Source of the DNA: Flagellimonas marinaquae
GTDB taxonomy: Bacteria; Bacteroidota; Bacteroidia; Flavobacteriales; Flavobacteriaceae
Length of the DNA: 64,000 nt
Direction of reading: 5' to 3'
NCBI RefSeq assembly: GCF_023716465.1
Contig: NZ_CP092415.1
Span: 399,001 to 463,000 of the forward strand
Below are positions 1 to 64,000 of the stretch, piece after piece. Position numbers and translations under genes: made by a program. Each line of letters opens with the position of its first letter. Within the stretch, counting starts at the first letter, position 1. The notes beneath the pieces are model-generated. The model had not been told where the DNA came from. It searched no databases and was given only the letters and a program-made list of their open reading frames with translations.

Positions 1-17
1 TCCGTCTTTATACATTA

Positions 18-3000
18 TTATTTTACCACAAATACCACATTGATCAATGCATTATAATCTGCCGGCTGTCCTATGATATCATAAGTTAGAACACCGTTGG
101 CATCTATAGTCATATTAGCAAACACTGTTGGGTCCGCATAGGTCACATAGTAATATAATTCGGTTGCACCATAGGTTGGAATTGCTGCTGGAGCACCCGC
201 ACTTCTCACAGTCGGAGACCCATATTGTGCCAAATATTGAGAATATAAATTGATTGTTCTCCCCGTACCATTGGTCGATGCATCTATTGCGATGGACGGT
301 GGGTAAAATATTCTCGCTGCTTTGGATGTGATTCGCGCAATATCCTGTATAACATCTTCAACAGTTGATTCGGTATTCCCATCACCATCTACATCTACTG
401 GAGAATCAGAGTTCACTTCTGATGCATCTTGATTATTTATATCTGCTAGAGGAACTTGTAATGTACCGTTACTATCCTCAATTTCAAGGTTAGCACCGTT
501 AACCTCAAAACGAGTGTTTATTTCGTTCGTATCCGATAGATCTCCGTCGGCCGAAATATGGTTGGCCAGATTCGTGGCATTGGCAGCTATATCGGTAGTG
601 TTCGTTGCTATCGCACCCGCATTGTTCGAAATGTTCGTAGTGTTGTTACCAATAGCCGTAGTATTGTTGGAGATATTGGTAGCGTTGTTCGAAATATCCG
701 TGGCATTGTTACCAATCGCCGTGGTATTGTTGGCGATGTCCGCGGCATTGGCCGCTACTCCGGCGCTATCGTCCAAAGAGGATAGGTCCGCAGAAAAACT
801 TGTACCGCCCTCGCTTACCGTTACCTCGTTGGTCCCGCCATCGAAGCTCACTCCCGTAATATCGTCATCGGCCACACTGTCCACATAGGCCTTTGTGGCG
901 GCATCGCTACCAACGGTCGGGGCTCCAAGGCCCGTCAGCACTAAACCGTTCGCATCGTTCCCGTCAGTCAGCACTTCCTCAATGTTCTGGATCTCGTTCG
1001 TATCCGATAGGTCTCCATCGGCCGAGATATGGTTGGCCAGGTTCGTGGCATTGGTGGCTATATCGGTAGTGTTCGTTGCTATCGCACTCGCATTGTTCCC
1101 GATCGCCGTTGTGTTGTTGGCAATGTCCGAAGCGTTCGTTGTGATGTTCAAAGCATTGTTACCAATAGCCGTGGTATTGTTGGCGATGTCCGAAGTGTTC
1201 GTCGCTATCGCACTCGCATTGTTCGAAATGTTCGTAGTGTTGTTAGCAATGTCCGAAGCGTTCGTTGTGATGTTCGAAGCATTGTTACCGATCGCTGTAG
1301 TGTTGTTGGCGATGTCCGCGGCATTGGCAGCTACTCCTGCGCTATCGTCCAAAGAGGATAGGTCCGCGGAAAAGCTCGTGCCGCCCTCGCTTACCGTTAC
1401 CTCGTTGGTCCCGCCATCGAAGCTCACCCCAGTAATATCGTCATCGGCCACACTGTCCACATAGGCCTTTGTAGCGGCATCGCTCGCAGCGGTCGGGGCA
1501 CCAAGGCCCGTCAGCACTAGACCGTTCGCATCGTTCCCGTCAGTCAGCACTTCCTCGATGTTCTGGATCTCGTTCGTATCCGATAGATCTCCGTCGGCCG
1601 AAATATGGTTGGCAAGGTTCGTGGCATTGGTGGCTATATCGGTAGCGTTCGCTGTGATGTTAGTAGCATTGTTACCAATAGCCGTAGTATTGTTGGAGAT
1701 ATTGGTAGCGTTGTTCGATATATCAGAGGCATTGTTACCGATCGCCGTAGTGTTGTTGGCAATGTCCGCGGCATTGGCAGCTACTCCAGCGCTATCGTCC
1801 AAAGAGGATAGGTCAGCGGAAAAACTTGTACCGCCCTCGCTTACCGTTACCTCGTTGGTCCCGCCATCGAAGCTCACTCCCGTAATATCGTCATCGGCCA
1901 CGCTGTCCACATAGGCCTTTGTGGCAGCATCGCTCGCAGCGGTCGGGGCACCAAGGCCCGTCAGCACTAGACCGTTCGCATCGTTCCCGTCGGTCAGTAC
2001 TTCCTCGATGTTCTGGATCTCGTTCGTATCCGATAGATCTCCATCGGCTGAGATATGGTTGGCCAGGTTCGTGGCATTGGCAGCTATATCGGTAGTGTTC
2101 GTTGCTATCGCACTCGTATTGTTCGAAATGTTCGTAGTGTTGGTTGAGATGTTCGAAGCATTGTTCGAAATGTTCGTTGTGTTGTTGGAGATATTGGTAG
2201 CGTTGTTCGAAATATCCGTGGCATTGTTACCGATCGCAGTAGTGTTGTTGGCAATGTCCGCAGCATTGGCTGCTACTCCAGCGCTATCGTCCAAAGAGGA
2301 TAGGTCCGCAGAAAAACTTGTACCGCCCTCACTGACCGTTACCTCGTTGGTCCCGCCATCGAAGCTCACTCCCGTAATATCGTCGTCGGCCACGCTGTCC
2401 ACATAGGCCTTTGTGGCGGCATCGCTCGCAGCGGTCGGGGCACCAAGGCCCGTCAGCACTAGACCGTTCGCATCGTTCCCGTCAGTCAGCACTTCCTCGA
2501 TGTTCTGGATCTCGTTCGTATCCGATAGATCTCCGTCGGCCGAAATATGGTTGGCCAGGTTCGTGGCATTGGTGGCTATATCGGTAGCGTTCGTTGCTAT
2601 CGCACTCGCATTGTTCGAAATGTTCGTTGTGTTGTTGGCAATGTCTGCGGAATTGTTCCCGATCGCCGTAGTGTTGTTGGCGATGTCCGCGGCATTGGCC
2701 GCTACTCCGGCGCTATCGTCCAAACCTGAAATGTCAACAACCGGATTATTGCCCAATTCATTGGAGTATGTCAATTCTCCAGTTGCATCGTTATAGGACA
2801 AGGAGGTATTGGTCTCTGCAATGGATACCGAGGCAACATTCAAATATAGCGCCCCATCTGAACCAAAGGTTATATTGTTGTTCAGGTCCGAACTGATCAA
2901 ATCGATAGATTCAGTCCCGCCCCCATCGGTAATTCCGATAACTCCGTCCGTTATGGAACTTCCCGTGTTATACTCGTTACCAATGTTCGTATCGGCATCG

Positions 3001-6000
3001 GCCGCTATATGATTCGCAATATCCGTGGCATTGTTACCTATAGCCGTAGTGTTGTTGGCGATGTCTGAAGCGTTCGTTGTGATGTTTGCAGCATTGTTAG
3101 CTATCGCCGTAGTATTGTTGGCGATGTCCGAAGTGTTCGTTGTGATGTTCGCAGCATTGTTCCCGATCGCCGTGGTATTGTTGGCGATGTCCGCGGCATT
3201 GGCCGCTACTCCGGCGCTATCGTCCAAAGAGGATAGGTCCGCAGAAAAGCTCGTGCCGCCCTCGCTTACCGTTACCTCGTTGGTCCCGCCATCGAAGCTC
3301 ACCCCAGTAATATCGTCGTCGGCCACGCTGTCCACATAGGCCTTTGTGGCGGCATCGCTACCAACGGTCGGGGCTCCAAGGCCCGTCAGCACTAGACCGT
3401 TCGCATCGTTCCCGTCAGTCAGCACTTCCTCGATGTTCTGGATCTCGTTCGTATCCGATAGATCTCCGTCGGCTGAGATATGGTTGGCCAGGTTCGTGGC
3501 ATTGGTGGCTATATCGGTAGCGTTCGTTGTGATGTTTGCAGCATTGTTACCAATAGCCGTAGTATTGTTGGCGATGTCCGAAGCGTTCGTTGTGATGTTC
3601 GCAGCATTGTTACCAATAGCCGTAGTATTGTTGGAGATATTGGTAGCGTTGTTCGAAATATCCGTGGCATTGTTACCAATAGCCGTAGTATTGTTGGCAA
3701 TGTCCGCGGCATTGGCAGCTACTCCGGCGCTATCGTCCAAAGAGGATAGGTCCGCGGAAAAACTTGTACCGCCCTCGCTTACCGTTACCTCGTTGGTCCC
3801 GCCATCGAAGCTCACTCCCGTAATATCGTCGTCGGCCACACTGTCCACATAGGCCTTTGTAGCGGCATCGCTACCAGCGGTCGGGGCTCCAAGGCCCGTC
3901 AGCACTAGACCGTTCGCATCGTTCCCGTCAGTCAGCACTTCCTCGATGTTCTGGATCTCGTTCGTATCCGATAGATCTCCGTCGGCCGAGATATGGTTGG
4001 CCAGGTTCGTGGCATTAGTGGCTATATCGGTAGTGTTCGTTGCTATCGCACTCGCATTGTTCGAAATGTTCGTTGTGTTGTTGGCAATGTCCGAAGCGTT
4101 CGTTGTGATATTCGTTGCATTGTTACCAATAGCCGTGGTATTGTTGGAGATGTCCGAAGTGTTCGTCGCTATTGCACTCGCATTGTTCGAAATGTTCGTA
4201 GTGTTGTTGGAGATATTGGTAGCGTTCGTTGTGATGTTCGCAGCATTGTTCCCGATCGCCGTAGTGTTGTTGGCAATGTCTGCGGCATTGGCTGCTACTC
4301 CAGCGCTATCGTCCAAAGAGGACAGGTCCGCGGAAAAACTTGTACCGCCCTCACTGACCGTTACCTCGTTGGTCCCGCCATCGAAGCTCACCCCAGTAAT
4401 ATCGTCATCGGCCACACTGTCCACATAGGCCTTTGTAGCCGCATCGCTCGCAGCGGTCGGGGCACCAAGGCCCGTCAGCACTAGACCGTTCGCATCGTTC
4501 CCGTCAGTCAGCACTTCCTCGATGTTCTGGATCTCGTTCGTATCCGATAGATCTCCGTCGGCCGAAATATGGTTGGCAAGGTTCGTGGCATTGGTGGCTA
4601 TATCGGTAGCGTTCGCTGTGATGTTAGTAGCATTGTTACCAATAGTCGTAGTATTGTTGGAGATATTGGTAGCGTTGTTCGATATATCAGAGGCATTGTT
4701 ACCGATCGCCGTAGTGTTGTTGGCAATGTCCGCGGCATTGGCAGCTACTCCAGCGCTATCGTCCAAACCTGAAATGTCAACAACCGGATTATTGCCCAAT
4801 TCATTGGAGTATGTCAATTCTCCAGTTGCATCGTTATAGGACAAGGAGGTATTGGTCTCTGCAATGGATACCGAGGCAACATTCAAATATAGCGCCCCAT
4901 CTGAACCAAAGGTTATATTGTTGTTCAGGTCCGAACTGATCAAATCGATAGATTCAGTCCCGCCCCCATCGGTAATTCCGATAACTCCGTCCGTTATGGA
5001 ACTTCCCGTGTTATACTCGTTACCAATGTTCGTATCGGCATCGGCCGCTATATGATTCGCAATATCCGTGGCATTGTTACCTATCGCCGTAGTGTTGTTG
5101 GCAATGTCCGAAGTGTTCGTCGCTATCGCACTCGCATTGTTCGAAATGTTCGTAGTGTTGGTTGAGATGTTCGAAGCATTGTTACCGATCGCCGTAGTGT
5201 TGTTGGCAATGTCCGCGGCATTGGCCGCTACTCCGGCGCTATCGTCCAAAGAGGACAGGTCCGCAGAAAAACTTGTACCGCCCTCGCTTACCGTTACCTC
5301 GTTGGTCCCGCCATCGAAGCTCACCCCAGTAATATCGTCGTCGGCCACGCTGTCCACATAGGCCTTTGTGGCGGCATCGCTACCAGCGGTCGGGGCTCCA
5401 AGGCCCGTCAGCACTAGACCGTTCGCATCGTTCCCGTCAGTCAGCACTTCCTCGATGTTCTGGATCTCGTTCGTATCCGATAGATCTCCGTCGGCTGAGA
5501 TATGGTTGGCAAGGTTCGTGGCATTAGTGGCTATATCGGTAGCGTTCGTTGTGATGTTTGCAGCATTGTTACCAATAGCCGTAGTATTGTTGGCGATGTC
5601 CGAAGTGTTCGTCGCTATCGCACTCGCATTGTTCGAAATGTTCGTAGTGTTGTTGGCAATGTCCGAAGCGTTCGTCGCTATTGCACTCGCATTGTTCGAA
5701 ATGTTCGTAGTGTTATTGGCGATGTCCGAAGCGTTCGCTGTGATGTTCGAAGCATTGTTACCAATAGCCGTAGTATTGTTAGAGATATTGGTAGCGTTGT
5801 TCGAAATATCCGTGGCATTGTTACCGATCGCAGTAGTGTTGTTGGCGATGTCCGCGGCATTGGCTGCTACTCCGGCGCTATCGTCCAAAGAGGACAGGTC
5901 CGCAGAAAAGCTCGTGCCGCCCTCGCTTACCGTTACCTCGTTGGTCCCACCATCGAAGCTCACTCCCGTAATATCGTCGTCGGCCACACTGTCCACATAG

Positions 6001-6578
6001 GCCTTTGTGGCGGCATCTTGCGGATTAACTGGAACAGCCAAGTTGGTTATTGTAGCTCCGCCAGCGTCGTTACCTTGCGATAAAACCTCGGTAAGCGTTT
6101 GATTATCCGTATTGATCAACGCTGCCAAGTCCACCAACGCCACAGCAAAGGTATTTGCTTCGGAATCAGTGATTACAAGGTTTGTGTTTGTACCATCTAT
6201 ACCAAATGATGCTATGGTTGTATTTGTATCCGTAAAAACATCGCTCAAACTGCTCAAATCAACGTTTACGGTGCCCCCATTTTCCAATGTTAATGATAAC
6301 GTATTTGTTACACCATCAAAATTGAATCCGGTCAATTGTTGGTCATCTGTAGCGGTAAGTTCCCATGAATCCCCATCCCAAAAATAAATGGTCCCTGTAT
6401 TGGTGTTCACATAAATATCTCCCAAATCCGCTCCTGTCGGGGTAACCGCTCCCGATGTGGAAACATCAGTACCCTTGAGAACCTCACAATTACATTGGTC
6501 CTGAAGGGTAACGGTAGTTTGAGAAAAGGCAATTCCTGTAAAAAGGAGGAACGTTAGGGCTAGAATGCTCTTTTTCAT
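18..6578 (-). CDS. Giant repetitive fibre-like surface protein
   Basis: A 2186-residue protein with an N-terminal signal peptide (about residues 1-19, ending AFS-Q), so it is exported. Residues 20-200 form a non-repetitive head containing GDIYVNTNTGTIYFWDG. From about 200 to 2020 it is built from nine copies of a module that starts DDITGVSFDGGTNEV and is followed by runs of seven-residue repeats such as NNATDIS and NNTTAIG, with Ala/Thr at position 3 and Ile at position 6. This 3-4 spacing is that of a coiled coil and resembles trimeric fibre stalks. Modules are joined by a segment containing AATKAYVDS, a motif common in phage tail fibres. The last 165 residues are non-repetitive; I see no YadA-type anchor and no clear T9SS type A or B sorting domain. 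It lies downstream of an adhesin-porP-porE-like operon but behind a terminator. An adhesive or structural surface role is inferred; the family is not recognised. Confidence 0.85.
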   Translation of the reverse strand: MKKSILALTFLLFTGIAFSQTTVTLQDQCNCEVLKGTDVSTSGAVTPTGADLGDIYVNTNTGTIYFWDGDSWELTATDDQQLTGFNFDGVTNTLSLTLENGGTVNVDLSSLSDVFTDTNTTIASFGIDGTNTNLVITDSEANTFAVALVDLAALINTDNQTLTEVLSQGNDAGGATITNLAVPVNPQDAATKAYVDSVADDDITGVSFDGGTNEVTVSEGGTSFSADLSSLDDSAGVAANAADIANNTTAIGNNATDISNNATNISNNTTAIGNNASNITANASDIANNTTNISNNASAIATNASDIANNTTNISNNASAIATNTSDIANNTTAIGNNAANITTNATDIATNATNLANHISADGDLSDTNEIQNIEEVLTDGNDANGLVLTGLGAPTAGSDAATKAYVDSVADDDITGVSFDGGTNEVTVSEGGTSFSADLSSLDDSAGVAANAADIANNTTAIGNNASNISTNTTNISNNASAIATNTSDIANNTTAIGNNATDIANHIAADADTNIGNEYNTGSSITDGVIGITDGGGTESIDLISSDLNNNITFGSDGALYLNVASVSIAETNTSLSYNDATGELTYSNELGNNPVVDISGLDDSAGVAANAADIANNTTAIGNNASDISNNATNISNNTTTIGNNATNITANATDIATNATNLANHISADGDLSDTNEIQNIEEVLTDGNDANGLVLTGLGAPTAASDAATKAYVDSVADDDITGVSFDGGTNEVTVSEGGTSFSADLSSLDDSAGVAANAADIANNTTAIGNNAANITTNATNISNNTTNISNNASAIATNTSDISNNTTAIGNNATNITTNASDIANNTTNISNNASAIATNTTDIATNATNLANHISADGDLSDTNEIQNIEEVLTDGNDANGLVLTGLGAPTAGSDAATKAYVDSVADDDITGVSFDGGTNEVTVSEGGTSFSADLSSLDDSAGVAANAADIANNTTAIGNNATDISNNATNISNNTTAIGNNAANITTNASDIANNTTAIGNNAANITTNATDIATNATNLANHISADGDLSDTNEIQNIEEVLTDGNDANGLVLTGLGAPTVGSDAATKAYVDSVADDDITGVSFDGGTNEVTVSEGGTSFSADLSSLDDSAGVAANAADIANNTTAIGNNAANITTNTSDIANNTTAIANNAANITTNASDIANNTTAIGNNATDIANHIAADADTNIGNEYNTGSSITDGVIGITDGGGTESIDLISSDLNNNITFGSDGALYLNVASVSIAETNTSLSYNDATGELTYSNELGNNPVVDISGLDDSAGVAANAADIANNTTAIGNNSADIANNTTNISNNASAIATNATDIATNATNLANHISADGDLSDTNEIQNIEEVLTDGNDANGLVLTGLGAPTAASDAATKAYVDSVADDDITGVSFDGGTNEVTVSEGGTSFSADLSSLDDSAGVAANAADIANNTTAIGNNATDISNNATNISNNTTNISNNASNISTNTTNISNNTSAIATNTTDIAANATNLANHISADGDLSDTNEIQNIEEVLTDGNDANGLVLTGLGAPTAASDAATKAYVDSVADDDITGVSFDGGTNEVTVSEGGTSFSADLSSLDDSAGVAANAADIANNTTAIGNNASDISNNATNISNNTTAIGNNATNITANATDIATNATNLANHISADGDLSDTNEIQNIEEVLTDGNDANGLVLTGLGAPTAASDAATKAYVDSVADDDITGVSFDGGTNEVTVSEGGTSFSADLSSLDDSAGVAANAADIANNTTAIGNNASNITTNASDIANNTTNISNNASAIATNTSDIANNTTAIGNNALNITTNASDIANNTTAIGNNASAIATNTTDIATNATNLANHISADGDLSDTNEIQNIEEVLTDGNDANGLVLTGLGAPTVGSDAATKAYVDSVADDDITGVSFDGGTNEVTVSEGGTSFSADLSSLDDSAGVAANAADIANNTTAIGNNATDISNNATNISNNTTAIGNNTTNISNNAGAIATNTTDIAANATNLANHISADGDLSDTNEINTRFEVNGANLEIEDSNGTLQVPLADINNQDASEVNSDSPVDVDGDGNTESTVEDVIQDIARITSKAARIFYPPSIAIDASTNGTGRTINLYSQYLAQYGSPTVRSAGAPAAIPTYGATELYYYVTYADPTVFANMTIDANGVLTYDIIGQPADYNALINVVFVVK
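2710..3041 (-). repeat. Exact 332-bp repeat, copy A
   Basis: By eye this stretch is identical to 4753-5084 (offset 2043 bp), up to a t-to-g or a-to-c type change just outside each end. It encodes the non-heptad insert module of the giant surface protein. Confidence 0.85.
4753..5084 (-). repeat. Exact 332-bp repeat, copy B
   Basis: Second copy of the segment at 2710-3041. The flanking heptad region at about 4568-4761 is also nearly identical to 1604-1797, so the duplications have different partners on either side, as expected from repeated unequal recombination. Confidence 0.85.
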
Positions 6579-6687
6579 GAGGCTACTATTAGTTGAGAAT
6601 TTAATATGCTGTGTTTTTGTTGTTCGAAAACATTAAAAAAAGGATGATTTACCTATAAATGGAACACACCTAATTTTAATCACCCAA

Positions 6688-6695
6688 CAAAATTA
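6688..6695 (-). promoter_or_regulatory. Possible -7 box (TAATTTTG) for the giant gene
   Basis: Read on the minus strand the octamer fits the Bacteroidota TAnnTTTG -7 consensus. No clear TTTG or TTG -33 box lies 17-23 nt upstream. It would give a leader of roughly 100 nt before the start at 6578. Weak call. Confidence 0.3.
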
Positions 6696-6926
6696 CCCAG
6701 ACATATAGGGGTAGAAAATAATTGTTGTGAACGCATTAAATCCTACGGTCTAAGCCCTAATAATTGAGGTTAACCTTTTTTCTTTTTTATCATTTTTTTA
6801 AGACAGTTCGCCGATAAGCCCAATTATATCGACCAATGCCAAAAGTGAATTTCAATGAGATTCTGTTACGAATGTGCTTTGGCCGGAAAAACGGGCCCTT
6901 TATAGAAACCGAGCATAATACCCTAT

Positions 6927-6964
6927 AAAAAAAACGGCCCTTTTTAATAAAAAAGGGCCGTTTT
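6927..6964 (-). terminator. Rho-independent terminator after the adhesin-porP-porE-like operon
   Basis: A perfect 15-bp inverted repeat (6931-6945 with 6950-6964, loop aata) with a GGGCCG core and a T-run on the minus strand. It starts 20 nt past the stop codon at 6985. Confidence 0.9.
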
Positions 6965-6984
6965 AATTTGTTTTGAATCAACGT

Positions 6985-8934
6985 CTACTCATAAATTATG
7001 AACTCCGACCTTCTATTGAGCTGATGTTGTTCCTCTGAACATTGTACGCCGTTGGCACAATTGTTCACCAATCGGGTTTCCCCGAATCCTTCTCCTTTCA
7101 ATCTTTCTGAAGATATTCCTTTGGACATCATATAATCAACTGTTGATTGTGCTCTTTTTTGCGACAACCAAAGGTTATATGCGTCCACTCCTCTACTATC
7201 GGTGTGCGAGTTGACCTTTATTTTTAAGCTCGGGTATTTTTCCATAGCCACGATTACCTTTTGTATTTCTATTTCTGCGTCCGGCCTAATGTTATATTTG
7301 TTAAGATCAAAGTAAATCGTGCTCAATTGAAGTAGCTTTGCCAAATCATCCCCAAAACCTCCGGTAACCAAATCGCGTTCCAGATAAAAATCGACAATTT
7401 TCGGTTTTCCATCGGATATGGGTAAATACTCTTCGGCCGGAACATATCCGTCCCGAGAAGCCCGCACAAAATTGCCTTTGGAACAATCCAATTCCAAAAT
7501 ATAATTTCCGTTGGAATCCGTTATGGTAGAGGAAACCTCATTATTTTCCTCATCAATTATTTTTACCGTTGCCCCTGCCAACACTTCGTTGGAAATTCTA
7601 TCTCGTACGGTCCCGGTAATTTCCTGAATACAATCCAACATTAGAGGTTCGTTCTCCACAAACTCATAAATATCATCGTCTCCCATTCCCCCATCACGGT
7701 TGGAAGAGAAATAACCAGTTTGGTCGCCCGGGTCGTATATGTATGAAAAATCGTCCTTGGGGGTGTTAATGGGTCTTCCCACATTGACCACCGGTTGTGT
7801 GTAATCGTTGTATGCGATCTTGGTCGCGAACACATCCAACCCACCTAATCCCTGATGTCCATCCGAAGAAAAATAGAGCACGCCATCAGTAGAAATAAAA
7901 GGAAATGTTTCCCTTGCCATGGTATTGATGTTACTCCCCAGGTTCTTGATCGGGCCATAGGTGCCATCACCTATAATCTCGGTAACGAAAATATCCGATT
8001 CTCCCAGACTTCCCGGCATGTCGGAAACAAAATAAAGTTTCTTGCCGTCGGGGCTTAACATCGGATGGGCCACGGAATATGAATCACTATTAAATGGAAG
8101 TTCCACAATATTCGTCCATATACCATCAATATTCTCGGCACTATAGATCTTTAGCCTTATAATTCCTTCTTCATCCTTTTTCTTTCTTCCATCGAAAAAA
8201 TTATTTCGTGTAAAATACATCGTAGATCCATCTTTGGAAACTACCGAAGTAGATTCGTGCAGTCTGGTATTTACCTCTCCCCCCAACTTTACCACTTTAT
8301 TGTTGGATATACTGTCGGCATTCACTTTGTAGAGATCCAAAAAGTCCCTGGCGTTCCAAGTATGGCGGTATCGCGCAAAATTACCTGTGTCGCGGTCAGA
8401 GGCAAATATGAGTCCTTCTTCGTAATACGCTGCTGCGAAATCGGAATACTTACTGTTATAAGGAAACTGTTTGACAGAATACCTTCCTGAATTCTTTTCA
8501 ATTTTGGCCATGTAATCTTCGTCATAGTCTACCATGGACGATGTCATTTCCTTGAAACTGGCCATAATTTTTGCTGCATCGTCATATTCGCCTACCGACT
8601 TTAAGCTTTGTGCATATCGGAATACATCTTCCACCGACATCTGATCAGGGTATGTTGCCTCCAATTTTTTGTAGATTTCGGCCGCTTCTTGGTATTTAGC
8701 GTTGAAGTAATAAGAATTCCCCAGTTTCTTTAATAAATCTGCGGAGGTATAACCTTTATCCAGCACTTTTTTATAGATATCTATGGCGGGACTAAAGGAA
8801 TATTGATTGTAGCGTTCGTCCGCCTTTTCCATTATCCGAACCAGTTGTTTGTCGGGGATACTATCTTGCTGGGCCGACACTTTAACAATACCTCCGCAAA
8901 CGATAATCAATAATGTGAGTAATCTTTTCAGCAT
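6985..8934 (-). CDS. PorE-like OmpA-family protein (TPR, PD40, CRD, OmpA)
   Basis: 649 residues with a signal peptide (about 1-21, VSA-QQ). Domains in order are TPR-like helices (30-120), PD40/WD40-type beta-propeller blades (150-420; repeated LSPDGKKLYFVS-like motifs), a carboxypeptidase-regulatory-like domain (435-510) and a C-terminal OmpA peptidoglycan-binding domain (535-649; SHTDSRG and NRRSEF). This order matches PorE of the Porphyromonas gingivalis type IX secretion system and the OmpA proteins encoded next to SprF homologues in flavobacteria. It probably tethers an outer-membrane complex to peptidoglycan. It starts 11 nt after porP, so the two are co-transcribed. Flavobacteria carry many paralogues, so it need not be the core PorE. 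Confidence 0.88.
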   Translation of the reverse strand: MLKRLLTLLIIVCGGIVKVSAQQDSIPDKQLVRIMEKADERYNQYSFSPAIDIYKKVLDKGYTSADLLKKLGNSYYFNAKYQEAAEIYKKLEATYPDQMSVEDVFRYAQSLKSVGEYDDAAKIMASFKEMTSSMVDYDEDYMAKIEKNSGRYSVKQFPYNSKYSDFAAAYYEEGLIFASDRDTGNFARYRHTWNARDFLDLYKVNADSISNNKVVKLGGEVNTRLHESTSVVSKDGSTMYFTRNNFFDGRKKKDEEGIIRLKIYSAENIDGIWTNIVELPFNSDSYSVAHPMLSPDGKKLYFVSDMPGSLGESDIFVTEIIGDGTYGPIKNLGSNINTMARETFPFISTDGVLYFSSDGHQGLGGLDVFATKIAYNDYTQPVVNVGRPINTPKDDFSYIYDPGDQTGYFSSNRDGGMGDDDIYEFVENEPLMLDCIQEITGTVRDRISNEVLAGATVKIIDEENNEVSSTITDSNGNYILELDCSKGNFVRASRDGYVPAEEYLPISDGKPKIVDFYLERDLVTGGFGDDLAKLLQLSTIYFDLNKYNIRPDAEIEIQKVIVAMEKYPSLKIKVNSHTDSRGVDAYNLWLSQKRAQSTVDYMMSKGISSERLKGEGFGETRLVNNCANGVQCSEEQHQLNRRSEFIIYE

Positions 8935-8945
8935 TCCGGTCTAAA

Positions 8946-9893
8946 TTAAAAGAATCTTGGTGATATGGTCCTTTGGAACGATTTTAACAATTCCAACCTT
9001 AAGAAAACTTCAAATGAACCATCGTTAAACTGCGTTCCGCCCAATTCTGTGGTCTCGCGATCATAGGCCAACCCTAGCATAATCTGGTCGGTAACCTGAA
9101 ATCCTACCAGGCCACTTACTGCAGCATCCCAGCGATAAGCCGCTCCAAAACTGAACTTGTTGGCAAATAGGAAACTGGCGGAAAGATCTACTTGCAAAGG
9201 CGCACCTCCCACAGCTTTGGTAAGCAAAGCAGGCTTAAACTGCAGGTCGGCACCCAAATCGAACACATATCCGGTTATCAAATAAATATTCATTCGTTCT
9301 GCTGAGAGAAAGTTGATACCATCGTCCGAATTATCGTTATCAAAATATTCGGATTCCAACACGTTAGGGGCAGAGACACCAGCATAAAACTTATCGGTAT
9401 GATAGTAGATTCCCAATCCAAAGTTTGGAGTAAACCTATTATCTATATTGTTCTGGTTGACCACTTCTTGGTCAAAATTCCGCAACCCATTAAAGTCGAG
9501 GCTCAACATGTTTCCCCCTGCCTTTAACCCAAAGGATAATTTTGCATCCATGGAGACATCGATCGTATAGGAGACCACAGCATCCAAATAGGTTTCTTGG
9601 ACCACCCCGTCGCCAATATTGTCGTTCACAATGGAAATCCCATATCCCAACCTACTGTTTCGTATGGGAGAATGCAAGTTCAAGGTAAAGGTTTCCGGTG
9701 CTCCATCTAGACCAACCCATTGCGAACGGTACAAACCGGCAAAACTTAATTGTCCTCTGGAACCGGCGTAGGCAGGGTTAACACTCAAAGTATTGTACAT
9801 GTATTGGGTGTACTGTGCATCTTGTTGGGCCTTTGCGCCTGTAATGATCGCGCCAACAAACAACAATGCTATAAAAAAATGCTTCTTTATCAT
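8946..9893 (-). CDS. PorP/SprF family outer-membrane protein
   Basis: 315 residues with a signal peptide (about 1-22, AKA-QQ). The start of the mature protein, QYTQYMYNTLSVNPAYAGSRG, followed by RSQWVGLDGAPET, is the signature of the PorP/SprF family, predicted beta-barrels that help T9SS deliver particular adhesins. In Flavobacterium johnsoniae SprF is needed for surface display of SprB. Here the gene sits 13 nt after a CHU_C adhesin gene and 11 nt before a PorE-like gene. That is the usual adhesin-SprF layout, and suggests it serves the adhesin just upstream. Confidence 0.93.
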   Translation of the reverse strand: MIKKHFFIALLFVGAIITGAKAQQDAQYTQYMYNTLSVNPAYAGSRGQLSFAGLYRSQWVGLDGAPETFTLNLHSPIRNSRLGYGISIVNDNIGDGVVQETYLDAVVSYTIDVSMDAKLSFGLKAGGNMLSLDFNGLRNFDQEVVNQNNIDNRFTPNFGLGIYYHTDKFYAGVSAPNVLESEYFDNDNSDDGINFLSAERMNIYLITGYVFDLGADLQFKPALLTKAVGGAPLQVDLSASFLFANKFSFGAAYRWDAAVSGLVGFQVTDQIMLGLAYDRETTELGGTQFNDGSFEVFLRLELLKSFQRTISPRFF

Positions 9894-9906
9894 TCTATCA
9901 AAATAG

Positions 9907-12900
9907 TTACCTGCTTATATAAATGTATTCGGAATCCGTGAAACTTCCTTGGGCCGTTTCATAGTTAAAAATATAAAAATAAACCCCGGCCGGTAGGTAA
10001 TCATTAACGCTAATAGCCGATCTACCTCGAACCCGTCCATCAAAAACATTGTTCACGTTATCGTAATTGGCACTTTCGAAAACTTGGGTTCCCCAACGGT
10101 TGAATATTTTCAATGTGCTCGACTTTATGTACTCGACCCCTCGAATAAATAGGAAATCGTTCTTAAGGTCTCCATTAGGGGTCAACATTTGATTTACTTC
10201 GATTTCTTCTACAATCACCGTAACTATAGCAGTGTCGCAATTATTTCCGTTTGCAGCTTCGCAAATGGTATATTCTATGGTATATGTTCCTACCGGTGTA
10301 CCCGGGAACACCCTTATACTGCCATCTTCTTCGACAGACAATTCGTTCGTAGGTGTCGATGTGAGTATAACATCAGTAATTGAAACGGGATTGTCATTGA
10401 GGGTATCGTTGTCCAGAACATTACTATTTTCTATTGGTCCCCCGCCGATTCCAGCATTATAGGTATCGTCCACTGCATCAATTACATTTTCCATCCCTTC
10501 TATAATCTCAACGGCCACTGTTGCTGTATCACAATTATTGACATCCATCACATCGCAAATCGTGTATTCAATGGTATAGGTTCCCGCCTCGGTTCCGGGG
10601 ACTACGCTGATGGTCCCGTCCGCATTGATGGTCAACTGGTCCGTTGGTGTGGAGGTCAACACCACATCTGCCAAGGAAACAGGTTCTCCATTATATGTAT
10701 CGTTGGATAGCACATTGCTGTTCGGAATGGTTCCCCCATCTCCCGTTTCCGCCACAAAGGTATCATCTGCGGCATCAATAGTGTTACCCATACCTTCTGA
10801 AACTTCAACGGTCACCGTTGCTGTATCACAATTATTGACATCCATCACATCGCAAATCGTGTATTCAATGGTATAGGTTCCCGCTTCGGTTCCGGGGACT
10901 ACGTTGATGGTCCCGTCCGCATTGATGGTCAACTGATTCGTTGGGGTGGAGGTCAACACAACATCTGCCAAGGAAACAGGTTCTCCATTGTACGTATCGT
11001 TGGATAGCACATTGCTGTTCGGAATGGTTCCCCCATCTCCCGTTTCCGCCGTAAAGGCATCATCTACGGCATCCAGCACATTGCCCGGTCCTTGGAGCAC
11101 CTCAACGGTAACAGTAGCGGTATCGCAATTGGCGGAATCGGCTACATCGCATATCGTGTATTCAATGGTATAGGTTCCCGCTTCGGTTCCGGGGACTACG
11201 TTGATCGTACCGTCCGCATTGATGGTCAACTGGTCCGTTGGCGTGGAGGTCAACACAACATCTTCCAAGGAAACAGGTTCTCCATTGTACGTATCGTTGG
11301 ATAGCACATTGCTGTTCGGAATGGTTCCCCCATCTCCCGTTTCCGCCGTAAAGGCATCATCTACGGCATCCAGTACATTGCCCGGTCCTTGGAGCACCTC
11401 AACGGTAACAGTAGCGGTATCGCAATTGGCGGAATCGGCTACATCGCATATCGTGTATTCAATGGTATAGGTTCCCCCTTCGGTTCCGGGGACTACGCTG
11501 ATGGTCCCGTCCGCATTGATGGTCAACTGGTCCGTTGGCGTGGAGGTCAGCACCACATCTTCCAAGGAAACAGGTTCTCCATTGTACGTATCGTTGGTTA
11601 GCACATTGCTGTTCGGAATGGTTCCCCCATCTCCCGTTTCCGCCGTAAATGTATCATCTACGGCATCCAGTACATTGCCCGGTCCTTGGAGCACCTCAAC
11701 GGTAACAGTAGCGGTATCGCAATTGCCGGAATCGGCTACCTCGCATATCGTGTATTCAATGGTATAGGTTCCCGCTTCGGTTCCGGGGACTACGCTGATG
11801 GTCCCGTCCGCATTGATGGTCAACTGGTCCGTTGGTGTGGAGGTCAGCACCACATCTTCCAAGGAAACAGGTTCTCCATTGTACGTATCGTTGGTTAGCA
11901 CATTGCTGTTCGGAATGGTTCCCCCATCTCCTGTTTCCGCCGTAAATGTATCATCTACGGCATCCAGAGCATTCGCTCCGATTTCTATATAAATCGTGGC
12001 AGTTGCGCACACACTTGGGTCGGGCAGTATGTTGCACACCTGATACACTATGGAAACGGTGGAATTTGATTCAGATGTTTCCGGTATATAGTTTACAAAA
12101 CCAGTATCATTATTAAAAACAACTACTCCAACAGCGCTGCCTCCAATTCTTTCAATATTGGTAACACCGACATTGTTAGGTGCATTGTTGGGAAGAAAAT
12201 CATCATTCTCCAAAATGTCTATTGCAACCTCAATAGTTGCGGGTGTCGAACCAAAATCGTCATTGGCATTTACCGTCAAAGGGTCAGGGTCCGTATCATT
12301 CGGGTTTCCGTCGCCATCACAATCAAGGGATTCCCAATTTGCAGATTGCGGCAGGGTAACGCTTTCTGGATTATAATCGCACGGATCTAAAGGATCCGTA
12401 CCATCTTCCTTCTCATCGCCGTTGGTCACCCCATCACCATCACAATCGGCGTCTATCCAAGTAGAATCGGGGGTGACGGTTTGACTTTCCAGTTTAAAAT
12501 CACAGGAATCCAAAGGATCGGTTCCATCTTCTATCTCGTCGCCGTTGGTAACCCCGTCGCCATCACAATCAGCATCCAGATAGTCCCCACTTTGTGGTAG
12601 GGTTACACTATCTGGGTTATATTCGCATGAATCCAATGGGTCTGTGCCATCTTCCTTCTCATCGCCGTTAGTGACCCCATCTCCATCACAATCCAAGTTC
12701 TTCCATTCCTGGGACGGTGCACAATCCTGGTGCTCCAAAACAAAATCGCAAGGATCTAGTGGATCCGTACCGTCTTCTTTTTCCTGGCCATTACTTACCC
12801 CATCTCCATCACAATCCAACTTCTTCCATTCCTGGGACGGTGCGCAATCCTGGTGCTCCAAAACAAAATCGCAAGGATCTAGTGGATCGGTACCGTCTTC

Positions 12901-13539
12901 TTTTTCCTGGCCATTACTTACCCCATCTCCATCACAATCCAACTTCTTCCATTCCTGGGACGGTGCACAATCCTGGTGCTCCAAAACAAAATCGCAAGGA
13001 TCTAGTGGATTGGTACCGTCATGCTTTTCCCTGCCATTAGTAACCCCATCCCCATCACAATCCATTTTTTTCCATTTGTAAGACGGCGAACAGTTCTGGT
13101 GTGCCAAAACAAAATCACAAGGATCTAAGGGATCGGTACCGTCATGCTTTTCCCTGCCATTAGTAACCCCATCCCCATCACAATCCATTTTTTTCCATTT
13201 GTCGGACGGTGCACAGTTCTGGTGAGCCAAAACAAAATCGCATGGGTCATTTGGGTCTGTACCATCTATATTTTCTTGATCTGTGGTAACCCCATCGCCA
13301 TCACAATCGTCGCTTCCGTAACAAAACGACAAAGGATCCCATAACGAAGTTCGCTGAAAACCAAATGTAAGGGATTGAGAGTTATAGCTATTTTCTAGAT
13401 CGAGACCTAAGGGAGTTGTAAAATCAAAAGTATTGGCTGCACTAAAATGCGATGCAAAGCCAAATACCACAAAGAACATCGTAAACACGAACTGTTTGTG
13501 TAGCGGGTTATTTAGTCTCACAAAAGTAATTTTGTCCAT
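9907..13539 (-). CDS. T9SS type B (CHU_C) adhesin with TSP3 and Ig-like repeats
   Basis: 1210 residues from the ATG at 13539. That start puts a normal signal peptide (basic residues, then FVFTMFFVVFGFASHFSAA) at the N-terminus; a frame extension to a GTG at 13656 would bury it. Residues 78-415 hold eight full and one short thrombospondin-3-type Ca-binding repeats (DCDGDGVTNG, DGTDPLDPC). Residues 420-515 hold a divergent Ig/cadherin-like domain, 518-1113 six Ig-like repeats of about 99 residues (NVLDAVDDTF), and the last 93 residues a CHU_C or gliding-motility-associated domain (MLTPNGD, IFNRWGTQVFE). CHU_C domains direct T9SS secretion and cell-surface attachment, usually with a partner SprF. 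A Ca-stabilised adhesin is inferred. Confidence 0.92.
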   Translation of the reverse strand: MDKITFVRLNNPLHKQFVFTMFFVVFGFASHFSAANTFDFTTPLGLDLENSYNSQSLTFGFQRTSLWDPLSFCYGSDDCDGDGVTTDQENIDGTDPNDPCDFVLAHQNCAPSDKWKKMDCDGDGVTNGREKHDGTDPLDPCDFVLAHQNCSPSYKWKKMDCDGDGVTNGREKHDGTNPLDPCDFVLEHQDCAPSQEWKKLDCDGDGVSNGQEKEDGTDPLDPCDFVLEHQDCAPSQEWKKLDCDGDGVSNGQEKEDGTDPLDPCDFVLEHQDCAPSQEWKNLDCDGDGVTNGDEKEDGTDPLDSCEYNPDSVTLPQSGDYLDADCDGDGVTNGDEIEDGTDPLDSCDFKLESQTVTPDSTWIDADCDGDGVTNGDEKEDGTDPLDPCDYNPESVTLPQSANWESLDCDGDGNPNDTDPDPLTVNANDDFGSTPATIEVAIDILENDDFLPNNAPNNVGVTNIERIGGSAVGVVVFNNDTGFVNYIPETSESNSTVSIVYQVCNILPDPSVCATATIYIEIGANALDAVDDTFTAETGDGGTIPNSNVLTNDTYNGEPVSLEDVVLTSTPTDQLTINADGTISVVPGTEAGTYTIEYTICEVADSGNCDTATVTVEVLQGPGNVLDAVDDTFTAETGDGGTIPNSNVLTNDTYNGEPVSLEDVVLTSTPTDQLTINADGTISVVPGTEGGTYTIEYTICDVADSANCDTATVTVEVLQGPGNVLDAVDDAFTAETGDGGTIPNSNVLSNDTYNGEPVSLEDVVLTSTPTDQLTINADGTINVVPGTEAGTYTIEYTICDVADSANCDTATVTVEVLQGPGNVLDAVDDAFTAETGDGGTIPNSNVLSNDTYNGEPVSLADVVLTSTPTNQLTINADGTINVVPGTEAGTYTIEYTICDVMDVNNCDTATVTVEVSEGMGNTIDAADDTFVAETGDGGTIPNSNVLSNDTYNGEPVSLADVVLTSTPTDQLTINADGTISVVPGTEAGTYTIEYTICDVMDVNNCDTATVAVEIIEGMENVIDAVDDTYNAGIGGGPIENSNVLDNDTLNDNPVSITDVILTSTPTNELSVEEDGSIRVFPGTPVGTYTIEYTICEAANGNNCDTAIVTVIVEEIEVNQMLTPNGDLKNDFLFIRGVEYIKSSTLKIFNRWGTQVFESANYDNVNNVFDGRVRGRSAISVNDYLPAGVYFYIFNYETAQGSFTDSEYIYISR
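10200..11985 (-). repeat. Six Ig-like repeats, about 297 bp each
   Basis: The copies are in direct tandem with a 297-bp period. The four central copies are almost identical at DNA level and the outer ones more diverged. They are in-frame parts of the CHU_C adhesin. Confidence 0.9.
12281..13311 (-). repeat. TSP3-type Ca-binding repeats, period about 123 bp
   Basis: Eight DCDGDGVTNG-type units plus a terminal half unit. Three consecutive central units (around 12640-13030) are nearly identical in DNA. They are in-frame parts of the CHU_C adhesin. Confidence 0.88.
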
Positions 13540-13934
13540 AAATGATAAGTTTTGGTCAACTATCACCATGGCAAAAAGTGGTTCTCGTAATTGTAAGAAA
13601 ATTGGGGTTTTCTTGTTTGTTTTAATGTCACTGGTCCATTTGACACATCTCGACACAATTACGTCACATAGTTAAACTATTTGACTATCACCTCCTATTT
13701 TAATCGATAAAAGGCATGTTCATCAATATTATTGACTGGATTGTCGATTCACCAATGGTATATAACCCACACTTTAATGGTCAGTGCTATTAAAACGGCC
13801 GAAAAATACTTCACTTTTTCGTTTTGACCGGTTTATTTCGGTAATTTTTTTCCAATAATATTAACAATCGTGATTCATTGCCAAAATTCGGGGCATAACA
13901 GATAAATCCACTATTTTTGCCGAAATTTTTGTTG
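13540..13934. other. Divergent intergenic region between adhesin and prfC
   Basis: A 395-bp non-coding stretch that must carry the promoters of the minus-strand surface operon and of prfC. Visible elements are a -7 box for prfC (13912-13919) and an isolated perfect Shine-Dalgarno-like stretch on the minus strand (13687-13696). I find no convincing two-box promoter for the adhesin operon. Confidence 0.6.
13912..13919 (+). promoter_or_regulatory. -7 box (TATTTTTG) of prfC
   Basis: Exact match to TAnnTTTG, ending 15 nt before the prfC ATG, so the transcript would have a very short leader. No good -33 box is seen at the usual spacing. Confidence 0.4.
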
Positions 13935-15524
13935 ATGGAATTTCAAAAGGAAATAGCGAAACGAAGAACCTTTGGTATCATTTCCCACCCGGATGCCGGT
14001 AAAACTACTTTGACCGAAAAATTACTTTTGTTCGGTGGTGCGATCCAAGAAGCGGGAGCCGTAAAAAGCAACAAAATAAAAAAGTCCGCTACGAGTGACT
14101 TTATGGAAATCGAAAGACAAAGGGGTATTTCGGTCGCTACTTCGGTTTTAGCGTTTATTTATAAAGACAAAAAGATAAATATCCTGGATACCCCAGGGCA
14201 CAAAGATTTCGCCGAGGACACATTCCGGACCCTCACCGCGGTGGACAGCGTTATTGTTGTTATTGATGTGGCAAAAGGTGTGGAGGAGCAGACGGAAAAA
14301 CTCGTCGAGGTCTGTCGTATGCGAAATATTCCAATGATCGTTTTCATCAACAAATTGGATCGTGAGGGAAAAGACGCTTTTGATCTCTTGGACGAAGTAG
14401 AACAAAAATTAGGTTTGTCCGTTACCCCTTTAAGCTTTCCGATAGGCATGGGATACGATTTCAAGGGAATCTACAACATCTACGAAAAAAACATTAATCT
14501 GTTTAGCGGCAATAGCAAAAAAAACATCGAGGAGACCATTGCTTTTGATAACCTCGACAATCCAGAGCTTGAAGAAATTATCGGGGCCAACGCAGCCGAA
14601 GAGTTACGCGGCAACTTGGAACTGGTAGATGGTGTTTACCCGGATTTTGACAAAGAAGCCTATCTTAAAGGTGAGTTGCAACCTGTTTTTTTTGGTTCTG
14701 CACTGAATAATTTTGGTGTACGTGAACTTTTGGATTGTTTTGTGGATATCGCTCCCTCTCCCAGACCAAAAAAGGCCGAGGAACGTTTGGTCAAGGCAGA
14801 CGAAAAGGATTTCTCCGGATTTGTATTTAAAATACATGCCAACATGGACCCCAAGCACCGGGACAGATTGGCTTTTGTTAAGATTGTTTCAGGTACTTTT
14901 GAACGCAACACTCCCTATCTACACGTAAGACAAGGAAAAAAGCTAAAGTTCTCCAGCCCAAACGCATTCTTTGCAGAGAAAAAAGAGATTGTGGACATCT
15001 CTTATCCAGGGGATATTGTGGGGCTTCATGATACGGGCAACTTTAAGATAGGGGACACTTTGACCAGCGGTGAAGAACTGCACTACAAAGGCATTCCGAG
15101 CTTTTCTCCCGAGCATTTTAGATATATCAACAACGCAGACCCAATGAAGGCCAAGCAACTGTACAAGGGAATTGATCAATTAATGGATGAAGGTGTCGCC
15201 CAATTGTTCACCCTGGAAATGAACGGAAGGAAAGTTATTGGAACCGTTGGTGCTCTGCAATATGAAGTTATCCAATATCGATTGGAGCACGAGTACGGGG
15301 CCAAGTGTACCTATGAAAATTTTCCGGTCCATAAAGCATGCTGGGTAGAGGCTGAAGATGAAAACAATGAAGAGTTCCAAGAATTCAAAAGGGTAAAGCA
15401 AAAGTTTTTGGCTACCGACAAAAGAGGGCAATTGGTGTTTTTGGCAGATTCCCCATTTTCGTTACAGATGACCCAACAAAAGTACCCTTCCGTAAAACTG
15501 CACTATACTTCAGAGTTTGAATAA
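13935..15524 (+). CDS. prfC: Peptide chain release factor 3
   Basis: 529 residues from the ATG at 13935, exactly the usual RF3 length; a TTG six codons upstream falls inside the putative promoter box. RF3 is the translational GTPase that removes RF1/RF2 from the ribosome after peptide release. The G1 loop (HPDAGKTTL, residues 18-26), G3 (DTPGHKDF) and G4 (NKLD) are intact, as is the effector region with DFMEIERQRGISV that distinguishes RF3 from EF-G. It appears to be transcribed alone, divergently from the surface operon. Confidence 0.96.
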   Translation: MEFQKEIAKRRTFGIISHPDAGKTTLTEKLLLFGGAIQEAGAVKSNKIKKSATSDFMEIERQRGISVATSVLAFIYKDKKINILDTPGHKDFAEDTFRTLTAVDSVIVVIDVAKGVEEQTEKLVEVCRMRNIPMIVFINKLDREGKDAFDLLDEVEQKLGLSVTPLSFPIGMGYDFKGIYNIYEKNINLFSGNSKKNIEETIAFDNLDNPELEEIIGANAAEELRGNLELVDGVYPDFDKEAYLKGELQPVFFGSALNNFGVRELLDCFVDIAPSPRPKKAEERLVKADEKDFSGFVFKIHANMDPKHRDRLAFVKIVSGTFERNTPYLHVRQGKKLKFSSPNAFFAEKKEIVDISYPGDIVGLHDTGNFKIGDTLTSGEELHYKGIPSFSPEHFRYINNADPMKAKQLYKGIDQLMDEGVAQLFTLEMNGRKVIGTVGALQYEVIQYRLEHEYGAKCTYENFPVHKACWVEAEDENNEEFQEFKRVKQKFLATDKRGQLVFLADSPFSLQMTQQKYPSVKLHYTSEFE

Positions 15525-15630
15525 TCCTTTTTTTAACCAACGCATACAAGGTTGAAAACGAATTGATTATATAAGTTCATATTTCTTTTTTTTGTACATT
15601 GATTGGTATAACCAATTAATTAAGCAAACT

Positions 15631-16062
15631 ATGACAACTACAGTAAAACCGCCTACTTGGTTCTGGGTGGTAAGCATTATCGCACTTTTATGGAATTTAA
15701 TGGGTGTTTTCAACTATCTCAATCAAGCTTTTAACCAACAGGCTATCTTAGAAACTTTAGACCAAGCACAACGTGAAGCTTTCGAAGGCATACCGGAATG
15801 GGCCACGGCAGCATTTGCCCTTGCTGTATTCTCCGGAACTTTGGCCTGTATTGGACTACTGTTGCGTAAAAAATGGGCCCGGCCACTATTTATTCTTTCG
15901 CTATTGGCCGCAGTGGTTCAATTCATCCATTGGTTGTTTATCTCCAATGCCGTGGAAGCTTTTGGACCTTCTACATATGCCATGCCCGTAATTGTGATAA
16001 TAATTGGGATTTACCTGATTTTATTCTCTAAAAAGGGAATTGAGAAAGGTTGGTTAACATAA
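15631..16062 (+). CDS. Small four-helix membrane protein
   Basis: 143 residues starting at the ATG at 15631 (MTTTVKPPTW); the frame is open back to a TTG at 15592, which is less likely. Four hydrophobic segments are visible: about 10-30 (WVVSIIALLWNLMGVF), 60-80, 88-108 and 115-133, separated by short charged loops. This is typical of small uncharacterised flavobacterial membrane proteins, and I recognise no catalytic motif. It stands between prfC and a bidirectional terminator shared with the convergent DUF3467 gene. Function unknown. Confidence 0.75.
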   Translation: MTTTVKPPTWFWVVSIIALLWNLMGVFNYLNQAFNQQAILETLDQAQREAFEGIPEWATAAFALAVFSGTLACIGLLLRKKWARPLFILSLLAAVVQFIHWLFISNAVEAFGPSTYAMPVIVIIIGIYLILFSKKGIEKGWLT

Positions 16063-16070
16063 AATCAATA

Positions 16071-16102
16071 AAAAAAGCCCCTTTTAAAAAGGGGCTTTTT
16101 TT
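16071..16102. terminator. Bidirectional intrinsic terminator
   Basis: GCCCCTTT pairs with AAAGGGGC (16077-16084 with 16088-16095), flanked by an A-run on the left and a T-run on the right, so it works for both convergent genes. It begins 9 nt past the plus-strand stop and abuts the minus-strand stop codon at 16101. Confidence 0.9.
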
Positions 16103-16412
16103 ATGCTTCTCCAGTAGGGCCAAAATTCAATGGAATCGGAGGTTGCTCATAGTCCTGAATTGTTCCATGGGCACTTTCGAACCTATTTACATTTTCATTT
16201 AATGCCTTGAGCAGTTTTTTGGCATGTTGTGGCGTTAGGATTATTCTGCTTTTCACCTTTGCCTTGGGAGCGCCCGGCATCAAACTAATAAAGTCCACCA
16301 CAAACTCTGATACCGAGTGGTTGATTATAGCCAAATTGGAATATGTTCCTTCCGCTGTTTTCTCATCCAACTCTATATTGATCTGTTTCTGATTCTTCTT
16401 TTCTTCAGCCAT
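16101..16412 (-). CDS. DUF3467 family protein
   Basis: 103 residues, soluble, beginning MAEEKKNQKQINIELDEK. The sequence TYSNLAIINHSVSEFVVDF followed by LTPQHAKKLLKALNENVNRFE matches DUF3467, a small family of unknown function conserved in Bacteroidota and often next to rpoC. The gene begins only 24 nt below the stem of an apparent rpoC terminator, so it is either transcribed by read-through or from an unrecognised promoter. Confidence 0.88.
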   Translation of the reverse strand: MAEEKKNQKQINIELDEKTAEGTYSNLAIINHSVSEFVVDFISLMPGAPKAKVKSRIILTPQHAKKLLKALNENVNRFESAHGTIQDYEQPPIPLNFGPTGEA

Positions 16413-16424
16413 ATTGTATTTATC

Positions 16425-16461
16425 TTAAAAAGAAAAACCCCGACCTAAAGGCCAGGGTTTG
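16425..16461 (-). terminator. Intrinsic terminator after rpoC
   Basis: On the minus strand an 11-bp stem forms (16451-16461 with 16436-16446, loop UUUA) containing two G-U wobbles, then UUUUUCUUUUU. The wobbles become A-C mismatches on the other strand, so it is oriented for the rpoBC transcript. It starts 8 nt past the rpoC stop. Confidence 0.85.
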
Positions 16462-16468
16462 TTTTTAT

Positions 16469-19400
16469 TTAGAATTTGAATTCCTCTTTTCGAGCCATGA
16501 TTTCATCGTACTCCTCTTTGGAACCTACAATGATACTGTCATAATCCCTCATACCTGTACCGGCCGGAATCTTATGTCCTACGATTACATTCTCTTTCAG
16601 ACCTTCCAAGGTATCAACTTTACCGCTAACAGCAGCTTCGTTCAATACTTTTGTAGTTTCCTGGAACGATGCCGCAGATATAAAGGATTTGGTCTGCAAT
16701 GATGCTCTTGTAATACCTTGCAAGATAGGTGTTGCCGTTGCAGCAACTGCATCCCTTGCAACCACCAAGGTCTTGTCCTCTCTTCTAAGAATAGAGTTCT
16801 CATCCCTTAGCTCACGTATTGTTACTATCTGTCCTGGTTTCAACCTTTCGGAATCACCAGCATCCTCAACAACTTTTTTACCGAAAATCTCATCGTTCTC
16901 GTTGATAAAGTCATCTTTGTGTGCCAATTGATTCTCCAAGAAAATGGTATCACCTGGATCTTGAATCTTAACTTTACGCATCATTTGCCTAACAACAACC
17001 TCAAAGTGCTTATCGTTAATCTTTACACCCTGTAAACGATATACTTCCTGCACCTCGTTCACCAAGTATTGCTGTACTGCAGATGGTCCTTTAATGGCCA
17101 AGATATCCTCTGGGGTAATTGAACCATCGGACAATGGCATACCGGCACGTACGTAGTCGTTCTCCTGGACCAAAATCTGGTTGGACAATTTAACCAAGTA
17201 CTTTTTGATATCACCTGTCTTAGATTCAATAATGATTTCGCGGTTACCACGCTTGATCTTACCAAAGGAAACAACACCATCAATCTCGGATACAACGGCA
17301 GGATTGGATGGGTTACGGGCCTCGAAAAGCTCGGTCACCCTCGGAAGACCTCCGGTAATATCCCCTGCCTTAGCAGATTTACGTGGGATTTTCACCAAAA
17401 TCTTACCTTCCTTCACCTTTTCGCCATCATCGATCATAAGGTGTGAACCAACCGGCAAGTTGTACGAACGCAATGTTTCTCCTTTACCATCCTTGATCAA
17501 CAAGGTTGGAATAAGTTTTTTGTTCCTACTTTCGGAGATTACTTTTTCTTGGAAACCGGTCTGTTCATCGATTTCTACTTGGTAAGTAACCCCTTGCTCA
17601 ATGTTTTCGTAGGCTATCTCTCCAGAGAATTCGGAAACAATAACACCGTTATATGGATCCCACTCGCAAATAACAGTTCCCTTTGCTATTTTCTCGCCAT
17701 TTTTAATGTACAGCTGAGAACCATAAGGGATGTTGTTTGTACTTAAGGTAATTCCTGTTTTTGGGTCAACAATCTTAACTTCGGATGTTCTGGAGATAAC
17801 AATATTGGTTTTTCCACCTTCACTATTTTCTCCTTCTACCAACCTTAGGTCCTCGATTTCGGCAACACCATCAAATTTAGACTCCAATTTGTTGTCCTCG
17901 GAGATGTTACCTGCAATACCACCCACGTGGAAGGTACGCAACGTTAACTGTGTACCAGGCTCACCGATGGACTGAGCGGCAACAACACCTACGGCCTCAC
18001 CCCTTTGTACCATTTTATTGGTAGCAAGGTTACGTCCATAACATTTGGCACATATACCTTGTGGCGCCTCGCACGTTAATGGTGATCTTACTTCTATCTT
18101 CTCGATCGGAGCTGCTTCTACCCTTTTAACATCGGCTTCATTGATCTCTTGACCTGCTCTTAGGACAAGCTCTTCGGTCAATGGGTTGTAAACATCGTGT
18201 AAGGATACCCTACCTAGGATTCTCTCACCCAAAGTTTCAACAACTTCCTCATTTTTCTTCAAAGCTTCCACTTCGATACCTCTCAAGGTTCCACAATCTT
18301 CGCTATTAACGATAACATCCTGTGAAACATCCACCAAACGACGGGTCAAGTATCCAGCATCCGCAGTTTTCAAAGCGGTATCCGCAAGACCTTTACGTGC
18401 ACCGTGGGTAGAGATAAAGTATTCCAAAATCGATAATCCTTCCTTAAAGTTGGAAAGAATCGGGTTTTCGATAATCTCTCCACCTCCTGCTGTAGATTTT
18501 TTAGGCTTGGCCATCAATCCACGCATACCGGTCAACTGACGAATCTGTTCTTTGGAACCCCTCGCACCAGAATCCAACATCATATACACAGAGTTGAATC
18601 CTTGTTTGTCCTCTCGAATTCGCTTCATGGCCAACTCGGTCAACATGGCGTTGGTAGAGGTCCAAACATCAATTACCTGGTTGTAACGTTCGTTGTTGGT
18701 AATAAGACCCATGTTATAGTTCATCATAATACCATCAACTTGTCCATTGGCCTCTTCGATCATATCCAATTTCTCGGCCGGGATGATAATATCTCCCAAA
18801 CTGAAGGATAGACCACCTTTAAAGGCGAAATCGTATCCCATGGCCTTAATTTTATCCAAGAAATCCGCAGTAGTAGGCACATCGGTCACTGCAAGAATGT
18901 CCCCGATAATGTTTCTAAGGGCTTTCTTGTTCAATACCTGGTTGATGAATCCTGCTTGTTCCGGCACTTCCGTGTTGAATAATACACGACCTACCGTGGT
19001 TTCTATAATTTGATAGACCAACTCACCTTCTTCGTTAAAGTCCTTTGCCCTAACCTTGATTCCGGCGTTAAGTGATACTTTTTTCTCGTTGAAGGCAATC
19101 TCCACTTCTTCAGAAGAATAGAAGGTCAAACCTTCACCCAACACAGGCTCTTCTGGTGTGGATTTTTTATGCTTGGTCATATAATACAATCCCAAGACCA
19201 TATCCTGAGATGGTACGGTAATCGGGGAACCGTTTGCTGGGTTAAGGATGTTCTGTGAAGCCAACATCAATAATTGAGCTTCCAAAATGGCCTCTGGCCC
19301 CAATGGCAAGTGAACTGCCATTTGATCCCCATCAAAATCCGCGTTGAATGCGGTACATGCCAATGGGTGCAAACGAATCGCCTTACCTTCGATAAGTTTA

Positions 19401-20767
19401 GGCTGGAACGCTTGGATACCCAAACGGTGCAATGTGGGGGCACGGTTCAACAATACTGGGTGCCCTTTAAGGACGTTTTCAAGAATGTCCCAAACTACGG
19501 GCTCTTTCTTGTCTATAATCTTTTTAGCTGATTTAACCGTCTTTACGATACCTCTTTCTATCAACTTACGGATGATGAACGGCTTGTAAAGTTCGGCAGC
19601 CATATCTTTAGGAAGACCACATTCGTACAATTTCAATTCCGGTCCAACAACGATTACGGAACGAGCAGAGTAATCCACACGTTTACCCAAAAGGTTTTGA
19701 CGGAAACGACCTTGTTTACCTTTCAATGAATCGGAAAGGGATTTCAATGGTCTATTTGATTCTGTTTTTACCGCAGATGCTTTTCTTGTGTTATCGAAAA
19801 GGGAATCCACCGCTTCTTGAAGCATACGCTTTTCGTTCCTCAAGATCACTTCTGGCGCCTTGATCTCCATCAAACGCTTCAATCGGTTGTTTCGGATAAT
19901 TACCCTACGGTACAAATCGTTCAAATCTGATGTGGCAAAACGACCACCATCCAACGGTACCAACGGACGCAATTCCGGCGGAATCACAGGAATCACCTTC
20001 ATGATCATCCATTCAGGGTTGTTCTCCCTGTTGTTTTGTGATTCACGTAATGCCTCGACTACCTGAAGACGTTTCAATGCTTCGGTCTTACGTTGTTTTG
20101 ATGTTTCGGTGTTCGCCTTGTGACGTAGTTCGTACGACAATTGCTCCAAATCTATTCTGGACAAAATGTCAATCAAACATTCGGCACCCATTTTGGCGAT
20201 GAACTTATTGGGATCGGTATCCTCCAAGTATTGGTTCTCGGTAGGAATGGATTCCAAAATGTTCAAATATTCCTCTTCGGTCAAGAAATCCATTTTGTGG
20301 ATTTCCTCACCTTCTGGACCTTTGGCAATACCAGGCTGGATAACCACATACCTTTCGTAGTATATGATCATATCCAACTTTTTGGAAGGCAATCCCAAAA
20401 GGTATCCTATTTTGTTTGGCAGTGAACGGAAGTACCAGATATGCGCTACGGGAACCACAAGGTTGATGTGCCCCACACGATCTCTACGTACTTTTTTCTC
20501 CGTTACTTCAACACCACAACGGTCACAAACGATTCCACGGTAACGGATTCTTTTGTACTTACCACAGGCACATTCATAATCCTTAACGGGACCAAAAATA
20601 CGCTCGCAGAACAATCCATCACGCTCTGGTTTGTGCGTTCTATAGTTAATGGTTTCGGGCTTCAACACCTCTCCACGGGACTCTGCCAAGATTGACTCTG
20701 GAGAGGCCAATCCGATGGAAATTTTGTTGAACCTTTTTTGTGCGTTATTATCTTTTATTCTAGCCAT
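16469..20767 (-). CDS. rpoC: RNA polymerase beta' subunit
   Basis: 1432 residues, the usual length in Flavobacteriia. Visible landmarks are the N-terminal zinc site (C66, C68, C81, C84), the Mg-binding catalytic loop [12 protein letters not shown] near residue 475, the bridge/trigger-loop region with [21 protein letters not shown], and a second zinc site (CGTLRG, then [11 protein letters not shown]). It catalyses transcription with RpoB and lies 39 nt downstream of it in one transcript. No truncation or frameshift is seen. Confidence 0.98.
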
Positions 20768-20806
20768 AACAATATGGTGATGATATAGTTAATGTAATAT
20801 AGTGTT

Positions 20807-23800
20807 CTATTCTTCCAATCTAATATCCAAGCCCAAACCTTTAAGTTCGTGCATCAATACATTGAAAGATTCTGGCAACCCAGGCTCTGGCATGGTCTCA
20901 CCCTTTACAATGGTCTCATAGGTCTTGGCCCTTCCGATAACATCATCCGACTTAACGGTCAATATTTCCCTAAGGGTAGATGATGCTCCGTAGGCTTCCA
21001 ATGCCCACACTTCCATCTCACCAAAACGCTGACCACCAAACTGAGCTTTACCACCCAATGGTTGCTGTGTGATCAATGAGTACGGTCCAATAGATCTTGC
21101 GTGCATTTTGTCGTCTACCATGTGACCTAGTTTCAACATGTAGATAACTCCAACGGTAGCTCGTTGATCAAAACGCTGACCGGTTCCACCATCGTATAGA
21201 TAAGTATGTCCAAATCTTGGCACTCCTGCTTCATCGGTAATCTTATTGATCTCATCCAACGAGGCACCATCAAAAATTGGAGTGGCATATTTTTGACCCA
21301 ACTTTAATCCGGCCCAACCTAATACGGTTTCGTAGATCTGACCAATGTTCATCCTCGATGGTACACCAAGTGGGTTCAATACAATGTCCACTGGGGTTCC
21401 GTCTTCCAAGAACGGCATATCCTCTTGACGAACGATACGTGCCACAATACCTTTGTTACCGTGACGACCCGCCATTTTATCACCAACTTTAAGCTTACGC
21501 TTTTTGGCGATGTAGACTTTGGCCAATTTCATGATACCTGCAGGAAGCTCATCCCCTACGGAGATGGTAAACTTGTCCCTTCTAAGGTTACCTTGAATAT
21601 CGTTCAATTTTATTTTGTAGTTGTGCAACAAGTCTGCCACCAAAGCATTGGTCGCGTCGTCCGTTGTCCAGCTACCACCGACCAAGTGGGCAAAGTCATC
21701 AACGGCGTTCAACATTTTAATGGTGTATTTCTTTCCTTTTGGAAGTACTTCTTCACCCAAATCGTTGATTACACCTTGCGATGTTTTTCCACTGATCAAA
21801 CTGAACAATTTCTCGATCAATTCATCTTTCAGCTGTTGAAACTTCACTTCGTAGTCCATCTCCAGTCTAGCGATGGCTTCTTTATCTTCGGAACGTTTTC
21901 TCTTGTCCTTGATGGAACGGGAGAACAATTTCTTATCGATTACTACACCTCTTAATGATGGAGAAGCTTTTAATGAAGCATCCTTTACATCACCTGCTTT
22001 GTCACCAAAGATGGCACGCAACAGTTTTTCTTCCGGAGTTGGGTCCGATTCTCCCTTTGGAGTAATCTTACCGATCAATATATCTCCTGGCTTCACTTCG
22101 GCACCGATACGGATCATACCGTACTCGTCCAAGTCTTTTGTTGCTTCTTCGGATACGTTTGGAATATCGTTGGTCAATTCCTCCGCACCCAATTTGGTAT
22201 CTCTTACCTCCAAGGAATATTCATCAACATGGATAGAGGTAAATATATCCTCACGAACCACTTTTTCGGAAATCACGATCGCATCCTCAAAGTTGTATCC
22301 TTTCCAAGGCATAAAGGCAACCTTCATGTTTCTACCCAAGGCCAATTCCCCTTTTTCGGTAGCGTAGCCTTCACAAAGTACCTGACCTTTTTTCACCTTG
22401 TCGCCTTTTCTTACGATTGGCTTCAAGTTAATACTGGTTCCTTGGTTTGTTTTTCTAAACTTCACCAATTGGTACGTTTTAGAATCTTCGTCAAAGCTTA
22501 CCAATCGCTCTTCATCGGTCCTATCGTACTTAATGGTAATTTTCTGTGCATCCACATACTCAACAACCCCATCTCCTTCTGCATTGATCAATACCCGGGA
22601 ATCGGTAGCTACTTGTCTTTCCAAACCTGTACCTACGATCGGAGAATCCGGTCTCAACAATGGAACTGCCTGGCGCATCATGTTAGATCCCATCAAGGCA
22701 CGGTTCGCATCATCGTGCTCCAAGAAAGGAATCAAGGATGCGGAAATGGATGCGATCTGGTTAGGTGCAACGTCGGTATATTTTACCTCTGTTGGGTCCA
22801 CTACCGGGAAATCACCTTCTTCACGGGCAATCACCTTTTCTCTTTCAATAGTACCATCTTCTGCCAATGGAATATTGGCTTGGGCAATCTTCATTCCTTC
22901 CTCTTCCTCTGCACTGAGGTAAATGTGGTTTTCAGTATCCACTTTACCATCCTCTACTTTACGGTAAGGAGTTTCCAAGAAGCCCATATTGTTCACCTTG
23001 GCAAATACGGACAATGAAGAGATCAAACCAATATTCGGTCCTTCAGGTGTCTCGATCGGACACAATCTTCCGTAGTGTGTATAGTGAACGTCTCGCACCT
23101 CGAAACCTGCTCTTTCTCTGGAAAGACCACCTGGCCCTAATGCGGATAATCTTCTTTTGTGCGTAATCTCTGCCAACGGGTTGGTCTGGTCCATGAACTG
23201 GGACAACTGGTTGGTTCCAAAGAATGAGTTGATTACGGATGACAATGTCTTCGCGTTGATCAAATCAATCGGGGTAAACACTTCGTTGTCACGAACGTTC
23301 ATACGCTCACGGATGGTACGCGCCATACGTGCCAAACCTACGCCGAACTGCTGGGACAATTGTTCCCCAACGGTTCTTACACGACGGTTGGACAAGTGAT
23401 CGATATCATCGATCTCCGCTTTGGAGTTGATCAACTCGATCAAATATTTGATGATGGTGATGATATCTTCCTTGGTCAACACTTGTTTATCCATTCCGAT
23501 ATCCAAGCCCAACTTCTTGTTCATTCTGTAACGACCTACTTCTCCAAGATTGTAACGTTGGTCGGAGAAGAACAATTTATCGATGATACCACGAGCCGTT
23601 TCTTCATCTGGCGGTTCGGCATTACGCAATTGTCTATAAATATGCTCTACCGCTTCTTTTTCAGAGTTGGTAGGGTCTTTTTGCAAAGTGTTGTGGATAA
23701 TGGCATAATCAGACTGTGCATTGTTCTCCTTGTGAAGCAAAATGGTCTTCACGTCGGCATCAATGATCTCATCGATATGCTCTTTTTCCAAAATGGTATC

Positions 23801-24616
23801 ACGATCGAGTACGATTTCGTTTCTTTCGATAGATACCACTTCTCCAGTATCCTCGTCCACGAAATCCTCATGCCATGTGTTCAACACTCTAGCGGCCAAT
23901 TTACGGCCCAATACTTTTTTAAGCCCGGATTTGGAAACCTTTACTTCTTCCGAAAGGTCGAAGATTTCCAAAATGTCCTTGTCCCTTTCAAAGCCGATGG
24001 CACGGAACAGAGTGGTTACCGGTAATTTTTTCTTCCTATCGATGTAGGCATACATCACCGAGTTGATATCGGTGGCGAATTCAATCCAAGATCCTTTGAA
24101 AGGAATTACCCTGGCGGAATACAATTTTGTTCCATTTGCGTGGAAAGATTGTCCAAAGAAAACCCCTGGAGATCTGTGCAACTGGGAAACTACAACTCTT
24201 TCTGCGCCGTTGATCACAAAGGTTCCACTAGGAGTCATGTAAGGGATAGTACCCAAATACACATCCTGAACGATAGTTTCGAAATCTTCGTGCTCTGGAT
24301 CGGTACAATATAATTTTAAACGTGCCTTTAACGGTACGCTATAGGTAAGTCCACGCTCGATACATTCTTGGATGGAATATCTTGGTGGATCTATGAAGTA
24401 ATCCAAAAACTCAAGTACAAACTGGTTTCTGGTATCTGTGATTGGAAAATTCTCCATGAAGGTGTTGTAGAGACCTTCGTTTCCTCTTTCGTCAGATTTA
24501 GTCTCAAGCTGGAAAAAGTCTTGGAACGATTTTATCTGAATGTCCAAGAAATCCGGGTATTCCGGTATGTTCTTAGCGGATGCGAAATTAACTCTTTCAA
24601 TAGTGTTTGTGAACAT
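20807..24616 (-). CDS. rpoB: RNA polymerase beta subunit
   Basis: 1269 residues. The rifampicin pocket reads [19 protein letters not shown] then LSALGPGGL, i.e. the residues of a susceptible enzyme (D, H and S at the classic positions). The C-terminal [10 protein letters not shown] and [13 protein letters not shown] motifs contact the active centre. It is preceded by rplL with a 127-nt spacer containing a stem-loop, as in other bacteria where rplJL and rpoBC are partly uncoupled. Confidence 0.98.
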
Positions 24617-24689
24617 CTATGGACAAATTTTGATCGTGATTACTAAGTGGGTTGGTGTACGGCTTTATACACTCCTTATATAAATAGGC

Positions 24690-24719
24690 TAAGGTCTAAC
24701 CAAAAATGGAAAGACCTTA
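24690..24719 (-). promoter_or_regulatory. Stem-loop in the rplL-rpoB spacer
   Basis: An 8-bp perfect inverted repeat (TAAGGTCT / AGACCTTA) with a 14-nt loop and no T-run. By position it may be a processing site or partial attenuator between the ribosomal protein genes and rpoBC, as known in E. coli; inferred from position only. Confidence 0.4.
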
Positions 24720-24743
24720 ACCAAGTTCTAATGGGAAAAGCGA

Positions 24744-25124
24744 TTATTTAAGCTCAACTTCTGCTCCTGCTTCTTCCAATGATTTTTTGATACCTTCTGC
24801 CTCATCTTTGGCAACACCTTCCTTAACAGCTTTTGGTGCGCTGTCAACGATTTCTTTAGCATCTTTTAGTCCAAGACCGGTCAATTCCTTAACCAATTTT
24901 ACGACCGCCAATTTAGAACCACCAGCAGCTGTAAGGATTACATCAAATTCTGATTTTTCCTCAGCAGCTTCAGCTTCACCGCCACCGGCAGCACCACCAG
25001 CAACAGCTACTGCAGCAGCAGCAGGCTCAATACCATATTCTTCTTTTAAAATGTCGGCCAACTCATTTACCTCTTTTACTGTAAGGTTTACCAACTGTTC
25101 TGCAAAATCTTTTAAATCTGCCAT
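24744..25124 (-). CDS. rplL: Ribosomal protein bL12 (L7/L12)
   Basis: 126 residues with the standard layout: N-terminal dimerisation helices (1-33), an Ala/Gly-rich hinge (about 34-57, [15 protein letters not shown]) and a C-terminal factor-binding domain ending [10 protein letters not shown]. It forms the ribosome stalk with L10 and recruits translational GTPases. It lies 55 nt after rplJ. Confidence 0.97.
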
Positions 25125-25179
25125 TTTTCTATCGTTTAATAAAAATTTTTAAAAATATACTTAGTTTATTGTGCGCGAA

Positions 25180-25698
25180 TTATTCTTTCTCAGAAAGGGT
25201 TTTAAGGATACCTGCCAATTTACCGCCTCCGGACTTAAGTCCAGAAATAACATTCTTGGCCGGTGATTGCAACAATCCGATGATATCCCCGATAACTTCC
25301 TCTTTGGACTTGATGTTCACAAGTGCATCAAGATTGTTATCCCCAATATATACCGCCTCTTCGATAAAGGCTCCTTTTAATACGGGCTTTTCTGATTTTT
25401 TTCTAAAGTTCTTGATAAGTTTCGCAGGTGCGTTCCCGGTTTCGGAAAACATCAAAGATGTGTTACCTTTCAATACCTCGGGAAGTTCACCAAATTCCTT
25501 ATCAGAAGCTTCCATTGCTTTTGCAAGCAAGGTGTTCTTTACGACCGCAAGCTTAATGTTTGCCTTAAAACACGCTCTTCTCAAGTTAGAGGTGTCCACA
25601 GCGTTCAATCCCGAAATATCGGCCAAGTAAATATTGGCGTTATCGGCCAACTGTGCAGTCAAGTCTTTTATTACTGTTGCTTTTTCTTCTCTTGTCAT
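25180..25698 (-). CDS. rplJ: Ribosomal protein uL10
   Basis: 172 residues, MTREEKATVIKDLTAQL at the N-terminus, the globular rRNA-binding part, then the C-terminal helix that carries the L12 dimers. It is the stalk base and, in other bacteria, an autogenous repressor of rplJL. It follows rplA by 23 nt in the rplKAJL-rpoBC cluster. Confidence 0.96.
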   Translation of the reverse strand: MTREEKATVIKDLTAQLADNANIYLADISGLNAVDTSNLRRACFKANIKLAVVKNTLLAKAMEASDKEFGELPEVLKGNTSLMFSETGNAPAKLIKNFRKKSEKPVLKGAFIEEAVYIGDNNLDALVNIKSKEEVIGDIIGLLQSPAKNVISGLKSGGGKLAGILKTLSEKE

Positions 25699-25721
25699 AG
25701 TTATAAAAATTGAACTACCAG

Positions 25722-26414
25722 TTATTGAACTGCTTTTGGATCTAGTTGAACACTAGGGCTCATTGTACTGGACATGTATATACTCTTCATGTACACACCT
25801 TTAGCTGCCGAAGGCTTCAATTTTACCAAGGTATCTATCAATTCCTTAGCGTTTCCTGCGATTTTGTCCGCGGAGAATGAAGCTTTTCCGATTGCTGCGT
25901 GCACAATACCGGTTTTGTCCACTTTAAAGTCTATTTTACCGGCCTTAACATCGGATACGGCTTTCGCTACATCCATGGTAACTGTTCCGGTTTTTGGATT
26001 GGGCATTAAACCTCTAGGTCCTAAAATTCTACCTAATGGTCCCAATTTACCCATAACGCTCGGCATGGTGATGATAACATCAACGTCTGTCCAACCGCCT
26101 TTTATTTTATCCAAATATTCGTCCAACCCAACAAAATCAGCTCCTGCTTCTGTTGCTTCTGCTTCTTTGTCCGGTGTCACCAATGCCAAAACTTTCACAT
26201 CCTTACCAGTTCCATGAGGAAGGGTAACAACGCCACGTACCATTTGATTGGCTTTTCTTGGGTCAACGCCCAAACGAACCGCCAAATCTATGGAAGCATC
26301 AAATTTTACATTGGTTATTTCTTTTACTAAAGCGGATGCCTCTTCCAAAGAATACAATTTATTCTTGTCAATTTTGGATTGGGCTTCTTTTTGCTTTTTA
26401 GTCAACTTTGCCAT
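25722..26414 (-). CDS. rplA: Ribosomal protein uL1
   Basis: 230 residues. The motif [15 protein letters not shown] (around residue 130) is the L1 signature. It binds 23S rRNA at the mobile L1 stalk near the E site, and in many bacteria represses the rplKA message. It lies 20 nt after rplK. Confidence 0.97.
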
Positions 26415-26434
26415 TTAATAATGCTTTTAAGATT

Positions 26435-26872
26435 TTAAAAAGGTCTTTGTCCGGCTATTTTCAGACCCATAGATCTAGCGGTACCCGCAACCATACTCAT
26501 TGCAGATTCCACGGTAAAAGCGTTAAGATCGACCATTTTGTCTTCGGCGATCGCCTTTACTTGATCCCAAGTCACTGAACCGTTTTTAACCCTGTTAGGT
26601 TCACCTGATCCTTTTTTAATCTTCGCTGCTTCCATCAATTGAACTGCCGCAGGTGGTGTTTTTACAACAAACTCGAAAGATTTGTCTTTGTAAACGGTGA
26701 TAACAACAGGTAAAACCTTACCTTGTTTGTCCTGTGTACGAGCATTAAACTGCTTACAGAACTCCATGATGTTAACACCAGCAGCACCTAAGGCGGGTCC
26801 AACCGGTGGCGATGGGTTCGCAGCACCTCCCCTAACTTGTAATTTAACTACCTTATCTACTTCTTTTGCCAT
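26435..26872 (-). CDS. rplK: Ribosomal protein uL11
   Basis: 145 residues with the two L11 domains: an N-terminal Pro-rich segment ([21 protein letters not shown]) and a C-terminal rRNA-binding domain ending RSMGLKI. It is part of the GTPase-associated centre. A 147-nt spacer separates it from nusG, longer than other gaps in the cluster; I found no clear promoter box in it. Confidence 0.97.
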
Positions 26873-27019
26873 TGTTTCTAATTAAATTTAAAGTGTGTCA
26901 ATTGGAAGCAACACAGCTTTATATATGTAACAGCTCTTTATTATAGCGTTTGAATTTTAGAGGTTAATTTCGAGCAATACATTTAAGCAACCCAAAATCC
27001 AACATCTATTATTCTATTT

Positions 27020-27574
27020 CTATCCAACTTTTTCAACTTGCATGTAGCTGAGTTCCAATGGCGTTTTTCTTCCGAAAATCTTTACCATTACCTCTAGCTT
27101 ACGCTTTTCTTCATTGATTTTTTCAACAGTTCCGTTAAAACCATTAAAAGGTCCATCAATCACCTTAACCGTTTCGCCCAACACAAATGGAATCGAAACG
27201 TTGTCCGTATTTACGGCCAACTCATCCACTTTACCAAGCATACGGTTTACTTCGGATTTTCTCAAAGGAACAGGATCCCCACCTTTTACTTCGCCCAAGA
27301 AACCGATTACATTGGTTATGGAGCGAATGATGTGAACCATTTCTCCGCCAAGATTGGCCTTGATCATGATATACCCAGGAAAGTAAACTCTTTCTTTGTT
27401 GATTTTCTTTCCGTTTCTTATCTGAACTACTTTCTCGGTAGGCACAAGAACTTCCTCGAGGTAATCACCAAAACCGGCTCTTTCAACCTCGCTTTCAATA
27501 TAGCCTTTGATCTTGTTTTCTTGACCACTGACCGCTCTTACCACATACCATTTTTTCTCCAGAACCTCAGACAT
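27020..27574 (-). CDS. nusG: Transcription antitermination factor NusG
   Basis: 184 residues. The NGN domain (KKWYVVRAVSGQENKIKGYI at the N-terminus, FPGYIMIKANL in the middle) is followed by a KOW domain (VIDGPFNGFNGTVEKIN). It binds the RNA polymerase clamp and couples transcription to translation or Rho. It follows secE by 12 nt, the classical secE-nusG pair. Confidence 0.97.
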   Translation of the reverse strand: MSEVLEKKWYVVRAVSGQENKIKGYIESEVERAGFGDYLEEVLVPTEKVVQIRNGKKINKERVYFPGYIMIKANLGGEMVHIIRSITNVIGFLGEVKGGDPVPLRKSEVNRMLGKVDELAVNTDNVSIPFVLGETVKVIDGPFNGFNGTVEKINEEKRKLEVMVKIFGRKTPLELSYMQVEKVG

Positions 27575-27586
27575 ATCGATCGACCT

Positions 27587-27775
27587 TTATCCTATTAATT
27601 TTTCAAAATACAATGTGATCAAGTTACTGAACAAAGAATCCACACCCCAAGTCGCCAAAGCGAACAATATGGAGAAAACAGCCACAACAACCATTAAATT
27701 AGACGCCTTACTACGCTCCAACCAAGTAACATTGTTTTTAAGTTCTTCTAATGATTCCTTTATGTAAGTGATCAT
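27587..27775 (-). CDS. secE: Preprotein translocase subunit SecE
   Basis: 62 residues from the ATG at 27775 (MITYIKESLEELKNNVTW). A longer reading would start inside the neighbouring tRNA gene and is rejected. An amphipathic helix followed by one membrane segment (about 33-55) is the minimal SecE form found in many bacteria. It clamps SecY in the translocon. It lies between tRNA-Trp and nusG. Confidence 0.95.
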   Translation of the reverse strand: MITYIKESLEELKNNVTWLERSKASNLMVVVAVFSILFALATWGVDSLFSNLITLYFEKLIG

Positions 27776-27796
27776 AATTTTTGAGTATTTTGCTTG

Positions 27797-27869
27797 CACG
27801 GGAGGAGAGACTCGAACTCCCGACACCTGGTTTTGGAGACCAGTGCTCTACCAACTGAGCTACACCCGT
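27797..27869 (-). tRNA. tRNA-Trp (CCA)
   Basis: 73-nt cloverleaf. The anticodon loop reads CTCCAAA, the D-arm AGCTCAGTTGGTAGAGC and the T-loop TTCGAGT. The acceptor has one apparent T-T mismatch. No CCA is encoded. It lies between tuf and secE. Confidence 0.95.
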
Positions 27870-27881
27870 TTAATTACACTG

Positions 27882-27912
27882 AAAGGTATCCCGAGAAAAC
27901 CGGGACACCCTT
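27882..27912 (-). other. Stem-loop between tuf and tRNA-Trp
   Basis: On the minus strand a 12-bp stem with two G-U wobbles and a 7-nt loop (27901-27912 with 27882-27893) lies 25 nt past the tuf stop. There is no U-run, so it looks like a processing or stabilising hairpin, not a terminator. The wobble positions favour the minus-strand RNA. Confidence 0.5.
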
Positions 27913-27937
27913 TAGTGCACTATTTATTGTAAAATGA

Positions 27938-29125
27938 TTAATCTAAAATCTCAGTAACCTGACCAGCACCTACTGTTCTACCTCCTTCACGGATTGCAAA
28001 ACGTAGACCAACGCTCAATGCGATCGGCTGAATCAAATCAACAGTAATCGTCAAGTTATCACCTGGCATTACCATTTCAACTCCATCAGGAAGGTTGATG
28101 TTACCGGTCACGTCAGTTGTACGAACGTAGAACTGTGGACGGTAGTTGTTGTGGAATGGCGTGTGACGACCACCTTCTTCTTTTTTAAGGATATAAACCT
28201 CAGCTTTGAATTTGGCGTGTGGCTTAACAGAACCTGGCTTACAGATTACCATACCTCTTTTGATATCTGATTTTTCGATACCTCTCAAAAGAAGACCTAC
28301 GTTATCACCGGCCTCACCTCTATCCAAAATCTTACGGAACATCTCAACACCAGTAATGGTAGAAGACAATTTCTCAGCACCCATACCGATAATATCTACA
28401 GGGTCCCCTGTGTTGGCCACACCAGTTTCGATACGACCAGTAGCAACAGTACCACGACCTGTAATTGTAAATACATCTTCGATAGGCATCAAGAAGTCTT
28501 TGTCAACCTCACGCTCTGGCTCTTCGATCCAGCTATCAACAGCTTCCATCAACTCCATTACGGTATCAACCCATTTTTGCTCACCGTTCAAAGCACCAAG
28601 TGCCGAACCAGCAACAACAGGCCCATTATCTCCATCGTACTCATAGAAAGAAAGCAATTCTCTTACTTCCATCTCAACAAGCTCCAAAAGCTCCTCATCA
28701 TCCACCATATCAACTTTGTTCAAGAAAACAACGATACGAGGAATACCAACCTGACGACCTAGAAGGATGTGCTCACGAGTTTGCGGCATAGGACCATCGG
28801 TAGCAGCCACAACCAAAATAGCACCGTCCATTTGGGCAGCACCAGTAACCATGTTCTTTACGTAATCCGCGTGACCAGGACAGTCAACGTGAGCGTAGTG
28901 ACGGTTAGCTGTTTGGTACTCAACGTGCGAAGTGTTGATAGTAATACCTCTTTCTTTTTCTTCTGGCGCGTTATCGATGGAGTCAAAGCTTCTTAGCTCA
29001 GACAAACCAGCGTTCGCCAATACAGTGGTAATAGCAGCAGTCAATGTTGTTTTACCGTGATCCACGTGTCCAATGGTACCAATATTTAAGTGTGGTTTGG
29101 AACGATCAAAAGTTTCCTTTGCCAT
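27938..29125 (-). CDS. tuf: Elongation factor Tu
   Basis: 395 residues. G1 [10 protein letters not shown]3 DCPGHADY, G4 NKVD, and domains 2 and 3 are complete, ending [10 protein letters not shown]. It delivers aminoacyl-tRNA to the ribosome. The order tRNA-Thr, Tyr, Gly, Thr, tuf, tRNA, secE, nusG matches the E. coli thrU-tufB locus apart from the added tRNA-Trp. Confidence 0.98.
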
Positions 29126-29173
29126 TTTAAAATAATTTTAATCTTAGTTTATATTAGTGTACAAATCGTTTTG

Positions 29174-29245
29174 AGCCAATGACGGGATTTGAACCCGTGA
29201 CCTCTTCCTTACCAAGGAAACGCTCTACCCCTGAGCTACACCGGC
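29174..29245 (-). tRNA. tRNA-Thr (GGT)
   Basis: 72-nt cloverleaf with anticodon loop TTGGTAA, D-arm AGCTCAGGGGTAGAGC and T-loop TTCAAAT. It lies 48 nt upstream of tuf. Confidence 0.95.
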
Positions 29246-29335
29246 CTATGGGTTATCAGGTTTAGAGTTTAAAGTTACAAGTCAAGCTCGCCAAAACTTC
29301 AACCTTTTACTCGAAATCCAATATTTCAAGTTTAG

Positions 29336-29408
29336 AGCGGGAGACCGGGTTCGAACCGGCGACATTCAGCTTGGAAGGCTGACGCTCTACCAACTGAGCT
29401 ACTCCCGC
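29336..29408 (-). tRNA. tRNA-Gly (TCC)
   Basis: 73-nt cloverleaf with anticodon loop CTTCCAA, perfect GCGGGAG/CTCCCGC acceptor stem and T-loop TTCGAAC. Confidence 0.96.
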
Positions 29409-29488
29409 ATTTTTTCCTGGACAACCGTCCAAGCAATCCAAAATTTCAATAAAACCTTTTTCCCGGTTGTTCCGACGAACAACTTTTG

Positions 29489-29571
29489 TGGGGGGAGCAG
29501 GATTCGAACCTGCGAAGGTAAAAACCAACAGATTTACAGTCTGTCCTCGTTGGCCGCTTGAGTATCCCCCC
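29489..29571 (-). tRNA. tRNA-Tyr (GTA)
   Basis: 83-nt class II tRNA with a long variable arm. The anticodon loop is CTGTAAA and the acceptor GGGGGGA/TCCCCCC. Confidence 0.96.
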
Positions 29572-29594
29572 GCCTTAATTTTCAATAACTTACG

Positions 29595-29668
29595 AGCCGA
29601 TAGAGGGACTCGAACCCACGACCTGCTGATTACAAATCAGCTGCTCTAGCCAGCTGAGCTATATCGGC
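29595..29668 (-). tRNA. tRNA-Thr (TGT)
   Basis: 74-nt cloverleaf with anticodon loop TTTGTAA and acceptor GCCGATA/TATCGGC. It is the first gene of the tRNA-tuf cluster. Confidence 0.96.
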
Positions 29669-29718
29669 ATTTCACCGCTTTTTCATCATTAAAAAAGCCC
29701 GCTATTTCTAACGGACTG

Positions 29719-29748
29719 CAAATGTATATATTTATTTTTTTAATCAAA
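29719..29748 (-). promoter_or_regulatory. Promoter of the tRNA-tuf-secE-nusG cluster
   Basis: On the minus strand TTTG (29748-29745), an 18-nt spacer and TACATTTG (29726-29719) match the Bacteroidota -33/-7 consensus at good spacing. The start would lie near 29712, about 45 nt before tRNA-Thr(TGT). Confidence 0.7.
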
Positions 29749-29769
29749 ACAAATTTTGAAAAATTTTCA

Positions 29770-30072
29770 TCAAGCTTTCGCCCTCTGCTTTTCTTTCTTT
29801 TTCACCAACTGTCTTTCCAAGGAACTACAGGCCGAATCAACTGCTTCCTCAAAAGACTTACATTGTTTTTTTACCATAAATTTATCCCCGGGCACGAACA
29901 CCATGATTTCCACTATCTTATTCTCTTTTGCACTGGTGTTTTCCACTTTCAAATATACATCCGATTCTATGACCTTGTCATAAAATAATTCCAATTTGTC
30001 CATTCGCTTTTGGATAAAGTCTATCAATTTACCATCAGCCGAAAAATTTACCGATTGTGCATTTACTTTCAT
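29770..30072 (-). CDS. hpf: Ribosome hibernation promoting factor (short HPF/RaiA family)
   Basis: 100 residues. N-terminal MKVNAQSVNFSADGKLIDFIQKR, a central VEIMVFVPGDKFMVKK and a basic C-terminal helix are those of the HPF/RaiA fold, which binds the 30S decoding region and inactivates ribosomes in slow growth. It lacks the C-terminal dimerisation domain of long HPF. It follows xerC by 55 nt, a spacer that contains a perfect palindrome at 30089-30103, and lies just upstream of the tRNA-tuf promoter. Confidence 0.92.
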   Translation of the reverse strand: MKVNAQSVNFSADGKLIDFIQKRMDKLELFYDKVIESDVYLKVENTSAKENKIVEIMVFVPGDKFMVKKQCKSFEEAVDSACSSLERQLVKKKEKQRAKA

Positions 30073-30088
30073 AAGATGTAGTTTTAGT

Positions 30089-30103
30089 ACTGTCCTAGAC
30101 AGT
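30089..30103. repeat. Perfect short palindrome in the xerC-hpf spacer
   Basis: ACTGTC-CTA-GACAGT, with no T-run on either strand, 17 nt before the hpf start. It could be a translational hairpin or operator for hpf; inference only. Confidence 0.4.
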
Positions 30104-30127
30104 GAAGTTAAACATTACAAGAATTCA

Positions 30128-31018
30128 CTATTTCTTGTTCCTTGGGTGGGCCTTCCGATGTACTTTTTTAAGTTCGGCTATACTATTATGTGTATAAACT
30201 TGCGTAGATGCCAAACTTGAATGCCCCAACAATTCCTTCACGGAATTTAGATCAGCCCCCCTATTGAGCAAGTGTGTTGCAAAAGTGTGCCTAAGTATAT
30301 GAGGACTCTTTTTTACCTTGGGGGACACCAAACTAAAATACTTATTTATGGTTCGATAAACAAGTGTTTCGTAAATTTTAAGACCATCTTTTGTTAATAG
30401 CAGATAGGATGAATCCGATCTGGATTGCAGCTCAGAACGTTTGTCCAAATATGTATAGATCTGTCGTACCGTGGAGTGAAGCAAAGGTATAATACGCTCT
30501 TTGTTTCTTTTGCCCAATACTTTTAATTGGTGTCCGGCCAAATCCAAATCCTGTATTTTTAAGTTCACCAACTCCGTTCTTCGCATACCCGTGGCATACA
30601 ATAGCTCAATGATCAACTTATCCCTTTCTCCTTCAAAATCATCCTCAAAAGGAATTTCGGACAAAACAGATTCCATTTCCTTTTCAGAAAATGGGACCTC
30701 TATCTTCTTTTCGGTTTTGAGTGCCCTATGTTTCACCAAAGGCGAGACGGTTATCTCCCCTATTTTCAACAAAAACTTATAGTAAGCCTGCAAAGAAGAT
30801 ATTTTCCGGTTAATGGTCCTGTTGGACACACCTTGATCGGAGAGATCAACGATCCAGCTCCTGATCAACGGATAGGATACATTCTCCAAATTCACCGCAT
30901 CATGATGCTCTTTACAAAAACCAGCAAAGGACTCAATATCCTTTTGATACGCCAAAATGGTATTTTTGGAGTAATTCTTCTCCAACTCCAAATAAGAAAT
31001 AAAAGCTGACAAGGACAT
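30128..31018 (-). CDS. xerC: Tyrosine recombinase XerC
   Basis: 296 residues, with a SAM-like DNA-binding N-terminal domain (1-90) and a catalytic domain. Catalytic residues visible are R146 (TGMR), K170, H240 and R243 (HILRH), H266 and nucleophile Y275 (STQVYTH). With XerD it resolves chromosome dimers at dif. No attachment site or integrase neighbours are seen, so it is the housekeeping enzyme and not a mobile-element integrase. It lies downstream of rpsU behind a terminator. Confidence 0.93.
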   Translation of the reverse strand: MSLSAFISYLELEKNYSKNTILAYQKDIESFAGFCKEHHDAVNLENVSYPLIRSWIVDLSDQGVSNRTINRKISSLQAYYKFLLKIGEITVSPLVKHRALKTEKKIEVPFSEKEMESVLSEIPFEDDFEGERDKLIIELLYATGMRRTELVNLKIQDLDLAGHQLKVLGKRNKERIIPLLHSTVRQIYTYLDKRSELQSRSDSSYLLLTKDGLKIYETLVYRTINKYFSLVSPKVKKSPHILRHTFATHLLNRGADLNSVKELLGHSSLASTQVYTHNSIAELKKVHRKAHPRNKK

Positions 31019-31053
31019 ATTCCAAAGGTAGCAATAGAATCCCGAAACCTATA

Positions 31054-31088
31054 AAAAGAAAATCCCGCTCCAATTAAGGAACGGGATC
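31054..31088 (-). terminator. Intrinsic terminator after rpsU
   Basis: On the minus strand ATCCCGTTCC pairs with GGAGCGGGAT (31088-31079 with 31072-31063, one G-U), followed by TTTTCTTTTT. It separates rpsU from xerC. Confidence 0.88.
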
Positions 31089-31115
31089 ACTATATTTTAT
31101 AAGAACTTTTAAAGA

Positions 31116-31310
31116 CTATACTTCTTCTTGATCTCTAAGACCCTGAATGTATTGTGCTTTTTGTATCTGCGCTCTACGTTTTACAGAAGGTTTAGTAAAC
31201 TGCTGTCTTGTTCTTAACTGACGCATGGTACCTGTTCTGTCGAACTTACGTTTGAAACGTTTTAAAGCTCTATCGATGTTTTCTCCTTCTTTTACTGGTA
31301 TAATTAACAT
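31116..31310 (-). CDS. rpsU: Ribosomal protein bS21
   Basis: 64 residues, MLIIPVKEGENIDRALKRFKRKFDRTG, basic throughout. In Bacteroidota bS21, with bS18 and bS6, holds the 3' end of 16S rRNA so that most genes do not use Shine-Dalgarno pairing. The gene is monocistronic, between its own -7 box (31347-31354) and a terminator (31054-31088). It has an unusually strong Shine-Dalgarno site 9 nt before the ATG, consistent with autoregulation by bS21 occupancy. Confidence 0.96.
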   Translation of the reverse strand: MLIIPVKEGENIDRALKRFKRKFDRTGTMRQLRTRQQFTKPSVKRRAQIQKAQYIQGLRDQEEV

Positions 31311-31318
31311 GGGCTACA

Positions 31319-31327
31319 ACCTCCTTT
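31319..31327 (-). promoter_or_regulatory. Strong Shine-Dalgarno site of rpsU (AAAGGAGGT)
   Basis: On the minus strand AAAGGAGGT precedes the ATG with 9 nt between AGGAGG and the start. Eight of its bases (AAGGAGGT) are complementary to the usual 16S 3' tail. Such sites are rare in this phylum, and the rpsU site is reported as a control element in Flavobacterium johnsoniae. Confidence 0.85.
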
Positions 31328-31346
31328 CTTTTAGATTTTTGGAGTG

Positions 31347-31354
31347 CAAATATA
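31347..31354 (-). promoter_or_regulatory. -7 box (TATATTTG) of rpsU
   Basis: Exact TAnnTTTG match on the minus strand, about 37 nt before the start codon. The -33 region is weak. Confidence 0.45.
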
Positions 31355-31402
31355 CGAATGATATTTAACGGTTAAAGAAATATTTTACTTTTTTGATATT
31401 TT

Positions 31403-32572
31403 CTACACCTTTGGTTTCTTGTACTCTTTTTTATCCACGATAATTTTGGCCAAAATTTCGCGTAAGATTTCGGAGGTACCCCCGCCAATTGGCCCAAGCC
31501 TACTGTCCCGGCTCAACCTTGCCATTGGATAGTCTTCAATATAACCGTACCCACCTAAGAACTGAAGACAATGATAAATAACCTCATCGGCCATTTTGGT
31601 AGATTTAAGTTTGGAAATTGTAGCTTCTTTTACCACATAGGTTCCTTTTTCCATTTGCGCGATCGTCGCATAATTGAATTGCTTGCACAGCAACATATCG
31701 GAATATAGATCAACCAACCTATGTCTTAACGCCTGAAATTGATTTATGCTTTTACCAAAAGCCTCACGCTCGGACATATACTGCAACGCATAATCGAGAG
31801 CATACTCCGCCCTTGCATGGGCATTCACCCCCATTACCAAACGTTCCAATGCAAAGGCCTCCATGATATACGAGAAACCTTCATTTAAATTTCCGAGCAA
31901 ATTGAAAGCCGGCACCTCAACATTATCAAAGGCCAGTTCTGCAGTATCCGAAGCCCTCCATCCTAATTTATTCAACTTATTTGCGGACACCCCTTTGGCA
32001 TTCCTGTCCACAACAAACATGCTTATGCCCTTGTGGGCCGCATGTATATCGGTCTTTGCAGCAAGAATAATGTAGTCGCCATAAACACCGTTGGTTATAA
32101 AAGTTTTGGAACCGTTCACTATGTACACATCACCTTTTTTCTCGGCAGTGGTGCGCATAGCGGCAACATCACTGCCCCCAAAAGGCTCGGATACTCCCAA
32201 ACAGCCAATTTTATTCCCAAGTACACTGGGCTCTAAATACGCTTTTTTCTGCTCATGCGTGGCCAACTTGTTCAAGTATGTCATTGCCAAATATTGGTGC
32301 GCCCACATAGCAGCGGCAAAACCACCTGAATTTATCTTTTGCAGCTCTTCAAGAAAGATAACCGTATAGAAAAGGTCCAAGTTGAGACCGGAGTAATCTT
32401 CTGGGGTCATCAAACCAAAATATCCCATTTCCCCGAACTTGTTCCAGATATCCCCATCTATTCTCCCCGATTCCTCCCATTTTTCTATATGGGGAACAAC
32501 CTCTTTTTGCAAAAAATCCTTTAGACTCTCCCGGAATAAATTATGTTCTTCCGTGAAGTACATATCAATCAT
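31403..32572 (-). CDS. Acyl-CoA dehydrogenase (IVD/LCAD-like active site)
   Basis: 389 residues with the three acyl-CoA dehydrogenase domains; FAD and substrate motifs GVSEPFGGSDVAAM (126-139) and FGKSINQFQALRH are visible. The usual C-terminal catalytic Glu of the YEGT motif is replaced by Gly (IGGGTSEI). In isovaleryl- and long-chain enzymes with this pattern the base is a Glu in the ALERLVM helix, here E243. It oxidises an acyl-CoA at C2-C3 and passes electrons to ETF; the substrate cannot be told. It starts 10 nt after the HhH gene; MIDMYF or the Met three codons later are both possible starts. Confidence 0.9.
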   Translation of the reverse strand: MIDMYFTEEHNLFRESLKDFLQKEVVPHIEKWEESGRIDGDIWNKFGEMGYFGLMTPEDYSGLNLDLFYTVIFLEELQKINSGGFAAAMWAHQYLAMTYLNKLATHEQKKAYLEPSVLGNKIGCLGVSEPFGGSDVAAMRTTAEKKGDVYIVNGSKTFITNGVYGDYIILAAKTDIHAAHKGISMFVVDRNAKGVSANKLNKLGWRASDTAELAFDNVEVPAFNLLGNLNEGFSYIMEAFALERLVMGVNAHARAEYALDYALQYMSEREAFGKSINQFQALRHRLVDLYSDMLLCKQFNYATIAQMEKGTYVVKEATISKLKSTKMADEVIYHCLQFLGGYGYIEDYPMARLSRDSRLGPIGGGTSEILREILAKIIVDKKEYKKPKV

Positions 32573-32582
32573 ACCACCTAAT

Positions 32583-33440
32583 TTATAAAGACAAATATAA
32601 GGCTATTCTATCTAGTTTTTCTGTTGGAAATCCATCAACATAAGTCAATTCTTCAAATGTTTTGAACAAGCCGTTTTTCTCCCTATACGCAACAATTTGT
32701 GCTGCCAGTCCACTCCTTATATATATAAGTTGGGACAATTCTTTTGCCGAAGCAGTATTTAGATTGATTTTTTTGACCTCAGGAACCTCTAGCACTTGAA
32801 AAGCCCGCAATGTTTCTTCTACAACTTCTGGTTTTAATCCATAAACATCGTACAATTGTTCGTTCGCCAAAAAACCACCAAGCCTATCCCTGAACTTTAT
32901 AATTCGATTGGACAATGTTTCTCCGATTCCGTAAACCGACATCAAGTCCATTGCCGAAGCAGCATTCAAATCTTTGACTTGAACCCTGTTTTTAGGTTTG
33001 GACAAGGCTTTCTTTTGAAATTGATTATGTTTCTTCCAATCGGGGAATTGAAAATATGGCGACAAAATCCCCAATAAAGAATCCGAAACTTGGGTAACGA
33101 CCTGAAATTCTTCTGAAGAATTCACAAACTTTCCTTTCTTCCTAAAAGCTGACAACCTATCCAATTCTTCAATTGACAGTCCCAAAATGTAGCCTTTATG
33201 GTCCGAAATGTAATTGGGGTTAAAAGGATACATTTTAGTGGCGCCTCTACGCTGTTTTTCCACAATAAGACTATCCATGGTTTTTTGTTCCTCAAGATTG
33301 AGGGCCAAACTACTTTTTGGACGAGAGGGATTTGCTCTTAACCAGAAAGAAACCAATTGCAGTACAAGAACCACCAACAAAAAAAAGAAAATCCCACTCC
33401 GTTCTTGCTTATTGAACCTGAAGTGGGATTGCTTTCTCAT
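32583..33440 (-). CDS. Membrane-anchored helix-hairpin-helix protein
   Basis: 285 residues. A basic N-terminus and one membrane segment (about 17-35, IFFFLLVVLVLQLVSFWL) anchor it, with the rest outside the cytoplasm. Two or three ComEA-type helix-hairpin-helix units follow: around 155-195 (LNAASAMDLMSVYGIGETLSNRIIKF) and 225-285 (INLNTASAKELSQLIYIRSG), with a degenerate unit near 80-115. HhH units bind DNA non-specifically, and ComEA does this in DNA uptake, but the role here is unproven. It lies 13 nt after the symporter gene and 10 nt before the acyl-CoA dehydrogenase. Confidence 0.85.
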   Translation of the reverse strand: MRKQSHFRFNKQERSGIFFFLLVVLVLQLVSFWLRANPSRPKSSLALNLEEQKTMDSLIVEKQRRGATKMYPFNPNYISDHKGYILGLSIEELDRLSAFRKKGKFVNSSEEFQVVTQVSDSLLGILSPYFQFPDWKKHNQFQKKALSKPKNRVQVKDLNAASAMDLMSVYGIGETLSNRIIKFRDRLGGFLANEQLYDVYGLKPEVVEETLRAFQVLEVPEVKKINLNTASAKELSQLIYIRSGLAAQIVAYREKNGLFKTFEELTYVDGFPTEKLDRIALYLSL

Positions 33441-33453
33441 ATTTTAAGGTATA

Positions 33454-35520
33454 TTATTGACTCTTCAATTTTTTGAAAAGCTGTCCAGCTTTTAATTTCT
33501 GTAAATAACCATCCAGGTCCTTGCGCACTTCGCCGGACATTATGTAGAGTCCAATGATATTCGGGAAGGACATGGCAAGTATCATCATATCCGAAAAATC
33601 CAATACAGCCCCTAAACTTACCGAAGCACCTACCACAACAAACACCAAAAACAACATCTTGTAGATCATCTCGGAACGCTTGCTCTTCCCGAAAAGATAA
33701 GTCCAGGCCCTCATTCCGTAGTAAGACCAAGAAATCATGGTTGAGAATGCAAAAAGGAATACCGCCAATGCCAATACATAAGGGAACCAAGAAATTTGGC
33801 TACCAAAAGCATCGGATGTCAACTGTGCACCTGCCATTCCTTCTACTTCGTGCATTCCTGTAAAAATCAACACCAAAGCTGTTAGAGTACAAACCACAAC
33901 GGTATCGATAAATGGCTCTAGTAAGGCAACAAAACCTTCGGACGGTGGATGGTTGGTCTTTGCCGCACTGTGGGCAATGGCCGCAGAACCTACACCTGCC
34001 TCATTGGAGAAGGCCGCTCTTTGAAACCCAATGACCAATACCCCCAAAATTCCTCCTTTTAGGGCCGAAGGGTTAAACGCTCCATCCACAATTGCAGAGA
34101 ATGCCGGTCCAATATTTTGGATATTCATTATAATTACCGCCAATGCCGCAACTATATATATGGTTGCCATGATCGGCACTACTTTACCTGTTACTTTGGC
34201 AATACTGCTAATTCCACCAATGATAACTACACCTACCAGAATAGCCGTGACCACTCCGAACCAAAAGCCATTGCCGGCCAAGGCAGGAAACTGCCCGGCC
34301 AATTGCTCAAAAGACTGGTTTGCCTGGAACATATTGCCCCCACCAAAGGAAGCTCCCACTGCAAGCATGGCGAACACTCCCGCCAATACTTTACCAAAAC
34401 CTTTCATATTGCGCTTTTCCAGACCATAGCGCAGGTAGTTCATTGGACCGCCGAATACACGGCCATCAGGCAATATATCCCTGTATTTGACACCAAGGGT
34501 ACACTCCACAAATTTGGAGGACATACCCAAGAGTCCACAAACAATCATCCAAAAAGTAGCTCCTGCACCACCCAAGGATACCGCTACGGCAACACCAGCT
34601 ATATTACCAAGACCAACGGTACCGGAAACTGCTGTGGCCAATGCCTGGAAGTGGGTTACTTGCCCTGGAGCATCCGGGTCATCGTATTTTCCTTTGGCAA
34701 GATCAATGGAATGTCTGAACCCACGAATGTTAATGAAGCCCATTCGAATTGTAAAGAACAACGCTCCGAGGACCAACCAAATTACGATAAAGGGAATACC
34801 TTTTATGATCGGATCTCCGTTAGGATGGGTCATGGCAATGGGCTCATCGTACTTGATTTCGGCAAAGTAATGTGCTCCTTGTTCAATAACATGTTCTTGG
34901 TTGTCCGAATTGTAGATTACGTTGCCCTGCTTTACTCTCTGCAAAAGCTTTCCTTTAGCTTCGGATTTTATAACGATATCTCCTCTTTTATCACTGGTGA
35001 TCACGGCAATATCTTCACCTTTGGCCACACTGGCCTTATCATCCTTCAGCCACTGTTTTAAAACGAATTTATCCTGGGTCTCGTTGCTCCAATCGGGAAT
35101 ACCGATCAATTTTACGTCGGCATAGGCCACTGGATCGTATATTCCGATCGCTGCGAAGGGGTCCCAGAAAAGAACAGACCCCAATGCACTTACTGCCGGG
35201 GTCATGGTTCCATTGAATACTTCTGTGATCGATTCTGTCTCTACTTTAAATTCTTTGGTAATCGAATTACCTGCCGCGTCGGTCACTGTAACACTATACG
35301 GTATACCTTCTACCAGACGTTGTGCCGATTTGGACTTGAGCGGCGTTTCCTGATTGCTCCATTTGTAGGTGTAGGGCTCCACTCCCCCATCCACTGTTAG
35401 CTCTATAACACCATCATTAATGTTGTCGGAGACATTGTAGGTTTTGCCAACTACGGTCAATTCCTGTGAAAAACCAGTGGTTAGCGCAAAAAAAGACAAT
35501 AGAAAAAGAAAATACTTCAT
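33454..35520 (-). CDS. Alanine/glycine:cation symporter with periplasmic N-terminal domains
   Basis: 688 residues, about 200 more than typical AGCS carriers. The extra part is N-terminal: signal peptide (1-19), a SprB/PKD-like Ig repeat (25-95, GGVEPYTYKWSNQ), then a biotinyl/lipoyl-like domain (about 148-222; VAKGEDIAVITSDKRGD with K178 where lipoyl domains have the modified Lys). The transporter begins near 243, with AGCS motifs TAVSGTVGLGNIAGVAVA and GVGSAAIAHSAA, and has about ten membrane helices. It should import small amino acids with Na+ or H+. The extension's function is unknown. It lies between the K+ channel gene (85 nt) and the HhH gene. Confidence 0.9.
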   Translation of the reverse strand: MKYFLFLLSFFALTTGFSQELTVVGKTYNVSDNINDGVIELTVDGGVEPYTYKWSNQETPLKSKSAQRLVEGIPYSVTVTDAAGNSITKEFKVETESITEVFNGTMTPAVSALGSVLFWDPFAAIGIYDPVAYADVKLIGIPDWSNETQDKFVLKQWLKDDKASVAKGEDIAVITSDKRGDIVIKSEAKGKLLQRVKQGNVIYNSDNQEHVIEQGAHYFAEIKYDEPIAMTHPNGDPIIKGIPFIVIWLVLGALFFTIRMGFINIRGFRHSIDLAKGKYDDPDAPGQVTHFQALATAVSGTVGLGNIAGVAVAVSLGGAGATFWMIVCGLLGMSSKFVECTLGVKYRDILPDGRVFGGPMNYLRYGLEKRNMKGFGKVLAGVFAMLAVGASFGGGNMFQANQSFEQLAGQFPALAGNGFWFGVVTAILVGVVIIGGISSIAKVTGKVVPIMATIYIVAALAVIIMNIQNIGPAFSAIVDGAFNPSALKGGILGVLVIGFQRAAFSNEAGVGSAAIAHSAAKTNHPPSEGFVALLEPFIDTVVVCTLTALVLIFTGMHEVEGMAGAQLTSDAFGSQISWFPYVLALAVFLFAFSTMISWSYYGMRAWTYLFGKSKRSEMIYKMLFLVFVVVGASVSLGAVLDFSDMMILAMSFPNIIGLYIMSGEVRKDLDGYLQKLKAGQLFKKLKSQ

Positions 35521-35605
35521 ATATTGAGATTAGTTAGTTTTTGGTATGGTAAAGTCAGCAATATCCAAAAAAAAATCAACGCTATCAAATTTTATGTTTT
35601 TTTAA

Positions 35606-36613
35606 CTATCCGATCTGAAACATTTGATTTAATTTCCTTATCTGTTCAGGTCTGCCCAAAACAATTACCTTGCTCTTGGGCTGCAAAACCATATCGGCTT
35701 CCGGGTTTATAACGTACTTTCCTTGTGGGTCCACGTACCCGATTATGGTACATCCTGTTTTTCTGCGAAGATCAAGATCGCGCAAGGAGTTACATTCCAT
35801 TTGGTCGGTAAAATCCTCTATACTGACTTCTTCTAAATTTGTGGTATGCTCGCCCTCAATGGATAGTTGATCTAAAAAAGTGATCAAGTTGGGCATTACC
35901 ACCAAGGAGGCCATGTGATCCCCTCCGATTTTGTCGGGCATTATTACTTTATTTGCTCCACCAAACTCCAATTTTTTAACCGAAGTTATCTGTGACGCCC
36001 TACTTATTATGAATAAATCTGAGTTTAATTGCCTGGCCGAAAGCACAATGAACAGGTTTGCCGAATCATCCGGCACGGCGGTTATAAGATATTGGGCACG
36101 ATCTATTCCGGCTTCGAGCAAAACTTCGTCCTCATTGGCATCGCCTTCCACAAACAAAATATCTTCTTCATGCCGTTCTATGATCTCCCTATCCCTTTCG
36201 ATCACCACAAATGGTTTTCTATAAGCGGTCAATTTTTCTGCGGCCTGCATACCATTCCTACCAAATCCACAGATCACAACATGACCGGAAAGACTATCTA
36301 TTTGCTTTTTCACTCTCTTCTTTTTTAGTAGTTCCAACGAATTTCTTCCCAAAATATATTCGGACACCACTGAAATGGCAAATCCAAATATAAAAACACT
36401 GGTTACAATTAAAAATACGGTAAAAATCTTAGCATTGGCATCCAAAGGCCTTACTTCCGAAAAACCTACCGTGGTCACGGTAATAATCGTCATATAAATG
36501 GCCTCTATCCACGTAAAATCGGACAGCATTTTATACCCTATCACCCCAAAAACAAGCACCACCACCATTAAGGTGAGGGCTACAAGTATTTTGGAGCGGA
36601 GCAGTCTAATCAT
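35606..36613 (-). CDS. Potassium channel with RCK (TrkA) domains
   Basis: 335 residues. Two membrane helices (8-28 and 63-85) flank a pore loop TVTTVGFSE (45-53), followed by an RCK_N/TrkA-N Rossmann domain (GHVVICGFGRNGMQAA, about 109-124) and a C-terminal TrkA_C domain ending near 335. This is the MthK-like channel layout. The filter reads TVGF and not TVGYG, with Ser-Glu following; such variants occur in this family but may change selectivity. It starts 2 nt after the PspC gene. Confidence 0.88.
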   Translation of the reverse strand: MIRLLRSKILVALTLMVVVLVFGVIGYKMLSDFTWIEAIYMTIITVTTVGFSEVRPLDANAKIFTVFLIVTSVFIFGFAISVVSEYILGRNSLELLKKKRVKKQIDSLSGHVVICGFGRNGMQAAEKLTAYRKPFVVIERDREIIERHEEDILFVEGDANEDEVLLEAGIDRAQYLITAVPDDSANLFIVLSARQLNSDLFIISRASQITSVKKLEFGGANKVIMPDKIGGDHMASLVVMPNLITFLDQLSIEGEHTTNLEEVSIEDFTDQMECNSLRDLDLRRKTGCTIIGYVDPQGKYVINPEADMVLQPKSKVIVLGRPEQIRKLNQMFQIG

Positions 36614-36615
36614 TC

Positions 36616-36843
36616 TTAAAGGTCAAATACAGAAGTTCTTTTTGTATAAATGAGGTCTTTGATCCTTAACCAAAAGGCAATAAAAAGATAAAGGGCGAAC
36701 CCAAAGCCCAAGGTAACAAATGTTAGATAGATAAAACTGGTACGCACCACTCGGGCACGGATACCAAGTCTTTCCGCAATTCGCCTACAGACCTCGAAGC
36801 CTCGCTTTTGAAAGTAGTAAAGGGTATTATAAAACAAAGACAT
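36616..36843 (-). CDS. PspC-domain small membrane protein
   Basis: 75 residues. The N-terminal half (FEVCRRIAERLGIRARVVRTSF) and a single hydrophobic helix (IYLTFVTLGFGFALYLFIAFWL) match the PspC fold, a membrane stress-response module. It is packed between DUF2851 (8 nt) and the K+ channel (2 nt), so it is translated within the same operon. No PspA/B partner lies nearby. Confidence 0.85.
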   Translation of the reverse strand: MSLFYNTLYYFQKRGFEVCRRIAERLGIRARVVRTSFIYLTFVTLGFGFALYLFIAFWLRIKDLIYTKRTSVFDL

Positions 36844-36851
36844 GGTTAAAA

Positions 36852-38132
36852 TTAGAGATTTCTATTCAATAATTGTGCGCCAATGGCGCATTGCATACAT
36901 TTATTTTTGGTACAATAATTATTGTACAGCTCCAATTGTGCTTGCGTTTCCATAGCATTGGTCGCCTTTGACCCAATTTTGCCAAAGTTTTGAATAACGG
37001 AATTTTTCTCGGCAGCTACATGGGACATCAATCCGATCAGCTCCTCGTCCCATTGTCTTCCCACATATTTTGAATAGCAAAATTTAAGCGGCACCAATGC
37101 ATTTATGATGATCAAATCTATGAAATTCCTAGATAGCTTTTTATCTCTTTTGTTGGATGGTTTTCCAAAGGTGTAGTGCTCTTCCCAATACCGTCCTGTA
37201 GAAACCTCCAAAGTTTGATAAATATCCTCTAGGGTTGTGAAATTTATCAGGTTTGAAAAAAGGTTATGGTTCCCACTGTACAAACTGGTCAACTGCGAAA
37301 CACGTATTGTGGGAAAATTTAATGGTCGTAATCCATAAAACTCCGGCTTTGTAAACGTATCTTCCAAATCAAATTTTTGCTTAAGATACCCATACTCTTT
37401 GTTGAGTTCTCTATAGTACGAATCCGTGCAATCATCCGCATGTAAAAGTCCAAAATGGCCAAAAAGCAAAGCTTCCAACTGCAATGGTTCATTGGTGGTT
37501 TTTCGAACGACAGAAAAATCCAATTGCTTTGCCCGATCCAGGAAATATGTTCCATTTACCTTGGAGCCAAAACTTTTGGCCAATACCATAAAAAGAACAG
37601 CCTCCCAATCGTTTTTGGATGTTTCCAACAACTGCAAGATCAATTTGGACTTATTCTCCAGTCGTTCAATAAACAATCGTTGCAGCCAATTTTCCAGAAT
37701 AAAGGCATCTACATCCTTAAGGTCCTTTTCACAATTAACAAAGGTGGGACGGGAATTCTCGATCAAGTTCCGATATCGGCCCAATAGCTCGGTGGGCACA
37801 TACCGCTTTACTTCTAACGTTGGGATTCTGGAACCGTCCTTTCTAAAAACAGCAATGTCATCCTCCCATACTACATGAAGGATGACATTGTTGTAATTTT
37901 CATTTGTTTCGTGATGGTGCACGTACCAATCCGATGATTTGGAGTGCATCTCCACATTACCGGCCCACAACTGTCCGTCAATTTCCACTTGAGCATTGAA
38001 AAAATCGGGCCCTGCCAACATATTCTGGAACCCTGTGGACTTGATCGAAACCGTTTCGTTGTTACCGGTATACAATGGTTTTGCCGAAAGCTTGTTATGC
38101 TTCCAAATAAAATACAGTAGGTCTTCTCGCAT
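36852..38132 (-). CDS. DUF2851 family protein
   Basis: 426 residues, soluble. The N-terminus MREDLLYFIWKHNK, then GPDFFNAQVEIDGQLWAGNVEMH and SDWYVHHHETNENYNNVILHVVWE, are highly characteristic of DUF2851, a Bacteroidota-enriched family of unknown function. The conserved His and acidic residues suggest a metal or nucleic-acid site, but this is conjecture. The C-terminus holds four Cys (NYCTKNKCMQCAIGAQL), possibly a small metal site. It lies upstream of pspC and the K+ channel. Confidence 0.88.
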   Translation of the reverse strand: MREDLLYFIWKHNKLSAKPLYTGNNETVSIKSTGFQNMLAGPDFFNAQVEIDGQLWAGNVEMHSKSSDWYVHHHETNENYNNVILHVVWEDDIAVFRKDGSRIPTLEVKRYVPTELLGRYRNLIENSRPTFVNCEKDLKDVDAFILENWLQRLFIERLENKSKLILQLLETSKNDWEAVLFMVLAKSFGSKVNGTYFLDRAKQLDFSVVRKTTNEPLQLEALLFGHFGLLHADDCTDSYYRELNKEYGYLKQKFDLEDTFTKPEFYGLRPLNFPTIRVSQLTSLYSGNHNLFSNLINFTTLEDIYQTLEVSTGRYWEEHYTFGKPSNKRDKKLSRNFIDLIIINALVPLKFCYSKYVGRQWDEELIGLMSHVAAEKNSVIQNFGKIGSKATNAMETQAQLELYNNYCTKNKCMQCAIGAQLLNRNL

Positions 38133-38153
38133 AGATTTGGGACTAGGGGAGGT

Positions 38154-38465
38154 CTACTCTGCTACGTCGCCATCCCACTCCATAAAGCCACCTTCCAGGT
38201 TATATGCATTTTCAATTCCAACACTGTTCATAATAGCACAGGCTTGCGCACTTCGGTTACCGGATCGGCAATAAACGTAAAAGTTTTTGGACTTGTCCAA
38301 TTCCTCCACTTTGTCCAAAAATTCCTGCCCAAGATATATATCGATATTGGTCGCGCCCGGAATATACCCCTCTTCGAACTCTTCAGGGGTTCGTACATCC
38401 AAAACAAAGGCGTTGTCATCGTTTTGTAGTTGCTCCGCCCATTCTTCTTGTGATAAATCTGCCAT
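38154..38465 (-). CDS. Rhodanese-like protein
   Basis: 103 residues from the ATG at 38465 (MADLSQEEWAEQL); an open frame upstream would run into the preceding terminator and is rejected. It is a single rhodanese domain with DVRTPEEFEEGYIPGATN and the active-site loop CRSGNRS, where C66 would carry the persulfide. It transfers sulfur or acts in sulfide/thiol handling in the cytoplasm. It sits 21 nt before the DUF2851 gene. Confidence 0.92.
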   Translation of the reverse strand: MADLSQEEWAEQLQNDDNAFVLDVRTPEEFEEGYIPGATNIDIYLGQEFLDKVEELDKSKNFYVYCRSGNRSAQACAIMNSVGIENAYNLEGGFMEWDGDVAE

Positions 38466-38487
38466 TTTTAATAATTTAGGTTCTGCA

Positions 38488-38519
38488 AAAATAAAAATCC
38501 GGAGCATTACTCCGGATTT
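38488..38519 (-). terminator. Intrinsic terminator after the thioredoxin-family operon
   Basis: AAATCCGGAG and CTCCGGATTT form a perfect 10-bp stem (38495-38504 with 38510-38519, loop of 5), followed on the minus strand by TTTTTATTTTT. It ends the tlpA-like/thioredoxin transcript. Confidence 0.88.
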
Positions 38520-38543
38520 CCAATCGTTTTATTTTCAAATAGC

Positions 38544-39176
38544 TTACTTTATTCCGCACCCAATGGCCTTGGTTGTTTTCGGATTTATTTCTTTGCCGGA
38601 AAGCATGGCGTCGATTGCATTTTCCACAAATCGTTCTTCTACCTGGGTCGCATCTTGATAATTATCGTCTATGGCTCCGATATACACGACCTCATTCCCC
38701 GAAAGTTTTTTCTCCAGCAGAAAAACATGAGGTGTTCTTGTTGCTCCGTAGGCTGGATAAACTTTTTGCCCTTCATCCAATAAATAAGGAAACGTAAATC
38801 CTTTTTCCTCAGCACGCTCTTTCATTTTTGCAAAGCTATCCCCTGGCTTGACATTTGGATCATTGGGCATAATGGCCACTACCGGAACGCCTTGTGTTTT
38901 GTATTTGGCATCCAACGCAATAATCCTATCTTCATAAGCTTGAGCATAAGGGCAGGTATTACAGGTAAATATCACCAAAAAGCCTTTGGCATTTTCATAG
39001 TCGGACAAGGACACCATTTGCCCGTTTACATTTTTAAGGGAAAAATCGGTGGCCATGTCGCCAATTTGATACCCATTATCCAAATTATGTTCCGTTGCCG
39101 CTTTAAACCCAACTGCAAAAGCTGCGACAAACAACAGCAAGGGCAGAGCCCAACGTAAAATCCTTAAATTTTTCAT
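38544..39176 (-). CDS. Exported thioredoxin-family (AhpC/TSA-like) protein
   Basis: 210 residues. One N-terminal membrane anchor or signal (about 7-25) puts the domain outside the cytoplasm. The thioredoxin fold begins near residue 35 with a CNTC active site (C72, C75) followed by PYAQAYEDR; this variant occurs in a peroxiredoxin-like group of thioredoxin proteins. A third Cys lies in the C-terminal IGCGIK. It is likely a periplasmic thiol-disulfide or peroxide-handling protein. It lies 6 nt after the TlpA-like lipoprotein gene and is followed by a terminator. Confidence 0.86.
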   Translation of the reverse strand: MKNLRILRWALPLLLFVAAFAVGFKAATEHNLDNGYQIGDMATDFSLKNVNGQMVSLSDYENAKGFLVIFTCNTCPYAQAYEDRIIALDAKYKTQGVPVVAIMPNDPNVKPGDSFAKMKERAEEKGFTFPYLLDEGQKVYPAYGATRTPHVFLLEKKLSGNEVVYIGAIDDNYQDATQVEERFVENAIDAMLSGKEINPKTTKAIGCGIK

Positions 39177-39182
39177 GATTGC

Positions 39183-39737
39183 TTAATTTATAAATTTGTT
39201 CAATTCCTCGTTCAGTTCTTCGTAAGTAAAACCGCGTTCGTAAAATGCTCGCTTATCCTTATTATATATTAAGGTTGCCGGAATTCCCCCGCCCCAATCC
39301 TGGGAAACTTTTGGTATCCAGTCGTTCTGTTTAGGGTCGTCCAAGATAACAACCCGGGATTGTATCTTCTTTTTTTCCACGAAGGGCTCCAATCTGGTCT
39401 TCCACATATTTGGCATGTCCAGATTTACCAAAATTACCTCCACATTGTTGTCCGAACGTTCTAAGTTTACTTTTTCGAAATGGGGCATTTCTTCGATGCA
39501 GGGCTGACACCAGGTTGCCCAAAAGTTTACAACGTACGTTTTACCATCATCTTTATTGAGCAAAGGTTCAAAAGCTGCAAAGTCGTATACAGGAAACTTG
39601 ACCTCCTTGTTTTTTTCAGCTTCCAATTCAACCATTTCGTTCTCAGTGGATTCAACATCCTCATTATTTTGATCTTTCTTTTCCGCACATCCCCATAAAA
39701 CAACAAGCATGGAACCTAAAAACAATAACCTCTTCAT
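39183..39737 (-). CDS. TlpA-like thioredoxin lipoprotein
   Basis: 184 residues. A lipoprotein signal (LVVLWGC, Cys17) is followed by an acidic linker (20-45) and a TlpA/ResA-type thioredoxin domain with WCQPC (C77, C80) and a cis-Pro loop GGGIPATL. It probably keeps exported thiols reduced. It is the first gene of a two-gene operon with another thioredoxin-fold protein, divergent from marR. Confidence 0.9.
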   Translation of the reverse strand: MKRLLFLGSMLVVLWGCAEKKDQNNEDVESTENEMVELEAEKNKEVKFPVYDFAAFEPLLNKDDGKTYVVNFWATWCQPCIEEMPHFEKVNLERSDNNVEVILVNLDMPNMWKTRLEPFVEKKKIQSRVVILDDPKQNDWIPKVSQDWGGGIPATLIYNKDKRAFYERGFTYEELNEELNKFIN

Positions 39738-39844
39738 TATCTGATTTTTATACCATTAAAAATACGTAAGGTACAGTCCAAAACATAAGGTTTAACAAAA
39801 ATTTATCTATCCAATATTTGGATTAACCTACATGATCAACATAC

Positions 39845-39869
39845 ATTTGTATATACAAATATTGTTTGT
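39845..39869. promoter_or_regulatory. Palindromic operator candidate upstream of marR
   Basis: ATTTGTATATACAAAT (39845-39860) is a perfect 16-bp palindrome, and ACAAA-N5-TTTGT (39855-39869) overlaps it. It ends 11 nt before the marR ATG. MarR proteins usually bind such palindromes to repress their own operon; this is inferred from position. Confidence 0.6.
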
Positions 39870-39871
39870 AC

Positions 39872-40318
39872 ATGAATGTTGAGGAAACCATAAAAACATC
39901 AAAAAAAATTCCTTTGGAACCAAGGACGTTGATTCATTTGCAATTGGTACACAACAAAATCAATGAATCTATGAACGCCGCTTTAAAACCATTTGAGGTC
40001 TCCCTTCAACAATTTAATGTATTGCGCATTTTAAGAGGTCAGAAAGGCAAGCCGGCCAACCTATCTACTTTGAACGAACGCATGGTAACCAAAATGAGCA
40101 ATACCACACGTTTGGTGGACAAACTTTTAGCCAAAGGGTTTGTACATAGGAGCGTATGTCCGTCCAACCGGCGAAAGATAGAGATATTAATTACGGATTC
40201 CGGACTTGATACTTTGGAAAAAATCGATATCTCCCTCGGAAAAGCACACAAAACAATCTTTGAAAACTTTACCAAAAAAGACCTGGAACATTTAAACGAT
40301 CTATTGGATAAATTTTAG
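39872..40318 (+). CDS. MarR-family transcriptional regulator
   Basis: 148 residues from the ATG at 39872 (MNVEETIKTSKK). The winged helix-turn-helix core spans about 45-105 (QFNVLRILRGQKGKPANLSTLNERM, then TRLVDKLLAKGFV and RRKIEILITDSG). It is a DNA-binding dimer that responds to small molecules or redox stress. It is followed after 5 nt by a nitroreductase and then a YceI protein, which are its likely targets together with itself. Confidence 0.92.
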   Translation: MNVEETIKTSKKIPLEPRTLIHLQLVHNKINESMNAALKPFEVSLQQFNVLRILRGQKGKPANLSTLNERMVTKMSNTTRLVDKLLAKGFVHRSVCPSNRRKIEILITDSGLDTLEKIDISLGKAHKTIFENFTKKDLEHLNDLLDKF

Positions 40319-40323
40319 AATTA

Positions 40324-40956
40324 ATGAACACCGTTATTGAACATAGAACATGGCGCTACGCCACTAAAAAATTTGATGCTGCAAAAAAAGTATCGGACAA
40401 GGATTTGGAAACCCTTTTGGAAGCGACTCGTTTGAGCGCTTCCTCCTACGGTTTGCAACCCTATCACATTTTTGTGATCACCGATTCCAAACTAAAAGAA
40501 CAACTAAAACCTGTTTCCTGGGGCCAAACACAGATTACCGATGCCTCGCACATATTCGTCTTTGCGAATGCTACGGATTTTGGCGATGAGTTGGTGGACG
40601 ACTATTTGGAAAACGTTAGCAAAACAAGAGATATTCCTGCCGAAGGCTTAAAGGGGTATTCCGATTTTATGAAATCGAAACTGATCGGTTTACCGAAAGA
40701 AATAAAAAACCATTGGACCGCCAGACAAGCTTATATCGCTTTTGGCAATTTGATGCAGGCCGCGGCCGAATTAAAAATAGACACTTGCCCCATCGAAGGT
40801 TTTGAATCCGACAAGTACAATGAAATCCTCGGCCTTTCGGAAAAAAACTTGAATGCAGCCGTTGTTCTAGCAGTGGGCTACCGTTCAGAAAAAGACGAAA
40901 CCCAGCACTTGGCCAAAGTTAGAAAATCGAACAAAGAATTATTTACACATATATAA
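40324..40956 (+). CDS. NAD(P)H-dependent nitroreductase family protein
   Basis: 210 residues. N-terminal RTWRYATKKFDAAKKVSDKDLETLLEATRLSASSYGLQPYHIFV is the FMN-binding start of the NfsB/nitroreductase family, with the mid-part GNLMQAAAELKIDTCPIEGFE and C-terminal AVVLAVGYRSEKDE. It reduces nitro compounds, quinones or flavins in the cytoplasm; the natural substrate cannot be told. It is the second gene of the marR operon. Confidence 0.92.
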   Translation: MNTVIEHRTWRYATKKFDAAKKVSDKDLETLLEATRLSASSYGLQPYHIFVITDSKLKEQLKPVSWGQTQITDASHIFVFANATDFGDELVDDYLENVSKTRDIPAEGLKGYSDFMKSKLIGLPKEIKNHWTARQAYIAFGNLMQAAAELKIDTCPIEGFESDKYNEILGLSEKNLNAAVVLAVGYRSEKDETQHLAKVRKSNKELFTHI

Positions 40957-40990
40957 CACCTTAACAATTAACAACAGAAATTAAACAATC

Positions 40991-41563
40991 ATGAAAAAGA
41001 CAATTTTAAGTTTAGCATTGATTACCCTTTTTGGAGCTTCGGCCATCGCCAACCCCATTAAAAAAGAAACCAAAAAAGTAAATACTTCCGAAAGTAGCGT
41101 AGTTTGGAAAGGCTACAAAGTAGGTGGATCGCACACAGGAACCATCGATCTAAAATCCGGGGTATTGGAATTTGACGGAGAAAAATTGGTAGGTGGAGAA
41201 TTTGTAGTGGACATGGGCACCATAAACGCCACTGACCTAGAAGGTGATTATAAAAACAAATTGGACGGTCACTTAAAGTCCGACGACTTTTTTGGAACTG
41301 CCAATCACCCAACGGCCAAATTGGTTTTCACCAAAGTAAAATCTACTGGAAAAAACTCTTATGATGTAACCGGAGACCTTACCATAAAAGGCAATACAGA
41401 ACCTGTATCTTTTGTAGTCTCTGTGTATGGCGATAAAGCTACTGCTACATTGAAAGTTGACAGGACAAAATACGACGTAAAATACGGTTCTGGCATTATT
41501 GGCACTGCCAAGGACAAATTGATCTACGACGAATTTGATTTGGTAGTTGACCTACAGATGTAA
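40991..41563 (+). CDS. YceI-family periplasmic lipid-binding protein
   Basis: 190 residues. The signal peptide (1-20, GASAIA-NP) is followed by a lipocalin-like YceI barrel: SSVVWKGYKVGGSHTGTIDL, then LDGHLKSDDFFGTANHPTAKLVF and a C-terminal FDLVVDLQM. YceI proteins bind isoprenoid chains. It is the last gene of the marR-nitroreductase-yceI operon, 34 nt after the nitroreductase, and is followed by a terminator. Confidence 0.93.
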   Translation: MKKTILSLALITLFGASAIANPIKKETKKVNTSESSVVWKGYKVGGSHTGTIDLKSGVLEFDGEKLVGGEFVVDMGTINATDLEGDYKNKLDGHLKSDDFFGTANHPTAKLVFTKVKSTGKNSYDVTGDLTIKGNTEPVSFVVSVYGDKATATLKVDRTKYDVKYGSGIIGTAKDKLIYDEFDLVVDLQM

Positions 41564-41584
41564 GCAACTACAGTTTAGTGTGTG

Positions 41585-41621
41585 AAAATCCCGTTCAAGA
41601 ATTCCTTGAGCGGGATTTTTT
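41585..41621 (+). terminator. Intrinsic terminator after yceI
   Basis: AAAATCCCGTTCAAG pairs with CTTGAGCGGGATTTT (41585-41599 with 41605-41619, one G-U), followed by T residues, 21 nt past the stop. Confidence 0.9.
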
Positions 41622-41635
41622 AATTTAAACATAAC

Positions 41636-41670
41636 TTTGTTGTACCATAAAAAATTCCTTCCTATCTTTG
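41636..41670 (+). promoter_or_regulatory. Promoter of the trp operon
   Basis: TTG at 41640-41642 (or TTTG at 41636-41639), a 20-nt (or 23-nt) spacer and TATCTTTG at 41663-41670 match the flavobacterial promoter consensus. The predicted start, about 5-8 nt past the -7 box, falls at or beside the leader ATG at 41676. Confidence 0.7.
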
Positions 41671-41675
41671 ACTCA

Positions 41676-41732
41676 ATGATTAACAGAATAGCAAATAACT
41701 GGTGGTGGATAAACTTACGTCAAACGTCGTGA
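41676..41732 (+). CDS. trpL: trp leader peptide
   Basis: 18 codons, MINRIANNWWWINLRQTS, with three consecutive TGG codons at 41700-41708. It lies between the trp promoter and an intrinsic terminator, 74 nt before trpE. This is the layout of transcription attenuation: when charged tRNA-Trp is scarce the ribosome stalls on the Trp codons and read-through into trpE is favoured. The stop codon overlaps the segment (41726-41732) that can pair with the terminator, so a ribosome reaching the stop would mask it. Confidence 0.88.
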   Translation: MINRIANNWWWINLRQTS

Positions 41733-41776
41733 GCTAAGTCCCCATTATAACCATACAAGAGGCTTGTCATCACGAC
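41726..41776 (+). promoter_or_regulatory. Antiterminator pairing of the trp attenuator
   Basis: GUCGUGA (41726-41732) is perfectly complementary to UCACGAC (41770-41776). The latter includes the first three bases of the 3' arm of the terminator, so the two structures exclude each other. Seen as a 7-bp match; function inferred. Confidence 0.55.
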
Positions 41777-41788
41777 AAGCCTTTTTTA
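41757..41788 (+). terminator. trp attenuator terminator
   Basis: GGCTTGTC (41761-41768) pairs with GACAAGCC (41774-41781), extended by an A-T and a G-U pair outward, loop of 5, then TTTTTT. It lies between trpL and trpE. Confidence 0.9.
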
Positions 41789-41805
41789 ATTTATATAAGT
41801 ACCCA

Positions 41806-43203
41806 ATGAGTTACACGCTTAAAACCCATTACAAAAAAATCCTCGCGGACACCATTACCCCCGTGAGCGTTTACCTAAAGATCAGGGACAAATTCCCCAA
41901 CAGCATACTTTTGGAAAGTAGTGACTACCATGCCAACGACAACAGTTTTTCGTACATCTGCTGTAACCCGATAGCATTCATCAAGGTAGAGGACGAAACC
42001 ATTGTACAAAGCTTTCCCGATGGCAAAAAGGAGGTAACCAAAATTGCCTCCGACACCGACATCACTAAAGTAATCCACAACTTTAGCAAGCAATTTAATA
42101 CCACGCAGAACGGGTTTAAATTTATCTACAATGGCCTCTTCGGTTATATGGCCTACGATGCCGTTCGTTACTTTGAGGATATCCAATTGAATAAAAAAGA
42201 TGGCTCGGTAAATATCCCCGATATCTATTATGCCGTGTACCAGAACATAATCGCTATCAATCATTTTAAAAACGAAGCCTACCTTTTTGCCCACTGCTAT
42301 CAGACCGAAAGCAATGTTGAAGAAATAGAACAACTCTTTAACGTACGTACTTTTTCATCGTATAATTTTAACAAGGAAGGCGACCCAAAATCCAATCTAA
42401 AGGATGAAGATTATAAAGAGCAGGTCGAATTGGCAAAAAAACATTGTCAACGTGGCGATGTGTTCCAACTGGTGCTCTCCCGAAGGTTCCAACAAAAATT
42501 TAAGGGAGATGAGTTCAATGTATATAGAGCACTAAGATCTATTAACCCCTCCCCCTACCTTTTTTATTTTGATTATGGCAACTTTAAAATATTCGGAAGC
42601 TCGCCAGAGGCCCAATTGATCGTAAAAGATGGCAAGGCAGAGATTCATCCCATTGCCGGAACCTATAAACGTACCGGAAACGATGAAAAAGATGCCGAAC
42701 TGGCAAAAAAATTGGCCCAGGACGAAAAAGAAAACAGCGAACACGTAATGCTGGTAGATCTTGCCCGAAACGATTTGAGCCGTAACGGAAATACCGTAAA
42801 CGTGGAAACCTATCGAGAAGTACAGTACTTCTCCCATGTCATTCATTTGGTATCCAAAGTAACTGGCCTTAAGAAAAAAGACAGTACAACCATGAAAGTG
42901 GTGGCCGATACTTTCCCGGCAGGAACGTTGAGCGGTGCTCCCAAACACATGGCCATGCAACTTATCGAGAAATATGAAAAAACAAGCCGTTCCTATTATG
43001 GAGGTGCCATAGGTTTTATGGATTTTGAAGGCAACTTTAACCACGCCATTATGATCCGCACATTTTTGAGCAAAAACCACGAATTGTATTACCAAGCGGG
43101 AGCAGGTCTGGTAGCAGCCTCCAATCCTGATGACGAACTCCAAGAGACCTATAATAAATTGGGTGCATTGACCAAAGCACTGGAAATCGCCGAAACAATC
43201 TAA
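41806..43203 (+). CDS. trpE: Anthranilate synthase component I
   Basis: 465 residues from the ATG at 41806 (MSYTLKTHYKK); an upstream TTG frame start lies inside the terminator. The LLES motif (SILLESSDYH) is the Trp feedback site. The C-terminal catalytic part has GDVFQLVLSRRF, HPIAGTYKRTG, ARNDLSR and the FPAGTLSGAPK motif. It makes anthranilate from chorismate with ammonia from TrpG. It is the first structural gene of trpEGDCFBA. Confidence 0.97.
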   Translation: MSYTLKTHYKKILADTITPVSVYLKIRDKFPNSILLESSDYHANDNSFSYICCNPIAFIKVEDETIVQSFPDGKKEVTKIASDTDITKVIHNFSKQFNTTQNGFKFIYNGLFGYMAYDAVRYFEDIQLNKKDGSVNIPDIYYAVYQNIIAINHFKNEAYLFAHCYQTESNVEEIEQLFNVRTFSSYNFNKEGDPKSNLKDEDYKEQVELAKKHCQRGDVFQLVLSRRFQQKFKGDEFNVYRALRSINPSPYLFYFDYGNFKIFGSSPEAQLIVKDGKAEIHPIAGTYKRTGNDEKDAELAKKLAQDEKENSEHVMLVDLARNDLSRNGNTVNVETYREVQYFSHVIHLVSKVTGLKKKDSTTMKVVADTFPAGTLSGAPKHMAMQLIEKYEKTSRSYYGGAIGFMDFEGNFNHAIMIRTFLSKNHELYYQAGAGLVAASNPDDELQETYNKLGALTKALEIAETI

Positions 43204-43205
43204 GC

Positions 43206-43775
43206 ATGGGAAGAAATATTTTAATGATAGACAACTACGATAGTTTCACCTACAACTTGGTACACTATCTGGAAGATTTGGATTGTGAGGTCACCGTAAA
43301 ACGGAACGACCAACTCACTTTGGAGGAAGTGGAGCCATTTGACCATATTGTTCTCTCCCCTGGACCAGGAATACCGGAGGAGGCGGGACTCTTAAAAGAA
43401 ATCATCAAAACGTACGCACCCACCAAGCACATTTTTGGAGTGTGTCTGGGGCTACAGGCCATTGGTGAAGTGTTCGGGGGCCACTTGATCAATTTAGACC
43501 AGGTATATCACGGAGTGGACACTACCATAACTGTGACCAAGGACGACCCCATATACAATAATATGCCGAAAACGCTTCAGGTAGGCCGATACCATTCTTG
43601 GGTGGTGGACCCAAATGTACCAGATGATCTGGAAATCACCGCAGTGGACGAAAATGGGCAGATAATGTCCCTACGGCATAAAAAATATGACGTGACCGCG
43701 GTACAGTTTCATCCCGAATCGGTGCTGACACCCCAAGGCAAAAAAATGTTGAAAAATTGGCTGGAAAGCAAATAA
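43206..43775 (+). CDS. trpG: Anthranilate synthase component II (glutamine amidotransferase)
   Basis: 189 residues, class I amidotransferase. IDNYDSFTYNLVHYLE at the N-terminus, the nucleophile Cys in GVCLGLQAIGE, and the His-Glu of AVQFHPESVLTPQG are all present. It supplies ammonia to TrpE. It starts 2 nt after the trpE stop, so it is probably translationally coupled. Confidence 0.97.
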   Translation: MGRNILMIDNYDSFTYNLVHYLEDLDCEVTVKRNDQLTLEEVEPFDHIVLSPGPGIPEEAGLLKEIIKTYAPTKHIFGVCLGLQAIGEVFGGHLINLDQVYHGVDTTITVTKDDPIYNNMPKTLQVGRYHSWVVDPNVPDDLEITAVDENGQIMSLRHKKYDVTAVQFHPESVLTPQGKKMLKNWLESK

Positions 43776-43789
43776 TATGCAATTCCTGA

Positions 43790-43885
43790 AGTACCCTGAG
43801 CGAAGTCGAAGGGAAAGCAGGAATCCAAATAAACCCAATTGAATAAATTTTCCGCATCATGCTTCGACTCCGCTCAGCATCCGTT
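43790..43885. repeat. Interspersed palindromic repeat in the trpG-trpD spacer
   Basis: CTGAGCGAAGTCGAAG (43796-43811) and CTTCGACTCCGCTCAG (43862-43877) are inverted copies with one mismatch, about 50 nt apart. Between them is AAAGCAGGAATCCAAATAAA, related to the trpD-trpC spacer. It looks like a REP/MITE-like element. Confidence 0.75.
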
Positions 43886-43905
43886 CGGAATCACAAATAA
43901 AGAAA

Positions 43906-44901
43906 ATGAAAGAGACCTTAAATAAACTTATCAATCACGAAATACTGCCCAAAGAGGAAGCCAAACAGATATTGGTAAATATTGCCAAAGGCGATTACAA
44001 CACCTCCCAAATTGCGGCCTTCTTAACCGTTTACATGATGAGGAGCATCACCATAGAAGAACTCGAAGGATTCCGTGATGCACTTTTAGAGCTATGTTTG
44101 GCCGTAGATCTATCGGAATACAACCCCATCGACCTATGTGGAACGGGAGGCGATGGCAAGGACACCTTTAACATTTCCACCTTGGCTTCATTTGTTACCG
44201 CTGGAGCGGGAATCCATGTAACTAAACATGGTAATTATGGCGTTTCCTCTAAATGTGGGAGTAGTAACGTAATGGAATTTTTGGGAATCAAATTTAGCAA
44301 TGATGCCGATTTTCTAAAGAGAACTATCGAAGAGGCAGGAATTTGTGTACTGCACGCCCCCTTGTTTCACCCAGCCATGAAAAATGTAGCCCCAATCCGC
44401 AGGGAACTTGCCGTGAAGACCTTTTTCAATATGTTGGGGCCCATGGTGAATCCTGCATTCCCAAAAAATCAGATGGTAGGAGTATTTAATTTGGAATTGG
44501 CCAGGATGTATGGGTATCTATATCAGAACACCGATAAAAAATTTACGGTCTTGAATGCCTTGGACGGTTATGATGAAATATCGTTGACCGGAGACACAAA
44601 AACCATTTCCAACCATTCCGAGGGTATGCTGAGTCCTGCAGATTTTGGGGTTAACAAAGTTTCTCAAAAAGAAATAGTTGGCGGTGAAGACGTTGCGGAT
44701 TCCGCCCAAATATTCATGGATATTTTACAAGGCAAGGGCACAGATGCTCAGAACAATGTTGTTTGTGCCAATGCCGGCGTCGCCATAGCCACCGTAAAGG
44801 GCATTGCACCAAAAGAAGGTTTTGAAGAAGCCAAAGAATCCTTATTGAGCGGCCATGGATTGGTTGCCTTAAAAAAATTACAAGAATTGAGTAAAAACTA
44901 A
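43906..44901 (+). CDS. trpD: Anthranilate phosphoribosyltransferase
   Basis: 331 residues. The PRPP-binding loop CGTGGDGKDTFNIST, the VTKHGNYGVSSKCGSSNVMEF segment and RRELAVKTFFNMLGPMVNP match the TrpD family. It joins anthranilate and PRPP. A 130-nt spacer with a repeat element separates it from trpG. Confidence 0.97.
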   Translation: MKETLNKLINHEILPKEEAKQILVNIAKGDYNTSQIAAFLTVYMMRSITIEELEGFRDALLELCLAVDLSEYNPIDLCGTGGDGKDTFNISTLASFVTAGAGIHVTKHGNYGVSSKCGSSNVMEFLGIKFSNDADFLKRTIEEAGICVLHAPLFHPAMKNVAPIRRELAVKTFFNMLGPMVNPAFPKNQMVGVFNLELARMYGYLYQNTDKKFTVLNALDGYDEISLTGDTKTISNHSEGMLSPADFGVNKVSQKEIVGGEDVADSAQIFMDILQGKGTDAQNNVVCANAGVAIATVKGIAPKEGFEEAKESLLSGHGLVALKKLQELSKN

Positions 44902-44914
44902 ATATAGATTACTA

Positions 44915-44953
44915 GTCATTCCTGCGAAAGCAAGAATCCAAACAAAACCAATT
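44915..44953. repeat. Degenerate interspersed repeat in the trpD-trpC spacer
   Basis: TCATTCCTGCGAAAGCAAGA followed by ATCCAAACAAAACCAATTTT. The second half matches the sequence at about 43814-43842 in the trpG-trpD spacer with few changes, so both seem to be remnants of one family. Confidence 0.65.
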
Positions 44954-44997
44954 TTAAAAAAAATACCGTCCCATTTGCGGATTGACAAAAATATAGG

Positions 44998-45783
44998 ATG
45001 AACATACTAGACAAAATAGTAGCCGACAAGCGTAAAGAAGTCGATTTAAAAAAATCATTGATTACCATATCCCAATTGGAAACTTCGATATTGATGGAAC
45101 GAACCTCTATTTCGTTGGCTGAAGCATTACGCCAAAGCAATTCCGGCATTATTGCGGAACATAAACGTCGTTCCCCTTCAAAATCGGTCATTAACCAAGG
45201 ACTAAGTATACAGGATGTCGCCAAGGGCTATGCCGATGCTGGTGCCTGCGGTATGTCTGTGCTCACCGATGGCAAATATTTTGGCGGCTCCTTGGATGAC
45301 TTGATCCTTGCTCGAGCAGCTACGAACATTCCAATTTTACGAAAAGAATTCATCATAGATGAATACCAGATTGTGGAAGCCAAAGCCTATGGTGCCGATA
45401 TAATATTATTAATTGCCGCCATTTTGTCCAGGGAAGAGATAAAAACCTTATCGGAATTGGCCAAAAAACTTGGATTGGATGTACTATTGGAGGTCCATAA
45501 TGAAGTAGAGCTGGAAAAATCCCTAATGCCCAGTTTGGATATGCTGGGAGTGAACAACCGAAATCTAAAAACTTTCGAGGTGAGCTTGGAAACCAGTAAG
45601 ACACTATCCGCCAATATTCCGGATGACTTTGTAAAGGTATCGGAAAGTGGAATCAGTTCCGTGGAGGCCATCAGAGAATTAAAAGAATTTGATTTTCAAG
45701 GCTTTTTGATCGGCGAAAATTTTATGAAAACGGACAATCCGGGAGTAAGTGCTTCCGGATTCATTAAAAAATTAGAAGCGTGA
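44998..45783 (+). CDS. trpC: Indole-3-glycerol-phosphate synthase
   Basis: 261 residues, TIM barrel. MNILDKIVADKRKEV, the catalytic loop AEHKRRSPSKSVI, VLTDGKYFGGSLDDL, RKEFIIDEYQI and the phosphate-binding VSESGISS are seen. It closes the indole ring from CdRP. Its TGA stop overlaps the GTG start of trpF by 4 nt. Confidence 0.97.
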   Translation: MNILDKIVADKRKEVDLKKSLITISQLETSILMERTSISLAEALRQSNSGIIAEHKRRSPSKSVINQGLSIQDVAKGYADAGACGMSVLTDGKYFGGSLDDLILARAATNIPILRKEFIIDEYQIVEAKAYGADIILLIAAILSREEIKTLSELAKKLGLDVLLEVHNEVELEKSLMPSLDMLGVNNRNLKTFEVSLETSKTLSANIPDDFVKVSESGISSVEAIRELKEFDFQGFLIGENFMKTDNPGVSASGFIKKLEA

Positions 45784-46430
45784 AACTAAAGGTCTGCGGC
45801 ATGAACCATAATCCCGAAGCGGTAGCGACTTTGCAACCCGACTATCTGGGATTTATTTTCTGGGAACCCTCCTCCCGTTATTTTTCGGGAGAAATGCCAG
45901 ACTTGCCACATTCCATCAAAAGAACAGGGGTATTTGTTGATGCGCCATTGGAGGAAATTCTGGAAAAAGTAGAAAAATATCAATTGGATGCGGTACAACT
46001 GCACGGAAAGGAAGCCCCAGATTACTGCCAGGAACTAAAAGAAAGAATTCTGTCAATTCGAGCGCAGTCGAGAAATTTAGAAGTCATCAAAGTATTTTCC
46101 ATTAAAGATGATTTTGATTTTGGCATCCTTAAAGATTACGAAGACGTCTGTGACTATTTCCTTTTTGACACTAAAGGAAAATTGCCCGGGGGCAACGGTT
46201 ACACCTTCGATTGGTCGGTCTTGGAAAAATACCCATCTCAAAAACCTTATTTTTTAAGCGGTGGCATAGGTCTGGATTCTTTAGATAAATTAAAAGGATT
46301 TTTAAAAAGTCCTGCATCTACCATGTGTTATGCCATCGATGTGAACAGTAAATTTGAGTTAGCCCCGGGACAAAAAAATATTGAAGAACTAAAAACTTTC
46401 AGAGCATCACTGGAAAGTGATATGAACTAA
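45780..46430 (+). CDS. trpF: Phosphoribosylanthranilate isomerase
   Basis: 216 residues with a GTG start that overlaps the trpC stop (GTGA). [10 protein letters not shown] at the N-terminus holds the catalytic Cys. [20 protein letters not shown] and the phosphate site [12 protein letters not shown] (about 155-166) follow, with [14 protein letters not shown] near the end. Residues 91-99 (LSIRAQSRN) are encoded by a copy of the flavobacterial interspersed repeat at 46051-46074. This makes the region between QLHG and VIKVFSI about 7 residues longer than in E. coli TrpF. All catalytic motifs remain, so it is probably active. Confidence 0.93.
46051..46074 (+). repeat. Interspersed-repeat copy inside the trpF coding sequence
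   Basis: TGTCAATTCGAGCGCAGTCG followed by AGAA. It shares GAGCGMAGTCGA with the repeat at 43799-43810 and resembles a repeat I know from many Flavobacteriaceae genomes. It keeps the reading frame. Confidence 0.65.
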
Positions 46431-46435
46431 AAAAA

Positions 46436-47626
46436 ATGTCTATGAAAAGTTATCATGCAGATGAAAAGGGATACTACGGTGAGTTTGGGGGAGCATTTAT
46501 TCCCGAAATGCTATACCCCAACTGTGAGGAGCTTCGGCAAAACTACCTCCGCATAATGGAGGAGCCTTCTTTTAAAGAAGAGTTCCAACAATTGTTACGG
46601 GATTATGTGGGTCGGCCCACACCACTGTATTTTGCCAAACGTCTATCCCAAAAATACAATACCAAAATCTATCTAAAACGCGAAGACCTTTGCCATACCG
46701 GTGCCCATAAGGTAAACAATACCATTGGCCAGATATTAATGGCAAAAAAATTGGGCAAAAACCGGATCATTGCAGAAACAGGTGCGGGTCAACATGGAGT
46801 GGCCACAGCTACGGTTTGTGCATTAATGGGGATCAAATGTGTGGTGTATATGGGGGAAATCGATATTGCCCGCCAAGCACCCAATGTAGCTAGAATGAAA
46901 ATGTTGGGAGCCGAGGTAAGACCTGCCACATCGGGCAGTAAAACATTAAAGGACGCCACCAACGAAGCCATTCGCGATTGGATAAACAACCCCGTGGACA
47001 CCCATTACATTATTGGATCGGTCGTAGGTCCCCATCCCTACCCCGACATGGTGGCGCGTTTCCAATCGGTAATTTCGGAAGAGATTAAAAAACAGTTACA
47101 AGAAAAAGAAAGTCGGGAAAATCCTGACTACGTTGTGGCCTGTGTCGGTGGGGGAAGTAATGCAGCCGGTGCTTTTTATCATTACTTGGACACCCCAGAG
47201 GTGGGCATTATTACAGTTGAGGCCGCTGGTAAGGGAATTGATTCCGGTGAGAGTGCCGCTACTTCCGCTTTGGGAAAAGTGGGCATTATACACGGCAGTA
47301 AAACCTTATTGATGCAAACGCAAGATGGACAGATTACCGAACCCTACTCCATTTCCGCAGGATTGGATTACCCTGGTGTAGGCCCTATGCACGCCCATTT
47401 GTACGCATCGGGCCGTGGAGAGTTCATTTCCATTACCGATGATGATGCCATGAAGGCCGGATTGGAACTTTGTAAACTGGAAGGTATAATCCCAGCCATA
47501 GAAACTTCACATGCCTTGGCCATTTTCGAAGAAAGGAAATTCAATCCAGATGACGTGGTGGTGGTCAACCTATCCGGGCGAGGAGATAAGGATTTACAGA
47601 ATTATATTGATTATTTCAGACTCTAG
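46436..47626 (+). CDS. trpB: Tryptophan synthase beta chain
   Basis: 396 residues (start ATG at 46436, or the next Met two codons on). [15 protein letters not shown] at the N-terminus, the PLP lysine in [21 protein letters not shown] and the phosphate-binding GGGSNAAG are intact. It condenses indole and serine. It lies 5 nt after trpF. The 66-nt spacer after it is A/T-rich with short direct repeats. Confidence 0.98.
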
Positions 47627-47692
47627 AGATCAGAAATAAGAAATTAGAAATATTTCGTGCATCTTATGTCTGACATCTAACACCTAAATACT

Positions 47693-48454
47693 ATGAACAG
47701 AATCAAACAAAAACTACAGGAGGACAAAAAAATCCTTTCCATATATTTTTCAGCTGGTTACCCCAATTTGAACGATACCGTAAAGATTATCCAAGATTTG
47801 GAAAAGAACGGTGTCGACCTCATTGAAATCGGGCTTCCCTTTAGCGACCCTTTGGCCGATGGACCTACCATACAAGAAAGTTCCACGGCTGCCCTAAAAA
47901 ATGGAATGAACACTGACCTGCTTTTTGAGCAATTGAAAGACATCCGCAAATCGGTGTCCATACCGTTGATTTTAATGGGATATTTTAATCCAGTCCTCCA
48001 ATATGGAGTGGAAGCGTTTTGTGCAAAATGTGAGGAAATTGGGGTCGATGGGCTTATTCTTCCCGATCTACCGTTGGATGTGTACAAAGAAGAATATGAA
48101 ATCATCTTTAAAAAACATGGATTGATCAACGTTTTTCTTATTACACCACAAACCAGCAACGAGCGCATAAAAGCGATCGACGATGCATCCGAAGGTTTTA
48201 TTTATATGGTGAGCTCGGCAAGTACCACAGGAACAAAGCAAGGTTTTGGTCCCGATCAGACCAACTATTTTAATCGCATAGCACAAATGGACCTTAAAAA
48301 TCCGCAGATCGTTGGCTTTGGTATCAGCAATGCCGAGACATTTGGGCAAGCTACCCAACACGCAAAAGGTGCGATCATTGGTTCGGCCTTTATAAAACAC
48401 CTAACAAAAAATGGAGTGGACAAGATTGATCACTTTGTAAAGCAAATTCGTTAA
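47693..48454 (+). CDS. trpA: Tryptophan synthase alpha chain
   Basis: 253 residues, TIM barrel. The catalytic Glu (LIEIGLPFSDPLADGP) and Asp (VDGLILPDLP) and the phosphate loop GFGISNAE are present. It cleaves indole-glycerol phosphate and channels indole to TrpB. It is the last gene of the operon. Confidence 0.97.
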   Translation: MNRIKQKLQEDKKILSIYFSAGYPNLNDTVKIIQDLEKNGVDLIEIGLPFSDPLADGPTIQESSTAALKNGMNTDLLFEQLKDIRKSVSIPLILMGYFNPVLQYGVEAFCAKCEEIGVDGLILPDLPLDVYKEEYEIIFKKHGLINVFLITPQTSNERIKAIDDASEGFIYMVSSASTTGTKQGFGPDQTNYFNRIAQMDLKNPQIVGFGISNAETFGQATQHAKGAIIGSAFIKHLTKNGVDKIDHFVKQIR

Positions 48455-48486
48455 TTTTCCACTTTAAAGATCAACATTGATTTGTC

Positions 48487-49983
48487 ATGAAAAAAATACT
48501 GCCCATAGTAACCTTATGCCTTACTTATTCTGTTTTTGCCCAAGATGAAGTGGCCATTAAATCCCAGGTCGCCGATGCCATTAACGAAATACGAGAATTT
48601 ATAGCTATCCCCAACGATGCTCTGGACGCAGCCGACATAGACCGTAACATAATGTGGTTAAAGCGCAAGTTTGGCGATAGAGGGTTTAACTCGGCAGTAT
48701 TGGAAACCGATGGTCTTCCTTTGTTTTTTGCCGCCACGCCCATGAGCGGGGACAAGCCAACGGTTCTTATTTATATGCATTTTGATGGTCAATCCGTGGA
48801 CCCGTCCAAATGGAACCAACCCAACCCGTACAATGTGGTATTAAAGGCCCCGAAGGATGATGGTTTTGAAACCATGTCTTTTGATGAACTTGGAGACGAC
48901 ATCAATTATGATTGGCGTTTGTTCGGAAGATCTACTTCGGATGATAAATCGCCGATCGTGATGCTTTTGAACGCCATGGACCTACTTAAAAAGGATGGTA
49001 AGGACATACCTTTTAATATAAAGGTGATTTTGGACAGTGAAGAAGAAAAAGGCAGTAAACCTTTGCCGGCAGCTGTGAAACAATACCGTGAACTCCTTGA
49101 GTCGGATTTTTTAATGATCGTGGATGGACCTGTACACGCGTCCGAAAACCCTACTGTAGTTTATGGTTGCCGTGGTATTACCACTTTGACCCTAACCACA
49201 TACGGCCCCATTAAACCGCAACATAGCGGACATTATGGCAACTATGCTCCAAACCCAGGTTTTCAGTTAGCACAATTATTGGCAACCATGAAAGATGCCG
49301 AAGGAAGGGTAACGATCTCCGGCTATTATGACGGTATAACTATTGACAAAACCACCGATTCCATATTAAAAAGTGTACCCGATAACGATGCGGCCATTGC
49401 CGAAAACCTCCAATTTAAAACTTCGGAAAAAGTAGGAAGTTTTTACCAAGAAGCCCTGCAATATCCCTCTTTGAACATTCGCGGATTAAGTTCTGGATGG
49501 GTTGGAGAAAAAGCACGCACCATTGTTCCCGAAAGTGCAACAGCGGAACTGGATTTAAGATTAGTGGTAGAAAGCGATGGAAATCGGCTAAAACAATTGG
49601 TGAAAGATCATATAGCCCAGCAAGGCTATAAAGTTTTAGATCACGAGCCTTCCAAAGAAGAGCGTTTGCAATTCGATAAAATTGTTACCGTAAAAGAGAG
49701 GGGTGTTACGGATGCGTTCCGTACGGATCTAAATGACCCATATGGTATTTTTATAGTAAATACCTTAAACAACAGTTTTGACAAGGAAGTCATTCAAATA
49801 CGCACCATGGGCGGTACGGTCCCCATATCCCCCTTTGTGAACGAATTAAAGATTCCTGCCTTTATTGTTCCCGTGGTAAACCCCGACAACAACCAACATA
49901 GTCCCAACGAAAATATAAAGATTGGCCAGTTGGCTTATGGAATAAAGACATTTTATAGTATTCTATCCAATAAAATCGATTAA
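48487..49983 (+). CDS. Exported M20-family metallopeptidase
   Basis: 498 residues with a signal peptide (1-18, SVFA-QD). M20 metal-site motifs are visible: MHFDGQ (H98, D100), the DDKSP Asp, SEEEKGS with the catalytic Glu, and the lid or dimerisation region starting PQHSGHYGNYAPNP. It probably acts as a di- or aminopeptidase or amidohydrolase in the periplasm. It begins 32 nt after trpA with no terminator between, so partial co-transcription with trp is possible. Its stop overlaps the convergent gene by 4 nt. Confidence 0.9.
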   Translation: MKKILPIVTLCLTYSVFAQDEVAIKSQVADAINEIREFIAIPNDALDAADIDRNIMWLKRKFGDRGFNSAVLETDGLPLFFAATPMSGDKPTVLIYMHFDGQSVDPSKWNQPNPYNVVLKAPKDDGFETMSFDELGDDINYDWRLFGRSTSDDKSPIVMLLNAMDLLKKDGKDIPFNIKVILDSEEEKGSKPLPAAVKQYRELLESDFLMIVDGPVHASENPTVVYGCRGITTLTLTTYGPIKPQHSGHYGNYAPNPGFQLAQLLATMKDAEGRVTISGYYDGITIDKTTDSILKSVPDNDAAIAENLQFKTSEKVGSFYQEALQYPSLNIRGLSSGWVGEKARTIVPESATAELDLRLVVESDGNRLKQLVKDHIAQQGYKVLDHEPSKEERLQFDKIVTVKERGVTDAFRTDLNDPYGIFIVNTLNNSFDKEVIQIRTMGGTVPISPFVNELKIPAFIVPVVNPDNNQHSPNENIKIGQLAYGIKTFYSILSNKID

Positions 49984-50678
49984 AAGAACTCCCGATATTG
50001 TAGTACCCTAAAATCCAGTGTATTGAATGCTGGATTTTTTTGTTTCATTTGCTTGTAGGCCTGTAAACTTCCCACAGCTCGGTTGGCAGCTCCCGAAGGT
50101 GCAGTCAGCGAAACGGTTTTAATGGTTCTCGACTGCCCTCGCACTGACGTTGTACTCGGAGTGATTGGCAACTCCAAATGATGAATTCGGGGCACGTCGT
50201 CGGAGACCACATCGAGTTTTAAGTTATACTCCTTTAGTTGCCTGCGAAAGAAATATTCGGGACCATTTTTACTATTCCCGCCTGTAAACAAAAGGGTATC
50301 GATATTCGGGTACTTTTGTAAATATCCGACTAAATCACGTAACACAACATTTTGCATTCCGATGTCGGATGCATCTATTTTTTCCCTATCGGCACTTTCC
50401 ACAATATCGCAAACCCCTATTTTGTTCTTGATCAAGAACTGTTTTCGCTGTTGTACCGCCTCATCTGTAGTTTCATAAGTTAATCCCAGTTGGAATATTT
50501 TATCCAAAATGGGCCATAACTGTCCGTTACAACTGCCATAGCAAAAATCCACATCTTGTGGTTTTAGGTCACCTGTGGTAAACCTTGGGGGAGGCAGGGT
50601 ACCTACGATCAATTTAGTGGCCTGCGATAACAAAAACGGTTTATAAGGATGTGTATGTTTAAAAGGTAGTGTAGTCAA
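49980..50678 (-). CDS. Uracil-DNA-glycosylase superfamily protein
   Basis: 232 residues. IVGTLPPPRFTTGD (about 25-38) followed by DFCYGSCNGQLWPILDKIF looks like the active-site region of the UDG superfamily (GTFPS then FYYGHPRNRFW in hypoxanthine-type enzymes), but the usual Asn/Asp residues are altered. TGGNSKNGPEYFFRR and PSTTSVRGQSRT lie further on. A base-excision role is likely by family but not proven. It overlaps the convergent M20 gene by 4 nt. Confidence 0.75.
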   Translation of the reverse strand: MTTLPFKHTHPYKPFLLSQATKLIVGTLPPPRFTTGDLKPQDVDFCYGSCNGQLWPILDKIFQLGLTYETTDEAVQQRKQFLIKNKIGVCDIVESADREKIDASDIGMQNVVLRDLVGYLQKYPNIDTLLFTGGNSKNGPEYFFRRQLKEYNLKLDVVSDDVPRIHHLELPITPSTTSVRGQSRTIKTVSLTAPSGAANRAVGSLQAYKQMKQKNPAFNTLDFRVLQYREFF

Positions 50679-50687
50679 AATCCAATT

Positions 50688-52445
50688 TTAATAACCTTCA
50701 TTTTGAACCACATCCGGGTTCAGGCTCATTTCTCCCTGAGGTATGGGCCAGATGTATTCGTGATTTTGAAAGTCCCTTGCCAACTCTGGGTAATTTTGAT
50801 TGTATTCCAATATCTCGGACTCAAGAGCATTCATTCGAATAAGGTCATCCTTAAATTGTCCTTCCAAACAAAACTCCAAACGTCTTTCCTTTAAAATTAG
50901 GCTAGAAAACTCTTCTTGAGTCAACCCACTTTGAGCATCATGCTCCAAATCGCCAAAAGCTCTTCTTCTCACCAAATTCAAAGCATTATATGCTTTAGCT
51001 GTAGGGCCATTCAGCTTATTTTCGGCCTCTGCTATCATTAGATACACGTCAGCTGCTCTTAAATAGGGGTAATCAAATGACTCTGAATTCAATACACTGA
51101 TTTCCTCGACTTCCTTTATAAATTTATATGGTCGCCAATTTTCCATTAAAGTTTCATCTATTAAATTCCCATCATCAAACGAAAATGTGGCTATATTTTG
51201 ATGAAATCTCGAATCGCTATTTTCAATCGGAAAACTAACCGGTTCGGAGGGTTCCATTTCTTTCTCAAAATAGGAATTTATAAAATTAGGAACCAACAAT
51301 AAACGATCGCTTAATGAAATACCCATAGGCCCCCAAGAGACACTATAATTGCCCGAGTTATCAAAACCAATACCGAAAATAACCTCTGTATTCGAACTTT
51401 CATTTTGGATTGAAAAAACATCCGAATAGTTTTCTTCCAAAGTATAACTCCCTACAACTTTCTCCAATTCCAATAACGCAAGACTATATTTATCAGTTTG
51501 ATTCATAGGAAAACCTGCCATCGTAAGGTAAACTTTTCCAAGTAGAGCAGTGGCAGCTTCCTTTGATGCTTTTTCTTTGCCCAATCCAGAGGACAAATTC
51601 TGCTGCGCAAATGTTAAATCCTCTACAATTTGTTCAAATACAACTTCCCTACCTTGTTCAAATGTTGGCGGGTTATCAGGGTCTACACCAGCTGTAGTGA
51701 CCAAAACAGGATTTCCGTAAAGTTTAACCAAATTGAAGTACAATAGTGCTCGCAGGAAACGAAACTCGGATTCTAAGTGAACTGTATTCACTTCCCCATT
51801 CAATGCTGAATCTAAGTCAGTTAGCTCTTCCAAACCTATATTCGTAAGATTAATAACTCTATAATGCTCTGACCATACTTCGTTGATTACATAGTTACTC
51901 GAATGAAAATAGTAATTATCCAAATCGCCAAATCTACCCATCGAATTAGGGTTTATCCTGGTCACACCTGTTCCAATATCACCCCAATAATGGGAATAAC
52001 CATTGGCATCGAACAAAAATTCTGTTTTCAACTGGTCATATATATTCTTCAAAAAAACATCAAAGTCAATTGGAATTTCTGAAATAGGGTCAGGCGCCAT
52101 AACAGCTTCGATGACCACTACTTGATTTTCTTGCACATTTACATCAACTGAGACGCTGACATCAGAAAACGAAGGGGTGAGAATAACCTCATATTTTCCA
52201 ATGGGTATATTGTTGTATACAACCTTTCCCATTGCATCGGTTATTTTCTCTTTAGTTTTAGGTACAGTGGTAACAGTAACATCTGGCATAGCGGTTCCGC
52301 TTTCGTAAACCGCCATTACTTCCAAAGTGCCCAATTGTTCTAATTCCATTCCTTTATCCTGGTCATTGGAACAGGAAAATAAAAACATTGTAAATACAAT
52401 TGACAGATTATGAAATAATCTTCTCAAATGAGGTAGTTTTGTCAT
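50688..52445 (-). CDS. Orphan SusD/RagB-family lipoprotein
   Basis: 585 residues. The lipobox FLFSC (Cys25) gives an outer-membrane lipoprotein. Residues 38-118 form a carboxypeptidase-regulatory-like beta domain (GTAMPDVTVTTVPKTKEK, then NIPIGKYEVIL), which is more typical of SusC N-termini. From about 125 to the end is SusD/RagB: SEFRFLRALLYFNLVKLYGNPVL, LRAADVYLMIAEAENKL, LILKERRLEFCLEG, with the usual ending IPQGEMSLNPDVVQNEGY. SusD caps a TonB-dependent SusC transporter, but no susC is in this window. The ligand is unknown. Confidence 0.9.
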   Translation of the reverse strand: MTKLPHLRRLFHNLSIVFTMFLFSCSNDQDKGMELEQLGTLEVMAVYESGTAMPDVTVTTVPKTKEKITDAMGKVVYNNIPIGKYEVILTPSFSDVSVSVDVNVQENQVVVIEAVMAPDPISEIPIDFDVFLKNIYDQLKTEFLFDANGYSHYWGDIGTGVTRINPNSMGRFGDLDNYYFHSSNYVINEVWSEHYRVINLTNIGLEELTDLDSALNGEVNTVHLESEFRFLRALLYFNLVKLYGNPVLVTTAGVDPDNPPTFEQGREVVFEQIVEDLTFAQQNLSSGLGKEKASKEAATALLGKVYLTMAGFPMNQTDKYSLALLELEKVVGSYTLEENYSDVFSIQNESSNTEVIFGIGFDNSGNYSVSWGPMGISLSDRLLLVPNFINSYFEKEMEPSEPVSFPIENSDSRFHQNIATFSFDDGNLIDETLMENWRPYKFIKEVEEISVLNSESFDYPYLRAADVYLMIAEAENKLNGPTAKAYNALNLVRRRAFGDLEHDAQSGLTQEEFSSLILKERRLEFCLEGQFKDDLIRMNALESEILEYNQNYPELARDFQNHEYIWPIPQGEMSLNPDVVQNEGY

Positions 52446-52505
52446 TTGATAAACTTGAAGCTAGGATTATATTGTTTATTCATAAAAATACACAAAAAAT
52501 TTCCC

Positions 52506-55052
52506 CTAAGCCGAATTTCTGCTGGCATTGATATTTCCATATAAGGAACGAGTAACGATTTTCTCGTACAATTCTTTGTATTCAGAATTTTGTGTGATAT
52601 GGTACAGGGCATTTTGCTGTATCACCAACAAGGGCAATACAATTTGCTCCCTTATTTTAACGGATTCCCGCGATACGGCTTCATCCTCCATCAAAATCTT
52701 ATCCCCCGAAATCTGCAACAGCATTTTTTTGGACAACTGGAACTCGTCGTTCAAAATGTTCCAGAAAGCTCCGAACTCTGGATCTTCCTTCATGTAACTC
52801 GTCAGGTTAAAATTGGACTTGGCCAAGGACATCATACTGTTGTGCATCAAAGCTCTAAAAAATGGGACATCTTTGTACAACTTTTTCACTTCGTTCAGTC
52901 GCCCTTCTTCTTTTAACTTGTTAATGGCCGTACCCAATCCAAAATAACCGGGAACATTTTGTTTTAACTGGCTCCACGACCCCACAAAAGATATGGCGCG
53001 TAAATCCGAAAGCGTTAGCTGTTTTTTGTTTCCGCGCTTTCCTGGTCTACTGCCAATATTGGCCTTGGTATAATATTTTAATGTACTTCTGTGCTCCAGG
53101 TAGGGCATAAATTTCTCGTGCTGTTTTAAAGCATCGTATTTGTCGAAACTGAGTTCCGAGAGCTCCTCTATCAATTTACGTTGTGCCGCGGAGATAGTGA
53201 GTTCCTTGCCAAATAAGTTATTGCTCAATCCAGCGGTGAGCAACTGCTCGGAGTTGTGGATAAACTGCTCTTTGGTCCCATAGGTACTGGTAATGGTCTG
53301 CCCTTGAATGGTAAGCTGAATCTCATGATTGGCCACATCCTTGGTCTGTGCGGCGTAGAATCTGTGTGTTTTACCACCACCACGTGCTGGCGGTCCTCCC
53401 CTACCATCAAAGAAAATAGCGGCGATACCGTTCTTTTTACAGACTTTGCTCAAGGTTTCCTTGGTCTTTAAAATAGACCAGTTGGCTTTTAGGTACCCCC
53501 CATCTTTGGTACCATCCGAAAATCCGAGCATTATGGTGTGTACGTCCCTTCTTCTTTCCAGATGTTGCCTATATTGTGGAATATCGAACAAGGTTTGCAT
53601 CACTTTTTCTGAAGCGTCCATACCTTTCATGGTCTCGAACAGTGGAACAATGTCAAATGTGATCTTTTTCTCGTCCCATCCACTCCACCTAAACAAACCG
53701 AACACGAACAAGACCGAAAAAATATCTTCCGAATTACTGATGATGTATCGGTTGCAGCCTTCTTCACCGTTTTTTTCTTGTATCGCTTTTAGGTTTTGGA
53801 TATTCGTAATGGTGTCCTTTACAATCTCATCTTCAAAGTCCTTTGGGTCGAGATTAAAATTTTCTTTGAGCAAGAGCCTTACCAGTTCCCCTTCACTCAA
53901 CTCGTGTACGTTTTCCTTGATAACTCCATGCTTTTTTAGCACAGTTTCCACGGCCAACAAATGCTTACTGTGATCTTGACGGATATCCAAGGTGGCAAAA
54001 TGTGTCTTAAAAATATGTACCTTATCCATAAACTGATCCAACTCGTCCAAATACAATTCGTGATAATTGTCAATCAGTTTTTCGCGGACACCATTTAAAC
54101 AGGCGATGATTTCCTCGTAAGAAACAAGCACATCTGGGTTGAACATGGCTTTGTACAGCTTATCGCTCAACGCATTGATGTCTACCTGCATATCCTTGAA
54201 TGTAAGTTTTTTGCGAAGGCCCTTCAATTCGTTATAATAGCATTTCATTAAAGTAAGCCTTAATTCATCCGCCACCTGTTTGGTGATATCGGCCGTTACG
54301 TAGGGGTTCCCATCACGATCGCCACCAGGCCAAAATCCGAGTTTCATCAGGTTGTAATTATTAAACTTATCGTCCCGAATATTACTTTTTACATATTGGT
54401 ACAATTCGCCAACGGCATCATAATACGTATTACGAAGTATGTAGATAATGTTTTTTGCCTCGTCCAAAGGCGTTGGTTTTTTTGCATTGATCAGTGAGGT
54501 AAGCCCCAATTGCTGCAAGGTTACGTCAATATCATGAATCCTGTCCTCATCGATCAAAGTGCGCAATTCTGCAATAATATCCAATATGGCGGGGGTATAG
54601 AACTGCGTTGGATGCGCGGTCAGAACGATTCGCGCACTAAAGGTGGAGAGTTTTTTGGAGACCTTGTCCCAGTTTTTGGTGCGGTTCACCAATTCAAAAT
54701 AATCCTTAATGGTCAAAGAGCTACTGTATTTTTGAAGTTTGGAGAAGGCCGAATCCTCCACACTATCGTAAAGTACCACTTGGCGTTCCACATACTGCAC
54801 GATCTTGAACATAAAGTCCAACCGCTCCCGTTCGTCTTTGATATCCACAAAATTGGTAAAAAACACCTCTAAAATCTCTTGGGGATCTTTACCTTCTTTT
54901 AAGCCTTTCTCGCACTGATCTAGCAATAATGGGATAAGAACCCCTACATTTTCTATATTGTTGTAGGGCAAGCTCAAAAAAAGACTGTTGTAAATGTTGA
55001 ACTTATTGGTTACCGTTTTTTTAAATTCCTCTAACCGTTTAGTCTGCTGCAT
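52506..55052 (-). CDS. ppc: Phosphoenolpyruvate carboxylase
   Basis: 848 residues, slightly shorter than the E. coli enzyme. TAHPTQ (catalytic His region), WPGGDRDGNP, GFSDGTKDGGYLKANW, FFDGRGGPPARGGGKTH and GSRPGKR are all present. It makes oxaloacetate from PEP and bicarbonate to refill the TCA cycle. The C-terminus ends RNSA and not the nearly invariant RNTG. The upstream region has an inverted repeat (55088-55122). Confidence 0.95.
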   Translation of the reverse strand: MQQTKRLEEFKKTVTNKFNIYNSLFLSLPYNNIENVGVLIPLLLDQCEKGLKEGKDPQEILEVFFTNFVDIKDERERLDFMFKIVQYVERQVVLYDSVEDSAFSKLQKYSSSLTIKDYFELVNRTKNWDKVSKKLSTFSARIVLTAHPTQFYTPAILDIIAELRTLIDEDRIHDIDVTLQQLGLTSLINAKKPTPLDEAKNIIYILRNTYYDAVGELYQYVKSNIRDDKFNNYNLMKLGFWPGGDRDGNPYVTADITKQVADELRLTLMKCYYNELKGLRKKLTFKDMQVDINALSDKLYKAMFNPDVLVSYEEIIACLNGVREKLIDNYHELYLDELDQFMDKVHIFKTHFATLDIRQDHSKHLLAVETVLKKHGVIKENVHELSEGELVRLLLKENFNLDPKDFEDEIVKDTITNIQNLKAIQEKNGEEGCNRYIISNSEDIFSVLFVFGLFRWSGWDEKKITFDIVPLFETMKGMDASEKVMQTLFDIPQYRQHLERRRDVHTIMLGFSDGTKDGGYLKANWSILKTKETLSKVCKKNGIAAIFFDGRGGPPARGGGKTHRFYAAQTKDVANHEIQLTIQGQTITSTYGTKEQFIHNSEQLLTAGLSNNLFGKELTISAAQRKLIEELSELSFDKYDALKQHEKFMPYLEHRSTLKYYTKANIGSRPGKRGNKKQLTLSDLRAISFVGSWSQLKQNVPGYFGLGTAINKLKEEGRLNEVKKLYKDVPFFRALMHNSMMSLAKSNFNLTSYMKEDPEFGAFWNILNDEFQLSKKMLLQISGDKILMEDEAVSRESVKIREQIVLPLLVIQQNALYHITQNSEYKELYEKIVTRSLYGNINASRNSA

Positions 55053-55087
55053 GTATTTATTTTAAGTTGATGTTATCATGGACGAAC

Positions 55088-55122
55088 ACCCAAAGTTCGC
55101 GAATTATACGTAACCTTTGGGT
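55088..55122. repeat. Inverted repeat upstream of ppc
   Basis: ACCCAAAG (55088-55095) and CTTTGGGT (55115-55122) are perfect inverted copies 19 nt apart, 36-70 nt before the ppc start. A further GTTGT-G-ACAAC palindrome lies at 55181-55191. Possible operator; inference. Confidence 0.35.
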
Positions 55123-55220
55123 TAAATTTAAACGTATCACAATTTGAAGCACGTCGTACCTTATTGTAACAACGTGATTGGTTGTGACAACTTAAAAATT
55201 ACTTTGATCTTACCAAAGTT

Positions 55221-55982
55221 TTATCGAATAAAAACTGGCTGGTCTTTCATTACGGTGTGTTCCTCGCTGTACAAATAGCCATCATAATCAAAATTCTTGA
55301 TGTCATCCAATGTTTGGGCACCGGAATCAATAATGTACCGTACCATAGATCCACGTGCTTTTTTGGCAAAGAAACTGATGATTTTGAGTTTATCGTTCTT
55401 CCAATCCTTAAAAACCGGCGCTATTACCGGCACTTTAAGTCTTTTGGCATCTACTGCACTAAAGTATTCGTTGCTTGCAAGGTTTACAAATAGTTCATCT
55501 TCCTCAAGTTCGTTGTTCAAGGCATTGGTAATTTGATCTTTCCAAAACTCGTACAGATTTTTTCTACGGCCTACCTTTAACTGCGTCCCCATTTCCAATC
55601 GGTATGGCTGCATTAGGTCCAATGGTTTTAAAACACCGTACAGGCCGGATAATATCCGCAGCGTACTTTGCAAACGGTCCAATTTATCTTCGGGAATGGT
55701 ATAGGCATCCAGACCTTGGTACACATCTCCGTTAAAAGCATACACTGCCGGCCTTGCATTGTCAACGGTAAAGGGCAATTCAAAATTTTGATTGCGCTCC
55801 CAGTTCAAATCCGCAAGTTTATCGGAAATGGACATAAGTTCCGATAGGGCTTTGGGCTTCTTTTTCTTTAATACCGCATTTAGCTTTTCGGCTTGTTCCA
55901 AAAATTGGGGCTGACTATATTTTGATGTGGGCAAAGTGGTTTCGTAATCAAGTGACTTTGCCGGTGATATCACAATTTTCAT
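55221..55982 (-). CDS. yaaA: Peroxide stress protein YaaA
   Basis: 253 residues. The N-terminus [15 protein letters not shown] and the motifs [11 protein letters not shown] and [21 protein letters not shown] are characteristic of YaaA/DUF328. E. coli YaaA lowers intracellular iron damage to DNA under peroxide stress. It lies between rluD (88 nt) and ppc with no shared pathway evident. Confidence 0.95.
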
Positions 55983-56070
55983 ATGGTTCCATTTTTTGTA
56001 AAAATAACTAGGATTTTACTTATTTGGACAGATGGGCCAATGGTGTTTTCAATCTTAGGATCGAAGAAAC

Positions 56071-57102
56071 CTATGATTCGTGATGCTTAGCATAACCGCG
56101 CCATTTTTCGATACACTGGACCATATCTTCGGGCAGATCGGAATCAAAACGCATAAACTTGCCTGTTACCGGATGCTCAAAGCCCAATGTTTTGGCATGC
56201 AAAGCTTGCCTTGGCAATACCTTAAAAGCATTCTCCACAAATTGCTTGTATTTGGTAAAGGTGGTCCCTTTTAAAATTCTGTCGCCTCCATAGCGCTCAT
56301 CATTGAACAAGGTATGGCCTATATATTTCATGTGGACCCGAATTTGGTGGGTTCTACCGGTTTCCAGCCTGCAGGACACCAGTGTAACGTATCCAAAGCG
56401 CTCCAATACCTTGTAATGTGTCACAGCTTCCTTTCCTTCATCTCCCTCCGGAAAAACCATCATCTGTAGGCGGTTTTTGGGGTTTCGTGCAATATGCCCT
56501 TCAATGGTACCTTCGTCTTCGGTTACATTGCCCCAGACCAAGGCCATATATTCCCGTTCACTACTTTTTTCGAAAAATTGTTGCGCCAAGTGGGTCATTG
56601 CTGCTTCCGTTTTCGCAATTACCAATAATCCGGAGGTATCTTTATCGATCCGGTGGACCAGACCAGGTCTATCCGAACTATTATTGGGCAAATTTTGAAA
56701 ATGGTACACCAAGGCATTGATCAAGGTACCCGAGTAATTTCCATGCCCCGGGTGCACCACCATGCCTGCCGGTTTGTTCACCACCAAAAGTATGTCGTCC
56801 TCATAAACAATGTCCAATGGTATATCTTCCGGGGTCAACAAAAACTCATAGGGCGGATGCTCGAACATAACCTTCACCTCATCCCCTGCTTTTACCTTGT
56901 AATTTTGTTTTACAATGGAGTCGTTTACCCAAATATGGCCTTTTTTGGCCGCTTGTTGAATCTTGTTACGAGTGGCGTTCTCAATAAAATTCATCAAAAA
57001 TTTATCCACTCGCAAAGGGTCTTGGCCCTTAGATGCCACAAAGGCATAATGCTCATAAAGATCATCCTGAGAAAGTTCGTCCTGGTTTTCCGAAATATCC
57101 AT
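56071..57102 (-). CDS. rluD: RluD-family 23S rRNA pseudouridine synthase
   Basis: 343 residues from the ATG at 57102 (MDISENQDELSQD), 2 nt after the PASTA gene; a longer frame would overlap that gene. An S4 RNA-binding domain (about 30-95) precedes the RsuA/RluD catalytic domain with the Asp of GLVHRIDKDTSGLLVIAKT. CRLETGRTHQIRVHM and the C-terminal HAKTLGFEHP are also typical. It makes pseudouridines in 23S rRNA. Confidence 0.94.
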   Translation of the reverse strand: MDISENQDELSQDDLYEHYAFVASKGQDPLRVDKFLMNFIENATRNKIQQAAKKGHIWVNDSIVKQNYKVKAGDEVKVMFEHPPYEFLLTPEDIPLDIVYEDDILLVVNKPAGMVVHPGHGNYSGTLINALVYHFQNLPNNSSDRPGLVHRIDKDTSGLLVIAKTEAAMTHLAQQFFEKSSEREYMALVWGNVTEDEGTIEGHIARNPKNRLQMMVFPEGDEGKEAVTHYKVLERFGYVTLVSCRLETGRTHQIRVHMKYIGHTLFNDERYGGDRILKGTTFTKYKQFVENAFKVLPRQALHAKTLGFEHPVTGKFMRFDSDLPEDMVQCIEKWRGYAKHHES

Positions 57103-57104
57103 AG

Positions 57105-57701
57105 TTAGTTGGAGTCCGCCTTTACCCTTGCACTGCCGGGAATGGTCCCGTTTCCACAAATTAATTCCACCTTGGAGGTTTTGGGCAATCTGTCGCCCGG
57201 CTTTATATACTTCCCCTTAAACTTCATGTTGTACACCATGTCCTTGCCCAACTCATCAATATAGGTAACACGCTCCACATCCAGCCCTACGGCCTTTAGC
57301 ATAGATGCAGCATTACGTTGGGTAACCTGAATGATATCAGGTACACTTACCTTTTTATATCCTGATGGATTTACCGTAAAATAAATTTTACGGTTGGCCT
57401 TTACCTTGTTGCCAGCAGGAGGGTTTTGTTCCAAAATTGAAAATCTTGGATACTCGGGATTGTAGTTGGATGAATCCAAAACCTGATATCTGAGACCAGC
57501 TTCCTCCACTGCTTTTCGCATTTCCATAACCGACATTTTGGAGAAATCCGGCACCTCCACAAATTCCCCGTGATTGGTAGTTCCCTTGAGCCATTGCAAT
57601 GCGACGAACACCAAAACAACTATAGCTATTGCCGCCAATCCAAGTTGGATAAAAAAAGTCTTGCTCTTTAAAAAGTTGAAAAAATTCTTCATGTATTTCA
57701 C
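57105..57701 (-). CDS. PASTA-domain membrane protein
   Basis: 198 residues (MKYMKNFF start; the Met at codon 4 is equally possible). One membrane segment (about 19-37) is followed by two PASTA domains outside the cytoplasm (about 45-112, VEVPDFSKMSVMEM; and 116-190, VSVPDIIQVTQRNAASML). PASTA domains bind peptidoglycan or its fragments. No kinase domain is attached, unlike PASTA kinases. It is paired with rluD and faces ddl, a peptidoglycan-precursor gene. Confidence 0.88.
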   Translation of the reverse strand: MKYMKNFFNFLKSKTFFIQLGLAAIAIVVLVFVALQWLKGTTNHGEFVEVPDFSKMSVMEMRKAVEEAGLRYQVLDSSNYNPEYPRFSILEQNPPAGNKVKANRKIYFTVNPSGYKKVSVPDIIQVTQRNAASMLKAVGLDVERVTYIDELGKDMVYNMKFKGKYIKPGDRLPKTSKVELICGNGTIPGSARVKADSN

Positions 57702-57711
57702 CTTAACGGAA

Positions 57712-57719
57712 CAAATATA
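57712..57719 (-). promoter_or_regulatory. -7 box (TATATTTG) of the PASTA-rluD operon
   Basis: Exact TAnnTTTG match on the minus strand, very near the start codon. If used, it favours the second Met (57692) as start. No -33 box is clear. Confidence 0.35.
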
Positions 57720-57771
57720 GGAAAGCCCACCCTTTTTTCTTTATTTTGGCTTTGTGATAATTTACCGATAA

Positions 57772-58746
57772 ATGAAAAAAAACATTGCCATTATAATGGG
57801 CGGCTATTCCAGCGAACACCATATTTCCATAAAGAGCGGAAACGTGGTCCACAAATATCTGGATACAAATAAGTACAATGCCTACAGAATTATAATCACC
57901 AAAGAAAACTGGTATTATCTGGACAACACCGATGAAAGGCATACATTGGATAAATCCGATTTCAGTATAACCATTGATGGCAAAAAAATTCTTTTTGATT
58001 GTGTTTTCAACGCAATACACGGCACTCCTGGCGAAGATGGACTAATGCAGGCCTATTTTGAACTTTTGGGCATTCCGCAGACATCCTGCAACCATTATGA
58101 GGCTGCACTCACCTTTAACAAACGAGATCTTTTGAGCGCTTTGAAACCCTATGGAATCCCTAGTGCCACTTCCTTTTTTGTGAACAAAGGCCAGACCATC
58201 GACGAAAATGCCATTGTAGAAAAAGTTGGGCTACCTTGTTTTGTTAAAGCCAATAGGGCCGGGAGTAGCTATGGCGTATCCAAGGTCCACAAAAAAGAGG
58301 ATCTAAACCAAGCCATTGCCAATGCCTTCAAGGAAGATCACCAGATCATTATAGAATCCTTTTTGGATGGCACAGAAGTTTCCGTCGGGGTAATCACCTA
58401 TAATAAAAAGGTTACCGTATTGCCGGCCACAGAAATTATTTCTGAAAACGATTTCTTCGATTTCGAAGCTAAATATATGGGCAAATCACAAGAAATAACT
58501 CCAGCCCGTATTTCCGAAAAACAAGAGAAGAACGTTAGACAGTTGGCCGAATTTATTTATACGACCTTGGGACTAAAAGGGTATACCCGAAGTGAATTTA
58601 TCTTTATCGGTGATGTACCCCATTTATTGGAGATAAACACAACCCCCGGACTAACGGAGGAAAGTTTATTGCCGCAACAGGCGAAAACTGCGGGCATCTC
58701 CCTTGAATCGCTTTTTGATAGCGCCATTGTTGAAGCTTTGCGATAG
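57772..58746 (+). CDS. ddl: D-alanine--D-alanine ligase
   Basis: 324 residues. GGYSSEHHISIKSGN at the N-terminus, the ATP-grasp region with VKANRAGSSYGVSKV and the Mg-binding FLDGTEVSVGV, and the C-terminal LLEINTTPGLTEESL identify it. It makes the D-Ala-D-Ala of peptidoglycan. It is divergent from the PASTA gene with a 70-nt intergenic region. Confidence 0.96.
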   Translation: MKKNIAIIMGGYSSEHHISIKSGNVVHKYLDTNKYNAYRIIITKENWYYLDNTDERHTLDKSDFSITIDGKKILFDCVFNAIHGTPGEDGLMQAYFELLGIPQTSCNHYEAALTFNKRDLLSALKPYGIPSATSFFVNKGQTIDENAIVEKVGLPCFVKANRAGSSYGVSKVHKKEDLNQAIANAFKEDHQIIIESFLDGTEVSVGVITYNKKVTVLPATEIISENDFFDFEAKYMGKSQEITPARISEKQEKNVRQLAEFIYTTLGLKGYTRSEFIFIGDVPHLLEINTTPGLTEESLLPQQAKTAGISLESLFDSAIVEALR

Positions 58747-58778
58747 AAACCGTATTTTTAAAAACCTTATACCACACC

Positions 58779-59237
58779 ATGAAACGCGCATTGTTCCCTG
58801 GGTCTTTTGACCCACTCACATTAGGCCATTATGATATTATAAAAAGAGGAGTCACCCTTTTTGACGAATTGGTAATTGCCATAGGTATAAATGCCGACAA
58901 AAAATATATGTTCTCCTTGGAGGAACGAGTTCGGTTTATCGAGGAAGCGTTCAAGGATGAACCAAAAATCAAAGTGACCACCTACCAAGGTATGACGGTC
59001 GACTTTTGCAAGAAAATAGATGCCACGTTTATATTGCGGGGATTGCGGAACCCGGCGGATTTTGAGTTTGAAAAAGCAATTGCACATACCAACCGCAAGT
59101 TATCGGAAATAGAAACTGTTTTTCTATTGACCTCCTCCGGAAAGTCCTTCATAAGCTCTTCCATTGTGCGGGATGTTATCAGGAATGGTGGGGATTACTC
59201 AGGATTGGTACCCGAAACGGTCATGGTAAAACCATAA
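58779..59237 (+). CDS. coaD: Pantetheine-phosphate adenylyltransferase
   Basis: 152 residues. FPGSFDPLTLGHYDII holds the HIGH-like nucleotidyltransferase motif, and FISSSIVRDVIRNGGD the C-terminal ISSS motif. RGLRNPADFEFE is also characteristic. It makes dephospho-CoA, the penultimate CoA step. It lies 32 nt after ddl, a common pair in Bacteroidota. Confidence 0.97.
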   Translation: MKRALFPGSFDPLTLGHYDIIKRGVTLFDELVIAIGINADKKYMFSLEERVRFIEEAFKDEPKIKVTTYQGMTVDFCKKIDATFILRGLRNPADFEFEKAIAHTNRKLSEIETVFLLTSSGKSFISSSIVRDVIRNGGDYSGLVPETVMVKP

Positions 59238-59428
59238 ATTTCACGATTTCAGGGGGAACAAACCTATTTAAGTCTTTTCTTACAATTTATTTTTAGATGA
59301 AACATTGTCCATTCAGGATAACACAACACTTTGGGACAGTTTCACAACAATAAATCAATTAGATAAGCCAATAATTTTACATTGGCATCAATTAATAATA
59401 GCATAATGTTTTAAACCTTCCCCCGAGT

Positions 59429-61255
59429 TTGAAAACAGTTAAAAGAATCGACCAGTTTTACTTATTGAAGCAATTGCCCTCGGCAACCGCGCTTCTTGAT
59501 CAAAAAGGCATTTTGCTGGATGCATCCAGTGCTTGGCTCGATATTTTTGGATTGCCCCCACAGGACAACACCTCCAATACCAATGTTTTTTCCCTTTACA
59601 AAGAGATTCTGGATCTAGAGCTGCGACTGGCAGAACAAAAATCGTTCACATTAGAGCACCAATTGGAAAACCCAGCGGGCATCCGGTACCTAAAAAGTAG
59701 TTTTGCCCCCTGGTTCGATGATAAGGAGAATGTGATCGGTGCCATAATCCAGACCGACGATATTACATCAGAAGTAAAAAAAGAAGAAGAGATCAAATGG
59801 CTGAACACCATTTTGGACACCAAAATGGAAGTATCGCACACTGGTTGGTGGGAGTTTGATGTGATAAAGGAGGAACTTACTTGGTGCAAAGAGACCAAGC
59901 GTATTCACCAAGTTCCCGACTGTTTTCAGCCCACCACGATAGAAGCCATCGATTTTTACAAAACAGGATACAGCCAGAACAAGATTTCTATGCTTTTCCA
60001 TAACTCCATAGTCAATCATCAACCATTTGATGCCAAAGTAGTATTGGTAACTTTTGAAGGCGAAGAAAGATGGGTTCGGGTGACCGGCAAACCAGTTCTT
60101 AAGAATGGAGAAGCCATTAAGATATATGGAACCCTTAAAGATATTCACGAAAAAGTGTTGGCCGAAACCAAGGTCCAGGAGCACCAACAACTTTTAACTA
60201 CCTTGGTGGACAGTCTTCCGCTGAACGTTTATGTGAAAGACTTGAACACCAGAAAAATACTGGTCAACAAAAGCGAATGTAACTATCTGGGCAAAACAGC
60301 AGAGGAAATTATCGGAACCACCGATTTTGACCAATACGATGAGGAAACTGCCAAAATTTCGAGGGAAGAGGACCTTAATGTTATGAAGAACCTCACCCCT
60401 ATCATCGGAAAAGAGACAGTAAGCATATTACATGGTAAAACCACCAATTACTTAACCTCAAAAATCCCTTATTTTGACCTAGAAGGCAAGGTCTGTGGAC
60501 TTATAGGGGTCAGTTTGGACATTACCCCCATGAAAAGAAAGGAGGAGCAATTGCGGGATTTGATCAAGGTTACTTCCCTGCAAAACCAGAAACTTATCAG
60601 TTTTGCACATATTGTTTCCCATAATTTAAGGTCCCACTCCGCTAATTTTTCCATGCTCTTGGAGTTTTTAAACGCTGAGAACGATCCAGAGGAACGGCAA
60701 GGCATTATAAAAATGTTATCGCAGGCCTCGGACAATTTATTGGAAACTTTGGGCAACCTAAACGAGGTCGTGGACATTAACACAAAAACCTCTGAGACCA
60801 AAAAACCATTGAACCTAAGGCGTAATATCATCAATGTTTTACAAAACCTATCCGCCTTATTGCAAAAGAACGGCTCTCATGTAATCAATAATGTCGCGGA
60901 GAACATTCAAGTAAATTGTGTTCCGGCCTATCTGGACAGCATTATTTTAAATCTTGTTTCCAATGCCGTCAAATACAAAAGTGAGAACAGGGAATCCTTG
61001 ATCACAATAGACGCGGTCCAGTCCAAAGAGGGCGTGCTGTTGAGCATATCGGATAACGGGATCGGGATAAATCTGGAAAAATACGGGGACAAAGTTTTCG
61101 GCATGTACAAAACCTTTCACAATAGAAAAGATGCCAAAGGTTTTGGGCTATACCTTGTAAAAAATCAAATAGAAGCCATGGGCGGAAGTATAACAGTGCA
61201 AAGTGAGGTAGATAAAGGCACTACATTTAATGTGTATTTTAATGAAGAAAGTTAG
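59429..61255 (+). CDS. PAS-domain sensor histidine kinase
   Basis: 608 residues from a TTG at 59429; no better start is in frame, and the first PAS domain begins at about residue 12 (LPSATALLDQKGILLDAS). Three PAS domains (about 12-120, 140-240, 250-368) are followed by a HisKA segment with ISFAHIVSHNLRSHSANF, where H398 is the likely phosphoacceptor. A HATPase domain follows (N-box LVSNAVKYK, G1 DNGIGI, G2 KGFGLYLVKNQIEAMGG). No membrane segment is seen, so sensing is cytoplasmic. It overlaps its response regulator by 14 nt. Confidence 0.92.
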   Translation: MKTVKRIDQFYLLKQLPSATALLDQKGILLDASSAWLDIFGLPPQDNTSNTNVFSLYKEILDLELRLAEQKSFTLEHQLENPAGIRYLKSSFAPWFDDKENVIGAIIQTDDITSEVKKEEEIKWLNTILDTKMEVSHTGWWEFDVIKEELTWCKETKRIHQVPDCFQPTTIEAIDFYKTGYSQNKISMLFHNSIVNHQPFDAKVVLVTFEGEERWVRVTGKPVLKNGEAIKIYGTLKDIHEKVLAETKVQEHQQLLTTLVDSLPLNVYVKDLNTRKILVNKSECNYLGKTAEEIIGTTDFDQYDEETAKISREEDLNVMKNLTPIIGKETVSILHGKTTNYLTSKIPYFDLEGKVCGLIGVSLDITPMKRKEEQLRDLIKVTSLQNQKLISFAHIVSHNLRSHSANFSMLLEFLNAENDPEERQGIIKMLSQASDNLLETLGNLNEVVDINTKTSETKKPLNLRRNIINVLQNLSALLQKNGSHVINNVAENIQVNCVPAYLDSIILNLVSNAVKYKSENRESLITIDAVQSKEGVLLSISDNGIGINLEKYGDKVFGMYKTFHNRKDAKGFGLYLVKNQIEAMGGSITVQSEVDKGTTFNVYFNEES

Positions 61256-61655
61256 TTGTATTTTTATAGTGGACGACGATCCAATTACCGTATTTGGTAT
61301 AAAAAGAATGTTGAAATCCGCGGTGGAATGTAACGATATCCAGATTTTCCAAAATGGATTGGAGGCCCAAGAAGCTTACAAAGAACGGATGGAAAAAGGA
61401 TTGGCCGCGCCCAATGTAATCTTTTTGGATATCAACATGCCCATAATGGATGGATGGGAGTTCCTTGAAGCTTTGATAAATACCGATCCAAAAGAACATA
61501 TTACAGTAAATATGATTACTTCTTCCATAGACCCCTTGGACTATAAAAAATGGAACGGCTTTAAAAACAGGTGCCCGTTCAACCTCAATTTTAAGAACAA
61601 ACCGATCTTTAAAATTGAAAGCAACGAACTTGGCTTCATCGAGATAGCCTCATAA
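61242..61655 (+). CDS. Single-domain response regulator
   Basis: 137 residues from the ATG at 61242 (MKKVSCIFIVDDDP), overlapping the kinase by 14 nt. Acidic DDD (11-13), phosphorylated D63 in FLDINMPIMDGW, the switch Ser near 94 (MITSSIDP) and the conserved Lys in FKNKPI are seen. There is no output domain. Flavobacteria have many such Rcp-like regulators that pass signals by protein contacts. Its partner is the kinase just upstream. Confidence 0.93.
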   Translation: MKKVSCIFIVDDDPITVFGIKRMLKSAVECNDIQIFQNGLEAQEAYKERMEKGLAAPNVIFLDINMPIMDGWEFLEALINTDPKEHITVNMITSSIDPLDYKKWNGFKNRCPFNLNFKNKPIFKIESNELGFIEIAS

Positions 61656-61669
61656 ACTATAATATTCTG

Positions 61670-61677
61670 TATTTTTG
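61670..61677 (+). promoter_or_regulatory. -7 box (TATTTTTG) before the M14 peptidase gene
   Basis: Exact TAnnTTTG match 45 nt before the TTG start at 61722. No -33 box lies at the right spacing. Confidence 0.35.
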
Positions 61678-61721
61678 GCACAAACCAGCACTTAATGGTG
61701 CCTTAACGTTCCCGAAATATT

Positions 61722-63494
61722 TTGAAGCACTTAGTACTCTTTTTGGCCCTAGTTCTTTTTATCTCCTGCGAATCGGAAACACAGGACGAAAAATCTTCTT
61801 ACCCTACCCACTTTGAACTGTCGGACGGGAAGGAAACGGCAACCTATCAACAAACTATCGATTATTACATTCGACTCGCGAAGGAATTTCCCGAAATCAA
61901 CTTGCACACCATAGGCACAACGGACAGTGGTTATCCTTTGCACATGGTCACCTATAATCCTGATGGAGATTTTAATTACGAGAATATTCGGAAGGAAAAA
62001 ACCATCATACTTATAAATAATGGAATCCATCCCGGAGAGAGCGATGGAATCGATGCCACCATGATGCTTTACAGAGATTTTGCCACCGGAGAATTAAACC
62101 TGCCCCAAAAAACGGTCTTGGTAACCATTCCCATATACAATATCGGCGGCTCACTCAATAGAAATTCAACCACAAGGGCCAACCAAAACGGACCTGAAGA
62201 ATACGGCTTTCGAGGTAATGCACAGAACTACGATCTTAATAGGGACTTTGTAAAAATGGATACTCAGAACGCTAAAACGTTCGCGCAAATTTTCCACATG
62301 GTAAAACCCGACGTTTTTATAGACAACCATGTAAGTAACGGTGCAGATTACCAATATACCCTAACGCACCTTTTTACCCAGCACAACAAGCTTGGTGGAA
62401 AAATGGGCCAGTACCTGCACAAAACCTTAATGCCAAACCTAGAAGATTCGTTATCGGATAAAGAATGGGACATAACCCCCTACGTGAACGTTTTTAACAC
62501 ACCGCCAGAGATGGGGTTCAGTCAATTTATGGACCACCCAAGGTATTCCACCGGCTACACCACACTTTGGAGCACATTGGGGCTCATGGTAGAAACCCAT
62601 ATGCTAAAACCATACAAACAACGTGTAGAAGGCACCTATGATCTAATGCACAGCCTTATAGAAATCGTGGAGGCTGAGCACGAGAACATAAGAACAGTTC
62701 GCAAAGAAACTTTGGAGAACAATCTGGAACTCTCCGAATATTACTTTAATTGGGCAGTGGATACGACCCAGACCTCTATTCTAAATTTTAAGGGATACGA
62801 GGCGGAAACCCTTGTTAGCGAAGTCACCGGCCTACCAAGATTAAAATACAATCGGGAAAAACCCTTTACCAAAGAGACCGTATACATGGACCACTATTAT
62901 CCCGTGGATACCGTTATCGTTCCTGCCGCATACATTGTAAAGAAAAGTTGGAAAAAGGTAATAGAGCGATTGGATGCCAATAAAATACAATACACACCAT
63001 TAAAAAAGGACACCACATTGTCCGTTGAAGCCTATAAAATCACTGGTTACGATACCCGTAGAGCACCATACGAAGGGCACTACCTCCACTCCAACACCAA
63101 AGTAGAGGCCAAGACAAAGCAAGTTCAGTTTAGGGAAGGAGACATATTGGTCCCAACCCAACAGCCGGGCATTCGTTATTTACTGGAAACTTTGGAACCA
63201 CAAGGTGCGGATTCTTTTTTTAATTGGAACTTTTTCGATACGGTTCTTCAACGCAAAGAAGGATTTTCCCCTTATGTTTTTGAAGACGTTGCCTTGGAAA
63301 TGCTCCAAAAAGATTCTATTCTATTACAGGAGTTTGAGACCAAAAAAGAAGGAGACCTCAATTTTGCCAATAACTGGTATGCGCAACTTAATTGGATTTT
63401 TGAACGTTCGGAATATTTTGAAGAAGCCTACCTTGCCTATCCCATTTATCGTATAGAAAAAAATAGCGATGCGTCAAGATTGCTTCCTAAATAA
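61722..63494 (+). CDS. M14-family zinc carboxypeptidase lipoprotein
   Basis: 590 residues from a TTG at 61722, which places a lipoprotein signal exactly at the N-terminus (LVLFISC, Cys16). The M14 zinc ligands are H103 and E106 (GIHPGE) and H203 (DNHVSNG); the catalytic Glu is probably E291 (GLMVETHM). The C-terminal 280 residues form a further beta-rich domain without a clear name. It should cleave C-terminal residues or peptidoglycan peptides at the cell surface. Confidence 0.88.
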   Translation: MKHLVLFLALVLFISCESETQDEKSSYPTHFELSDGKETATYQQTIDYYIRLAKEFPEINLHTIGTTDSGYPLHMVTYNPDGDFNYENIRKEKTIILINNGIHPGESDGIDATMMLYRDFATGELNLPQKTVLVTIPIYNIGGSLNRNSTTRANQNGPEEYGFRGNAQNYDLNRDFVKMDTQNAKTFAQIFHMVKPDVFIDNHVSNGADYQYTLTHLFTQHNKLGGKMGQYLHKTLMPNLEDSLSDKEWDITPYVNVFNTPPEMGFSQFMDHPRYSTGYTTLWSTLGLMVETHMLKPYKQRVEGTYDLMHSLIEIVEAEHENIRTVRKETLENNLELSEYYFNWAVDTTQTSILNFKGYEAETLVSEVTGLPRLKYNREKPFTKETVYMDHYYPVDTVIVPAAYIVKKSWKKVIERLDANKIQYTPLKKDTTLSVEAYKITGYDTRRAPYEGHYLHSNTKVEAKTKQVQFREGDILVPTQQPGIRYLLETLEPQGADSFFNWNFFDTVLQRKEGFSPYVFEDVALEMLQKDSILLQEFETKKEGDLNFANNWYAQLNWIFERSEYFEEAYLAYPIYRIEKNSDASRLLPK

Positions 63495-64000
63495 ACGGCC
63501 AATCCTCAAACAGAATCTTAATGTTATGGTAAGAATTTTTTAAAGCCTTTTTGGTCTTTCGGGGGCCCTTCCATTTCACTTTTTTGATTCCTTCGGACTT
63601 TTCCGCCACTAATTTGCCGGCATAATCGGTGGACATAATAAACCAGTGCGTCTGCTTTAAACGATACTCTCCGTTTCTTTTAAAAACATGAAAAGTTGTA
63701 CGTAAAAACCGTTCAATCTTTAGATTTTGCACGCCGGTCTCTTCCTCTACTTCACGTATTGCGGCATTTTCTATGGACTCTCCTTTATCCACTTTTCCTT
63801 TGGGCAAATCCCACTTTCCGTTTCTAAAAATAAATAGGACCTTACCTTTCTTATTGATCACAAAACCACCACCAGCGACCACTACAGGGATTTTATGCAT
63901 AAAAAGCTTTAGGATCTCCGTTTCATCCGGATGGTACAGATAGGCCTTCCTTATCTTCTTTTTGGACAAAAGTCTGATGGCCTCAACGATCGAATCACCA
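63487..64000 (-). CDS. NUDIX hydrolase, N-terminus beyond the window
   Basis: The frame stays open from the stop at 63487 to the window edge. Residues upstream of a TTG at 63969 (DSIVEAIRLL) look like normal family sequence, so the true start is outside and this entry is partial. The Nudix box GKVDKGESIENAAIREVEEETG is intact apart from its first residues, and RNGKWDLPKGK precedes it. The family in flavobacteria has an extra N-terminal segment of about 50 residues ending KAYLYHPDE. The substrate is unknown. It overlaps the end of the convergent M14 gene by 8 nt. Confidence 0.88.
   Translation of the reverse strand, partial: GDSIVEAIRLLSKKKIRKAYLYHPDETEILKLFMHKIPVVVAGGGFVINKKGKVLFIFRNGKWDLPKGKVDKGESIENAAIREVEEETGVQNLKIERFLRTTFHVFKRNGEYRLKQTHWFIMSTDYAGKLVAEKSEGIKKVKWKGPRKTKKALKNSYHNIKILFEDWPFI

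Follow-up and report, generated by a model that had tools for sequence, protein, structure and literature searches.

Upstream of trpEGDCFBA, the window (the whole 64,000-nt stretch of DNA from a marine bacterium that was analysed) holds a leader ORF, an intrinsic terminator and a pairing alternative to that terminator. trpE is followed by trpG, trpD, trpC, trpF, trpB and trpA, in that order. Each of trpG, trpD, trpC, trpB and trpA scored above the cut-off of a fitting model; the best model for trpE was TIGR00564 trpE, at 444.6 bits and under its cut-off of 517.7, and the best match of trpF was also under the cut-off of its best model. An earlier note on this DNA had described an 18-codon leader with Trp-Trp-Trp, a terminator with a U-run before trpE and a 7-bp alternative pairing. 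All three are present, at 41676-41732, at 41758-41784 and between 41726-41732 and 41770-41776. The leader ORF runs from an ATG at 41676 to a TGA at 41730-41732, and its stop is separated from trpE by 73 nt, with the terminator in between. The features of the locus are as follows.

41663..41670, + strand: predicted TAnnTTTG promoter box (TATCTTTG), with a start predicted near 41675
41676..41732, + strand: leader peptide ORF, MINRIANNWWWINLRQTS, 18 codons and UGA; from the sequence, kept in 79 of 80 relatives selected by TrpE
41700..41708, + strand: three tandem Trp codons, TGG TGG TGG, the putative stall site and part of segment 1; from the sequence
41700..41747, + strand: 1:2 protector hairpin, 41700-41710 with 41738-41747 and 41714-41719 with 41728-41733; from the fold, its z value and covariation at 41714:41733
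41726..41740, + strand: antiterminator strand 2, overlapping the last codons and the stop of the leader; from folds
41761..41776, + strand: antiterminator strand 3, comprising the 5′ arm and loop of the terminator plus three bases at the start of its 3′ arm; from folds
41758..41789, + strand: intrinsic terminator 3:4, stem 41757/41758-41768 with 41774-41784/41785, and U-run; from sequence, fold and alignment
41806..43203, + strand: trpE, encoding component I of anthranilate synthase, at the head of trpEGDCFBA, which ends at 48454

The promoter box ends 5 nt upstream of the leader AUG. Since such boxes sit at -12 to -5 in the account given in parts of PMC9723704, transcription is predicted to start at A41675. 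The sequence thereby predicts a transcript that begins about 1 nt before the leader AUG, an almost leaderless attenuator mRNA. A second hairpin with a T-run, noticed by eye at 41590-41622, lies 3′ of a YceI-like gene (40991-41563) and immediately 5′ of the leader promoter; it looks like the terminator of that gene.

We also searched for other regulators. Neither TrpR (PF01371; controls positive in E. coli and B. subtilis) nor TRAP (PF02081; control positive in B. subtilis) had a match in the genome. Scoring 150 of the 161 T-box candidates with a covariance model gave no genome match at E 0.001 (B. subtilis and other control genomes were positive), and no T-box scored above the gathering score in the window. 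The lack of a match to any of the three counts in favour of the attenuator reading.

Alternative hairpins and modelled ribosome positions

Folding 41720-41794 yields the terminator, with an energy of -17.2 kcal/mol and a z of -4.1 that 0 of 200 shuffles equalled; its arms AGGCTTGTC and GACAAGCCT enclose the loop ATCAC and are followed by a T-run. In the 1:2 hairpin (-17.3 kcal/mol, z -3.3), the Trp codons and CUUACG at 41714-41719 are paired with strand 2 and its flank. GTCGTGA at 41726-41732 is the exact complement of TCACGAC at 41770-41776; as the earlier note had it, the former overlaps the leader stop and lies 17 nt past the last Trp codon. The note further held that the antiterminator avoids the terminator 5′ arm, unlike that of E. 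coli. That claim fails in the window itself, where the 7 bp continue inward as UAAGUC (41735-41740) paired with GGCUUG (41761-41766), so that six bases of the 5′ arm lie in the same helix. Altogether, 41726-41733 and 41735-41740 pair with 41761-41766, 41768 and 41770-41776. The two 2:3 helices are weak singly (-7.3 kcal/mol for the 7 bp and -2.1 kcal/mol) and reach -12.9 kcal/mol combined, or -14.4 kcal/mol in the freely folded form. When folds were begun at 41721, with segment 1 absent, 2:3 structures came out best wherever the 3′ end lay within 41767-41782, and from 41783 on the terminator took their place; 41735-41740 paired with the 5′ arm before the remainder of strand 3 was made. On this modelling, 2:3 leads the terminator by a few nucleotides. 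The modelled hairpins 1:2, 2:3 and 3:4 are mutually exclusive, a layout of the classical three-hairpin type.

Ribosome states were compared as mean pair probabilities, with assumed leading edges of the ribosome. For a stall on the third Trp codon (edge 41718) and a transcript extended to 41780, the 2:3 block reached 0.997. For a stall on the first Trp codon (edge 41712) it reached only 0.53 at the same transcript end, because the inner 1:2 helix can persist. A ribosome on the stop codon (edge 41742) gave a 2:3 value of 0 and a terminator value of 0.98 at 41782; with the ribosome absent, inner 1:2 stood at 0.998 and the terminator at 0.999 at 41784. The values of 0.997 and 0 for 2:3 support in silico the earlier proposal that a stalled ribosome frees the strand and a finishing ribosome masks it. 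Strand 2 ends 8 nt beyond the leader stop, and ribosome cover past a stop codon extends up to 12 nt according to parts of PMC4833913. At equilibrium with strand 2 free (edge 41718), the terminator still wins (0.984 at 41790); read-through must therefore rest on kinetics, with 2:3 forming first and persisting.

For the attenuator itself we infer how it responds to Trp, where the ribosome stands, the kinetics and the extent of read-through. When Trp is plentiful, the ribosome would reach the UGA at 41730-41732 and cover strand 2 (41726-41740), upon which the terminator 3:4 would form and transcription would stop. When charged tRNA-Trp is scarce, the ribosome would stall at 41700-41708, break 1:2 and free strand 2, which could then pair with the emerging 41761-41776 before strand 4 is complete and let the polymerase read on. 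If no ribosome is present, 1:2 would hold strand 2 and the terminator would form. We are confident that the element is a ribosome-mediated attenuator of the classical E. coli trp three-hairpin type that couples transcription of trpEGDCFBA to charged tRNA-Trp. Leader and RNA stop signal together very probably gauge tryptophan, as a switch of a known kind.

Relation to Bacteroid-trp and the E. coli trp leader

Positions 41656-41768 match the Rfam family RF01692, Bacteroid-trp, over model positions 1-131; the score of 62 bits exceeds the gathering score of 49, and E, taken over the whole window, is 3.4e-5. Matches at E ≤0.1 occur in 251 of 299 genomes of the window's family, and 184 of the 299 reach the gathering score; in a sample across the phylum, the corresponding counts are 35 of 296 at E 0.01 and 28 of 296. 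Two weak matches in the genome that holds the window, L002 (24.3 bits, E 4) and L003 (23.6 bits, E 5.5), are probably chance. RF01692 is located upstream of trp biosynthesis genes in Bacteroidota; here trpE lies downstream, and the nearest relatives by TrpE are Flavobacteriaceae. Family and window share the place upstream of trpE and the Trp-codon leader; the Rfam hairpin corresponds to 1:2, and the model ends within the terminator 5′ arm. However, the RF01692 model has the 1:2 hairpin only. The present description adds the terminator and the 2:3 antiterminator from the window, whose leader, at 113 nt, is shorter than the 131-position model.

The E. coli trp attenuator has a leader with two tandem Trp codons, the alternative hairpins 1:2, 2:3 and 3:4, and a strand 2 beside the stop. 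In common with it, the window has a tandem-Trp leader ORF, an intrinsic terminator between leader and first gene, the same three hairpins and a strand 2 that adjoins the leader stop. In silico, 2:3 excludes the terminator and uses its 5′ arm, a pairing weakly conserved inside the family, and a 1:2 protector, with covariation in its inner part, covers the Trp codons and strand 2. The window differs in having three Trp codons instead of two, a strand 3 that continues across the terminator loop and takes in the opening 3 nt of the 3′ arm, a promoter box 5 nt before the leader AUG, and no TrpR found in the genome.

Bacteroid-trp was listed in 2010 by Weinberg et al. as probably RNA and cis-regulatory (in the part cited of PMC2864571). 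For F. psychrophilum, the passages cited place Bacteroid-trp upstream of the trp operon and call it similar to the E. coli trp leader (PMC6414381), and infer leader-peptide attenuation upstream of amino-acid operons (PMC9723704). These passages concern another genus and contain neither an antiterminator pairing nor a test of the Trp response; the part of PMC7366714 considered does not mention trpE. A search of the literature, covering few of the subscription papers, turned up no experiment that tests a trp attenuator from Bacteroidota. A 2010 paper by Lopatovskaya et al., referenced in PMC4833913, may treat Bacteroidetes. Attenuation had already been inferred for the motif, and the discovery is modest: the window element is an ordinary, genuine trp attenuator, with a pairing model fuller than the earlier one. 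A published, thinly described Rfam motif thereby gains an explicit model, with paired bases and ribosome stand points, that is testable by mutants. As for the earlier note, its reading of a ribosome-mediated trp attenuator in a flavobacterium is supported by the Rfam match and by 79 of the 80 relatives; the oddity it claimed is largely removed, and it had missed both the 1:2 hairpin and the Rfam family.

Conservation in Flavobacteriaceae and across Bacteroidia

Both the sequence elements and the three helices that exclude one another in silico are conserved. Eighty close relatives selected by TrpE (76-94% identity) were inspected, and a Trp-run leader with a terminator is present in 79; the 80th (L078) starts inside trpE and has no upstream DNA. 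The conservation of Trp run and pairings that the earlier note had proposed as a check is found. Pairing was assessed on 128 distinct sequences from 135 loci of the Flavobacteriaceae type, with slid registers as controls. The terminator was paired in 98.9% of cells (best slid control 61%), the 7-bp block of loop and 3′ arm in 92% (best slid control 63%) and inner 1:2 in 86% (best slid control 57%). In contrast, the 5′-arm part of 2:3, in the window's register, was paired in 65% of cells against 70% for a slid control, and outer 1:2 in 69% against 71% for its best slid control, so that these two parts are unsupported by the slid-control test in Flavobacteriaceae. They fail in part because most members lack the base at 41736, a position that is occupied in only 14 of the 128 aligned sequences. 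For the 12 nt that follow GUGA, pairing with the 5′ arm averages -4.4 kcal/mol, a small gain over their own shuffles (-3.9 kcal/mol, sd 2.1). The earlier description of the antiterminator therefore holds in that the loop and 3′-arm block is its best conserved part (92% against 65%), although it had not seen the whole helix.

The clearest covariation lies in 1:2, at 41714:41733 (C-G 80, U-A 33, A-U 3). Within Flavobacteriaceae, covariation proved uninformative as proof of 2:3: the 7-bp block is almost invariant, with a change on both sides at one of seven pairs, in one row, and the 5′-arm part, which does not exceed slid controls, has one pair with such a change (2 rows). Diverged classes were used instead.

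A scripted scan covered 214 loci: the window, L004-L083 (selected by TrpE), L084-L139 (by Rfam match) and L140-L216, among which L200-L203, L215 and L216 were picked by Rfam match. The 71 class-level loci selected by TrpE (L140-L199 and L204-L214) are a subset of 83 non-self places, of which 12 were left out, six of the window's own family and six others. A Trp-Trp leader with a terminator was found by script in 195 of the 214 loci, at least four places being duplicated among the 195 (L138/L184, L139/L180, L118/L197 and L137/L215). At class level the count was 55 of 71. Of the 19 failures, 16 are class-level loci; the other three are L043 and L051, false misses in which leader and terminator are present, and L078, without upstream DNA. 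By eye, L145 and L179 have Trp-Trp-Trp leaders and a hairpin, L146, L147, L150 and L152 have Trp-Arg-Trp trpE leaders, and L140 has Trp-Cys-Trp. In L205 a possible leader carries one Trp, a contig end truncates L151, and L185, L207 and L209 seem to lie directly 3′ of another trp gene; L162 and L165 have a terminator without a clear leader, and L141 and L186 nothing clear.

The sequence of strand 2 is very different between lineages, for example GAACAGC with GCUGUUC, GGCAACCC or GGCAACC with GGGUUGCC, and ACAGUAGGC with GCCUACUGU. We compared 48 diverged Bacteroidia representatives, obtained by collapsing rows of >0.72 similarity. Strand 2 pairs with its own terminator at a mean of -16.0 kcal/mol and with foreign ones at -11.3 kcal/mol (0 of 5000 permutations), a test that ignores base composition and lineage kinship and may overstate the strength. 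Split by part, own against foreign, the 5′ arm by itself gave 0 of 5000 permutations, as did the loop taken together with the beginning of the 3′ arm; 1:2 likewise gave 0 of 5000, and the 3′ arm by itself 276 of 5000. Individually, strand 2 ranks its own terminator in the best 5% against foreign terminators in 21 of the 48, with z below -2 in 26; 1:2 has z below -2 in 18. In every one of the 195 loci the best strand-2 duplex draws on 3 nt or more of the 5′ arm, and in 192 of them on 4 nt or more, some chance extension being possible. Together with the permutations for the 5′ arm alone, these duplexes tell against its exclusion from the antiterminator across the wider set.

The same mechanism might nevertheless work with an antiterminator of just the 7 bp with loop and 3′ arm, in which the terminator 5′ arm has no part. 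We think this unlikely. It would accord with the Flavobacteriaceae-type loci, where conservation within strands 2 and 3 is highest in that block, the 5′-arm part does no better than a slid control, few sequences have a base at 41736 and pairing of the tail with the 5′ arm hardly beats its shuffles. Against it, the 7 bp alone give -7.3 kcal/mol in the window compared with -12.9 with the 5′-arm part, 41735-41740 pairs with the 5′ arm before the remaining strand 3 exists, and the 5′ arm alone was matched by none of the permutations in diverged classes. On window folds, the duplexes of the 195 loci and those permutations, the 7 bp were rejected as the full antiterminator helix; they stay a rival given the Flavobacteriaceae pairing test.

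Two further proposals concern what the leader does. Besides attenuating in cis, and compatibly with it, the terminated leader RNA or its peptide could act in trans as rnTrpL/peTrpL of Sinorhizobium meliloti does, a precedent from another phylum (described in parts of PMC7298713); we hold this to be quite improbable. The end of the leader peptide, N-L-R-x-T-S, is often conserved, but its conserved codons fall on bases that belong to 1:2 and 2:3, and RNA pairing therefore accounts for them. Far less credible still is that the leader boosts trpE translation by ribosome reinitiation, with a hairpin that terminates incidentally or constitutively. Such reinitiation at leader genes has been put forward for bacteria, Bacteroidetes among them, but in the parts of PMC4833913 cited the proposal covers distances of ~10-14 bp, compared with 73 nt and a terminator here, and it leaves the Trp run and the conserved 2:3 and 1:2 pairings unexplained. 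Attenuation in cis through the full 2:3 helix is the reading we retain.

Promoter spacing and neighbouring genes

A TAnnTTTG box lies ≤45 nt upstream of the leader AUG in 171 of the 195 loci, with a spacing of 5 nt in 56. In other lineages the spacing is 16-18 nt, and transcripts there would not be leaderless. As background, among the window's 32 ORFs of at least 200 aa, 3 have a box no more than 45 nt upstream, in one case at 4 nt. According to parts of PMC9723704, leaderless mRNAs make up 5.5% in F. psychrophilum, and the group in question is reported to be without Shine-Dalgarno sequences. We give an even chance to a joint reading, in which the sensing ribosome of this clade loads on a leaderless 5′ end (start about 1 nt before the AUG), and the three-hairpin plan extends through much of Bacteroidia with an antiterminator sequence that was repeatedly rebuilt, the plan sometimes occurring twice in a genome, once before trpE and once before trpD.

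Some loci differ in their gene neighbourhood. At L200, L201 and L202 (genomes G548, G428 and G502), a second Trp-run leader and terminator were seen by eye before a gene like the window's trpD; trpE has its own Trp leader elsewhere in G548 (L175) and G502 (L174), and its leader is unclear in G428 (L162). Seven of the 79 close relatives (L005, L011, L016, L017, L020, L030 and L063) carry a small ORF between attenuator and trpE, and their leader lies 490-578 nt before trpE. In L005 this ORF (1176-1460) encodes a GIY-YIG domain protein (Pfam, 62 bits), and the other six are alike by eye.
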